A DNA stretch of 64,000 nt, taken from NCBI GenBank assembly GCA_032209605.1, contig JASFXZ010000001.1, positions 2,170,001-2,234,000 on the forward strand, in the 5' to 3' direction. How positions within the stretch are numbered: the first letter of the stretch is position 1; the number at the start of each line of letters is the position of its first letter. Source of the DNA: Mactromeris polynyma. Its lineage: Eukaryota > Mollusca > Bivalvia > Venerida > Mactridae. The notes beneath the pieces were generated by a model. The model did no database searches. It was not told where the DNA came from and saw only the letters and a program-made list of their open reading frames with translations. Shown piece by piece: positions 1-64,000 of the stretch. Made by a program: the position numbers and the translations under genes.

Positions 1-1205
1 TTACCAACCAGTACTTATGTGTTACTCCGCAAGAATTGCTCGTTTCAATTCTAGAAGCGCCAGGAATTTGCCAAAATGCACAAAGCAATTACATCCGAGT
101 GGTCCGATTTCTTAAATTTTGCGAATCAATATTGACATTATATCGCATTAACACGCTGATGAATCAATGTTGTTTGAGTTCTGAAAAGTTCAAACACGAC
201 GTGTAAATAAATCTACTACTTTTTTCCAAATTTGATACTTAAGTAAACGGACGTTCGTCAAATAAAAAATGTAGAAAATTAATAATTGCGGGGTAGAATA
301 CATATCACACTGAGCGAATTGTTTATTCAGCAGTTGAGTTTGTTATTACAGCTGACTATGCAAATAATTTGATATTAAGTGTGTGTACATGTCTATATAC
401 ATCTATATTCCAGACAAATGAATACATATATATACTTTAACTAGTGCTTTAGTTTGTGTACATTTCTAGATCTGTCTAGGCGTCACACTTATGAATACAA
501 TGTACAGTAAAACCTCATTTAAAGACCACCTCAATAATAGGACCAACTCAAAATTAGGAACACAATTTTCAAGTTCATTTTCACTGTTTTGCTCTTTATT
601 CAACCTCAATATTAAGACCACCTCAATAGTAAGAACATGTTTTATTCATGAATATGTATTTATGTATAATGGTTGTGTTGAGTATTTAGATTCTTGTAAG
701 TGTCGCGAATTAAAACTGGTTAAAATCAATAACACATAATTGACAATTTAGATGATAACATGCAAATTCAAGTGGTTTTATGTTTAAAAGTTCGAGTCAA
801 TGGTTTCATATAATGCGGACAGCTACTTGTCGATAATTTACATTAACTTTTTGACAACCATTATCGATAAGCATTAAACATTGGCTGGACGTTTGTATTT
901 ACTTAAGGTGTTTAAACAATTTTCAAAGCGATAACAAGCCACTGATAATATTTTCTAAATAATAATGAAGCATTTAAGAACAAATAGTCGCTATTACATT
1001 TGTCGGTTTTTAAGAAATCGATACGCTGTTTTATTTATACATCTAGAATGAATGGTATTCAATTAATATCTTTAAAACGTTTTCATGGGCACGTTAAATT
1101 GAATAAGTTATGAAACTATGAAAAGAATATATACGAGTATTGTCAACAAGTTGAATGTATTTAGTACTTAGATTTTCATACTCGAGTTAAAGTGATCCAT
1201 ATAGA
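1..1205. other. AT-rich intergenic stretch
   Basis: No gene is recognised. The only structure seen is one end of a pogo/Tc1-like MITE at about 505-640, which begins CAGTAAAACC after a TA and carries the 'aagaccacctcaata' motif of that family. Short ORFs here have no recognisable domain and are probably chance. Confidence 0.6.
505..640. mobile_element. pogo/Tc1-like MITE fragment
   Basis: Starts TA|CAGTAAAACCTCA and contains two copies of the diagnostic AAGACCACCTCAATA motif. Related copies are at 4593-4742 (right end), 10696-10879, 13965-14037 (fragment) and 45404-46214, with a relative at 60092-60280. The opposite terminus is not clear in this copy, so it is probably truncated or decayed. 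Confidence 0.6.
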
Positions 1206-2300
1206 CTAGGCTTGGAAGTGTTCCACACTGAATTTTGGTTTTGGAAGTGTCCGACAATGCCTGGGGTGGAAGTGTCCGACAATGCCTGGGGTGGAAGTGT
1301 CTCCAAATGACTGGGGTGGAAGTGTCCGACAAGGACTGGGGTTGGAATTGTCTCCAAATGACTGGGGTTGTAAGTGTCTCCGACAATGCATGGGGTGAAA
1401 GTGTCCGACAATGCCTGGGGTGGAAGTGTCCGACAATGCCTGGGGTGGAAGTGTCCGACAAGGACTGGGGGTGGAAGTGTCTCCAAATGACTGGGGTTGG
1501 AAATGTCCGACAATGACTGGGGTGGAATGGTCTCCAAATGACTGGGGTTGGAAGTGTCCGACGATGACTGGGGTTGAAAGTGTCCGACAAGGAATGGGGT
1601 TGAAAGTGTTCGACAATGACTGAGGTTGAAAGTGTCCGACGAGGACTGGGGTTGAAAGTGTCCGACGAGGACTGGGGTTGAAAGTGTCCCACAATGACTG
1701 GGGTGGAAGTGTCACAAAAGGACTAGGATTGAAAGTGTACCACAATGACTGGGTGGAAGTGTCGCAAAAGGACTGGGGTTGAAAGTGTCGCAAAAGGACT
1801 AGGGTTGAAAGTGTCGCAAAAGGACTGGGGTTGAAAGTGTCCCACAATGACTGGGGTGGAAGTGTCACAAAAGGACTAGGGTTGAAAGTGTCCCACAATG
1901 ACTGGGTGGAAGTGTCGCAAAAGGAATGGGTTTGAAAGTGTCCCACAATGACTGGGATGGAAGTGTCGCAAAAGGACTGGGGTTGAAAGTGTCCCACAAT
2001 GACTTGGATGGAAGTGTCGCAAAAGGACTGGGTTTGAAAGTGTCCCACAATGACTGGGATGGAAGTGTTGCAAAAGGACTGGGTTTGAAAGTGTCCCACA
2101 ATGACTGGGATGGAAGGGTCGCAAAAGGACTGGGTTTGAAAGTGTCCCACAATGACTGGGATGGAAGTGTCGCAAAAGGACTGGGTTTGAAAGTGTCCCA
2201 CAATGACTGGGATGGAAGTGTCGCAAAAGGACTGAGGTTGAAAGTGTCTCACAATTACTGGGGTGGGAGTGTCGCAAAAGGACTGGGTTTGGACTTAGTA
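1206..2300. repeat. 25/26-bp minisatellite, about 1.1 kb
   Basis: A tandem array of a 25-26-bp unit around 'gtgtccgacaatg' plus 'actggggt(t/g)gaa'. From about 1690 it becomes a 51-bp higher-order unit, alternating a 'cccacaatgactggg' half with a 'cgcaaaaggactggg' half. The left part is the simpler ancestral-looking form and the right part is more homogeneous. Several frames stay open over hundreds of bases on both strands, as expected from the repeat period, so I do not call a protein. Confidence 0.95.
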
Positions 2301-2309
2301 TGGTAGTGA

Positions 2310-3885
2310 CCTACTAGAATTGGGGTTGCAGGTTACCCCGAGGACTAGGGCTGGTATTGAGTGACCCACTAGGAAGTAGGTCGGAAGTGTCTCACAAAGA
2401 GTGGGGATGGTAGTGGCCCACTGGGAACGTAGTTTGCAGTGGGTGGCGTTCGACATCAATCATCTCTAGTTATACTCCTTAAAGTAATTATAATAAATTT
2501 GAAAATTGATAACTGAAAGGGAATAAAAATGTTGTTTTGTCCAATTATTTACAATTTGCTAGATATGATATCGTGGCAGTCATTTTTTGGAAGCATACTT
2601 CATTGCTTTCCACATCATTTATAATGCAAAGCAGGCAGTAAGATAAGGGTAGATTGAAATATCCGCAAACCTCAGCAAATGTCAATTTGTAAGCACTAAT
2701 TATAATTCTTTCAGTATGAATATTTCATTTATTAATTTCAATTTATTGTGTGTGTTTATTTAAACTCAAAAGGCAAACATTCCACGTACATCTCATAAGT
2801 AACATAATTATTCTAGTAACATACCGCAAAATAAGAATTGTGTAGTATAATGCACATGAACATGTACATGAATACTGACATAAAATTTAGAAGATCTGGG
2901 ACAGATATATTTACGCTAAAACATATTGAATTAAATACCCACAAAATAACAAAAGACGTCCTAATCAATAATCAAATGGACCGATAACATCTTACGTTTA
3001 ATTAATAGCAGATAATTAGTCTTAAACGTATCGGGTTTAAAACAAGTAACTCACGTTTGCAAAGGGTTGATGTTTCGTCACTAGTCCATGATATGTCGTT
3101 ACTTCCAATTTCAACTTGTGTTTACACTTGCTACTTAATGATAGTACACATTTGTTAAAAAGTAGAGGTGTTTCAAGTTAATCCTTTTTATTCCTCTATA
3201 ACTAATACAAAGTAAATAGTTGCTAAGTCGAAATGCGCATGCGTACAGGTTTTTTAAATCCATTTATAGACGGCGATATCTATGATTGATTTGACGTGTA
3301 TAACATAAGAGTTAATCTTTTTTTTCCACTCGTGAACAGATTATTTTTCAAAAGCGCTTTTGTTAGGTTGAATGGAATTTATAATTGAATGTTTTATGTA
3401 TGAAGGATTTGCCGTTCCGATTCATTAAAGTATTGACGAAACTTAAACTCGCAATATCGGTAACTTTTTCTGTGTTTGAAATACACTAAGTGGCAACTCT
3501 TCTTATGCATTTAAAGTATTATATTCATTTTAAGTGAAATAGTTGGGAGAAAAAGATTAGTAAGCGTACTCGTATAAGGCTTAAGGAAACATATTACTTG
3601 TATGAAATCAACACATTGGCCAGTGTTCACAATTAGTCCGTCACTTAAATTGCTATTTCTACTCGCTACTTTTATTGAATGTGACTGGGACCGAGATTGT
3701 GACAACGGAATTTATGTATTTTTTTACTTTAACGATATTACGTCTAATAAATCAAGCACCTGTCAATAAGAACATGTTTTCCGACTCATTGAAATTCCTA
3801 TTTTGTAGGTAAAGGTTACAGAACACGTCCAGTCCCTACTTGTACACGGAGTGCTCAGTCCGTGTATAGGCGTTGTAGAAAATGA
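2310..3885. other. AT-rich intergenic stretch, no gene seen
   Basis: Immediately after the satellite, 2310-2450 holds a few degenerate relatives of its unit ('gtgacccactagga', 'gtctcacaaagagtgggg'). Beyond that I see no gene, RNA or well-formed repeat. Confidence 0.5.
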
Positions 3886-3892
3886 AGGTAGC

Positions 3893-4330
3893 CAAGTGGC
3901 TAAGTCGTTAACACTGCTGACTACGAATCCAGAGGTCGTGGGTTTGATCCCTTGTCCAGCCGGATAAGACAGAAATGGTTTTCAGTGTTTCCCACCTAAC
4001 ATAGTACTGGCATGTAAACAGGATCTGGGACCAATATGTATATATTGGTCCCAGCAAGGATAGTACCGGGTAGATTCCAGTTAAGTACTGGTAAGATGCC
4101 AGGAAAATGGTAACTGTACGACAGGTCTCATTGGCACTGTGCAGGGACCGTTATTGTGTTCAAAATTGTCTGGTTGGCCTATACTGCTCTACTTAGTAGG
4201 CCGGTAAATTTCTCCCCCCACCCGGCCTTAAACATTCCATTTATAGTGTGAGGGGGACATACCGGGTCGACCGAAATATCATAAAAGTACATTACGAAAA
4301 ATGTACGCCGCGAGTGTGGACCTCATTAAT
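3893..4330 (+). mobile_element. tRNA-derived SINE
   Basis: The head at 3893-3960 reads like a tRNA: an A-box-like GTAGCCAAGTGGCTAAGTCG and a B-box-like GTGGGTTTGATCC, about 35 bases apart. The body contains the 30-bp palindrome CTGGGACC...GGTCCCAG at 4025-4054 and a GC-richer tail with 'accgggtcgaccgaaatatc'. The cloverleaf is not intact enough to call a functional tRNA. The 3' end and target duplication were not resolved. Confidence 0.6.
4025..4054. repeat. 30-bp palindromic hairpin element
   Basis: Near-perfect inverted repeat starting CTGGGACCAATAT and ending ATATTGGTCCCAG. A second copy is at 24426-24462, and a third at 25336-25358/26135-26152 is split by an insertion. Confidence 0.7.
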
Positions 4331-4592
4331 AAAGTAATTTGCTTTTTTTCTTATAGAAATTGTGTGATACAGACAACATAACTAACTCGATTTCGTAACC
4401 AAAGTCGTCGATAGTTAAATAATTTGCGAACGAAACCTTTTAATTTTCCTTTCTTTCGTATATAATTGTGCATGCGGTCGCGGCAGTCCATTAATGCCGC
4501 TTTAAGCTCAATCATACATTTCATCTTGCAATTAATCGTATTCGCCCATTGAATTTTGATTCGGCTTACACTTCAGCTGGTCATCCGTATAG

Positions 4593-4742
4593 TGACACCT
4601 CAATATTAAGACCAACCGTTACTGGGTGTTTGAAAAGAAAATCGGTCTTAGTAGTAAGGTGGTCCGATTGTCGAGTTAAAATGTGAAGGAAAATATAGAT
4701 GTGGTCTTAATACGGAGATAGTCTTTAAGTCATGTTTTACTG
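4593..4742. mobile_element. pogo/Tc1-like MITE, diverged
   Basis: Contains 'cacctcaatattaagacca' and ends GTTTTACTG followed by TA, matching the right terminus of the family. The left end is not distinct. Confidence 0.5.
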
Positions 4743-4859
4743 TACACATTCTGTGCATTGGATGCAATGGTGACTTTAAGGGGCGGTGCCGGCGTACGTC
4801 CCCTTCGTGAAAAAAGATTTTGTGGACATTGAGAGCTAAAACCATAAAAAAGTTGTCCT

Positions 4860-5640
4860 CCGCTACACTATCTCAAGAACATTATTTAACTACGACTGTA
4901 GTACTCGATCTATTTCACATCAAACAAAAAAGGAGAATAAATTATATTTAATTGCTTTAATTTTGCTATATCAAAATTGTTCTGACGGATCATTTATAAA
5001 TTTGAACGGTCCAGGGGAAGACTTTCCGTGAATGATTACTGGATAAGTTTACAATCCTGATCATAGTTTCTCTTTTCAGACACATTGAATGTACGTGACC
5101 CTGAAATTAGTATTTCGTATTTCCGTGCCTAATAATCTAAAATCGTTTTAATAGACAAACGATAGTATTTATAAATGATCTGAAATTGGACGAATTGTGT
5201 AATACATACTTATTGTAAAATATTACAAGTGGTCTGTGTATGCTAAATGATAGATAAATAATTTATAAATACCACAAGGGGATCAAGGGGGACACCCGAC
5301 GCGCGCGCCCTGAAATTCCCCCATCCTTAGACCTACATTATGTATGAGTAAAACTACGAAATTGTACAGAGATATTAAATTATAAGATTTTCAAATCAGC
5401 GATTCTGATTTATTGTAGCATTATATTATATAATGTTGATGTTTATACATGTATATATCCTAGTATGTATATTTAAACGCTTTTGCAACCAAAAACTGAC
5501 GAAAAAGTTACGCCCCCACCACCTAAGCCCAAATTCTGGACCCGCCCTTGAATACGATCAGGTTGAAAGATGGTTATGGTTTAATCAATAGTTATAAACT
5601 TTTGAAGAGAATCATAATAACCCTTTAAACATTTAAGACC
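4860..5640. other. Intergenic stretch upstream of IER3IP1
   Basis: No gene recognised. The part nearest IER3IP1 (5641-5855) is less AT-rich and probably holds its promoter or 5' UTR, but no TATA box or defined start site can be supported. Confidence 0.4.
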
Positions 5641-5855
5641 ATGTTGGCTGGTGCCAGAGGGGAAGTAACTCTCACGGAAGACTGCGCATCCAAACTCACA
5701 GTGTGTATCTCCCTTTGCTGTAGAAACTTCATAAAGGGGGACCACTGTAGAGGAGCATGTTCGCAAACTCCAAACGTACTTAACTCCCCTAATTGTAAAA
5801 TTGACGATAAAGGGAGATTACTGCGTTGGAAGTTGAGAAGTGCCAACAAACAAAA

Positions 5856-7271
5856 ATGGCATTTGGGTTATATTCATTAATTGAGGCTGTTATATTATGT
5901 TTAAACGCAGTATGTGTACTACATGAAGAACGATTCTTGTCAAAACGTGTGTATATTGTTTAACTTTCACTAATTAATACCGATTCCACATACATTGATT
6001 AAGTTGATTAGTTTCGGATAACATTTTTCGGATATTATAATTACAATACATTGGTTTCATGACAAGTGTGAACTTATGATTTTGATTACAAATATGGCAT
6101 TTTGTCTATATCCCATGTGTCTACCCAGGGGTGTCAATAAGAGCTGGTAAAAATACACAGTAACTTTAGCATTTTCACCTAGCTACTTAATTATGTACTC
6201 TTGTATGACTATGAATGATAATAATTGAGGAGAGTACCCTACTGATTCTTGTGTTGATTTCCCTGCTACTTCAAGAATTAGTGACACCCCTGGGCATAGG
6301 AAAGCTAGGCCTGCATACACAAAACTGGACCTTTCCATACTGATTCTTAAGGTACCTGCCATCTCCTCCCCCGTTGGTAGACAAAACCATATAGTTATAA
6401 GTTATATGTCCGTGACGATACTTGGTATACTTGTGCATTATTACTCACTGACAATTCAATTACATATCTTTCAGTTGGCTGGGCAACAAACCAGCAAGGG
6501 TTCGGAGAACAACAAGGAATGAAAACACAAATAATGAATTTAGTTAGATCTATCAGAACTGTTATGAGAAGTAAGTTTGTATTAATTTTGCATATTTTTA
6601 TTTCATAGAAACGTTAAACATATAGAGTCTTAATTAACTTCTGTAGATCTGTCGAGATACTACAGACAAATATTCAAGGATGGCTTTCAAATTGAAAGAT
6701 GTGAAAAATGTGCTGCAGATGCATAATCATTTGTGTTTCAAACTTTCATAGGGTTATAGGAATATTAACTGCCCTAAATATCCGTAAATTTTCACCTAGA
6801 ATTATAAGGTGAATATGACTGAAACTGAACAGTTCCAAAGTGGCTCAAGAAAAAAGCCAGCGATAGTCCTGGAGGTTGTCAAGTCTGTGAAAGAACCTTG
6901 CTCATAGAATAACCCAAAACCTCGAGATCATACGTTCAGTGCTCCGTCTAGTTAGCTAGTTGTAATCTGCCATAGGTAGGGGAGAGCCCTAGATAATATT
7001 GTTAAAACTTTTGGCCCAACCCTTTTGTATGTATGTACAAGTTATTTTGTATATTTGTGCAAATATGATTGTTATATGTATACGTACAATAAAATATGAT
7101 TAAACTAAAAGTGCTCTGTCCTGACTCCTATGTCACAAAGACTGCTTTATTGCCATTATAAATGTATCTATTTTGTTTCAAATTTGTTACTTATTTACAT
7201 TTCTGTATATTTCAGTACCACTAATAGGCATCAATGTTGTAGTGATAGTGTTTATGCTGGTATTAGGCTGA
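5856..7271 (+). CDS. IER3IP1: Immediate early response 3-interacting protein 1 (Yos1-type), 3 exons
   Basis: Coding exons 5856-5946, 6475-6570 and 7216-7271 join in phases 1 and 1 to give 80 aa, against 82 aa in human. IER3IP1/Yos1 is a small ER/Golgi membrane protein involved in ER-to-Golgi traffic; this role is family knowledge. The sequence shows an N-terminal hydrophobic helix (MAFGLYSLIEAVILCLNAVC), the family motif VLHEERFL, the central GFGEQQG and MNLVRSIRTVMR segments, and a second hydrophobic helix after PLIGIN ending VLG and stop. Donors are GTGTGT and GTAAGT; both acceptors are TTTCAG or TTCAG. An alternative third exon at 6647-6726 is also phase-compatible and would replace the second membrane helix (see findings). 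A possible AATAAA lies near 7708. Confidence 0.93.
6129..6294. mobile_element. hAT-like MITE in IER3IP1 intron 2-side flank
   Basis: Termini AGGGGTGTCAATAAGAGCTGG and a right end ...TTAGTGACACCCCTG are inverted repeats. It lies within IER3IP1 intron 1. Relatives are at 49289-49443 (well conserved) and about 31265-31415 (diverged). No perfect 8-bp target duplication was found for this copy. Confidence 0.6.
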
Positions 7272-8100
7272 GACTTGATGACAACGTATTGGAACCAAGC
7301 TTTATTATCTCGGAACAGCAGAAGTTTTAATTACTATTTAACTGCCAAGTATTGTTGGATAAACTCTGTGAAGAAAGATGTGATATTTATCATTTTATTG
7401 TGAAAACTATTCATACTAATTAAACGCTGGTGAAGCTGACAAGTGCTATTGTTCTATCCATCTGTGCGTTGATGCAGATACTGATGACATTGACTCCTTA
7501 CTTCTACTAAAGGCGATGTAGAATCTGATTTTGCTAAGATATAAGTCATGTGACAGATGTGTACTAACCATGTCATTGTTTCAATATTGAAATAACAAAT
7601 GTTTGCCTTGCAGTTATAGTCATTGCTATTATGGGCATAAAAGGTTAATTTATTAAGAAAATGTGCCATTACCATTGATGATATATGTTAATATAATATT
7701 CATGTCAATAAATTACTGAATTTTTTTAACCAGTTTTCAAAAACAAACTACTCATATAATTTAAAAAAAACCTGATTTTTATAGTGTTGAGAAAACTTGT
7801 TTAATAAATTAGTATTTTATGACTACTCATACAATATCCTCTATTTAATTCAGCAATTCTTCCATCTTGCATTGTTACAGCTATTCTTCCCCAAACTCTT
7901 TTGTTTGATCGATGCATTTAATTTCATTTTATGTGGAGTATGTCAGCGAGTTACTGCTGGTCAGTTCTCCAGTGTGAAGGGAATACGACTGCTATAATTT
8001 AGTGATACATTTTTTGTAACTAAGATCAACAAATTTTGTAATCTGGTACATTTCTGTTAACAACATGAACTTGTTCCCTGTTTTGTAGTAAAAGTGATGC
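7272..8100. other. IER3IP1 3' flank
   Basis: AT-rich. The first part is probably 3' UTR. No further gene or well-formed repeat was seen. Confidence 0.5.
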
Positions 8101-8129
8101 ATTTCTCCCTATATCAGGCATGAGCATTT

Positions 8130-8272
8130 CGCGTAATTCCGCTGTTTTGACACTCGCAAGGGCCGTTTTGAGATAATCTTAGATGCTTCGAAGCCAGGAG
8201 CTTCAGTGGCCCCCTGGACCCCTTGCCAAATTTTCAGCTGATTTTGAAATTTTGCATTCTCATGCCTGCTAT
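8130..8272. repeat. Dispersed repeat, copy 1
   Basis: The segment around 'gccaggagcttcag...gccccctggaccccttgcc' recurs at 44615-44745 with high similarity and the same downstream 'ttcagctgatttgaaatttt...cattctcatgcc'. No coding potential or inverted ends were seen, so the element class is unknown. Confidence 0.65.
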
Positions 8273-8652
8273 ATATACTAACACATCATTAAATTTCGTT
8301 CTTTCACAATACCAAAGATGTATCTGGCATAAATTTGTAAACAGTGTTAAAATGTATATGATAGAAAAATATCTTCAAAATATGTACATTGTACTATCAT
8401 TTCCTACATGGCATGTTCACACATTAGTGGGTGTAACTTTCTGTAGAGATTATTGATGTATTATGACTGTTCAATGATTTTGGTACAAAAATCTAGAATG
8501 TCTCAAAAAACAGTATTGTTTGTTTTCTTTATAAAAGATGTTTCCAAACACGGTTTGACGGACAGAAATTTATGACCCCCATTTGGTTTGAAAGTTATCA
8601 GTACATTCCATACCACAGAATCTATCTTTCTACAACAACGATCAGTTTGTCC

Positions 8653-8779
8653 CACAGGTACTTGAAACAAACTATTTTAATGTTCTATATGGAATATTTA
8701 CTATACTGCAATAAGAATATTCTTATTATAGTACATAGGCCATATAGATCATTAGAATAGTTTGTTTCAAGTACCTGTG
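8653..8779. mobile_element. hAT-type MITE with perfect 8-bp target duplication
   Basis: 127-bp element with long inverted termini starting CACAGGTACTTGAAACAAAC. It is flanked on both sides by GTTTGTCC (8645-8652 and 8780-8787), an exact 8-bp target-site duplication as expected for the hAT superfamily. A second copy is at 26248-26358. Confidence 0.88.
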
Positions 8780-8789
8780 GTTTGTCCAG

Positions 8790-9432
8790 GGAGCTTTTAA
8801 CTGTTGGCCGAGGGAAATAATTCAATTCACAATTGAACTGGGTTCTTTTTCACATGCTGCAGATACTAGAAAATCCTTTTCAACTCCTTGTGCGAAAAAA
8901 AACAAAAAACTGACTAGATTTAGATATTTTTATTCGCTTATCTCCTTTACTATGCACTTTTTAAAATTTAACTGAAATGCAATAATTTGGTAATGGTAAT
9001 AAACTAAATTACTATCGGCACTTAGAAATTAAAATTGTATTCCTGAATTGATTTTGAAATTTTATCTAAATAGTTGCTATAAAATAAACTGCCTGTGTTA
9101 ATAATACATGTACCCATGTTTGTATATGCAGATAAGGCAGGAATTAATGTCAAGGTTTTAATGAAAACATAAGTAGTGATTTTGCAGGTTGTATTCCAAT
9201 GAACACAAAAAATGTACACAAATAATTATTCAGCCATCTTTAAAAATAATTGTTTGTTTGATGTACTAAGACTGTCCCACAGAAACTGGTTTTGACAATT
9301 ATTTTTGCTCTTCAAGCAAGATTTTTGTTTCTGTCTAAAAACGTTAAAAAAATGAATCTAATGACCCAGCACCCCAGTTGTTATTATAATTGCATTTCTA
9401 AACTAAATTTTTAAGGATGGCTTTTAATTGAA
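8790..9432. other. Intergenic stretch between convergent IER3IP1 and C5orf63-like genes
   Basis: AT-rich and featureless apart from homopolymer runs. The part nearest 9433 is presumably the 3' UTR of the glutaredoxin-like gene. Confidence 0.5.
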
Positions 9433-10269
9433 TCATTGAATTCCTTTATCAAATCCATCTTTATACTTTTCAAGTCCCTTTTCTAAAGCTTCAAAGTCAA
9501 CTCTGTGCTTAAATAGGAAATCTTCATAGATGTGAAAAACTGGAATATCATATTTGTACAGATCATACCAATGTTCATTCTCTGGAAGCATAATGTCCAC
9601 TTCTTCCAATATAAACTGTAATAGAAAGAGCAAATAATTCACTTTTAGTTTTATTCAAGTTGTGACAACTTTGAAATCACAGGTCGGTTTTGACATGTGA
9701 GCAAGAAATGCTGGCATCCATATCACCCTTGAGATTCAGCACCTAGTGAAACCCCTGAGATTACTTCTCGGAGATTTTGATCACATGTAATGAATTTTGC
9801 AGCCTCTGTAAATTATTCATCCTTATTATGGGAGGAGTAATGTACCTTTGATGGTGAAAATTGAGGTCAGGTTGATATCAACTCCTAAATTACATGTATA
9901 TCCATAGCAACTTGATATATAAATTATTTCTCAAAATAATTTACTCCTTAATAAACCTATAGATAAGATATCATAGAGAAATTAGCTACAAACCCGGTGC
10001 ATATGTGGTCTAAGGGCTTCTACGGCTTCATCACATAATGTACATCCATCTTTTGTGAATAGGTAAATGATAGGAAGTTTCGTACATGTTGTGACTTTCT
10101 CTCTAACTTGTATCATGTTCGCTTTTAAATTCCAAGCGGTCCTCAAAATTGGTCTGACACTGGAGTGGTAACTGCGCACAGTCCTGTTAAGTGAGGAAAT
10201 TTTAAATTTCTGCCTGGCAACACAGAACAATCTGGGTATAACTTTAGACAAGCGCATTGTGTTCTTCAT
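9433..10269 (-). CDS. C5orf63: Glutaredoxin-like protein, C5orf63 type, 2 exons
   Basis: Exons 10269-9994 and 9615-9433 join in phase 0 (donor CGG|GTTTGT, acceptor TTACAG) to give 152 aa. Residues 1-60 are basic and serine-rich with few acidic residues, which could be a mitochondrial targeting sequence (inference). The core starts at PIIYLFTKDGCTLCDEAVEAL, a thioredoxin-fold strand followed by a CxxC redox pair (C-T-L-C). The second exon continues with VDIMLPENEHWYDLYKYDIPVFHI, carrying the cis-Pro (IPVF) typical of the fold, and ends with a KHRVD segment. This matches the small glutaredoxin-like DUF836 family that includes human C5orf63 and yeast YDR286C. Its physiological substrate is not known to me. 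It converges with IER3IP1 and is upstream of no obvious partner. Confidence 0.88.
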
Positions 10270-11537
10270 GAAACTGGTTGCATATCACACTAGGTTAACA
10301 TCAGCCAAATCTGAAAGGATAATTGCGCTACACATTTATACAAAATATTTATAGAAGAAAGACGCGATACATCTACTGGCAATATATTCTTTGTACTAGT
10401 AACTGCCCTGTCCAACAACAGGGAACATTTAACCGCAACAGACTGAGTGACTGTTGTATGAGAGTGTAGGTGCCATAGAAGCATGCATGTTGGCATACCA
10501 GGAAAACAAGTTGGCCAATATATATATTGCTGACCAAATTTCCACTACCATGAGAAAAAGAGAAACCAGGGATGATTAGCAAAATAATGCACAGCAGTCC
10601 GATTCCTTCAAGTGTAGCCAAGAAAATGTGCATTTGACCTTTTATACACGCTCCTGAACATATTGTGATATTAAAGGTTGTGACCAATAAAAACACAGTA
10701 AAAACTCACTTAAAGACCACATCAATGATAAGACCACCTCAACATTAAGAATACAATTTTCATGTCCATTTTCCCTATTTTGCTCTTTACTCAACCTCAA
10801 CCTCAAAATTAAGACCACTTCAATAATAAGACCAGATTTCAAGGGTCCCAAGGGTGGTCGTATTATTGAGGTGTTACTGTGGTATGCGATCCTGTTTAAG
10901 TTACAAATGTTTGATCTCTTACAAGTGGATTTATCTCTAAGAAAAACTGCATACAAGATCTGTAGACTAAACCATGCATATTAGTATTATACTGATAAAA
11001 AATGTTGTATCGTAATTGTCTCATTGCAAACAGTCGACATCCATACATATTCTCAAGCTCAATTTGTAAATGCCATCTTCTGAGTTGTAAACTGTATAAT
11101 TAACCGACATATCAAAGTTTTAGACCACGTGAACATTGTACCTTTAGGAGCCTAACTGGGTTAACTCAAAGCCCCGGACAAGAGAATAAGTATTAAGATA
11201 AACAAATAAATTGCAGAACCTTACATTAATCAACAGAATAAAAATCACCCGACGTTTATCCAATGTTTACAATAGCGGTGACCTCTTGAAATTATTATGT
11301 TTCTACTTTCGTTTTGTCCTAGATAAAAACCAGTATCACGGTCCGATCTATGTCCAGGAATCTATCGTCATTCCACTGCTCGGGCGTTATCTGAGAAAAG
11401 ACCTGTTTGTCTTATCCGAGTTTGCTTAACTTTATTCAGCTGTTTAACTGTAATTCTTTAATTAATACTTCATTGAGAGTTTTGGGAAGGTGAATATTTC
11501 TTATGAATTGTTGCAATACTTTCTGTGGTCGCTTTGC
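10270..11537. other. Intergenic stretch with one MITE
   Basis: Contains the pogo-like MITE at 10696-10879. An ORF at 11211-11429 (+) includes a segment after a CTAG acceptor-like site (11322 on) that reads like ordinary protein, but I recognise no family and see no partner exons, so I leave it uncalled. Confidence 0.4.
10696..10879. mobile_element. pogo/Tc1-like MITE
   Basis: Begins CAGTAAAAACTCACTTAAAG and ends ATTGAGGTGTTACTG, with internal AAGACCAC motifs in both orientations. TA target duplication is not preserved at this copy. Confidence 0.7.
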
Positions 11538-11620
11538 AATTGTGTCATGCATTGCTAGTTGATATTTTATAATGAACGCCGTTCATTATAAAATATCAAC
11601 TAGCAATGCATGACACAATT
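11538..11620. repeat. 83-bp perfect palindrome (41-bp arms, 1-nt centre)
   Basis: Arms 11538-11578 and 11580-11620 are exact reverse complements around a single C at 11579. Similarity stops immediately outside the arms. No ORF is present. It could extrude as a cruciform or be a minimal foldback element. Confidence 0.95.
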
Positions 11621-11913
11621 TTATTTACGCACACCATGTGCCTTGCATGGTGTTTGAAATTTTAAATGGCAGCATGTTTATTTCTATATATGCAGAAACT
11701 CAAAAGTAATCACCTTATCATTACTCTATTCACCTATTAATATTGCAGTAACCACCACGTGAGACTGAAAGCTGTGTGGAGTGACCGATGTGTGCAGTTT
11801 GATCCACAATCGGACTGTATTATTTCATCGTGCATCCCATCTTGCTGTTATACATCTTCGTGTTCTCACCTATTCTTATATCTACGTCAAATCACCAGGA
11901 TCATACAATACAT

Positions 11914-12069
11914 CAGGGCCGTAAATTACATGGAGGCATGTAGGCAGTTGCCTCCTATTGCGGGCTGAAAAAAAAATCATTTTTTGTCTAAAAAGGGTCC
12001 AAACAATTTTTCGCCTCGCTCCGCGCGGCGGGGTGCCTCCCCTTCCAGGGGAGGCAATTTACGGCCCTG
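11914..12069. mobile_element. MITE with CAGGGCCGTAAATTAC termini
   Basis: 156-bp element starting CAGGGCCGTAAATTAC and ending AATTTACGGCCCTG. TACAT flanks both ends, a possible 5-bp target duplication. The interior has a GC-rich stretch (11 bases around gctccgcgcggcgggg). The CAGGG ends suggest a hAT-like relative, but the 5-bp duplication does not fit hAT well. Confidence 0.75.
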
Positions 12070-12079
12070 TACATGTATT

Positions 12080-12600
12080 GACAGTGAATATCTGTGTTCT
12101 TGTCCATATCGTATCCACCCTCGATAAACTGAGCTAGTCGTGCCACGGACTTACTTATCCATTCATACGTTTAATGGACCGGTAACCATGGCACGTGTAA
12201 TAAATGGCGCCCAACGTAAAAGTTTAACTAATTATATGTGGAAAATATAGGACTTTATCGAGTAAGTGTTACGTTTTATTCAGTTTCACGTTGGTGGTAT
12301 GGAACTTTGGACTGTCTAAGTTGACAGTCAGTTTAATATATATTTTAAGTTACATATATGTTTTTTAGAGCTTTTCAGTCTTGACTGAGTCAGTGTTTTT
12401 TTTATTACCTTCATTTTAATTAACTTGCATTGTTATCTTGATTTTTCGAGTTGTGGAGTATACTTCATAGTGCTGTGGACATCATTTGTCTTCAGAGGGA
12501 GCGATACCTGCTCGTTCGTTTGTGTTTGTGGACGAAACAGATAACTATCGAGGAGAGCGTCCTTGTTGGAGGAGATCGCTAAATGGACACCGTTGTTGTA
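12080..12600. other. Intergenic, no feature seen
   Basis: No gene or repeat recognised. The 3' part runs into the duplicated SINE-like block. Confidence 0.4.
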
Positions 12601-12603
12601 TTT

Positions 12604-13110
12604 GCGTTTATTTATCGTCGCCATCGGTTTCCCACATGGTCGACGCCTCCGGAAGAAAGTTAGTCATTTTAGATTTTTGGAGGACAGTGCATGATACAGG
12701 AGATGCCCCAGTTCCAGAAGCACACCTGGTTCTTTTACGTGCTCGATGTAAGGCATCATACACGGGACCTCGGTTTTTAAAGTCTCGTCCGAAAGGCTGT
12801 TAGTCCTGTTAGTGATGAAGCGGGGAATCGAACCTGTATTGCGTTTATTTATCGTCGCCACCGGTTTCGCATATGGACGATGCCCCCGGAAGAATGTTTA
12901 GTCATTTTAGATGTTTGGAGGATAGTGCATGATACAGGAGATGCCCCAGTTCCAGAAGCACCCCTGGTTCTTTTACTTGTTCGATGTAAAGCATCATATA
13001 CGGGACCTCGGTTTTTAAAGTCTCGATCGAAAGACTGTTAGTACTGTCAGTGATGGAGCGGGGAATCGAACCTGCGATCGCTGGATTACCACTGGACTAC
13101 AGATCCGCTA
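12604..13110 (-). mobile_element. tandemly duplicated tRNA-derived SINE
   Basis: On the minus strand the head at 13110-13050 reads as a tRNA-like GGATCTGTAGTCCAGTGGT (A box) and AGGTTCGATTCCCC (B box). The body (13050-12841) is followed by a second, headless body copy (12830-12604) with a period of 237 bp, both ending in the same 'cgacgataaataaacgca' tail. The overlapping short ORFs are by-products of this repeat. Confidence 0.7.
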
Positions 13111-13414
13111 CACACCGTTTAAGCAGGCACAACATATACGTATGGATGGGAGAGGCGGAGTTACGTCTGGATGGGCGGGACTTGTATAAAATTGTGCCGT
13201 ACAATGCAGAAGTTACGTACATCATCTAGTCTCGCGTCATTTTACGTGTGGGCATGTTTTCTGTAAATAATTAATTACGTCATAACTCAATCAGTAACAC
13301 CCAAAGTCTGACACAAACCTGATAAAAACAAACAAAATTAACACATTACTGTGTAATCATTACGGCATCTCTAAAACACTGTCACACTGCAGCGAGAAGT
13401 CGGAAATACATCCA

Positions 13415-13676
13415 AAACATGTCATACATTGACATCCAAAACATGTCATACATTGACTTCCAAAACATGTCATACATTGACTTCCAAAACATGTCGTACA
13501 TTGACTTCCAAAACATGTCATACATTGACTTCCAAAACATGTCATACATTGAATTCCAAAACATGTCATACATTGAATTCCAAAACATGTCATACATTGA
13601 CTTCCAAAACATGTCATACATTGAATTCCAAAACATGTCATACATTGAATTCCAAAACACGTCATACATTGACTTC
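13415..13676. repeat. 24-bp minisatellite covering the transporter stop codon
   Basis: About 11 tandem copies of a 24-bp unit containing 'aaaacatgtcatacattga'. In transporter orientation (minus) the first unit supplies the last codons and the TGA at 13664-13662. Because 24 is a multiple of 3, the other frames stay open through the whole array. Confidence 0.93.
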
Positions 13677-16600
13677 CGTGTCGCATTCAGAGATCTCCGA
13701 ACTATGGGTATTTCCTCCATTTGACATTTTTGTCTTTCCGTGTTCAGTTTCCAGTTCAATATCATGGTCATCCATTGATAAACTCACATGATTGGTGTCC
13801 ATATGTTTATGTTTTTCATCAATGTCAGCGAGATTGTTCTTACACAGACTGTAGACTACGGCAGTACAGAAGGTATGACTAACAACGTTACTTGTCGAAC
13901 GTATCCGGTCACTGTAAGAAAACAAAAATGTGCATTAATAATAAAAAAGTGCGAAAAACAATTTAAACATAATAAGACCACCATTGGGGCCCCTGAAAAC
14001 TGGTCTTATGATCGACGTGGTCCTTAAGTGAGGTTTAAAAAAATCGAAAAAAGATGACCAAAACTGATATATTTAATGTATGTTTTTGATGTTATTGTAA
14101 GCATATTTACTGGAATGAAATATACACAAAAACCCATCTCTGACGATCTAGCTACAAAACAAATGCTGGGAGACAATGCCCCCTGACCCTGCTTAAACTA
14201 GGCCTACCAATCTATTTAGCTTTACTACGCCCCTGACACATAACTATTCTACTTACAGATACCATTCTACAGCCAGTAACAATGCAATATCTTCCATTGG
14301 TATATTCATTGATGTAAGGATCATTATTGTAGTCATAATACTCGCACTTGGTACTGATGGAATGGCCATAGCAGCAAAAGTCACCAGCAACCTACAGGTG
14401 AAATAACATATTGTTTAACAAGCCTGAATAAATATTCCAAGTAAATGTATGTGAGAAACCATAGTACAATTCAATATTAGTAACAAATACCCCAGAATGG
14501 TTTGAAAGTACATGTATTTGTCTCCTGGTTTTGCTTTAACAACATGTTGAATAGAAAACTTTGCATAGAAGTGCTGGAATCTGTTTAATCTATTTGTCTC
14601 ATTTGTAACGGGGGTTACAGTCACGTTAACAGCCTGGGTCATGTAGTGACCTTTCAAGCTGTTAGGATGGAGGACGAATCATCGACTTTCTGGAAAGCTT
14701 CCTCATGTACAATTTCATTCTACATCCTAGGTAGTATTCGAACCCACAACTGTGAGACACAAGGCATTTGAAGTTGGTGGCCATAACCGCCATGGAAGTC
14801 CCCTAAAGCTGTCATAGATTAGGCAAAGTGAATTTTGACGATATTGATATATTGAATGAGAAGTATTGACGATACATCGATATAATCAAGTATCGTGTAC
14901 TAAAAGGCTATTTACATGCTTGCAGTTCATCATTCCATTTATTTTCACTTCTAGTCATGGTCTAAAGCTTTGCACTATTATGAAAGTCATTTTTCTGCAA
15001 AGTAAATTTAAAAAAATATGAATAAACTATTTATTTTCCTTGAACACGTTTGATAGGCTTTTGACAGCGCACCAGATTCCATTTTTGTTTCGGGTGAATT
15101 TTCGTTGTTTTCAGGCATGTTTTCATAAGTATCGATGTTAAAAATATGTATCATTTGTCGATACCATTTACACTGATGACAGCTCTAAAGCTGCCTACTA
15201 TATTTGTCTACTTTGAATGTTCTGAAAGTGAGCCTGGAATACCATTCTTACCATATTAACAGAATATCTCCGAATAGAAGTTGTGTTCCTGACAAGTTGG
15301 CTATAAATACGGTTGCACCAGCAATATACAGAGCAGCACCACTACAGCTTAGCGTTACACTGAACGGAATCACAAATCTTGAGATACGTTTGTCGATGTT
15401 GTTCTTATCCTCACATGCGGTCATCATTTCCGGGATGGCAACGGCACTAAAGAAATGAACAGATAAACAAAGTAATTTACTCGGTAGCATGGCAAGTGGA
15501 GCAGTTATCAAATATGTTATAAGGAAAACCTGCTATACTGATGAATGTTACTGTATATAGCCATATTACATAATAAATAAATTACTGTCTGAATGAAAAA
15601 CTGTTATAAAAGTATTATAGCGTAGAACAGTCTGAGTCGTGTATCATATGTTACATTTCAAAGGTCACTATAGAATTAAAACTTAAAAGCCTTTAAAATT
15701 ACATGTATCATGTAAGATTTCAAAGGTACACTATAGAATTAAAAGCATTTAAATTACATGAATCATATATTACATTTCAAAGGTACACTGTAGCATTAGA
15801 AGCATTTAAAATTACATTATCATAATTATGTTACATTTCAAAGGTACACTATTGAATTAAATGCATTTAAATTAAGTATTTTCTTATTTTTACTAAAATT
15901 CCCCTAATATTTATACATATAGATTGGCAAAGATTCAAACAAGGTAAAATGCATACATCAGGGGTGGGGCATTTGAGCCTGTAGCAGCAGCTATTCCTTT
16001 GACCCCTGGACTTTCCAAAAAGCCACATTTTGATCCAAAGGATTCTGGCCGAAGGGTCAATTTTACCCTAAATCATTGGCATTTTGGCTATAAAATGGTA
16101 AAATCTGGTAAAAAAATATCAAAATGAATACAGTGCGCAGCCTGGAACCCCTGAATATCTCATTTTTAGCCAATTTCCTTCTCTTTGGACAAAAAATGTT
16201 AAAATGTGTCTGATTTTGTCAGTTATGTACAAAAAATGTAATTTTGTCACAGCATGTAGTGGGATTTGAACATTTTATTCATATATTTGCCAATGAAAAA
16301 TCTCAACCAACCTACAAAAAATACATACAAAGAATTATGTTTTACACTTACCTGCTTGTTGAAGCAAATGCTATCATCCAAGGTCTGGCGATAGTAAGGA
16401 GAAATTTATAGGGATTTTTGTGTGTAAATACTAGAAATATGACGGACAATAAGACCAGCTGCTGTATAACGATCCCCAATGTTATAGCCGCAATAAACAG
16501 GCCAAGATGTGAAAATACCCCGGCAACATCTTCGATACTAGCTATGGACACGGCAATCAGGCTGATGACACCAACGGGCGTTGTCCTGCAAAACAAAATC

Positions 16601-19600
16601 GTCATGTATTTAAACACTACATAAGCAGTGGTCATTCACATAAATTTGAAAATGATATCTTTACACCAGGACTCCAATATCAAAAATAATTCTTTATAAT
16701 AAACTGTAAAAATCCTTTTTTGCGAGGTTTATATTTGTGCGTTAATTGACCATGAAGATATGCAAATTTTGACAGGTCAATAAATATATACTATACCAGA
16801 GATCTGTGTCAGGATGTCTTGTTTTGTGAATATGGCATTACATGAACTACTGTAACTAACTTAAAAATACGTAACTAACAGGGTTCCCACTCTTTTTCCA
16901 GAAAAAAAATCAAAGACTTTTCAAGGGTATTTTCACAAAATTCAAGGACCAAAACAGCATTTGTACTGCTATTTTATTCATTCAACATGTCTTTCAAATT
17001 AACTTATTCCAAGAACATTTAAGTATTAATCTTCAAATTATGAACTTAATTATATACAAGGAAATGTTAACTCACTCAGACGCGAGTTTTCCAAGGCTTG
17101 CAATGCCGCTATTTTTTATCTGTTTAAAGTTTGTTTTTTTAAAGCCCACAATAATATTGTAAGTGTCCAGAAAATACAAAAGTCCGACTTTTCCCCGTTT
17201 TTTAATCTTATTTTTAAAATTCAAGCACTTTTCCAGGCCTGGAAAATGACATGAAAATATCAAGGATTTTTCCAGTATTCCAGGAAGCGTGGGAACCCTG
17301 ACCTAAGTTGTAAAAAAGGACATGAATGAATGAAGAGAATATTTGCTTACCACACAAACCAACGAACTACAACAATGACAATGTCTGATATAGACTGCGT
17401 GAGATCTAGGAATAGCTGACCTTTACCCTTCAGACTCGACGCAGCAAATCCAAGCAAGGTGCAAGCGAATATCAAACCTGAAAACATACAAATGATTTTA
17501 AACACCAATTAAAAATGTTACACACACAACAGTACAGCACATCTCTTCAGTTCCATTTATCAGACGTCTTATCAAACATTGACACCATTTTAAATACGAT
17601 CAAGTCTATAATTTAGTTTAAACTGATTTATTCCACATTTTAGTACACATTATTTTCAACTTATATTAAACTTTCTTGATGACTGCCTCCATGTGGTTAC
17701 AAACCAGTTGTCTAAAATCAGGAATTGTGAAGTCGGAGGATCAACCTCGTCCAAGGCTGAAAGAGGACCCGAGTCAATTAGCTCTTGACCCCTTGACCAC
17801 TGTACGGCTCTCTAATGTTTATATTTTGTTTTATACTAATTTTGATATGATTGCAAGTCTTATGCTACTTTCTTATGTGCGCTTAATGATCAAAGCTGTT
17901 GATGTGCCATAAACACCCAATTATTCACTCGCTCGCTCCTCCGATCTTTCCATTCCATACCTTCCTTCCTTCATTCCACGCCATACAATCTCAACCAAAC
18001 ACATTAATAATCCATTACATATATTTACCGATTATGTTTGGGTTTCCCATTTTTCCCAAATATTTTGTGACACCCTTCATTGTCTCATTTTGTGTTCTAT
18101 TTTGATTCGAATCAATCGTCAGCTTGTCGACAACTTTATACTTTGTCTGTGTTTGAGCAAATGTTGCCTCGAATAAATTGTCTGGTATAATATTTCTGTA
18201 GGAAAAAGATAACGCAAATATAAGTAATATATGTCTAATGCCATTTTAATCAATATTCTTATAAAATTATCTAGCCCCGCATACGTGTCTCTGTCTCCGA
18301 CTTTTACACGCGTTTTCGTAACAGAGCCTAGTCTGTTCGGTCGATAATAAAGACGCCAGAAGAGTGCCGTTAAAATCGTGCGGCAAAATTCCACGTTTTT
18401 GGACGGTACCGCATAGGTACCGTCTATACAAGTAGGCAATTTGAGAGGCATACAATAATTGGTTCCCGTTTTCAAAACACGAAATAGACTGAAAGCCGGT
18501 AACGTGTCAAAAACGTCCACATCGGCCTAATTACTACGCAAACAAAATAGTTCCAAAGTTCACCGAACGAAATAATATCATAAACGTTTCAATAAAATGA
18601 AATGTTGAAAAGGTGACCTGCTAAGTGGTCTGTGGACTAATTAGCTGTTTCTGTGGAGTTCAGATGGGGTTTTACAGTTTTGGATTAATCGTAGATATGG
18701 TCTCGTTGCGCACGTTGTCATCTTTCTACGTACACCTCACTCTGTGCTTGGAAAATTAATTGGAAAATACCCCACTACAACAAGATAACTCATAACCTAT
18801 GGCAAGCTATTGATATCATAACTTTATGCCTGGGCATACTGATTTTACTCTAAGTCCGTGCTGATATAATTTGATATGTCAATTTATAATTAAATATCCA
18901 CAAACGTTACATAAAGGCAAAGACCTAAAGGTCTTTGATAAAGGGTATGATATCTTTGTATTTAATTTATTTACAATCGTGACAAACATTTCACTTGTTA
19001 CAATTTTAAGGTTCTACCATTATGACTGACCATTTTTCTTTATTTCGGTTTGAAAATCTAGTATTTCTAGAACAAGTCGGATTGAAGATCTTTTGGAAAA
19101 AATGTTTACTATTTCGCATTTCTGTCTTATGTTTTAGTTTTGTTTCATATTCCATGCAAACCATCTTACCTATTTACACATACTTTGATATTATAAAACT
19201 GTCAAGATACAAAACGAAAACTTGTATGCAACTAGTTGCCAGCTTGGCTACAGAGACGAGTGGTACCGTCCCACAGCACTTTTGTGCGTTGATTCCTATA
19301 GGTTTGAGCATGGTTTTGTTACGAAGACGTGTGTAAAAGTCGGAGTACAGAGACACGTATGCGGGGCTAGGTTGGAACATACATACATTGTACATGTTTA
19401 TCTATATAAATGTAGTCAGATGTCAGACTTGGTCAAATTTGTGGCTGCTCTCCTACCTAATGGCTCAATGTAAATTTGAACAAAAGTATATGAGTTGAAA
19501 ATACATGTAACAAACCTTATAAGATCTGCAAGAATATCTTGTGCTTGCATATTGCCTTCCACATTTGTTTGTGGCTCAATCATTTTTGTATGACCTACAA

Positions 19601-22600
19601 TAAAATATGAAAACATGTATTTTCCTAAAATCAGTCTGTGTTTTGTTAAATACTATACCTGCACTCTTCATATATTATTGTTATAACAAGTTTTTCAATA
19701 TTTGTTTTGTTGACATGAATGAGTCGGGTTTCGTGACTGATTCAATATCATTACTTTTGCCAGTACATTCTAATCCATTTAATTTATTGCGATAATATTT
19801 CTAGACCGAGTCAGTGGAACTAGAACTAGATCAGATCTAGAACTTGTACAAAATATTAAATTGTATGATAATTAAAAAAAATCACTTATTCTAAACTAAT
19901 AAAAGCATAATTATAAAGCTTTCCCTAGAAACACAAAAGCATACACCGCTTTTATTGTTCATTTGTTAGAGCGCCCGCTTCGTATGCGAGCGTTCGTGGG
20001 TTCAATCCCCGGCCGTGTTATACCAAAGGCGTGAAATATGGTAACAGTAATTCCCTTACTAAGCTCATGGTACATACAGGTTAGTACATGAGGAGGTAAA
20101 TAAGCCAAGGTAAGTATTTGGTAGTGGATACCTGGCAGGTATAGTCCGAACAAATTCACCTGATCCTGACCTTTATGCATGAATAGATTATACATCGCCT
20201 ACGGTGACTATATAATGTTCCAATTATGGAAATCGTTTTATTTGTGGATTTCTTTCATTATGTATTATTAAATGACTAAACGTGTACATCCTCCATAGGC
20301 AAGTGGTTAGTGTACAGAACTCCTGTCTAGAAGTCGTGGGTTTTTTCCATAATAACAACTTGTTATGCAGATAACCACGTGCATATCTATAATTATAATC
20401 AATACCACAGAAGCCGATTAGTGAACAAATATAAATTTAGATAATCAGTCTACTGTGAAATTATGCTAATTGAGGTCAGGAGGATCAGGTTAATTTGTCC
20501 GAGTAATATCACCTGAGCTTTGAATCCCATATGATACTTGATGATCAAATCTGGTATTAAATCAAGCTTCTATATCATTGTCTTATCTATATATAAGTCA
20601 CAAAACGTCTACTAACCTGGATTGAAGATATACACAGATCCAATACCCAGTAACGAGCCAAGAGCATTTGTTGAAATTATGAACACAAACGCTACAGAAC
20701 TTATCTTCCCATTTGACTTCGGATCCAAAGCAGCAGAGCCTGAAAGTATGAAGATTATAATGAAAGGAAGCGCATATTTTCTATAATGTTATAATTAATC
20801 TCTTGATTAATGACAATTTTATTAATTAACCAGGGATTTCCGTGACACAGAAATCGTGAGTGCCTGACTCCCTTTTCTTTCTAGGGACTCCCATTTCCCT
20901 CTTGTGCATTCCTGGGACCCCTAAAATAAGTCTTTGTCAAGTATAAACTCACTGCATATCTGGGACCCTATAAAATTACTAAGGACCTCCAATTTGTCAA
21001 ACACGAGGTTCAAAGGACCCCTAGCTGAAAAATCCTGGGGAAGACCCTGATGAACTATATAATATTGAACATTTCAACCAGCAGTTAACCTTAAACTTTT
21101 AAAATAGTAATTTTCAGCATTTTTCTGGTTCAATTCACATAAGTAAACTTTAATAGTCCGGAATTTACAAAGTTTTCACAATTTACTTTTAAACGTTTTG
21201 ACGAGTAATAAGACCTGGTAAGCTAGTTGTTCGAAACATGATAAATTTGATCTATGACCTACATTTAGCGGTAGGTGATTGGCGAAAAAAGCAGTAATAT
21301 AAAACAATTGAAAGTCGTTTAACATTTACATACTTAGCCAAGGGGATTAACTCTTGCAAAGACTAAGTGGTAATTTTTTGTAGCATTTGTCTCCCCTGCG
21401 AACAGCAAAATTACTCCAAAGTACGCACATTGTGCTATCACGCGGTACTTTTGGGTACGACATCAGGTATATGGGGCATGACATCGGGTATACACGACGT
21501 GGCGCTGTCACGTGGTACTTTAGGGCACGGCATCGGGTATGCACGTGGCGATGCGCACGCACATGAGCAATATCTTCAGATACCCGAGTATTGTTCCCCC
21601 AATTTAATACCTTCTGAATCCGACTGTTTGCTAAACACTATCGTGACTTTCATTAGCTTCATCAACTTCGAATATTGTTCGAAATATGGTTTCTGTATTT
21701 AGATATGGCATGTTAGTTTAGATTTTGTGTGGTCATAACTTACTTAAACTGGTTACATTACGTTCTACTTACCACATATTACACTGCAAGCAATTAATGG
21801 CACAATCATCATCTTCAACAGACAAAGATACAATTGTCCAGGTAAGCCTGAAATTAAAGTAACAAATTGATACCTGAATGAATCCCTACAAGGCATTTTG
21901 ATGGCTAGTTGATATTGTGAGTACTTCAACAACTGGAAGTGGTTGATGTACTCTATGGTAGCGCTGTTACAGCCCGTTTTGTAATAAAAACCCGTTTTGT
22001 AATAAAAACACGTTTTGTAATAAAAACCCGTTTTGTAATAAAAACCCGTTTTGTAATAAAAACCCGTTTAGTAATAAAAACCCGTTTTGTAATAAAACCC
22101 GTTTTGTAATAAAAATTCCAAAGTTGACAGAAACGTCTTATTTCATCATGAAATGTTCTGAAATAAGACATATTTTACATTTGTAGACTGATTTCCAGTT
22201 ATTTCATGATGAAATAAGACGTTTCTGTCAACTTGAAATTGCTATTACAAAACAGGTTTTTATTACAAAACGGGTTGTTGTAATCATCGATAGAAACGAT
22301 ATCGATGTATCATTGATATTTTTCCACTGATCGACTATTGATATATGTTTTACAAAATCGATTATTACGAAACATGAATATATGCCTGAAAACGACAAAA
22401 AATCACCTTAAACAAAAATGGAAGTTTGTGTGCTGTAAAAAGCTTATATGCCTAAAACTTCACCATTATTAACCTTAAAATTGTTTGCAGCAAATTTGCA
22501 GCTAACTTCATTTGAATGATAAAAGTTTGCAACAGAACAGTTTGCGGCAACTTTGCTGCAAATTTGCAAGAAAGTTTGCAGGAGGCTTGTTTTTTTTAAG

Positions 22601-23158
22601 GGAAGGCAATTTCAACGTGCTGTCGAAACACAGTGGGTGGCTAAGTTAGTCGCTAATGATAATGATCAAGAGACGTTATATTCGAGTATATTCGGTTAAA
22701 GCATGGAGCCAATATCGATTATTGATTATTGACCAGTTTGACACTGACAGATTTCATTTTCTTGGGGAAGGGAGGCAATCGAATTTAGAGGAAATGGCTT
22801 AAACAAAGCCGATAATCAAGGGAGATCATTCTTGATATTTATCCAAGAAAGCTGCACATGTTAATAAGTACGGGTTCGTTTTTAAGTGAAAAAAATAAAG
22901 TGAAAGAAATATTCAGTAGAGCTACTTACCAAGCCACATTAAAGCATTTTCTGACGGATAGGTGATTCGAACACCGAACCCAAGTGCGAAGCCCAGAACG
23001 ACACCAAGTAGCGTTAATACCAACAATAAATTGTTGAGAATGGCTGATTTCAATACGCGCCATATTCTTCCAATAAACGTCTTTTTATTATCATCATCTT
23101 TGTCTCTGAGACGCTTAGAAACATCTCCGTCAGTTAACGATGCCTTCTCCGGATCCAT
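13662..23158 (-). CDS. SLC1/EAAT-family transporter lacking sodium-site residues, 10 exons
   Basis: Exons 23158-22930, 21847-21773, 20739-20617, 19594-19516, 18195-18029, 17477-17351, 16585-16352, 15446-15252, 14391-14257 and 13911-13662 join in consistent phases to 537 aa. Family members are trimeric plasma-membrane glutamate/neutral amino-acid transporters. Seen: cytosolic N-terminus, TM1 (LLLVLTLLGVVLGFALGFGV), TM2 (GQLYLCLLKMMIVPLI), an extracellular loop with NRT and NET sequons (exon 5), an HP1-like STSSAVAIP (residues 342-350), an HP2-like AIPSVPSAS and TM8 VEWYLDRIRSTSNVV. Substrate-contact D456 and R459 and N463 are kept. The family NMDGT signature is SCSGA (378-382), and the TM8 Asp of the sodium site is H467. 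I infer altered or absent sodium coupling. The C-terminus is acidic and ends in a minisatellite. Closest human relatives are SLC1A1-3; no symbol is assigned. Confidence 0.9.
15640..15870. repeat. about 58-60-bp tandem repeat, 4 copies
   Basis: Four imperfect copies of a unit containing 'ttacatttcaaaggtacactatagaatta' lie in a transporter intron. Phase and exon structure are not affected. Confidence 0.8.
16879..17300. mobile_element. hAT-like MITE in transporter intron
   Basis: 422 bp, starting CAGGGTTCCCACTCTTTTTC and ending GAAGCGTGGGAACCCTG; both ends carry inverted CAGGGTTCCCAC. The subterminal sequence is rich in 'ccagg/aaagactttt' motifs typical of this class. A clear 8-bp target duplication was not found. 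A related decayed element is at 35507-35962. Confidence 0.75.
19960..20215 (+). mobile_element. tRNA-derived SINE (threonine-like head)
   Basis: The head has 'gttagagcgcccgcttcgta' and a B box GGGTTCAATCC. A CGT triplet is in anticodon position, but the acceptor stem is not intact. The tail 'gtccgaacaaattcacctgatcctgacc' reappears inverted at 20465-20502, so a second truncated copy in opposite orientation lies nearby. Confidence 0.6.
20303..20345 (+). mobile_element. SINE head fragment
   Basis: 'ggcaagtggttagtgtacag' plus 'gtcgtgggtt' resemble A and B boxes of the SINE at 3893, truncated after the head. Confidence 0.4.
20465..20502 (-). repeat. Inverted SINE tail fragment
   Basis: Reverse complement of the tail at 20139-20173. 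Confidence 0.6.
21973..22277. mobile_element. Foldback element with an expanded 18-bp terminal repeat
   Basis: Inverted arms at about 22090-22154 and 22201-22276 share 'gacagaaacgtcttatttca' and extend outward into an 18-bp unit, cccgttttgtaataaaaa. The left arm has eight tandem copies (21973-22115) and the right arm two (22243-22276). A 46-bp loop separates the arms. It lies in the first transporter intron. Confidence 0.88.
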
Positions 23159-23679
23159 GGTAAAAAATTATGTTGAAAGAATCCGAGTATACGTGAACTT
23201 CCTATTTCTTATTATACTGATGTTCCGTGTCGAAATTGGCTAAAAGGACAATTTTGATGTGTATTTATTATCTTTAGAGTGAATAAAAATATCGAATCAT
23301 TCTTCTAGAATGATCACGTACACTCTTTACAGACATGCTCTTCAAAATGGATTCATATTTGGCGGCAAAAAAACTTTATTATGACATCATAGAAAGAGTA
23401 TTCAAGGGAAATCACCCTTGATTACTTAAGATTACTTGGAAATGACACCATATTATGGGACCTTATATTTAATAAAGTGAAAGTCGAGTTACATAACGAT
23501 TTATGGGAATTAATGTTTTTAGATTCTAGATTTTTATTGATATTACTTTAATAAGCTTATTTGATCACTTATTGCGACCTCTTCCTGATTTGCTGTCAAT
23601 CCTAGAGATTGATACTTTCCAATCATTGATATAAACGGACATTAAATGATCAACAATATTATCATAAATTAGATTTTTG
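23159..23679. other. Transporter 5' flank
   Basis: Upstream of the transporter ATG. Presumably includes the 5' UTR or promoter, but no motif can be supported. Confidence 0.4.
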
Positions 23680-24035
23680 GCTCATATTTGGGGGTACCCG
23701 CGCCAATTCCCCAGCCAACGCTGCATTTTGCGTGTACCTTCCTACCCCCAAGAAAAATCTCATGGCACGATTTTTAACATTATCGATGCAAGAGAACGAT
23801 CGAACTCCCCAAATTGATGTACCATAATTAATGACGGGCCAAACTAAAGAAGGATACCATTTTGTAAAAACAGTGTATGGCATACCATTAACTACTTTAC
23901 ATTTAGCAATTAAAAGACCTAAAGCACGGCTAGCACTCTGAGCAACGGCATTTACTGTAACATAATAATCTAGATGTTGATCAAGAACAAGACCTAAGTA
24001 TGTATATTTACTAACAATAGACAAAGTACTATAAA
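23680..24035 (-). pseudogene. LINE reverse-transcriptase C-terminal fragment
   Basis: On the minus strand the reading frame from about 24035 to 23680 contains YLGLVLDQHLDY, AVAQSASRALGLLIAK, VWPVINYGTSIWGV and NRAMRFFLGVGRYT. These match the end of non-LTR retrotransposon reverse transcriptases (thumb/connection region: YLG, SAS.ALG, ILDY..EIWG, QNRA.RF.LGV). No palm YADD, endonuclease or 5' part is present, so it is a truncated, dead copy. Confidence 0.82.
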
Positions 24036-24104
24036 AAAACATTAGATAAAGTATAGTTTTCATGTTTGTTAAGGTAAACAAATGAACAAAAAATGAGCAT
24101 GATA

Positions 24105-24170
24105 TATCTTTACGATGTTACGATTGCTGGTCAATCTAGATCCAAAATGGATTTCGGTAATTTCACCAGA
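24105..24170 (-). repeat. Fragment of the exon-flanking repeat family
   Basis: Its reverse complement matches 'ccgaaatccattttggatct...gcaatcgtaacatc' of the repeats at 42565-42936 and 62075-62369. Confidence 0.7.
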
Positions 24171-24425
24171 GGAGATCTAGAGAAATTAGAATATGTACCG
24201 TGAGCCGTGAAACCACCCGATCCACATTGTATATATATCAATCACGTTTGTGTTATGGATTCGACTTTTCATACCAATCGTGAATCGAATAAAAAATGCA
24301 GATTTAAATCATAGAGCACTCATGGAACCTATCAATATCTACCCGAATAAACTTCCAACATTCATTTAGAAGTATATAAGATATATGTGCTAATTAACAT
24401 TTTATACAATTTTCCTGCATTCTGT

Positions 24426-24462
24426 CTGGGACCAATATATACAATGTATTTATTGGTCCCAG
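24426..24462. repeat. CTGGGACC palindrome, copy 2
   Basis: Inverted repeat with CTGGGACCAATATATA and TTTATTGGTCCCAG arms. The same hairpin as at 4025-4054. Confidence 0.7.
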
Positions 24463-24499
24463 AGTCTCCCACCTTTATTGCCTCGGTTTAATTTTGCCT

Positions 24500-25335
24500 C
24501 TGGCTACAGGCCTGTTGATAAGAAAATATTTTGATGGACCAGTTTTAATTTTTCATCGACATTTTAACTCGATGATCAGACGACTAGCATTTCAGACTGA
24601 CTTTCTCCACAGCTAATAGCGGTTTTATTATCGAAGTTTCACTGTAAATATGTTTGTTCAGAGTCCTTAATGTCAATACACACAAAACGCAGAAAACCGT
24701 ACGAGTAAATATGACAGTCGTAAAAAACTGTAATGTGCATATTTTTCAAGCGATTCTCTGATCAGTACGAATTAATTGTCAGCTTTTATTTTAAAATATT
24801 AGATTCTCTCGAAATATCTGGATGCAAAATAGAAAATGTTGACCTACCTGTTTCAGGAACGATTTCCAGTTATTCTAACACAGTCTCTAAAATACAGGTA
24901 ACACCACATAATATTGTACGTTCGACAACGATGAAGTATACATAGGATGAGTGTATATCACTAAGAGTCTAGAGCGAAATTACCGGTATATATTACTATG
25001 GTGGCCTATTTATGACACTAGTGAACTACTTAATTACCTACTTAAACCCAGTATGGAAATTCTATTTTAGATAAGTGTTAAGTAGTTAACGCGATAAATA
25101 TCTAGTTAGCTACATAATTATCTAGTTAATTAAGTGGATAACGCGTTTAGTATCTGCTCAGAGATATTAATGCATGTGCAGTATGCACAGTAGACATCTG
25201 ATGACTTCTTATTCAAGTACACCCAGGACTGATGGGGTTTCTCCTTCACACGCTGAGACGGAATGACCTTTGCTCTTAGCGCCCAGTAAGGGAAGTCCTC
25301 ATTTATTCCGTTATACTACCGTTCTATACCCTTAC
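24500..25335. other. Intergenic stretch, no gene seen
   Basis: AT-rich, with local 'taactagtta'-type low-complexity near 25020-25150. No gene or element boundary recognised. Confidence 0.4.
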
Positions 25336-25358
25336 CTGGGACCAATATATATGCAATA

Positions 25359-26134
25359 TTTATAATACTGCAAAGAAAAATCCAGTAATTTCATTGGTTA
25401 AAGGCTCGCGTATAGGATTCTATATACACGGCGCTGACAGGATATATGACGTTTTTCCCTTCATGCGCCTCGTGACAATTTTCGCTGACAGCTCGACTCG
25501 AAAACTTTCATCTCTTGATATCCGCAAGTTACTAGAAATTGACAATTGATTTTCACACATGATTCAATAAATATTGAACAGAGTACATGTGTGCTAGTAT
25601 TATTATTCAAAACGATAGATTTTTTAAGGTTTGAGCCAAATTCAGTTCGATAAAGTCCATGAGATCAGACGCTTGAAATAAAAATTAGAGTGCAAGCGCG
25701 CGCTTAACCATGTGTATTGAGGTACCTTACGGGATATGCAATTAATTTTCAGGCATTATAACGTGTGAGTGAAATAAAAGAAATGTTGATCTACAACAAG
25801 TAATTCCCGATATATTTTTAAAGGAATACGTTTTAATAACTGATATTTTACAAAACTAAAACACTCTAAACAATTTTATGAACCAAAAACACCAAAAATA
25901 CACAGATCTAATTATTAGATATAGAGAGCTAGGCATCGAAACATTGCTTGTTTAACTAAATTCGTATGAAAACATGGAATTGCAGTATTATAAATTCGTT
26001 ATACAGGTTGTTGACAGGGTATATGGGGGAATATAACCAGTCTGCGATTCATATAACCCTCGGCTAACGCCTCGGGTTATATGGCACACAAACTGGTTAT
26101 ATTCCCCCATATACCCTGTCAACAACCTGTATAA
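25359..26134 (+). mobile_element. 776-bp inverted-repeat composite, left copy
   Basis: Starts TTTATAATACTGCAA; the inverted sequence TTGCAGTATTATAAA is at 25980-25994. A long hairpin follows (25998-26134) with arms containing 'gacagggtatatgggggaat' and a small inner stem 'accctcgg...cctcgggt'. The same composite occurs in reverse orientation at 29285-30062. The left copy interrupts a CTGGGACC palindrome whose halves lie at 25336-25358 and 26135-26152. No ORF of note. Confidence 0.85.
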
Positions 26135-26247
26135 CTAATAATATATTGGTCCTCGCCTTTACCGGTATGCATCAAGAGATTTGTACGCCTTTAACGATTC
26201 ATTGGTATATCTTCCAGGGTTTTCGAACAGTTAACAGAAGATATCAC

Positions 26248-26358
26248 CACAGGTACTTGAAACAAACTATTTTAATGTTCTATATGGCCTATGCACTATT
26301 CTTAATATAGTAAATAGGCAATATAGAACATTAAAATAGTTTGTTTCAAGTACCTGTG
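26248..26358. mobile_element. hAT-type MITE, copy 2
   Basis: 111 bp with the same CACAGGTACTTGAAACAAAC termini as 8653-8779. The flanking octamers GATATCAC and GGTATCAT agree at 6 of 8 positions, consistent with an older insertion. Confidence 0.85.
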
Positions 26359-28680
26359 GGTATCATGCCAATATTTAAAGGGAAATAACTACTACAAGCT
26401 TAAATTGAATAGCAGGTGCTTGCTCTATGTTTAACAGGAGTATTGTCCCTTACACACGGCAACGAACTAGCCAATCATATTACTTTACCGGTCTCTTCCT
26501 GTCAACTGGCGAACATTAAATCGGTCAGAAAAGAAATAGTTCCAATATTCAGGATCAAATATTTCAAAATATATTCGTTAAAACCTAAAAATTGTAACTG
26601 CAAACACACAAATAGCTTCAAATATAAATAGTGTGTTAATTTTTTTACGATATATGATTTCATTAAAACAATAGTACCTGAAAACAATTTGTGTTATTAG
26701 GTCGACGCCATCTTTAAACAATATGGAGGACATCGGGATAGGACTATGTTTTAAAGGATTGTAGGTTACGTTTTATTTCTACTTTTCGCTCGACGATTTG
26801 TATTTGATGATTGCTATTAGATACTCCTTTTCATGTTGTTTTTTGCAAATACTGACAATGTATTTTATTCTAAAAATGCAGATATTGGCGTTTCCGAATC
26901 CCGTTTGAAGCGACGCACTTCTCAGAAGTTCTCTTCTGTTTATAAACTTGACTGGTCCTACACATATAACTCCAAGCATTTGTATTTTTCACATTACCTT
27001 CATTTTTGAAGATTTTTTACGTTTTCTGTCAAATGTAATGCTTGACAATGAACTGGTAAAATATTAAAAAATAAAAAAACAAATATTGAAAAATGAAGGT
27101 AAACATGAAGTATCTAGCATGGTTCATTGGTTGTCTAATTGTTTGGACTAAAACTTGGCATGTCATGCATGTCTCAAGCATACACTACTTCGCTTGAGTC
27201 TCAATGGACACGTCTGTTTTAGATTAAAATCTGAGGAATAATGATTTGACACGTCGAAGATATACTGCATAATCTGTCAAAGTCTTTTGTTGTGATATAA
27301 ACAATTGCGAGTGGTTCATAATATTTTCAATGATCACAGAGTGACAGATTAGAGTCAAATGACTAGAAGAATTTGTATGTGTTACAGAATTCTCGGCTGC
27401 GAGTCATTTATATGCGTTATTGAATGTCTTGGGCATTATGAGGTCCTCGCAGCGCCCAATTTTAACTCTTAACGTGCTGGCTACCTAATGGCTTATCATA
27501 CCCCTCACTGCTGAATAAATTCTCAGCAGCTCGCTGGGAAATTTGGGTTAACAGGGTTAACTGTTTTTAGTTGCTCTAATTAATTAATTATTAATGTTAT
27601 TGCATACAACCCAAATATTTTCTGAAACAGAATAAAATTTGCTTTGCAATGATATAAAAAAAACAGTACACTTCACCAATTTTAAAAATTAATTTCTTCT
27701 GTTTATAAACACAAAAAAAGAAAAAGAAAACATGTTTTAGATTTGGAAATATTTGTTAAATCATAAATCATGACACCTGATGACAATGAAATATTAAAAC
27801 AATCATTGATAATCACTAAAAAAGCAGTCAATTATTCTATTTATAAGGTTTAAGTATAGATTTGTGCTGTGAAAATTCCAGAAAATGATTATGAAGCAGA
27901 TGTGTCTCTTTGATGTATTATTCTGAATTATACACACTTGTATACATTACACCTAATCAAGCTTTATTTTTGATACCATTTGTCTTGAATGTGTTATCAA
28001 CAGGTCATAAACATTCGCCATGGTGTTCCCACACCATTCACTAATAATTGCTTATCAGTAACCTGATACTAGGATGTGTATTGCAATAGTGTATCCACTA
28101 CATATAGAAACCCGGGATATCTCGTGGTTCGCACTGGCTGTGGGAATTGTAAAACCGAGATATCTCGTGCTTAGCATGATAAGGGTTAACATATTTTTCA
28201 TTTATTTCTGCTTGTTTGGCTTAATTTAATTTTTTTAGCACACAGTCACAGACCAGTGTATAAACTGGAAAATATTAGTACATCATAATAGCAAATGTGA
28301 AGACTGGGTGTTACAATATACAGGGATGGGAATGTTCTGCCAATTGGCAGGATTTCCGTATTTTGACACCTGTGGTGACATCATTTTTGAAATCAATGTA
28401 AACCTGATGAGAAAGTTCGGGAAAGGGGATAAAGTTCTGCGTGATGACCATATATCTGCAACACAGCAGGAAATTTGGCAGTTTTTTACTAACCTAGAAA
28501 TTTTGTATGTCGTGCGACTTGTTGCATGATTATATTTAGATACATATTTTATGCTGTCTGTTAGAAAGTTATTGAATACAAACTCAAAAGATTTGAAATA
28601 AATCTAGTTGTGAATGCCTAAAAGTAGTCAAAAACTGAAATGAGAATGATAACTGCTTGGTTTTAGTTTACTGTCAAGCC

Positions 28681-29062
28681 CGCTTGCGGTGAGCTCAACA
28701 CAGTCACCACAATGGCAGTAAGGTGTATGTGTGTGCATATATGTCTGTGCGTCCGATGTGATATTGTCTGGACCATTACTCAGTCATTTATTGAGAAATA
28801 TTTAAGTTACTTAGTACTAATGTTCACCATGATAAGACGTTGTGTCTTGCGCATGACACATATCCGTAGCAAAGGTCAAGGTCACTCTTAGGTCTATAGT
28901 ATACAATGGGTCTAAACATCTTGTCCAAAATATTACACTGTCATTTATAGGGGGATTATCAAACTACATGGCACAAGTGTTCACCATGATGAGACAGAGT
29001 GTAACACAAAATATCCATGTCCATAATTTAAAGGTCAAGGTCACACTTAGAGGTCGAAGGTA
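28681..29062. repeat. Dispersed repeat with internal duplication and AGGTCA motifs
   Basis: Two related halves each contain 'gttcaccatgat(a/g)agac' followed by 'aaggtcaaggtcac(t/a)ctta'. The same style of 'aaggtcaaggt(t/c)aca' sequence is seen at 38020 and 63800-63830. It looks like a multi-copy repeat; no coding potential. Confidence 0.5.
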
Positions 29063-29284
29063 AAAAATGAAGCAATATATCGTTGAACATATTGTTATAT
29101 GTTGCAATATTGCAATATATTGTGGTACACTTCAGGCATATCATGACACCCCTTATCAATACCAACCATTTTTACAAAAATTTTGCCTATAGTAATACCA
29201 ATTCATTTTTCTGAAATTTCTTTAATGCTAAACAAAGCTCTAACCTTTTAAGAATTGTCTTTTTTGTGATATTATTAGTTATAA

Positions 29285-30062
29285 CTTATACAGGTTGTCG
29301 ACAGGGTATATGGGGGAATATAACCTGTCTGTGTGTCGTATAACCCGAGCCTTTAGCCGAGGGTTATATGAATCGCAGTCGTGATATATTCCCCCATATA
29401 CCCTGTCAACAAAAAGTATAACGAATTTATAATACTGCAAATCCGTGTTTTCTTAAGAATTTAGTTAAACAAGGAATGTTTCGATGCCTAGCTTGAATTA
29501 GAATCTGTGCATTTTTGCTGTTTTTGGTTCATAAAATGGTTTAGAGTATTTTAGTATGTATAATATCAGTAAATAAAACGTATTCCTTTTAAAATATATC
29601 GGGAATTACTTGCTGTAGATCAAAATATGTTTATTTTACTCGCACGTTATATTGCCTGAAAATGAATTGCATTACCCCGTAAGGTACCTCAATAAGCATG
29701 GTTAAGCGCGCGCTTGCACTCTAATTTTTTATTTTCAAGCGTCTGATCACATGAATTTTATCGAGCTGAATTTGGCTCACACCTTCAAAAATCTATCGTT
29801 TTTAATATTAATACAAGCACACATATAATCTGTTCAATATTTATTGAATCATGTATGAAGATCAATTGTCAATTTGTAGTAACTTGCGGATATCAAGAGA
29901 TAAAAGTTTTCGAGTCAAGCCGTCGGCGAAAACGGTCACGAGGCGCATGAAGGGGAAATTAGTTTGCACGTCATATACCCTGTCAGCGCCGTGTATATAG
30001 AATACTATACGCGAGCCTTTTTAACCAATGAAATTACTGGATTTTTATTTGCAGTATTATAA
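29285..30062 (-). mobile_element. 778-bp inverted-repeat composite, right copy
   Basis: Reverse-orientation copy of 25359-26134: hairpin first (29285-29421), then the body, ending GCAGTATTATAA at 30062. The body keeps recognisable stretches such as 'tccagtaatttcattggtta' and 'gcgcgcgctt'. Confidence 0.85.
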
Positions 30063-30871
30063 GATATTTTATCTGGGGAAATAGTACCAATAAATGGTGC
30101 CAAAATGATTAAAACCATTTTTTACTTAAATCTTCCACACAGCATGTCCTGTGATGACGTAAGTGATCTCTGTGTGTTGGCCCTTATGGGGCTCGTAAAC
30201 TGACCAGGAGCTTCATGTGACCAAGGCTGTAGGATAATTTATGTCAATACATTGAGTAAATTTTATCAAATCATATGGAGAATGTGTATCAATATAAAAA
30301 TATTTAGGTCATAGATATATATATTCGTGTTAAAACCAAAAAATTCAAGTCAGTTAAGATTAGAGTCATGTTTTACAATCATTAATCTAATTTTAAGTTA
30401 AACTTGAAAATTGAAACATTAACTCAATTTGTTTCAGCGCAATCTCTTTATTTCTAATGAAAAAGCTTTGAAGAGGAATGTTTGTGTGGAAATTACAATA
30501 TTCTAGCCTTTGTTTTTATCAGAAAGTAAGCCGTATTAGAAAAATCACACTTGAAGTTCAAGGTTTGACTAGCAAATGTGGAACAGAAACAGAATTCCGT
30601 ATCCTGATAGTTATAGTCCTTGACCTATGTTAAATGGTCTATGCAGCCCTTTTTTATGGCAAAATTTGGGGCTGATATTGGGCCTTAATTCCCAAAAGAA
30701 AGAAGTATATCTTTTCCCCTACTTTCCCCTTCGGTAAAATTATTTAAAATTTTAGCCTTATAAATACCCAAATTTGGTGATTCATGATGCAAATTTCCCC
30801 TATCTTTTGATACTTGCCCAAAAACTCGAAAAATGGCTGCAATGGTGGGTAGCTACCTGAATGCAGTTATA

Positions 30872-31254
30872 GTCTTCACGATAACCCACTTGCCGAAGCC
30901 CGGGACAAGTAAAATTATCGTCAGACAAATAAAAAATCCATTTTGTTTGCCCGAACGGGCAAGTCGTGTTCGTGGTCCGGCCTGACTAACTTTTATCCAA
31001 GCTGTCACAAAAATTGATGGTGTAGTACGCAATACTTCGACTGGTTTTCATTTTTTGTCAATTTTGTTTGTGTTATTCATCAACTATCGTTACCAGTTTT
31101 CGTTTCCGATTTAAGAAATGAAAACATCATGCTTCTTCGTTATTTTGAAGGTGCTGTTAATTTTATTCAGGCAAGTGAAAGTGACCGGGGCCAGTGGAAA
31201 TTGCAAGCTGTCTGCCTGAATGGGCAAGTCCTCCAAAAAAATTATCGTGAAGAC
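30872..31254. mobile_element. MITE, AGTCTTCACGATAA family, copy 1
   Basis: Inverted termini AGTCTTCACGATAA and TTATCGTGAAGACT, with interior highly similar to 36357-36759, including 'aagcccgggacaagtaaa' and 'tagtacgcaatacttc'. Confidence 0.8.
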
Positions 31255-31264
31255 TGTAAAAAAT

Positions 31265-31415
31265 AAGAACCAGGAGCCAGTAAAAGTATGCACTAACTTC
31301 AGCATCATCACCTGGCTTCTTTTCTTGTATGAGTGATCATAATTAAAGGGAGTATCCCTCCAGTCCCCCGCATACTTTTGGCAATTTTCCTTCTACTTCA
31401 AGAATCAGTGATACC
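31265..31415. mobile_element. Diverged hAT-like MITE
   Basis: Keeps 'ggagccagtaaaa', 'ttgtatgagtgatcataatt' and 'ttctacttcaagaatcagtg' of the elements at 6129 and 49289, but its termini are eroded. Confidence 0.5.
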
Positions 31416-34400
31416 TCTGATATATTTCCTGGGGATCCTTCCCCATATCTACCCATAATGTGCCATGTGTTGATATTTACCGTATCAATATTCTAGACAA
31501 TGTCAGTTTTCTCTCTAAAGCTACAAGCCTGATAATATTTAGGTGAAGTTTGATGACCGGGTAGTTTGGATTGCTATTCAGAGAGTACTTTTACTATTTT
31601 TGCCGAGTTAGAATTAGAAAGTTGAATTACTCTAATATTGATCCAGACATGGCTAGAATATGAGTAGCTATTGTATTTATATTAAGTTCACTTACCACCC
31701 AATTCAGACCAATTCAATTAAAAAGTTTATTGGCATTAACAAACAAGCACCTGGCCTAGACTCCCATCCAGTATTTACAGAATTATGACTACCGAATATT
31801 CCCTAATAAATGCCCGGGGGGGCGTTACATTTTGAGAATGGGGGCATTTAATAAAGGTAAAATAAATATATATCTTAAAGTCACTTATTTTTAAGTCTTG
31901 TATGCATATATTAGATCAAGTACGGTAACGACTAGCCGTTCTCTAACCTTTGATCTAAGCTGAAAGGGTTGAAACTGGCACTCGCCAGCCTAAAATATCT
32001 TCCAATCTAAAGGGGGGGGGTTAATTAGGTGAGGGGCATTTATTACGGATTATGATTTAGTCAAATTGTGAAGAAATGAAAAGTCGAAAATCTCACAATA
32101 ACCTAAGTGATTATAGGTCATTTAGATCGGAACAATTTTTATGTAGTTGGACACATGGTACATGTAGGTGAAAGTATGTTGAATTTCACTGGTCTAAATC
32201 CTGTGAGAAATCAAGAATTAAGAGAGATTAATCGTCATTTGCAATTTGAACTTGTTTGCCCGAGTGTTTTACTTATTCTGTGTTGATATAAATCCTGACA
32301 CAATCTTAATGCCTTGTAAAATAATAAGAGCCAATAATAGTAATATAATAAAAACCTGAAATCGATCTTAGCTTTTTTGAAACTCGTTTAGTTTACATAT
32401 ATTCTGTAACAAGTTATATTAATTACTCAAGAGGTAAATACTGCCTAACCAGTGTACACTGTGAGTCTTTGCCTCAATTTTTTCAGAGCACTAGCCCATT
32501 TAGGCAAGTTGCTGAGCGAAACCGCTCAGCTCAAAATCATTCTAACTAGCCCAAACTTGTATGATACTAATTCATTAGATGCAGTGTCTGCTTTTACCCA
32601 CTGTATTGTTACTGTATATATAGTTCTCACATTTACAGTATTAACCTCCCTTGTTCTGAATGGTTTATTGATAGGCAAATTTCCTTGAAGTCTATAGGAC
32701 GACTAAACGATGATAAAATAATCAGATACATAAAAATAATATATTCAGTATGCTCATGTGGACAGATGGCTCAGAAACTTGCAGAAAAAGTGGGTGTCAC
32801 ATGCAAATTCTCCTGGTATTGTCTCAATTATCACATATTTGGGAATTACTCCTATAAGTTTTGCCTATCAAAATGGCAGATGATTAAAAACAAGGGAGGG
32901 AACTATTGTCAATGTTAGAACTATCTATTTCGGAGAAAGGTATACATTTTGTATTCACTAAAATTAAGCACTTGCCCATTTGGGCTAGCACCAGCCACCA
33001 GGTAATTTCTGCTAGCCTCATTTACTAGCTCTGGGTTACTGTGAAGTCTGAGAACATCAACATCATCAAGACGGTAGAATAATCTTGCCCATGCCCCCAC
33101 CCTCCAGAACATAAGACCTGTGCTCAACCCCTGGGTCACCACGCCTCCCAGCAGGCTAATCTTTCTTGTTGAGTGGATGTTAGAAAGTCATTGAGTCATT
33201 GACATTCCAATTTTTGCGAAATGGTATTCAGTGTTACAGTAAAGATTTGAGACTGTGATTGATTCGATAAATCGAGCAAATGTAAATATTAAGGGTCAAA
33301 TAAAGTCATTATAATGGAGTTTCTTCCTCATAGAAATTTTGTCCGCGGAATGTTTTTAGTCTGATTTTAATTTTTACCTATTTTGAAGACACATCAAGTT
33401 ATGAATTTATTATTATCTATTGGCAAAATATTATGTTGATTCATATTCTTTATACGCTAAATCATTGATATATTTATAAAAACCTCACCGAAAAGAATAT
33501 CCATGTTTTGTCAAGGATTTGTATACGTGCCAAATAGCAAATATTGATTCTATAGATATATGAGAAGTAACTTGCGGGGCTTTGTTAACAATTATCAATT
33601 TTGGGTCAATAATTACTGGCTGTTTTTGTCAAATTGCAGTGCCACTTATCTCTGTAGGCTTCAAGTCAATCCATAGTTTTACATGTTTGGCTTTTCAATT
33701 TTGAAGGATGATCGATTTAAGAAGATTTTGTTGTTCATATATGTGTCGATTATCTTTCAAGGATTTAACTTTGCTATGTGTACACTGAAGGAAGTCTGGA
33801 TTTCATGTGGAATTTTATGCTGATATTGTAATTAATTAATACAACATTTTGACAGTTTTGTGTATTTTTCTGATTGAGCAGTATAGACATACATGTATTT
33901 GGTATAACTACAGTTTTTTTGTTTTTTTTCAAGTACTATAAACGTATCGTATTTTATCATTTTAAATGTCATCATGATGTATATTGAAATCATTGTATTG
34001 TATTATAATCTGATCCTCTATCAGTTCTCAGCTTCTTAGTTGCTAACCAGGTCTCCAACTAACATCGTGTGTAATAAATTAACATCGTGTGTAATAAATT
34101 AAGGAATTGTTGTACTGACAAGTTGTAGGGTAGGTGGCGCTGACCATGGGGGTCTGCTAGGGTCAAGGTCATTATGTCAAAAATAAAATAAAGAATAGTT
34201 AATGACATTGTTACATATTTTACTTTTATATTCAAACAAAAGCATAACTGTCCCTGTTCTGGTGTTGAGAACCTTGTTTCGTAGTCTTGTTCTAAAGTTT
34301 ATTGTTTGCTATAAAATGACGTTCAGTATGTTCAATATTAATTTTGGTAAATCCATTCTTTCGTTGTGTCGTTCAAGGTGGATTAGATATTTAAGTTAAC

Positions 34401-34710
34401 AAACTTAATAATATTGATATTTAATCTTAACTATGGACATTTTTAGATAAGGTGCATTATCAGTTGTGGTAAAGTTTGATGTTTTGGGATACTGGTTCTC
34501 CTAGTTTAAGAGACTGGTTTCAACTCTGGTGATCACCACTTCCATGTTTTCATCATCATGTTGTTGATGCAGGGGTTTTATCAAAAAATAAACATCAATA
34601 TTTCCAATGGAGGTTCTCCTCCATGAAGGTATCCAGAGTCTTCAAGCCATGGATCTTTCTAGCTATTTACAATTTTATTTGAAAATGACATGTGATTGTT
34701 TTTTTTTTCA

Positions 34711-34946
34711 TCAGGTTTTACGCCACTTTTTATAACAATTTTTCAGTCATATACGGCGGCCAAATGACTTAAACCGTATTCCTGGAATTTATTATGAACC
34801 AGTACTTACTAATTTGCTCTTCCACCAACAATTGACAATTTCTCTACATGTCTGGAAGAACATAATCTATCCAACCCAGGAATCAAACCCGGATCTGCCA
34901 GGTGACAGTCTAGTGCTCTAACCAACTGAGCTAGCCGGGCGGACTC
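34711..34946 (-). mobile_element. tRNA-derived SINE with conserved core
   Basis: On the minus strand the head from 34946 reads 'gcccggctagctcagttggt' (A box) then 'ccgggtttgattcctgg' (B box). About 150 bases on, the tail carries a conserved core resembling that of the SINE at 38088 ('ggccgccgtatatgactgaa...ggcgtaaaacc'). Confidence 0.8.
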
Positions 34947-35242
34947 TTATGCATGTAAAGGATGTGCTCAGACCATATTGGTCAATATCTTGCTGTTGTA
35001 CAATTTATAAGTTGATTATTTGGTTTGAATCATTCAATAGTTTTATTCCTTTTCAGGTTTTAATGGGAACCATCTGATACAAAGAAAGCTCCAGAAAGTG
35101 TGTGTAAAGAAATCTATAGCATTGTGATTATACCAAAGCGGAGGAATGTATTCGAGGTTCTAATGTTGACGAAGTCCTCGATTTAATAATAAAATGGCCA
35201 CACATTCAATTCTTCTATTATCAGTAAAATATTGAGTTTAAT

Positions 35243-38200
35243 ATGGATACTGATGGTGCATACGAAGAGACTTATGATTCTGCTGATGATGAGATGGCAG
35301 ATGATGAAGTAGAGAATGGGAGTGAAAGTTCAGAATCGGATGAAAGTGATCCGGAAGATTCTGGTTTTAGTAACAATGAAAATGGATCTCAGGAGCTTAC
35401 ACTGTTAGATGATGGTCCGTCCGTTTTAATACAGCCACCAATACTGGGTAATGAAGACGAAGGTGATGATGGTAAGTAGATATATATGAATGTGTGTTGT
35501 TTTTGTAACCAAGTTCGTACAGTCTTGAAAAGTCCTTGAATTTGAAGCCTTCTCCTTGAAACATACTTGAATTTGTAACAGCAAAACTCCTTGAAAAGTA
35601 CTTGAAAATTTAAAAATGAATAAAATTGAGTAAATAGCCCTTGAATCCTTCTGCTGTGGATGAAAAAAATGACAGCTATTATTTACCGGGCCTACCGCCA
35701 AATAGGAGATAGTATGGTTATACAGAAAGGTACGGTGGTGAACAGGTTTTATGCCCTCTTAAAGTATTTTTTACACCGTGTAATTTTATATACATGTGCT
35801 GCAGTGATGGTCATCTTGGGGCGAATCAACTTGAAAAATACACTGGATCCCTTCTTCTCTGTACCAAAAAAATCTAAATTTTTAGTCCTTGAAAATAGGG
35901 AAAAAGTACTTAAAAAGTCCTTGGAAAGTACTTGAGTTTTTTTCGGGAAGTTCTGTATGAACCATGTGTAAGCAAATTACCTGTATGAATTGTTAAACTA
36001 AAGGACTAAGTATTGTATATTTGTTGTTGTAAATAATCTAATGTTCATTTTATTCTTGCTTTTCAATGTATGGTATTAAATGTGAAGTTTTGTTTTTCTT
36101 CTTATTATAAATTAATTTTATTGTCAAGAGTTATTGCCCCTTTTCTTGTGAATTTCTAGTTCAATTATTCAGTCCTAAAATCATGTTTAAGTTCCATAAG
36201 TAGAAGAAATGCTGCCTAGTATGATTAGAGTTATGGCCCTTGAATCAGTCTTGATTGCCATATGCTTGTATATATTTGTTTCCTCATACCAATTTCATTT
36301 GTTAAACTTGTAAAGTAGTGTAAGAATCTGTAAAAGTTAATTAAGCCCGAAGTTGCAGTCTTCACGATAACCCCCTTTGCCCGAAGCCCGGGACAAGTAA
36401 ATTATCGGCGGACAAGTAAAAAAACCATTTTGTCTGCCCGAATGGGCAAGTCATGTTTGTGGTCTGGTCTGATTAGCTTTTATCCAAGCTCTCACAAAAA
36501 TTGATGACGTAGTACGCAATACTTCAACTGGTTTTCATTTTTTGTCAATTTTGTTTGTGTAACAGCACTTTTTCATCAACTATCGTTACCAGTCTTCGTT
36601 TCCGATTTAACAAATCAAAACAACCATCAAAACATCATGTTTTTTCGTTATTGTTGTTATTAATTTTATTCGGGCAAGTGAAAGTGAATTCGGGCTAGTT
36701 AAAATTGCAAGCTGTCTGTCTGAATGGGCAAGTCCTTCAAAAACATTATCGTGAAGACTGAAGTTGCTAATTTATGCTTGTATGTAGGTGAGTTATACTA
36801 GGCTACCACGGCCATCTTGTTTCCGAATGTTTTACGATGTTTTAGAATGAAATCTATTCTCTGCAGATGTTCATCAATCGATACATTTACCTCCCCTTGA
36901 TTTACTGGGGGAGGTAGAGCGGGAAGCTTTCTTGATGACACCAACTGAAGGTGACATTTTAGCTAGGGGCTGGCCCCAGACATAATCAGACTTTTTTATT
37001 GTTTTTTAGAAAAATTAACACAGTACAAATTTCTTTACAATTTTGAATGTTTGTTCTATATTTTATACCCAATCAGATGGCTCAGATTTTCAAATGTTCT
37101 TATTTACTTATCTATGAAGAAAAACAACAATTTCATAAAGATAATTCTTCACGATTAAGTAAGATGGTATGCATTTGCAGTTTTGCCAGTCATTTTTTCA
37201 GTTTTCTGAAGGTGAATTTTTTAGTAGGGGAAGAATATACTTTTTTCTTTGGGGAAAGGGGACCAAAATCGACCCAAAATTTACCATAAAAAGGGCTGTC
37301 TGCTGATTGGCCAAAAATATAGAACAAACACTAAGGGTTTATAAAGTAATTTTTATCGAAATAAGCAAACGAAGTGGGTATGCTGAGCTCAGTTGACTTC
37401 ACTTACTGTTGAAATTACTTTATGAACTCTAAGCTTTACAATGAATACAAATATATTTATTGCTTTCACTTTTGGTCTCGGGATTTTTCTTATCTCTGTT
37501 TGACATTTTCTCTTTCGCATGAATTCTATTACATCCCTACGTGAAGAATTCACTCTACAAATCTTAATTAACATTAAGTCTGTTATAATTTTGTCAAGTT
37601 CTTTTTTCATTCTATTTTACACACGTGATCGTGAAAGGACGATGTTCACTGAAAATATATTGAACTGGTCTATACAGAAAAAAGTAATTCATTTTCAAGG
37701 AATAATTTTGTGCTTGAATTTAAACGTATTTTGTAAATTCTGTGCATGCCATCGAGTCTCAATAAATGTTTTATTTCTGTATTCACTCATGATTATAAGC
37801 ATTTTGGTTATTGTGTAGTTAGTGATATTGAGAGAATGCACTATTTCTGATTTCTATATTTCTTCTCTGCACAGCACTGACAAAACTACTTTCCTCTCTC
37901 AACATTTTTAATTATTGAACTATAGTTATGATACCATTACATAAACTACTGACATAAATTAGTCACAATAATATGATATGCTACACATAAGACCCATTTC
38001 CTTAGTTTCCAAGGTCAAGGTTACACTTTTAGTTAAAATAATTATATTATAAGGAATGCAACTTACAATTAACTGACAGTCACATCAAGCCGCGGCCGTG
38101 GTCCAGTGGTTAGTGCGCTGGACTTGTAACCCGGCGATCTGGGTTTGATTCCCGGTCGCGGCAGGTCATACCCTTCCATGAAAATTTGACAAAAATGTCG

Positions 38201-41200
38201 ATTTTCCTCCACATGTGGAGAAGTTGCCGGCTCCTTGTGGAAGGGTAAGTTAGTACTGGTAAGAATTCAGTCTAGGAAAAACTGGTTAGGTGAACCGGCC
38301 GCCGTATATAACTGAAATATCGTTGAGAAACGGCGTTAAACCCGATGAAACTGACAGTCACATCATGTTTAATATTGTCTGCTCTGATACACATGTGGGA
38401 AGTTGTCAGCTACCTTCGCAGGACCTTGTCAGTACTAATTGATAATCCAGGAAAAATGGTTAAGCCAGCGGACCACCATACATACATACTTAAAACTATA
38501 AAATTACCTTCAAGTGGATGTTTATAATAAGGATGTGTGTGTGTGTCAATACCAAGGCTGATGTCTGCATTACAGAATATCAGTAGTTCAATTACTATAA
38601 TTGTGTGTTGAATTTTACATCACACAAGCAATCTTTTGTTACTTGGAGACATAGGTGATATAGTGTTGCCACAATGTGATACCAGACAGTGGACAATTAT
38701 ATGTATATTAGAGCTGTTTACTTTGCTTATAAATGTATGTATCAGTGCTAGGTCTGCCATTTTTTTTACCGATAGCTGTTGTTTATCTTACAGGTATAGA
38801 TGGATATCAGTTCTAAAGCTATTGTTTATCTTGCAGGTATAGATATTGGTACTAGACCTTATGTTTATCTTGCAAGTACAGGTATCAGTAATAGAGCTGA
38901 TGTTTATCTTGCAAGTACAGGTATCAGTAATAGAGCTGATGTTTATCTTGCCAATACAGGTATCTGTACTAGAGCTTATGTTTATCTTGCCAATACAGGT
39001 ATCAGTACTAGAGCTGATGTTTATCTTGCAAGTACAGGTATCAGTACTAGAGCTGATGTTTATCTTGCCAATACAGGTATCAGTACTAGAGCTGATGTTT
39101 ATCTTGCAAGTACAGGTATCTGTACTAGAGCTGATGTTTATCTTGCAAGTACATGTATCAGTACTAGAGCTGATGTTTATCTTGCAAGTACAGGTATCAG
39201 TACTAGAGCTGATGTTTATCTTGCCAATACAGGTATCAGTACTAGAGCTGATGTTTATCTTGCCAATACAGGTATCAGTACTAGAGCTGATGTTTATCTT
39301 GCAAGTACAGGTATCTGTACTAGAGCTGATGTTTATCTTGCAAGTACAGGTATCAGTACTAGAGCTGATGTTTATCTTGCCAATACAGGTATCAGTACTA
39401 GAGCTGATGTTTATCTTGCAAGTACAGGTATCTGTACTAGAGCTGATGTTTATCTTGCAAGTACATGTATCAGTACTAGAGCTGATGTTTATCTTGCAAG
39501 TACAGGTATCAGTACTAGAGCCGATGTTTATCTTGCAAGTACAGGTATCAGTAATAGAGCTGATGTTTATCTTGCAAGTACAGGTATCAGTAATAGAGCT
39601 GATGTTTATCTTGCCAATACAGGTATCAGTACTGGAGCTGATGTTTATCTTGCAAGTACATGTATCAGTACTAGAGCTGATGTTTATCTTGCAAGTACAG
39701 GTATCAGTTCTAGAGCCGATGTTTATCTTGCAAGTACAGGTATCAGTACTAGAGCTGATGTTTATCTTGCAAGTGCATGTATCAGTACTAGAGCTGATGT
39801 TTATCTTGCAAGTGCAGGTATCAGTACTAGAGCTGATGTTTATCTTGCAAGTACAGGTATCAGTACTAGAGCTGATGTTTATCTTGCAGATTCATGTATC
39901 AGTACTAGAGCTTATGTTTATCTTGCCAATACAGGTATCAGTACTAGAGCTGATGTTTATCTTGCAGATACGGGTATCAGTTCTCAAGCAGATGAGGAAG
40001 AAGGTGAAGGAGAAGCTGATGAAGACACTACGATCTCTGAACCATTTAAAAATCTCATAGCCGAACAGGAAGAGAAGAAAGAGCTGGAAAAGAAAGTTCC
40101 AAAAAAGAAGAAGAAAAAGAAAAAGTAAGTATGGAAACTATTGACATGACAAGAGGTGGAAGTGTAGTTCGTGTAGGAGAGCAAAGCTAGCTTACTCTTG
40201 TTGTATGTGACATAATCAAGCTGCTTAATTAGTGTTGTCAAAATGTGAATCACCTTGGACAATATAATTCATTGAACCTGTCATCGAAAATTAATTCTTT
40301 GTGCAGTTCGACACTCATTGTTAATCGATCAGTTTGGAATCTTCTCAATGGAATTACTTTTGCCTATAATAAGGTCAACCTACTGAACAAACAGCCTTCA
40401 TTCATTTCATTCATATCAATTATTGACTTAATTGTTCGATTTTAATACAATTTTAATACAATCCTAAGCTCTTAAATATATTGGGTTTAAAGTCACCAGC
40501 TGAAATGATTATATGCTTGCGTAATAGTCTACTTGCCATTGTATTCTGCGAAACAACATTTTTCAATATTTATTTGAATAATACAATGTTAGGGAAGGGG
40601 TGGATTATAAATCCATATAGTTCCATACATGTATGAATATTTTCTTCTATGTTTTATATATTAATATTAAAAATCTAATTATGCAATAACAAAGGTGAAT
40701 ACATTTTCAGTCATCAAGTTCTAGTATTCAGATGATTGTAATGCTCAGCAATGCATTCTGTAATTCACTTCTGTTCACAATGACCACTTAAAATATATAT
40801 CTTATATATATCTGGAAGAAGCATATATCTAAGACCCTAATTATTGCTTTCCTTAACTCTGCCTGGTTTTAATTATAATACCAGTTCCAGCTGTTTTAAT
40901 AGCCATTATTCAGCTATATTCCAAATGTCAAAAAGAATTTATTTTTTCCAATTATAATATAAAATTATCAATAAATATGAAAAAAACTATTTGGTTTAAG
41001 GTCAAGTTAAGAGAAAGGAACAATTTTTAGCCAAAAATTTCTTTGTCATGCAGTCTATTAATTAATCTCTGTACTTTTTACTTTTATTCCTAATATTTTG
41101 CTGTAATTGCTAATCTTTTTCCCAATTTCAGCGTTTAACACGCAAAAAATCCAAATTTGAAGGGTACGGGGGTCATCTTCCCTAAATAGCCAAAATATCC

Positions 41201-44200
41201 AAATGTTGATTCAATAACATTTGTGTGTATGGTTGATGAGCTTATTAAGAGACAAAGAGTATAATATCTATTAAATACTGGACAGATAACAGGGACTAAA
41301 TGAGAGGTTTTTTGTCTTGTCCGTCCGTCCGTCTGTCTGGTAGCTAAATTTTTTTTTATGGTTCATTTTCAACTGCTGGTCAGACTTCGATGAATTATGT
41401 GTGATATTTATAAGGTGTTGTTGTATATATATAATAATCTAGCCTTTTTTATGGCAACTTTGGGGCCGATATTGGGCCCCCATCCCCAAAGAAAAAAGTA
41501 TAATATTCTTCCCCTATTTAGAAAGAAAATTCCCTTTCAGTAAAATTATTTAAAAATTTAGCCTTATAAATACCCAAATTCGGTGGTTCATGATGCAAAT
41601 TTCCCCTATCAAAAGGTCCCACCATACTTCCCCAAAAACTTTCATGTTCCTACATATATCTTATAACTATACATGTATACTGTTTCATTCAGTTGTATAT
41701 ATTGTAATTGGTACATTTATTTAAAAAGCAGCTGGTTAGTTTGTATTGTCGGTTTTTATTTACTTGAGAACAGTTGTAAGCAAAGAGTGAATTGATTAGC
41801 CAATGAAAACATTTGTTACAAAATATTGACCAATAGATATTGTGTACACAATAACAGTACATGTATTCTCAACTTATTTTGAATCAACATTACATGACTA
41901 TGTCCCATACTGCAGAAGGTGAATGAACAGAAAGTTCGAATTTCATGATTGTATATAATTCCATGGTAGATTGTCTTTGTATGCCCTGCTAAAAAGTTGT
42001 ATCCAAGTACTTAAAAAGCATCATATGTGTACAATCCATTATAATTTTTATTTAGGCCATTTGTGTAAATTTTTCATTTCTCTTAACTTGACCTAAAATT
42101 GTTTTCAATTCTTCTCCGTTTAATTTTATCAAATCTAAAAATCTAAGCAAAATTTTTAAAAAGGTAAAAATATCTCAAATATCGTCTAGAAATTGTTTGC
42201 GGGGGATCACAACCAAACTATTTTTTAACAATGGCCCTACTTTCTCTTTAATTGAAATTTTTAAATTTTCTTTTGTCATTTCAATGAAGTCTTCAGGTAT
42301 AATTATAGAGTACAATGTAGCATGTCATGCTAGTACAAACATTATTCAATAAATCATATCCTGCAAACAATTACGTATAATTATATGTATTGAATTGTGT
42401 AACCTTATTGAATTTTTTTATTACACCGATAATATAATTGCACAGTATAATAAGACCAGTCTGCTATTATAATAAACACTTCCAGTCTGTATGGTCTAGT
42501 GAAATTACTGTGTTATATTGCAATGTTGAAATTTTAATGAAATAAACATTTCATAAACATGTACTAACATGGTTTTGCTATTTGCTTATCGAGGGCTCAA
42601 CGCAACACTGTCATAACTCGTAAATACATAGGAGTAACGACAGTGTTGCTTTGAGTCACTAGATATCGGTGTTATGTTAACGAATCAAATCTTATGTTAG
42701 CCACCAAAGCAATTTCTCTTTAACCGAACAATGTTTGTAACCTTGACGCAGATTGGTTAACCTTTCGATAAAGTACCGTTAACCTTACCGAAATCCACTG
42801 AATTTCAGTGAATTTACAAAAATCCATTTTGGATCTAGAGTGACTATTAATCGTAACATCTCGGCATTTTTTTATGTTGCGCAACAAATCTTAACCGTCA
42901 AATTGCGCCGACCATCTTTTTTCAAGATATGTCTTGTTTACTTTTTCAGGTGGCTCTATATTTGTCTAATGAACTGTAAATATGATGTCGGTAAGTGATA
43001 TTGTTTTCTACAATGATTTATTTCTTGTAAAATTTGACCAAGACCTACCTAAACACATTGTTTATATGCTGTATCCCGTCCAAACCACACAAATGTCCCA
43101 GATTTTGTGGTTATTCTGTACAGTGTTCTTTGTGTGAAAAAATCCAACTTAACAACCCATTTCTTCCTTGGTACCCAGACTATTCATAACAAAGAAATGA
43201 TATGCATGAATATCCATTAACATTTTTCAACCGATGAAATGGACGATAACAAAAAAGAAGCAATCTCCTTTGTGAAGAGTTATCCGCAAATTCGTTCAAA
43301 TGTCAGCCTAACACTATTCAAAAGCCGCAATCTCATTGGATTGCTCAGAACCGCGATTTCATCCGTAACTCCTCGGCAATTTGCGTATCACATGAGGTGT
43401 TTGTCATGCGACCAATCAAGCGGCTGGGTTTCACCTCATTAATTATCAATGAGTAAGGGATTTTTACAGTCAGTTTCCCAGGGTATCAATTATGTTATAA
43501 ATAAATAGCCTGGGTACTGAGGATGAACCCATTTGTAATGAAGAATCGTCTTGGTAAAACACCATATTTACTTCAGATAATTATATGTTTTCAATGCTGG
43601 TAGTTTAGTCTTCTTTGCTATGATTAATTACCCTTTCCTCTTTGAAAGCAATTTCCGTAACATGAATTTAATATCTTGGATGTATTTTAATTTCAGTACG
43701 GAAAGTTTCTAGGAAATTTGGCTTCAAGGAAGTGTCGGATGATGATGATTGGACGTTATATTGGACAGATTATTCTGTTGCCTTGGAAAGAGTTATGGAC
43801 ATGAAAAAATATCAGGTAATTGGTTGTTCCGTACTGATCATATTTTCTCAGGTGGATAATCAACCTATCATAAATATACTGAAATTTATTTCGAATAATA
43901 CAGATTTATATTTCAACTTTCATTTTATACCAAAAATATGAAAATTGGATCACTGCTTTAATTTTTATCGCTATTACAATATCAAGGTGCAGAAGTAAGC
44001 TACAATATGATGATGTCACATCAAAATGTACATAATTCTTAAAAAAAATCTCCAAATGGAAAAAAAAATGCAATACTTATCAATATTTCCTCGTTCGTTA
44101 CATTGTATAAATCACATATCGAGGGCTCAACGCAACACTGTTGTAACTACTATGTATTTATATATGACAGTGTTGCGTTGAGCCCTCGATATAAGCCTCC

Positions 44201-47200
44201 AAATCACTTTTTGGACAAAGCGCTTATACATGATGTTATTACCAAGGTCACTAATACAGGTATTGTCATAGCCGCGCTCATATGTTTTCATGAAATGTAG
44301 GTCTCTGGTTTTCTCTTTAACATTTACATCAAAGGTTTTATTTTGATGTGATCATGTAGTATATCTTTGTTTCCTTATTTCAGAAAATCAACCATTTCCC
44401 TGGCATGAGTGAGATTTGTAGGAAGGATTTATTGGCCAGAAATATGAACAGAATGCTGAAAATGTTCCCCAAAGAATACAACGTCTTCCCTAAAACTTGG
44501 TGCCTTCCTGCTGAGTATGTTAAGTTTATTGCTCAGTATTATATGTGTTCTGATGTTATAGAACTTGAGACCTTTTACTATACCAGGCTTGAGAATTTCC
44601 CGCAGATTCATGGAAATACGCGGACTTGTTTTTGAGACAATTTAATGTCTTAGATGCTTAAAAGCCAGGAGCTTCAGCAGCCCCCTGGACCCCTTGCCGA
44701 AATTTCAGCTGATTTGGAAATTTTTCATTCTCATGCCCGCTATGGACAGTCTATATTTGCATCTAGTACCTAGGTTAGGTAGATGAAATAGTGATCAGTT
44801 TATCTCACCTTTCCTGTGCGGTCTACCTTTTAAGATTGAGTGGATGTAGTACTTTTAAAGTAATATTCTCTTTTGTCTTCTTATTATAGTTACGGTGATT
44901 ATCAAGCATATTGTCGTCAGAAGAAGAACAAAACTTACATATTAAAACCCGAGTCTGGATGTCAGGGTCGTGGAATTTGGGTCACGAAAAATCCCAAAGA
45001 TGTGAAACCTCACGAACATATGATCTGTCAGCAATACATGTCTCGAGTAAGTATATTTTATCATGATCTGTCATAGATATAAGCTCAATTGAGTGTATTT
45101 CATGGTGGTTAGTTATCGATATACACTGCCATCCAAAAGTTTCTTCACACATGAATATTTCGAATTTCATTACTATTTTATGCAGAATTTCAAATAAGAT
45201 AACTATGAAGTAAAATTATTCATGACTACTGTATGATTTACAATGAAATGCATTTGGAAATGCTTTCGAAAAGCTACGTATATTTCCAACAAAAGTTATT
45301 GAATTGAAATGTCAGTTACAAATAGCCATTTAGATCATGTCTAATTCTTGCTGCATTGTAGCATTACTATTCAACCAAACAGTTTGCTAAATATATTAAT
45401 GTACAGTAAAACCCCACTTAAAGGTGCTGAACTCCAGATTGAAAACAAATCGTCGTTTTTGCAATTCCGCAAAATATGTGTAGTTGTATCATCATACACG
45501 TAAATAAAAGCTGTAGATGGTGAATATTTGAATAATTTAAAGCAATTAGGCTAATTAAATCGCCGTCGTAATATCGAGCAATCGGAGTTTTCCAGTTTAA
45601 AAATACCGCGGAGTTCCCATCCAGCATGCACCTCACGAGTCACATGATCAATTTGCAAAATAAACATACACAATGGCGTGATCCACTACTGACATCGAGG
45701 AGATGATTGTTCAGTGATTATTTATTTTCGTTGCGTGCAAATAAATAGTAAGTGACTTATAGCTACCTTGTTTACTGCATTTATTCTTTTCTTTGCGCTG
45801 ATGAATTGTTTGAATGACAGAGACGTTCCGAATGTGCTTGAGCTCAATGTTTACGGTTCTATTTTTAGATTTACAGGGTAGACTAACCCTAGTAAAATTT
45901 TCGATGGAAAAATACGAAAAACTACGCTATGACAATGTTTCGCAAGTAATGATGAATGAAAGTAATAATATTTTAGAGCTTTACGTGCAACAATATCAAG
46001 ATTTTGTAAATATTTGACAATTTTCTTTTTTTTTGCTCGCTCGTCAATCTGGAGTTCAGCACCTTTAAAGGCTACCTCAACAATAAGACCACAATATTAA
46101 AAACACTATTTTCAAGTCCATTTTGCTCTTTATTTAATCTTTATATTAAGACCACCTCAATAAAAAGACCAGTTTTAAAGTGCCAAGGGTGGTCTTGTTA
46201 TTGAGGTTTTACTGTACATTCTGAAATGTTTGTTTTAACTTTGTCTCTCCCAACATTTAAGTTGACCTGTTTTCATGAATATTTTTTATTTCAGCCATTA
46301 TTGATAGATGGTTTCAAGTTTGATTTAAGAATCTACACACTTGTTACTTCGTGTGACCCCTTGAGAATATTTGTGTTCAAAGATGGCCTTGCAAGGTTTG
46401 CCACCAATAAATATATGGAGCCTACCCATGGAAATATTGTAAGTCTTGTTATTAGTTATTAACTGAAAAAGAAGACTTTTTTTCCGACTTTCATTATGTA
46501 TATATTTCTAAAATATTAGAAATTGTTATTGGAATAAAATCCATATTGTGCAATCAGTGGTTACAAGAAATGTATTGATCTATGATACTTCAATAAAAAA
46601 AGCACATTTTTAGTCCTGGAAAACTTGTTTATGGCACATCTACTTTCTACACTTTCTTGGGTGGGTTGGTGGGTCAACTTTTAAAACATGATTTGATATT
46701 TTAGATTATTAGTCACCAAAATCCTGCTCAGAAGTACACTTAAATTGAGTCAAGGCCTGTATGGGTGGTAGTCACAAACTAACACTTTTTTTAATTATGG
46801 CCAATCATGTTGATTTTATTGAATGGAAATTACAGAGTCATTTTAACTGTCTTAATTGAGGAGCTGGCAATTAATGTCTTGCTCCATTAATGAATTGCTT
46901 TTCTGCACATTTTTGGTACCAGTTTTCTGATATATTCTGTTTCTTTGGCTTCAAACCCAAGGCACTCATAGATTACGACACCGCTTCCAGAAATGGAAAT
47001 TAAATATTTCATGTATTGACTATTATGTCACAAAAAATATGTCATAGACAGTTTAAGTTTATGTTTTGTTTTTGAATAATTTATATACGAATATATACTT
47101 AGGAATTTTAGGGTAAGATATGGGAGAATACTCTAAAATGGCTCTGTGTGGGTTTGCCCTGTTGTGTTGCCTACTCGCAGCTGTTCTTTCTTTTTCTTTT

Positions 47201-50200
47201 GATGTACTCAGCTTAAATTTTATATAAATATACCCCTGTTATAATAACTGATATTGTTTTTATCAGGACAATGTCTACATGCATCTAACAAACTATGCTA
47301 TAAACAAACACAGCGAGGATTTTATTCGTGATGATGAGGCCGGGAGTAAACGAAGAATAAGTACTACAAATAGATATATGGCATCGAAAGGATATGACGT
47401 GGATAAAATGTGGGCAGACATTGATGACGTTATCATTAAAACGTGCATATCAGCACATTCAGTATTAAAACATAACTATCGCACATGTTTTCCTAACCAT
47501 GTTAAAGGAAGTGGTTGTTTTGAAATTCTTGGATTTGATGTGATTCTTGATAGAAAACTGCGACCGTTTGTGATAGAGGTAATGTATTTTGTACTTTATT
47601 TCTGGATGTTTCTAGCATATTCTGTGTTCAGACAATTTAAAGTGTGAAATGCTTCTGTTTTATATCATGTAGTAAATATGCTTTTTTCAGCCACAGTCTG
47701 AGCTTTACAATGGTCTCTATATATTCTTGTCTAAAATACAGTCTCCACAATGCTCTCTGCATTAGTCCCTGTATGTACCATCTCTACAATGCTGTCTGCA
47801 TTAGGTCCTTTCTACATAATCTATACAACATTCTCTGCATCAGCTTCTGTGTATACCATCTCGACAATGCTCTCTGCATCATCACCTGTCTATATCATCT
47901 CCACAATGCTCTCTGCATCAGCACCTGTCTATACCATCTCCATACAGCTCTCTGCATCAGCACCTGTCTATACCATCTCCACAATGCTCTCTGCATCAAC
48001 ACCTGTATATACCATCTCCACAATGCTCTCTGAATCAGCACCTGTCTATACCATTTCCACAATGCTCTCTGCATCAACACCTGTGTATACCATCTCCATA
48101 CTGCTCTCTGCATCGGCACCTGTCTATACCATCTCCATACTGTTCTCTGCATCAGCACCTGTCTATACCATCTCAACACTGCTCTCTGCATCAGCACCTG
48201 TCTATACCATCTGGACACCTGTTTGTACCATCTCCACCATTCTCTGTTCATCTGCTCTAATCTTAACTACTGCCCTGACAATTCTCTCAGGACCTGTATA
48301 CATCATCCCCACACTGCTCTCTGCATCTGTTCCAGTCTTAGCTACTGCCCTTGCCACAATTTACTCGAGACCTGTCTGTGCAATCACCTTAATGCTCGAG
48401 ATATGTATCACCTCTTGTCCTACCTACAATCTCCACAATACTCTCTGTGTCAGTTCCTGTCTAATATTTGAATAACATTCTCGTGCATATTTGCTTTATT
48501 TGTGATATAATCACCAATACATATTATTGTAGGTGAATCATTCGCCTAGTTTTAACACTGATTCTGAGTTGGATAGGGAAATCAAAGGTGCACTCGTCTA
48601 TGATACTCTACAGCTGGTCAACTTTGGTGCTTGTGATCGACGCAAATGTATAGAGGAAGAGCGTAAACGAATTAAAGATAGGTTATTGGGTAAATCCAAC
48701 AGGAAAGATACAAGGTATTGTGATGATATTATTAGTGTATTATACAAGGTATTGTGATGATATTATTAGTGTATTATACAAGGTATTGTGATGATATTAT
48801 TAGTGTATTATACAAGGTATTGTGATGATATTATTAGTGTTTTATATATATTCAAGATATTGTGATGATATTATTAGTGTATTATACAAGGTATTGTGAT
48901 GATATTATTAGTGTATTATACAAGGTATTGTGATGATATTATTAGTGTATTATACAATGTATTGTTATGATATTATTAGTGTATTATACAAGCTATTGTG
49001 ATGATATTATTAGTGTATTATACAAGGTATTGTGATGATATTATTAGTGTATTATACAAGGTATTGTGATGATATTATTAGTGTATTATACAAGATATTG
49101 TGATGATATTATTAGTGTATTATACAAGGTATTGTGATGATATTATTAGTGTATTATTAGTGTTTTAACGGCCTCATCTATGACATTCCATTGTTGCCAA
49201 CTGAGAAGGTCATGCTCTCATACAGTAGTTGATCTAATGATGTGTGTGTGACAGTGTTTCATTAACATTAAGAGAAATATTGTCAATACAGGGGTGTCAA
49301 TAAGAGCTGGGAGCTGGTAAAATTAACGAGTAACATCACCCGGCTACTTATCTTGTATGAGAGATCATAATTAAGGGTGTACCCCAAATCCCCCACCTAC
49401 TTTTGATGATTTCCCTGCTAATTCAAACATTAGTTACACCCCTGTAAATATATATATAGACTTTAACCTGATAAGTAGGAGCCACTTTCTTCTATAAAAA
49501 TGTCAATATTTTAAGATGTAAGGTAATCCTGAAAAATATGTGTATATGGTACCCCATATGACCCAACAAAATTTGTCCAAAAATGCAATTTATTTTTGGC
49601 TCTTCTCTGCAATATTTTTCATGTCTCTAAGTGAAAACAGAGAAACCTAAAATAATCAACTTGCCTCAGACACTGTGGTTAGGGGTATGGCAAACATACC
49701 TCTTTTGAGGATGACTAGATATTTTTCAGCATGTAACTTTATATGCCACATTTTGCTGGGCTGTCTTTTGACAATCTTGGAGGCTAAAAATTGGCCCCTT
49801 TCACCAGACAGAAGAATATATATTTTCCCCCAAATTTGGGTCAAAATTCCCCTACACAACAAAAAAGAAAATTAAATTTGTGTTTTTCCGATCAAAACTC
49901 TCAAACACGAGAAATAGAGCTCTTGACTTTTATATACATTTTGGAATCAGAATTTGCTATTGTTGAAATGTGAAATTTACATTAAAATGTGTTTTGGTAT
50001 TGATTCTTGGATTGAAAAATTCCCCTTTTTTAGAAAAAAACGACGCAAAATTCCCCTTTCTCACGTCCCCGACCCCATTTCCCAAAAGTAGAAACACAGC
50101 CCTTCAGCCAGTAGTTGCATATGACAGATTCCATTTAAGAGTGTGGAATTAGGTACCAAAGACAAATAATAGTTTGTATAAAAAAAATCAGGATTTTTTT

Positions 50201-53200
50201 TAGTAAATGACAAAATTGTGATAATATAGTGTCAAAAAACTGAAAAAAAAAATTCTATCACGTTTTATTTGCTTTTAAATCGAATTTTAAATTTCGGGTT
50301 GCTAATGTCATTCTTTGACTGAATATTTGACGGAAATTTTTATGTTCACAACTTCAAAAAGTTTGAAAATTAAAGAGATTACCTCCATTAAATTAATAAC
50401 CAAATTATTAAAGTAACAAATTATTTAAAACTATATCAAAAGTAAGTATGATGTCTGCAAAGAACATTTCAAATACAGGTTTATGCAACTTTTTTTATGT
50501 TGATATCGTCATTTTTTGACGGAAAAATTGTTGCTAACATAATATTTTGACGGAACAATGTTTTAGCAAACATAATTTTTGACGGACCAATTATATGCCA
50601 ACATAATTTTTTGACGGAACAATATAAAAGAATACTTAAAAACCCATTCACTGCTAGTGTTGATAATCAGCTACATGTATGTTGCCCTTAACCCATTAAC
50701 TACCTATGCACATGCTATGGTGCTTTGTAACATAGTACTAGGGTAGACGTTTTTTTTTCACACTTCACCGTATTGGGTTGGGGAAGTCTCAGAACAATGT
50801 ACAGTGGATGTAAACATACATTGTAGGTCCCTAAATCGATGGAAGTTTCGTCAAACGAAAATAATTGACATTTTGGTGCCAATATATTATTTAGTGTCTG
50901 CATACGGAAGAGTTTGGAAATCTAACAGCTAGAGTGTCTTAAGATGATGCGAGTTGGTATCCGCCCGATCTGTATCATAGCTGTTTGCAATTCATGCTTT
51001 GGCATGGAAAGAGCCCGAGGTAATAAAACTTCAAAGCGTTCTCTGTGCTCAAAATTCAGTTTCATTTACAAGCTTCAGTACTGTAAATTTTGACTCAACA
51101 AAACATTCAATGCAAGAGGTTAGGCTTTATTTCAGTAGATATACAACTTTGATGAATATCTGTTGTGTAAATTGAAATGAACTAAAGATGATATGTTGGA
51201 CCTTTTGCATCAGTTATTTTGTTGACTTAATATAAACAATATGTAATACTAAACATAACGCTGCATCATAAGCAGATCTTTATTAAGAATGCAGAACATT
51301 TGAAATAATGTGGAACATCTGATGAAAATGTTTTTAGAATTTATAGTAAATTCTCGATCCCAGAAGGGAAAGTGATGGCTCTCCAATCTGGTCATCAATG
51401 TCACTCCAGCAAAGGAAGAATGGCTTCTCTTCCAAGGTATAAAATTTAGCTTTGGTTTTATGTGCCCGGTAAAACTGAACCCATAGTCCATAGGTCGATT
51501 CTGTAAACTCTTCAGGCTTTTGGACAACCTGCAAAAGTAAATTATGGACATACATATATGTATTGTAAAGTCTGTGTACTAAATAATAAGTAACAAGTTT
51601 CTGATATATTCTGTTTGTTTTTTAAATCTATTAACTCAGAATTTGAGGAACTGTAGAATGCAGAACTTTCTAAGTTAAAACATATAAGAGACTGTTATTT
51701 AAAGATGACATTTCAGCATCTAATTGCAGAGCAATTTATACAAGTTTCTGATTTAAGATTAATTGCTAAACCCTGGAACATAGATTTTATAATTACACGA
51801 CTATATGTTGTCTTGTTTATATGCATACTCCAGAAAGGTTATATAATATTGGTTAAATTATTAGGAAATAAACCAAAAAATTAAGTGCAATTCATATCCA
51901 TGGGCTAATCCAGAAATAAATATACTGGGAAGCATTTTCTTTGTACTTCCACCCAATCTTTGTGTATATTGTGAACGCTGGAGCAGCTCTTAAAAAGAGA
52001 CAAGCCAAATGGAAGATAATAAGAGAAAGGAATAAACATAACATACATGTAACATAGAACTCAAAGTAACACAATGACAAACTTGAAACAAAGTCAACAG
52101 AGGAACTTTATCTTACAAGAGCTTTTAAACTTTCAGAACCATGCCTGACCAAAACGTTTGTTCCTACAGCAAACCTGCACACAGCAAGATATACATTAAC
52201 AATCCCATACTAGTATATTAAGCAAATAATACAGTGCTCCCAAAAAGTTCTTGGACAACCGTTAAGTTTTCCTACAAGTATCATGTTAAACCCTGTTTAA
52301 TTTCAACTTCAATACTCTTTTTATGTATTATTCGGTATTATTCGGTATTAAGAGTAACCGCATTAACTGTTACAAACGTCGTTTTTAGGTGCTCAATAAT
52401 CATCGATTTATGTAATGGATTATGCAACACTGCTCACGCCCCCTAGCACTGACCTAAGCTATCTTCCATTTTCAAAGTGGTATTCTATTTCACAATTTAA
52501 TATGTTGAGATCCCGAAGGACCAATAAGTATACCAACACTGAGATGATTTAGTATTAAGAGCTGATTTATAAACAAACCTGTTAGAGGCTGGGCTAGTTG
52601 TCTGGCTTTGGTCTGGGCAGACTCTTGGAGCAAATGTAGGGGTTGCCATCTGCTCTTGGTCTTTGCAGCATATTTGGTCTGGGTGTTTTGTATTGGCAAT
52701 TACCGGGACTTCCGTCTGAGCTTCATCTTGAGTGAATGAGGGGAGCCGAGTCTTGACAACTGGTTCGCATGTCTCTTTACCAACTGACTGGCCTACATCT
52801 CGACTGTCTGACTGGGTTGAGGCTTGACCAACTGACTGGCTTACATCTTGACTGTCTGACTGTGTTGAGGCTTGACCAACTGACTGGCTTACATCTTGAC
52901 TGTCTGACTGGGTTGAGGCTTGGTCAACTGACTGGCTTACATCTTGACTGTCTGACTGGGCTGAGGCTTGACCAACTGACTGGCCTACATCTTCACTGTA
53001 TGACTGGGTTGAGGCTTGACCAACTGACTGGCTTACATCTTTACTGTCTGACTGGGCTGAGGCTTGACCAACTGACTGGCTTACATCTCGACTGTCTGAC
53101 TGGGTTGAGGCTTGACCAACTGACTGGCTTACATCTCGACTGTCTGACTGGGTTGAGGCTTGACCAACTGACTGGCTTACATCTTTACTGTCTGACTGGG

Positions 53201-56200
53201 CTGAGGCTTGACCAACTGACTGGCTTACATCTCGACTGTCTGACTGGGTTGAGGCTTGACCAACTGACTGGCTTACATCTCGACTGTCTGACTGGGTTGA
53301 GGCTTGACCAACTGACTGGCTTACATCTCGACTGTCTGACTGGGTTGAGGCTTGACCAACATCTTCACTGTCTGACTGGGTTGAGGCTTGACCAACTGAC
53401 TGGCTTACATCTTCACTGTCTGACTGGGTTGAGGCTTGACCAACTGACTGGCCTACATCTTCACTGTCTGACTGTTCTACACATTGACTTACTGATGATA
53501 CTCCATCTTGGTTGGAAGTCTGGACTACATCTTTCCTGACTGATTGTACTGGATCAACAAAATTTATGGTCTGCTCTGCTACATTCATGCTGTAATCATG
53601 ACTATTTTCAAACAGCAGCTCTGAAGAAAGTGCGCTTAAAAGCAAGTCCTCACAGTCTACAATATCTGACAGATTGAAGCTAGTATTAATATCAGAGTCA
53701 AAGTCAACCGTTTCAATGTCAGGACCCATCGACAGGATAGGCACGAAGTGATTAGGAATCCAGTGTTCTTTAGACATATCATTTCGTGTAGATGACCACA
53801 TTATTTTAACTTCAGCTTGAATAGCGTCACTGGCTGGATGAATAACACGGTTCAATAACAGTCTTGGTACAGCAGCTCCAAGAGATGGGTAAATTGAACG
53901 GACTGTGCACTTCAGCACTGTACTTAACGCAAACAGTTGCCATACCCCCATGTATGAACCTAATTTAGTTACAGCCATTGCCTCGACTTGAAATATCTGT
54001 TTTGTTGTCATTCTTGTGATAACTTCATTCATATACTTGTCCGAGAACATTGTGTAAGTCTTGATTAGGTTATGTTTCTCCTTTTCTGGTAGAGTTATGC
54101 CTCTGTTTAAGAATGTGTTGTCTGTGTAACAAGACTCATTATAGATCATCTCCACGACAATACGTGCTCTTATTTCTTCATGGGCAAGCTCATGCCCGAA
54201 CACCAGTACGCTCCCACACCTTGGTAAACAGTTACCATCACCAACAACATTTACAGGTAGTTGTGCTGTACAGTGTTCCTTCATGTCTTCTGGTACCAAC
54301 TGACAGGCAACTTTATCGGCTGTGAGTTTATTGTCCATTATATTTATGTTGTCATTAGCCAAAATAGGGTACAGTGAATCAAATTCTGGCTTCATAACTA
54401 GACACTTCTGGTGTAGCGCATCAAAACTTTCGCAGCTGCTAAGCTCTTGTAATTTTGCTGTAAAATACTGGTCTCTTGGCATATTATGCTTGGATACAGA
54501 TTCAGCATCTTTTGTCTCCTCTTTGTGTGGTGATGGAGAAGTATCCACAGGCATATCAGTGAAGCGATCTGTTTGCTCTCTGGTTCCTTCTGTCTCTGGT
54601 TTTTCGTCTGATTGTTTCACTGTTTTACCTTTCTTTGGTTTTTCTTCTGATGTGGACTTCTTTGATTCACCTGCTTGAGTTTTACTTGACTTTGTTTGTT
54701 CTACGAGGGTCTTCTCTTTATACGAGTTCACATACTTTGAATTCAAACAATCAGGGTTGCCAGCTTCACACTTTATGCAAAAACACGACAGATTTCGAGC
54801 CTTGAAAGTGTTTCTGGTTTGAAGATTCAATACTTGGTGGATTTTTCGAGTGTCCTGCACAGTCTGTGCTTTCATTATATCAGGTCTCTCTCTGTCTATT
54901 TCCCCTAATTTCACTAAATGAAATGTTCTTTTCGAAAATGGCGAGTCTGATTCCAAATTTTTCTTACAGTATTGGTACAGATCTTCTGCATCATTTATAA
55001 CAGTCTGATTAGCTACAATAGCTCTGTCAATACATCGATTCACAACACCGGTTTCAGCGTCGCATTCACTTTTTCCATGTTCTGAACCATAGAAATTTCG
55101 ATTGATAAGATCAGTAGAATCTGCCAATTCTGCAAACGGTCCCTTGGACTTGTACTGACAGCTACATCCATCGCTGAAGATGACTTTCCTGTTTGGTTTG
55201 CAGGCTCCAAGTTTCTCTTCAAGTTCAAGATCAACTATCTCCTGAAAATGCTGAACTGCATAATAATCATGACCATTATCCTCTGAGATCACTATACTTG
55301 AATTTCTTACTAAACCAGTGTCTGCCTTGTAAAATGTGATGATTGGGTGCATGGTAATTTGGCCAGCTGTATAGAATGCTCCCTTGATTTCATCTTGATA
55401 TTTGATTTCTCTATTCTTTGCAAAGTCCATGACTTGTAAAATGTCACAAGTGGGAAGTTGATTCTTGATTTGATTGAACTGAGCAATTTGCCAATGTGCT
55501 GTGTGAATGTGTTGGAAATAGCTAATTGCTTGAACTGGTCTCTTAAGATCATTTTCCACAAACTCCTCCAAGCATGCCTGCTTGTTGCCATTCTTTGTCA
55601 CAACCACTCTCTTGCGTTTGCCTTTTTCTGTCTCTCTGTACTCCCATCTTGTCCATGTTAATTGTTTATCATCTGGGACAGTACGATAATACTGATTCAA
55701 AGTATCCATATAGTTCTTGCAATCACTACAGTTAGCATTGATGCAATCAGGGTCGTGATATCTTTGGCCATCACGTTTTGGGCAGAGCACAATATCTAGA
55801 ACATCAGTTTCACATGTTTTTTTCTTGTCCTTGTCAACTACAGCTCTACTCAAGCAAAGCATTTTGTAACGTACATTGACGCAATAAACACAACAACAAA
55901 ATTCCCTATCAGAAACACTCAATAGACGAACATTCTTTGTACGCAATGCAGCGAACTTGCCAAGGCTCACACGTTTTGTTGGATTTTCAGCTAGATATTT
56001 AGAATGTGCTGCTTTTAGAGATACTTGCATCGCATACCCCGGTCCATCCTTTGTCGTGTATCTCTTCCCTGGCAAGACTCTGGAAATATCTTCCCGAAGA
56101 AAAAATTTCTGAATCGAATTTCTATCAACGTGAGATTTTCGTTTCATGATAGAACCTTTTCTATGTGCGATATGTCCTGCTGTATATTTTTTGACTAAAT

Positions 56201-59200
56201 GCTCAGCGACAATGACAGAAGAAGCCTTCGAACTTTTCAACACCTGTTTAATAGCTAGTACCTTTCTGGCATATTGCACACTTGTAGTTGACTTTGAAAT
56301 TTTCAGCTGTTTTAGAGCTTCTACTTTCCTTGGTGATGCTTTGGACAGCAAATTATCCACCACTTTCGCAAATTTTGTTGGTGATTTAGGTATACTTTTC
56401 CTTACTTTTGATGTTATATTGTACTCTGTTTTTTTAGACGCAAACGGACTTCCTGTTGATGTTGATAAAATTTCCTTTAGTTTCGCTGCTTCTTTTCTAT
56501 TTTTCTTTTTTCTTTCTTTGTCCTTCTTTCTAATCCACATCTTTTTTTGCCACGACATTTCCTGTCTTTCTTTTCTTTTCTTTCGTCTATTGTACTCCCT
56601 TTTTGTTTCAATAATGTTCCTTGTTTGAGGTTTAGCCTTTGTACTAGGTGTTGAACTTTTGATGCTTATTCCTTGTTCTTTCTTTCTCTCCATATACCTG
56701 TGCATAAGTTTAAACAAGAGCTATTTATAAACACTTACATTGGTAAATATGTGTTTATAATGGTTTTGAAAGATTTGTACTAGTGACCAAGTTTTAAACC
56801 CCACATGATCCAGTTTCGAAATTGACCTCTAGATTTCATTGACACAATTTGAAACAAGAGATCACAGAGTGATCTTGACGCCCACCATAGACCCATTTGT
56901 GGATGTTCCAAATTTCATGACTAGCTCAAATCATTAAAGGCAATTCGGCGATCTTTTAATCTGTTCTATATGGGGTAAAGCAAATAAAGCGTGACATTTT
57001 GTGAAAAAATAAAGTTTGAACAATAATTATTTTACAAATCATTTTCTAAAGCTAGATCCTTAAATTTTACGAAAAATATAGTTTCGCATGAAAATCTTCC
57101 TGTCTTCTAAAAAAAATACATTTTTTGAAAAAGTGCATGTCACGCTAAAATGGCCATTTTTTGTGATTTTCTTCAACTTTGTGATGTCATATCTTCAGAA
57201 CGGGTGAACCGATTTCTTTGAAAATTGGAACACAAACAGTTTAAACCATGTACATATTAACTAAGCAATACAAAATAAATTTCTTAATCAAAATAGTGTG
57301 TAATAAACAATGCAATCTTGGCTTCAGTTAAAATATGTCTTATTTGCTTTACCCCATATGTCTAGGTTACATATGACGCAGCTAAGTGAAGTTTTGCCAT
57401 GTGTTGTGATCCATTTCAGTGTTTAATATACTATGAAATGTACTAAATTCAATGCTAGATCTTACTGACCTTTTTTGTCTGCGTCTCTGCATTTCATTTT
57501 GATGTGCTTTTTTGGCTTTAGATTGCTCATTTCCTTTTTTCTTCTGCAACTCCCTTTTCAGTTCCTCACGTCTCTGTTTGGCTGTCACCTTCTGTTTATC
57601 TAGATATATTCTGTACCTTTCTGGATCTTCTGTTTTCATTTTATTTCGAGACAGGGCAGACTTACTCTTGTGAGTTCCTGAAAACCAAACATATCTTTCT
57701 CCATTTATGTCAGCAAAATGAATTCTGGACTAGGGCTCTTGCTTCTGAATGAAGCATAAATTTTGTATCCCACCATGAATTTGTCACGACCCTCAGTCAC
57801 ATCATTCTCTAGCCTCTAGGTTTCTTGTGATGGGGGTTGATTTAAGATTTTTTAAATAAATATTGTGTGAAATCAGATAAAACCAGTAGAGATTGAACCA
57901 TATATAGTGTAGAGATTCATCAATATAAAGTAAATAATCACAAAATGTGTAACTAGGAGGTTAAAAAAAGAAAATATAGTGACTTACTGTCACCAAGGCT
58001 GTTGGTGTCATCACGGACCGTGTCTTCCATTTCGGAGCTCTAGATGTCTATGAAAAGAGTCTGAAAAGTATGGAGAAAACACAATTCTAAGTTTGTTTGT
58101 GAAAACACAGTTCTAAGTTTGTTTGGATTTTGCCGCCTTTAACAGGACACGTGCCTGGATAGGAGATTTTGTAGACTACCTCAGGTAGTGTAGACGTTAA
58201 ACAAGAAGGTAAATCAAAAGGATGACATTCACAACTTAAAGTCTGTCAAAAGCTGACGTTCACAACATTAATGGTCACAATTGTTTGTACAATGGGATAT
58301 TAAGTTTCAAAATTAACTCTGGTGTTAAGCAAAACACTAAAACTTTCAAATCATAAAATAAGTGGCCCTACCTACAAGATTAAACAAGTTTATTAAGCTT
58401 TTGTCTGTCAAAATGACATTAGCAACATCACAAGAAATGACGTTAGCCTCCTTTGTCTGTCATGATATGACATTCACAACTAAAAGTCTGTCAAAAGCTG
58501 ACGTTCACAACATAAATGGTCACAATTTCTGTACAATGGGATATTAAGTTTCAAAATTAACTCTGATGTTAAGCTAAAACACTAAAACTTTCAAATCATA
58601 AAATAAGTGACCCTACTCACAAGATAAAACAAGTGTATTAAGCTTTTGTCTGTCAAAATGACGTTAAGCAACTTCACAAGAAATGACGTTAGCCTCATTT
58701 TTCTGTCATGATATGACGTTCACAATATAATATCTGTCAAATCCTGACATAAGCAACAAAAATATCCGTCACAAACATACGATCGCAACGAATTATTCCG
58801 TCAGAAAATGACGTTCATTCATGCGCATGGGTGTTTTTCAAAATAAACAGAAACTATCTAAGCGATCACCTGTTGCCGGCGAATCAAATGCATTTCTGAC
58901 CTCAAATACAAAATATCAGTGTCACAAAATGACTGGAATCGATAGAACACAACCTCTTTGGAGAACGTCATTAGTTGCGAACATAAAATAAAGTTGACAG
59001 ACACGATTAAACTTCAAAAAACCAACCTAAGTATCTCAGTTCCTCACCCGCCCGCCAAGTGTAAGCATTCGGTTTACTTCGGTGTTTACCTCAATGAACC
59101 CAATCAGAATGAATCAACGGAAAGTAACCCTCTAATACAGTGGGAGATAGGTCGAACGTCACTAAAACAAATTGACGGAAATTATGTTCGCAAATTATTT

Positions 59201-62200
59201 TTTTAGAATTTCGTACGAAAGTCGTATAAAAACTGTCGATGGTGACATTTTTTAACAAGGACGAGTTGTTCCTATCTAACTAAGAAAGCCTCATTAAACA
59301 TTCGTGCTTACAAGCTTGAGTTTCTTCACATTTTGCAAACGTCACTTGATTGACAGATGTGCAGTACGATACGTACCAAAAATGAAATCCGTAAAATGTA
59401 TTTCATTAATCAAACTAAACAACAGAAGATGTTATTTTTTATTACTGAAAAGTATTTATATCAATAATAAACCGTACTTACCTAGGATGTTGGTCTTTGA
59501 ATTGAAAAAATATACCAGGTAATCAACATGGTGTAAACGCCGGGACATAAATTCCGTCAAACTGACGACGGATGTGCTATACATTTGCAGTTTTTTCCCT
59601 CAAAATGTCAGATTAATGGAATTTAAACATTTTTTTTAAGAACTATTTTCAATACTCTAATTCATCAGGCCTAGTAAATAAAGATACATTACAAGGTAGT
59701 TCAAATTTTAAGCTTAAAAAAAATTGACGGACAAAATGACGTTTTCACAAGTTTTAAATGGAATCTGTCATATAACATTCTGTATAAGTAGTTTGCATGT
59801 TTGTTATATAAATTTATGGACAGGGATACATGTTTGAGGTATTTTTTTTTTCCAGGGAAGAATTAGACTTGGCTCAGCAACAGTATATTGAGACTTTGGA
59901 TAAATATGAAAATAATCACCTTGGTAACTTTAGACGAATATATCCTAATCCTGGAATGGAAAAATATGAGAAATTCTTCCACAGTAGTGGCACATTGTTT
60001 CAAGAAACTGCTGCATTCAAAGCTAGGAGTGAACTTGCTAGGTATTGTACATTTTGATGATATACGTTGACATTAATGTGTTATCAGTATACAGTCAAAC
60101 CTGTGTTAAAGACCACCTGCGAACAAAGACCACTATTGCAAAACCTGTCTGCAAAGACCACCAATTTCATCTCCCATCAGACCATATTCAGTGATATTTA
60201 ATCTGTTAATAGAGACCACCTGTAAACAAAGACCACATTTTGCTGTTCCCATGGGTGGTCTTTACAGACAGGTTTGACTGTAATCTCATCGTAATTTATG
60301 TCCTCCTCCCCATATAATGGTAGGAGACATATCAGTTTTGACAGGTTTCGCTGTACAAACTGCCATGGGGAAGACATATGTTGTTTTTTTTTCAGAAACA
60401 TCCATCTAGTGTTTAACATTGTTTCATAATTTCTCTCTAATAAGCAACATAGGTGCTGTTGCTTTGGAATGGTTACATAACTTCTCTCTAAAAAGCAACA
60501 TAGGTGCTGTTGCTTTGGAATGGTTACATAACTTCTCTCTTATAAGCAACATAGGTGCTGTTGCTTTGGAATGGTTACATAACTTCTCTCTAATAAGCAA
60601 CATAGGTGCTGTTGCTTTGGAATGGTTACATAACTTCTCTCTTATAAGCAACATAGGTGCTGTTGCTTTGGAATGGTTACATAATTTCTCTCTTATAAGC
60701 AACATAGGTGCTGTTGCTTTGGAATGGTTACATAATTTCTCTCTAATAAGCAACATAGGTGCTGTTGCTTTGGAATGGTTACATAACTTCTTTCTTATAA
60801 GCAACATAGGTGCTGTTGCTTTGGAATGGTTACATAATTTCTCTCTTATAAGCAACATAGGTGCTGTTGCTTTGGAATGGTTACATAATTTCTCTCTAAT
60901 AAGCAACATAGGTGCTGTTGCTTTGGAATGGTTACATAACTTCTCTCTTATAAGCAACATAGGTGCTGTTGCTTTGGAATGGTTACATAACTTCTCTCTT
61001 ATAAGCAACATAGGTGATGTTGCTTTGGAATGGTTACATAATATCTCTCTTATAAGCAACCTAGGTGCTGTTGCTTTGGAATGGTTACTTAATTTCTCTC
61101 TTATAAGCAACATAGGTGCTGTTGCTTTGGAATGGTTACATAACTTCTCTCTTATAAGCAACATAGGTGCTGTTGCTTTGGAATGGTTACATAACTTCTC
61201 TCTTATAAGCAACATAGGTGCTGTTGCTTTGGAATGGTTACATAACTTCTCTCTTATAAGCAACATAGGTGCTAGTGCTTTGGAATAGTTATAACTGTTA
61301 GTATCAGCTTTATATTGTGTTGTGCAAGGTCTAAACAATATATATTGCTGGTAACCTGGCTAGCCATAATAGTTTTCTTAGGCTGTCAGTTTTAAGTCAA
61401 AAGTCCTTTTGGGTCAAAGGTCAAGTATAGTGATCTCAATCCCTGTACAAATGCTGAAGAGATCCCCCCCCCCTGTTAAGTAGTGTTGGAATGATGGGAT
61501 TGCACCTTGGATAAATTATTATTACGACATTTGTTTATGGCTGTTGTATTTATGAATGAATATGTTCTGTTTATGGGATGGGTCTGTTAACAAATTGAAT
61601 AACCATTTTTATTGTGCAATTACACAGAACAACATGAACGTTTAACTGTACATGGATTCAATGTTTATTGTACAGATATAAATCATGTGACTTTCAGGCA
61701 ACAACGAGAAGAAATTTCTAGAAAGAAGGAAAAATTAGAATCAATGTTGAAAGGCAAGAAGAATTCAACAGGCGTTGCACGTCCAGAAAGTCCTGGAAGT
61801 ATACGAAGACGGTCATTGCGTAGAACAACGATGCCTGCGAGACGGATACAATCCAGTTCTAGAACAAGCCTTGATGTACTCAATTTTTTATCCTGCCTAT
61901 TCCAAAGTCATTAATATTATGAGTATATGATGCTTTATTTTTAGTACCTGAGGTTTTGCTGATACAATTAGAGCTATCGATACTGTAATTGAAGAAGAAC
62001 GTTCTTATTTCCGGAAATCTTTAATGAACAAACATCAGTTTTCTTATAGTTAATGTTTTTCAGGACAGCCGAACTAACATGGCTTTGCTATTTGCATATC
62101 AGTGTTCTCTAAACCAATTAAATCTTACGTAACAACTAAACCAACTTCTCTTCACCCATACAATGTTTGTAACCTTGACGCGGATTGGTCTACCTTTTGA

Positions 62201-62983
62201 TTAGGGGTACGTTACCTTACCAAAATCCACTGAATTTCGGTGAATTTACCGAAATCCATTTTGGATCTTGAGTGAACAGCAATCGTAACATCTCGGCCAT
62301 TTTTTACGTTGCACATCAACTCAGAACATTCAAATTTCGCCGACCATCTTTTTTCAAGATATTTCTTGCTTTCATGTTTAGATACTTAGCAGTGATTCTT
62401 CACGGCAAGCTAATATCGACGAACCAGTTGATACCAAAAAACCGCTGGAAATTTTAGAAGAAGAAGAATTAGAGCGTATTAGCGGTTTGTTACAACGAGA
62501 TAATCTGGTTCGAGGACTGGGTATTGTAGAACACGTGTACAGATTACTCCATTGCACACCAGGAACTATGGGAGTTCTCAAGTCAGAACCCCGCCCACTA
62601 CCACCACCTCTTGTAAGTAGTTTACATCATTTTTTAAGGCTTCTCCTAAACTCAATAATGCCTTATTTGTATTTGATGTTAAGGTGTAACCATAAGTCAA
62701 TGGGTCATAAGTAAATTTATATTTAAAAAATTTACGATATACAAATGAATTTTTTTTTTCTCCCCATATATATATTTTTTCATCAATTTCTTTCAAAATC
62801 TTAAAATTTAAATAGTAGTTAAATGATGTAGTGATCATAACATAGTTGATGGCATAGTGGTAGATTTTTGTCATTTTTGATGCCACAGTGTAAATTGTAG
62901 AGAGTTCTAGATGGACTATTTCAATAATGGATGATTCTGTTATTCTTTAGTACGAAAAGCGAGTAGGCTATCGACTATCTGCT
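35243..62983 (+). CDS. TTLL6: Tubulin polyglutamylase, TTLL6/TTLL13-type (continues past window)
   Basis: Thirteen coding exons: 35243-35471, 39968-40124, 42950-42990, 43697-43815, 44384-44514, 44890-45046, 46295-46438, 47267-47578, 48533-48714, 59856-60041, 61698-61875, 62382-62612 and 62951-62983, all phase-consistent (700 codons so far). TTLL enzymes ligate glutamate side chains to tubulin tails on axonemes and other stable microtubules. Seen: acidic N-terminus, a lysine run, then the catalytic ATP-grasp region: [73 protein letters not shown] and FVIEVNHSPSF. Exons 9-11 form the basic, helical microtubule-binding region. The symbol is the nearest vertebrate type; TTLL13 is equally possible. 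A UTR splice acceptor may lie at 35057. The exon 2 start is ambiguous because of a repeat array. No stop is seen; a read-through of exon 13 would stop after 23 residues. Confidence 0.92.
35507..35962. mobile_element. Decayed hAT-like element in TTLL intron 1
   Basis: 'gttcgtacagtcttgaaaag' at the left and 'gttctgtatgaacc' at the right are imperfect inverted repeats. The subterminal sequence is full of 'ccttgaaaagtacttga' motifs, like the element at 16879. Confidence 0.5.
36357..36759. mobile_element. MITE with exact 8-bp target duplication
   Basis: 403 bp from AGTCTTCACGATAA to TTATCGTGAAGACT. GAAGTTGC is present on both sides (36349-36356 and 36760-36767), an exact octamer duplication consistent with hAT-type insertion. 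It lies in TTLL intron 1. Confidence 0.85.
38088..38348 (+). mobile_element. tRNA-derived SINE with 17-bp target duplication
   Basis: Head 'gccgcggccgtggtccagtg' (A box) and 'gggtttgattcccgg' (B box), then a body ending 'ccggccgccgtatataactg' and 'gagaaacggcgttaaaccc', the core shared with 34711-34946. AACTGACAGTCACATCA flanks both sides (38071-38087 and 38349-38365), an exact duplication made by LINE-type retrotransposition. The insertion is in TTLL intron 1 and looks young. Confidence 0.93.
38824..39993 (+). repeat. 39-bp array of 30 units running into TTLL exon 2
   Basis: Thirty 39-bp units, each coding in the TTLL frame for a 13-aa module of form [13 protein letters not shown]. The reading frame is open from 38800 and continues without a stop into TTLL exon 2. 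Most units contain ACAG|GTATCAG and three contain TTGCAG (units 1, 28 and 30); cutting after either gives an acceptor in the phase required by exon 1. I placed the exon start at 39968, in the last unit. Groups of several units recur as higher-order blocks. Confidence 0.93.
40130..42560. other. TTLL intron 2, mostly featureless
   Basis: AT-rich. Contains the 'cccctattt...aaatttcccc' dispersed repeat at about 41440-41640 and 'gtccgtccgtccgtctgtc' at 41320. No gene seen. Confidence 0.5.
42565..42936 (+). repeat. Exon-flanking repeat, copy before TTLL exon 3
   Basis: Closely matches 62075-62369 over its length except for the MITE at 42589-42663. It ends 'cgaccatcttttttcaagat' 13 bases before the TTTTTCAG acceptor of exon 3, so it probably supplies part of the branch or pyrimidine region. 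Confidence 0.8.
42589..42663. mobile_element. TA-flanked hairpin MITE, copy 1
   Basis: Starts TCGAGGGCTCAACGCAACAC after TA, with a complementary right end and a TA at 42664-42665. Its insertion splits the repeat at 42565-42936. Confidence 0.85.
43160..43530. mobile_element. Probable MITE in TTLL intron 3
   Basis: 'ccttggtacccag' near the left and 'ctgggtactgagg' near the right are imperfect inverted repeats. The internal ORF at 43239-43442 has no recognised domain. Confidence 0.4.
44119..44189. mobile_element. TA-flanked hairpin MITE, copy 2
   Basis: 71 bp, nearly perfect inverted repeat from TCGAGGGCTCAACGCAACAC to its complement, flanked by TA on each side; in TTLL intron 4. Confidence 0.9.
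44615..44745. repeat. Dispersed repeat, copy 2
   Basis: Matches 8130-8272; in TTLL intron 5. Confidence 0.65.
45404..46214. mobile_element. pogo/Tc1-like MITE carrying a nested insertion
   Basis: TA|CAGTAAAACC at the left and GGTTTTACTG|TA at the right. The outer element is about 170 bp once the internal piggyBac-like element is removed. It lies in TTLL intron 6. Confidence 0.88.
45422..46064. mobile_element. piggyBac-like MITE (TTAA target)
   Basis: 643 bp. Starts AGGTGCTGAACTCCAGATTG and ends with the exact inverse, flanked by TTAA at 45418-45421 and 46065-46068. TTAA duplication is the hallmark of piggyBac-type insertion. The internal ORF at 45814-46017 has no recognised domain, so it is non-autonomous. 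Confidence 0.88.
47740..48470 (+). repeat. Imperfect 39-bp array in TTLL intron 8
   Basis: About 18 units of 39 bp around 'accatctccacaatgctctc' and 'tgcatcagcacctgtctat', decaying towards the right. Each unit is pyrimidine-rich before a CAG, resembling a 3' splice site. A plus-strand frame is open over 241 codons ([13 protein letters not shown] modules), another plus frame over 129 and a minus frame over 118. It lies between exons 8 and 9, so it is not part of the normal protein. Confidence 0.88.
48715..49175 (+). repeat. 34-bp array duplicating the TTLL exon 9 donor
   Basis: About 13 copies of a 34-bp unit that starts at the first intron base (GTATTGTGATGATATT) and ends ATACAAG, which repeats the last exon bases. 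Around nine copies keep AAG|GTATTG. The period is not a multiple of 3, so use of the next copy would shift the frame. Confidence 0.92.
49289..49443. mobile_element. hAT-like MITE in TTLL intron 9
   Basis: Termini CAGGGGTGTCAATAAGAGCT and ATTAGTTACACCCCTG; family member of 6129-6294. Confidence 0.7.
51279..51284 (-). terminator. Polyadenylation signal AATAAA of the transposon gene
   Basis: TTTATT on the plus strand is AATAAA in gene orientation, 50 bases after the stop codon at 51334. Confidence 0.55.
51334..58030 (-). CDS. Transposase-like protein with OTU domain, 6 exons, 1561 aa
   Basis: Exons 58030-57988, 57677-57470, 56697-52579, 52174-52117, 51988-51926 and 51528-51334 are phase-consistent (1, 2, 2, 0, 0). 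Exons 1-2 and the start of exon 3 encode a very basic helical segment ([25 protein letters not shown]). Then come cysteine clusters ([15 protein letters not shown]...CINANCSDC) and a core with MDFAKN (D508), [14 protein letters not shown] (D593) and [15 protein letters not shown] (D630), the spacing I associate with an RNase H-like family found in invertebrate genomes. These residues are candidates for catalysis. A linker precedes an OTU domain with [11 protein letters not shown] (Cys907) and NHFVPIL (His1067). A 16-aa repeat tract (about 1160-1397) follows, then three small C-terminal exons ([30 protein letters not shown]). Exon 2 donor is AG|GTCAGT; TCA|GTAAGA is the alternative but breaks phase. 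I cannot name the superfamily. Confidence 0.82.
52776..53474 (-). repeat. 48-bp coding repeat of the transposon gene
   Basis: Fifteen tandem copies encode a 16-aa module of form [16 protein letters not shown]; one copy is shortened to 12 aa. The tract is rich in Ser, Gln and Asp and probably disordered. The opposite strand is open through the array, which is a by-product. Confidence 0.95.
58225..58725. repeat. 245-bp tandem duplication upstream of the transposon gene
   Basis: The block beginning 'acattcacaac' at 58225 repeats at 58470 with few changes. Each copy carries 'ctgtcaaaagctgacgttca' and 'ctgtcaaaatgac', so TGACGTT motifs are multiplied between the gene start and the transposon end. 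Confidence 0.85.
60092..60280. mobile_element. pogo/Tc1-like MITE, second subfamily
   Basis: 189 bp from CAGTCAAACCTG to CAGGTTTGACTG, flanked by TA on both sides, with internal 'aagaccacc' motifs in both orientations; in TTLL intron 10. Confidence 0.88.
60419..61288 (+). repeat. 51-bp array of 17 units in TTLL intron 10
   Basis: Seventeen 51-bp units containing 'ataagcaacataggtgctgt' and 'tgctttggaatggttacata'. The plus frame is open for 289 codons (17-aa modules [17 protein letters not shown]) and the minus frame for 304. The homogeneity suggests recent amplification. The plus frame ends at a TAG at 61286-61288. Confidence 0.95.
62075..62369 (+). repeat. Exon-flanking repeat, copy before TTLL exon 12
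   Basis: Same family and orientation as 42565-42936, from 'actaacatgg' to 'cgaccatcttttttcaagat'. It ends about 12 bases before the GTTTAG acceptor of exon 12. Confidence 0.8.
62951..62983 (+). CDS. TTLL6: TTLL candidate exon 13, 33-nt microexon
   Basis: TTCTTTAG acceptor and GCT|GTAAGT donor enclose 33 bases encoding [11 protein letters not shown], in phase 0 with exon 12. If the donor is ignored, the frame runs on to a TGA at about 63058-63060. The short in-frame exon is consistent with a regulated microexon; the next exon is outside the window. Confidence 0.6.
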
Positions 62984-63109
62984 GTAAGTCTCTCAATTAT
63001 AGACGAAGATTATATTCAACTAAATCAGTTCTCTATTTCTCATGACGACTATTTCTCATGACGATCGTATTCTACTGAAACAATTCTACATTTTCTTATG
63101 TATTATTCT

Positions 63110-63160
63110 CACAAACACACACATACACACACACATATATATATACATATATATATTCTT
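63110..63160. repeat. (CA)n/(TA)n microsatellite
   Basis: Runs of 'acacac' followed by 'atatat'. Confidence 0.9.
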
Positions 63161-63589
63161 CTGTGACACTTTTTAATATATGATACATTATTCAAGATTT
63201 TTTCCTAGCATGGAATAAATCAGGTGAAATACTAGATTTCCCTTGTCTTGATAAATTTATGCATTCGTTTAATCTTATCTTAGTTTATACATGAATTGTA
63301 GGTATTTAATCATAGCAGATTTGATGGCTGATAAAATATTTAAATGTAAATTATTTTTCTGGATAAGAGATTCTTTAGTAAAACTGAAATTACTAAATTA
63401 CATGTAATTAATCACTTTTTTCAGTATATAAACAAGTAATGTTGTTTAAATAAACATGTATTTTTCTGCTATTGTTCAACTTAATATATTGGGTAAACAA
63501 TACAATTACAATGGTCATTTACTGTAAGGATTTATGGATTTATATTGGGTCACTATGCCTCTCTATAATGTGTAGGTCTTCATTTTCAT

Positions 63590-64000
63590 TGGTATGGAAT
63601 GGAGTTCAATGTTATATTGTTATGCCCCTCTTCGAACAAGAGAGGACATATTGGTTTGCACATGTCAGTCGGTATGTCTGTCGGTCGGTCGGTCTGTAAC
63701 CTTCTCGTTTCAGATCAGTAACTCAAGAACCCCTAGACCTAATATCCTCAAATTTTGTCCACATATTCATCTTGGGTAGCAGAGGAACCCTATTGATTTT
63801 TCTATCAAAGGTCAAGTTGAAGGTCACAGGGGGGCATAATGTTTTACAAAGTCTCTTGTTTATCAAATATAAATATGCAGTATGTCATGTTGATATGCTT
63901 CCACATTAAGTTAAGTCATCATGACTTGCCTGTTACAAATATCTGAGTGTCCTACATTTGTGTCAGTGAGGTTTCTGTCCCCTTTTTATGCCCCCCCCCC
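63590..64000. repeat. Dispersed repeat with GTCGGTCGG run, truncated by window end
   Basis: Starts near 'atgcccctcttcgaacaaga' and includes 'tctgtcggtcggtcggtctg', 'aaggtcaagttgaaggtcac' and 'ggggggcataat'. The sequence style is that of a high-copy repeat. The window ends in a C run next to 'tttatgccccc', which could be another copy. No gene is recognised. Confidence 0.5.

Follow-up and report, generated by a model that had tools for sequence, protein, structure and literature searches.

A 64,000-nucleotide stretch of the Mactromeris polynyma genome (here called the window) raises the question of what kind of element carries one long gene between perfect inverted ends and clustered subterminal repeats, and whether it belongs to a superfamily that has been described. 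The element (about 9.65 kb) is located entirely inside one intron of a host gene similar to that of TTLL6, a tubulin-modifying enzyme, and its gene is on the minus strand, opposite to the host gene (Table 1). We consider it, with a probability of about 0.75, to be a cut-and-paste transposon of the Sola kind, similar to Sola2, in which one gene specifies both the transposase and an OTU-like domain that is probably deubiquitinating.

Table 1. Coordinates of the element, its predicted gene, and the host intron in the window
Feature	Position	Strand	Basis or remark
Host TTLL6-like intron holding the element	48715..59855	+	11,141 bp; flanking exons match TTLL6 in the same order, with an in-frame junction
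Left target duplication, ATAT, 4 bp	50119..50122		Read by the flank rule of related families; lies in 20-bp inverted repeat I4
Left terminal inverted repeat, 16 bp, GACAGATTCCATTTAA	50123..50138	+	
Left subterminal cluster, five TGACGGA repeats	50328..50618	+	8.6 per kb versus 0.11 outside the element
Exon 6 (C-terminal)	51334..51528	-	Matches the C terminus of family F2
Exon 5 (predicted, weakest exon)	51926..51988	-	GT-AG and frame only
Exon 4 (predicted)	52117..52174	-	GT-AG and frame only
Exon 3: cysteine clusters, DDD transposase core, OTU-like domain, repeat tail	52579..56697	-	
48-bp tandem repeat, 14.8 copies, coding for a 16-aa Ser/Gln-rich repeat	52775..53474	-	
OTU-like cysteine protease domain (DGNC ... 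EHWIPNHF)	53721..54323	-	Subthreshold scores
Candidate DDD catalytic region (D at ORF 432, 517, 554)	54846..55463	-	Invariant in 5/5 aligned paralogues
Nested inverted-repeat element, 392 bp, in intron 2	56968..57359		20-bp perfect arms
Exon 2 (predicted; basic)	57470..57677	-	Splice sites and frame
Exon 1 with ATG (predicted)	57988..58030	-	Splice sites and frame
Right subterminal array: TGACGTT, TGACAGA, TGACGGA, both strands	58222..59743		Holds a 245-bp duplication
Right terminal inverted repeat, 16 bp	59754..59769	-	
Right target duplication, ATAT, 4 bp	59770..59773		

The exact 17-bp inverted ends described in an earlier note on this DNA were found at 50122 and 59770, and the perfect inverted match reaches 20 bp when ATA is counted on both sides (inverted repeat I4). 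Inverted 17-mers at 5- to 15-kb spacing formed 8 pairs in the window, versus a mean of 0.13 expected from 30 Markov simulations; one pair was removed as low-complexity, and the remaining seven represent three distinct inverted repeats. Taken alone, the inverted ends of the focal element are suggestive, not decisive, as evidence of a transposon. The TGACGGA-type subterminal repeats noted earlier at both ends were also recovered, TGAC[AG]GA having a density of 10.4 per kb within the left 579 bp and of 9.6 per kb within the right 1,570 bp; its density was 0.40 per kb between these ends and 0.29 per kb outside the element. The left TGACGGA cluster is likely to comprise candidate transposase-binding sites. 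The right 242 bp of the element is also present at C24:4886929-4887169 (98% identity). The nested element in intron 2 has further copies and does not belong to the transposon itself.

When the 793-Mb source genome was searched by protein, at least 62 matches were obtained, grouped as at least 50 loci. Among 50 loci, 46 have the DDD part (23 with DDD and OTU, 23 with DDD only) and four have the OTU part only. Three families (F1, F2, and F3) have seven to nine open copies each with equal scores, some of which could be duplicates created in the assembly (one flank is common to C289, C66, and C13). Each family includes a pair of copies with different flanks and an identity of 99.986% over 6,936 bp (F1), 99.986% over 7,116 bp (F3), or 100% over 9,302 bp (F2), and the presence of almost identical copies at separate sites suggests recent movement of the wider group. 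The OTU-bearing paralogues are only about 30% to 50% identical to the focal protein, and the genome search revealed only one full-length copy of the focal family, the focal element itself, a count that is a lower bound. The inverted repeats of F1 and F3 are imperfect and 33 to 34 bp long, and TGACGGA subterminal arrays are absent from both families. No relatives were found in viral contigs by protein search; motif scanning, done twice, yielded 30 and 19 loci, with an in-frame match in 27 of the 49, unrelated as judged by eye. In genome contigs outside the source, seven pattern matches were obtained and none was confirmed, and there was no match in phage sequences.

The TA target proposed for the element was not borne out. 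Because the related copies carry 4-bp duplications, the focal target is read as ATAT, and the element is therefore redrawn as 50123-59769, with 16-bp inverted repeats starting with GACAG and flanked by ATAT/ATAT. Exact 4-bp duplications were present in 9 of the 12 readable insertions of relatives and, with the focal element, in 10 of 13 distinct insertions (F1, 4/6; F3, 4/4; F2, 1/2; focal, 1/1), at a chance level of 0.0055 per site; the three without an exact repeat were F1 C68b, F1 C157, and F2 C278. This tally covers distinct sites readable on both sides: C66 is tallied together with C289 (same site), F1 C68c, F3 C13, and F3 C112:33239364 (one flank N) are outside it, and the copies considered were two of the eight in F2 and seven of the nine in F3. 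The F1 and F3 duplications include GTAT, CTAT, TTAG, and ATAC and are looser than AWWT. The base adjoining GAGTC varies among insertions, yet in those cases it matches its partner across the element and is thus target derived.

The six-exon, 1561-codon gene of the earlier note stood in part. All introns are GT-AG, exon 3 is a stop-free piece of 1,373 codons (in 30 simulated windows, stop-free runs reached 165 at most), and the score of exon 6 against the F2 C terminus was reached by none of 500 shuffles. Among the small exons, exon 6 is the only one with outside support, and exons 1, 2, 4, and 5 are predictions from splice sites and frame. An apparent resemblance of the C-terminal exons to F1 and F3 was dropped after the shuffle test (191 and 490 of 500 shuffles, respectively, reached the score), and exons 1 and 2 showed no significant likeness to F1, F3, or F2 (85, 371, and 74 of 500).

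The acidic triad D508/D593/D630 corresponds to ORF residues 432, 517, and 554. These three aspartates, putatively catalytic, are invariant in all five aligned paralogues and are spaced by 81 to 84 and then 36 to 41 residues. An HGKG..D motif is found in many unnamed animal proteins. The DDD core matched no family in Pfam, NCBIfam, or PHROGs, and no Pfam transposase family was matched. Searches of PDB sequences gave no match with the whole ORF and, with the DDD core, only Fur proteins (E values of 0.35 to 0.4), regarded as chance; the A1 and A3 profiles gave only a weak OTUD1 match and chance matches in PDB. Two single-sequence AlphaFold models both had a pLDDT of 31, too low to reveal an RNase H fold.

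The OTU-type assignment is supported but weak. Pfam OTU (PF02338) was matched by four of the five members of alignment A4 (best E value, 0.0017), the focal score being 14.5 bits versus the Pfam cutoff of 23.3; the fifth member (C101) matched ZYG-11_interact instead (E value, 0.017). No family was obtained for the 733-aa piece of C90 or for the whole F1 protein. The three best PDB profile matches were OTU proteases (E values of 0.07 to 0.7). The cysteine previously numbered C907 is present as described (ORF residue 831); this candidate catalytic residue is conserved in 5/5 sequences and the putative NHF histidine in all four that reach that point, the C90 row stopping earlier. The OTU scores remain under the Pfam cutoff. 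A search for OTU in a related 779-aa family was negative, and family F2 shows none.

As judged from sequence, the earlier proposal of a transposon with a predicted DDD transposase-OTU gene is borne out. It is hardly conceivable that a domesticated or passenger host gene lies by chance between inverted repeats: the long open frame has introns and is within a host gene region, but the element is confined to a single TTLL6-like intron, with its gene on the strand opposite to that of the host gene, and dozens of dispersed relatives exist, with three families mapped to their own ends and duplications. Single-copy, syntenic host genes, named in the earlier note as the contrary outcome, are not what was found; the relatives occur in many dispersed copies and the focal one sits inside one host intron, which argues against a syntenic host gene. 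A transposon duplicating TA, of a Tc1/mariner-like, PHISTA-like, or ESTA-like superfamily, is quite improbable. Although TA directly adjoins the 17-bp ends and TA-duplicating groups are known (PMC12730594), the repeats of the relatives are 4 bp long, some of them (ATTT and ACAT) without a central TA, and a Pfam transposase match is lacking. The pattern described for CMC (EnSpm/Mirage/Chapaev, ESTA), with C(2)C and H(3-4)H located after the second catalytic residue and before the third (PMC12730594), was not visible by eye between ORF residues 517 and 554 of the focal sequence, and CMC was dropped.

A superfamily of its own, made up of DDD transposons that duplicate 4 bp and distant from or unrelated to Sola, would accord with the absence of the core from the three family libraries, with duplications more varied than those of Sola2 (PMC3627910), and with the fact that OTU in Sola was not found in the literature searched. 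However, a missing library match says little, as libraries need not hold a Sola model, and the duplication length, AT bias, short focal inverted repeat, and DDD triad all agree with Sola2; we regard such a superfamily as unlikely. That the OTU-bearing elements form a separate lineage or superfamily beside Sola, with a deubiquitinase integral to transposition and kept across paralogues, is possible but doubtful.

In a Sola-kind element, the transposase would bind the TGAC-type subterminal repeats and pair both ends, and its DDD site would cut at the GA...TC termini. Joining of the cut ends to an AT-rich target, staggered by 4 bp, would then yield ATAT/ATAT. The probable role of the OTU domain would be to deubiquitinate the transposase, its partners, or target chromatin, which may prolong or localize transposase activity. 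Not every relative appears to depend on the domain, since F2 shows none and yet has two fully identical copies. OTU-bearing and OTU-lacking relatives are side by side in one genome as near-identical copies that probably moved recently; F1 and F3 versus F2, rather than the single focal copy, are therefore the natural comparison for asking whether deubiquitination helps transposition.

Proteases of the OTU or Ulp1 type are found repeatedly on transposon proteins that are unrelated to each other, including those of Ginger1, Helentrons, and Mutator (PMC2836005, PMC6431247). The fusion of OTU to a DDE transposase has a precedent in Ginger1, some families of which have a C-terminal OTU; Ginger1 genes have introns, and the hosts are animals, including the mollusc Aplysia (PMC2836005). 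However, the Ginger1 core is similar to Gypsy integrase, its 4-bp target is GC-rich, and its termini are TGTNR, whereas the focal element and its relatives have GACAG/GAGTC/GACTC termini and AT-rich duplications; identity with Ginger1 was dropped on these grounds. OTU-bearing Helentrons/Helitrons are a further case of an animal transposon protein that contains an OTU-like cysteine protease (PMC6431247), but their enzyme is a Rep-helicase of the rolling-circle type, not a DDD transposase. ESTA and PHISTA are likewise DNA transposons with a DDE/D-type transposase but are fungal, duplicate TA, and have TET/JBP genes; the word OTU is absent from their description (PMC12730594).

The superfamily indicated by the DDD triad, the AT-rich 4-bp duplications, and the short inverted repeats is Sola, with Sola2 as the closest counterpart within it. 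Bao et al. reportedly described Sola transposases in 2009 as DDD enzymes with 4-bp duplications, and the focal triad and 4-bp target thus match a described superfamily. The earlier note could name no superfamily and suggested a poorly described or new lineage; the former holds, and the latter would apply at most at the family or subgroup level. In Sola2, duplications are AT-rich and 4 bp long (AWWT, or ATAT/AAAT/ATTT), and inverted repeats are 12 to 21 bp (PMC3627910), a range that includes the focal 16 bp; the F1 and F3 repeats are longer. A large transposase is common to both, and some Sola2 members have captured accessory genes (Fanzor1; PMC3627910), whereas here the OTU-like domain is fused to the transposase in a multiexon gene. 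Set beside Sola2 by description, the focal element is probably a Sola variant rather than a new superfamily.

A protein search of the source genome (793 Mb, 299 contigs) gave at least 62 matches, which we grouped into at least 50 loci; among 50 loci, at least 46 contain the transposase part with three catalytic-type aspartates (DDD), at least 27 the OTU part, and at least 23 both. Three related families are multicopy: F1 (1422 aa) and F3 (1250 aa), both with DDD and OTU, have seven and nine equal-scoring stop-free copies, respectively, and F2 (a 779-aa frame) has eight. For F2, the protein search gave no OTU match and no OTU motif was found in the 8.7 of 9.3 kb scanned. The one pair compared in each family was 99.986% identical over 6,936 bp (F1), 99.986% over 7,116 bp (F3), and 100% over 9,302 bp (F2), with differing flanks in each case, suggesting recent movement of this transposon group. 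Given one right flank common to contigs C289, C66, and C13, some further equal-scoring copies may be assembly duplicates. A DNA search of the genome identified diverged relatives at 65 to 66% and no second full-length copy of the focal family, a count to be read as a lower bound. Three equal-scoring 1013-aa transposase frames on contig C101, with no OTU match in the protein search, are spaced exactly 16,963 bp apart, which suggests a tandem array.

The termini are GAGTC...GACTC in F1 and F3 and GACTC...GAGTC in F2. Because the base immediately outside them varies and equals its partner across the element in most insertions, it belongs to the target sequence. Applied to the focal copy, this rule places GACAG...CTGTC between two copies of ATAT. 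Exact 4-bp duplications flank 10 of the 13 insertions, including the focal one (chance, 0.0055 per site, with the register picked on the same data). The mapping of ends in other copies, proposed in the earlier note and done here for F1, F3, and F2, thus gave a duplication of 4 bp rather than the TA target claimed there. ATAT is palindromic, which made the duplication look like a longer inverted repeat, with TA alone left for the earlier note to see.

The 17-bp inverted ends described at 50122 and 59770 are both exact, and the perfect inverted match at the focal ends extends to 20 bp (ATAT plus 16 bp). This pair is not the only long inverted repeat within the window: three distinct ones of such length and 5- to 15-kb spacing were found, excluding one low-complexity pair, against a mean of 0.13 pairs in 30 simulated windows. 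Stronger evidence for the element is the clustering of TGAC[AG]GA, ~24 to 36 times denser at both ends of the element than inside it or elsewhere in the window, which upholds the subterminal TGACGGA-type repeats seen earlier. The right 242 bp recurs on contig C24 at 98% in the DNA search; there, a second TGACAGA lies directly outside the inverted repeat, and a search of the 9.9-kb surrounding excerpt, L059, that allowed up to 4 mismatches found no partner end.

In an alignment of five paralogues (29 to 49% identity to the focal protein), the candidate acidic triad of the earlier note was recovered as three invariant aspartates in the contexts DF, SDG, and HGKxxxD, separated by 81 to 84 and then 36 to 41 residues, and nine cysteines around the core are likewise invariant. 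The core matched no family in Pfam, NCBIfam, or PHROG. The domain downstream is predicted to be OTU-like. The Cys/His pair proposed for it stands at the motif level, with DxNC in all five members and a closing NHF in all four that extend to it; the Pfam OTU profile was matched by four of the five, under its curated cut-off (best E value, 0.0017), and the fifth (C101) matched ZYG-11_interact instead (E value, 0.017). Whole-protein scans matched F3 to OTU (E value, 0.03) and gave no match for F1, and the best PDB profile matches, OTUD1 and OTUD7B, were weak (E values, 0.07 to 0.7). The relative on contig C90 has an open frame of 868 codons; its identity is 46% across 786 alignment columns, which take in the transposase core and the greater part of the OTU region. 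This region ends just short of its histidine, and a repeat follows. The protease of the C90 copy is probably dead, though the frame remains open.

The six-exon, 1561-codon gene reported earlier lies on the minus strand and comprises one stop-free 4.1-kb exon (exon 3), with GC at codon positions (0.49/0.39/0.35) as expected for coding sequence, and five shorter predicted exons. Exon 6 is backed by a match to the F2 C terminus (0 of 500 shuffles), with no support from F1 or F3 in the shuffle comparison. Exons 1, 2, 4, and 5 are predictions from GT-AG sites and frame, and exons 1 and 2 showed no significant similarity to F1, F3, or F2. F1 and F3 encode the core, OTU, and C terminus in a single uninterrupted frame, so the group is not characterised by introns in this part.

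Three plus-strand exons (at 47252, 48533, and 59856) are TTLL6 matches in the right order, and splicing the exon with its end at 48714 onto the one starting at 59856 keeps the frame open; the focal element therefore takes up the greater part of a single host intron of 11,141 bp, in antisense orientation. The next host exon begins 86 bp after its right end (82 bp after the duplication). Identity of the element as a host gene was rejected, as it is an insertion within a TTLL6-like intron.

An internal patch of ~320 bp shares 98% identity with a C101 remnant whose adjoining OTU region has just 44% protein identity to the focal one; this pattern is a mosaic, for which recombination or gene conversion among members of the family may be responsible. 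Focal intron 2 holds an element of 392 bp, bounded by perfect inverted repeats of 20 bp, and further copies of it were found in the DNA search. Its halves occur elsewhere in the genome at up to 98 to 100% identity; where they share a contig, at least ~2 kb separates them, which suggests that the 392-bp element arose from a longer one by internal deletion. Differing tandem repeats follow the conserved domains in the focal element, the C90 relative, and F2, as if this linker grows repeats repeatedly.

Insertion-site duplications and coordinates of sequence features
Feature	Location	Detail
F1, exact	C101, C6, C68a, C234	ATAA, ATAT, GTAT, ATAT
F1, inexact	C68b, C157	ATAT/GTAT, ATGT/ATAT
F3, exact	C245, C230, C112b, C289	ATAC, ATTT, TTAG, CTAT
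F2, exact	C1	ACAT
F2, inexact	C278	ATCT/AAGT
1013-aa frames	G000:C101:10375896, 10392859, 10409822	
Outer TGACAGA, C24 copy	L059 923-947	
C90 OTU region end	L061 3322-3700	
Nested element	window 56968-57359	
Mosaic patch	window 54590-54910	L058 5544-5861
Linker repeats, focal	window 52775-53474	
Linker repeats, C90	L061 3363-3695	
Linker repeats, F2	L085 ~6763-7600	
Tandem repeats, open frames	window 60421-61291	51-bp unit
Tandem repeats, open frames	window 38805-39981	39-bp unit
Tandem repeats, open frames	window 1241-2293	26/51-bp unit

The TGAC-type repeats may be end-recognition sites, as suggested by their clustering, by a similar array in the C90 relative (TCCGTCA/TGACGATCG, directly upstream of the gene), and by a motif cluster in the C57 relative; the array is absent from F1 and F3. 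The duplications and conserved residues support DDD cut-and-paste transposition with a 4-bp stagger as the likely mechanism. For the OTU-like domain, we favour, at roughly even odds, a role in shielding the transposase from ubiquitin-dependent turnover; the alternatives are that it acts on chromatin or that its target is a host silencing factor.

Sola transposases reportedly carry DDD (Bao et al. 2009). The AT-rich 4-bp duplications of the focal and related copies resemble those of the Sola2 elements described in PMC3627910, which have AT-rich 4-bp duplications (AWWT; ATAT, AAAT, ATTT) and inverted repeats of 12 to 21 bp. Sola1, Sola2, and Sola3 are reported from bivalves among surveyed molluscs (PMC10294476). 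Among the papers listed by a literature search reaching few subscription papers, none reported OTU in Sola, which is not proof of absence. OTU is present in Helentrons (PMC6431247) and is joined to a DDE transposase in Ginger1 (PMC2836005). In the way it works, the focal element resembles a Sola2-type element that has gained an OTU-like domain, and it probably is one, set beside Sola2 by description rather than by protein sequence.
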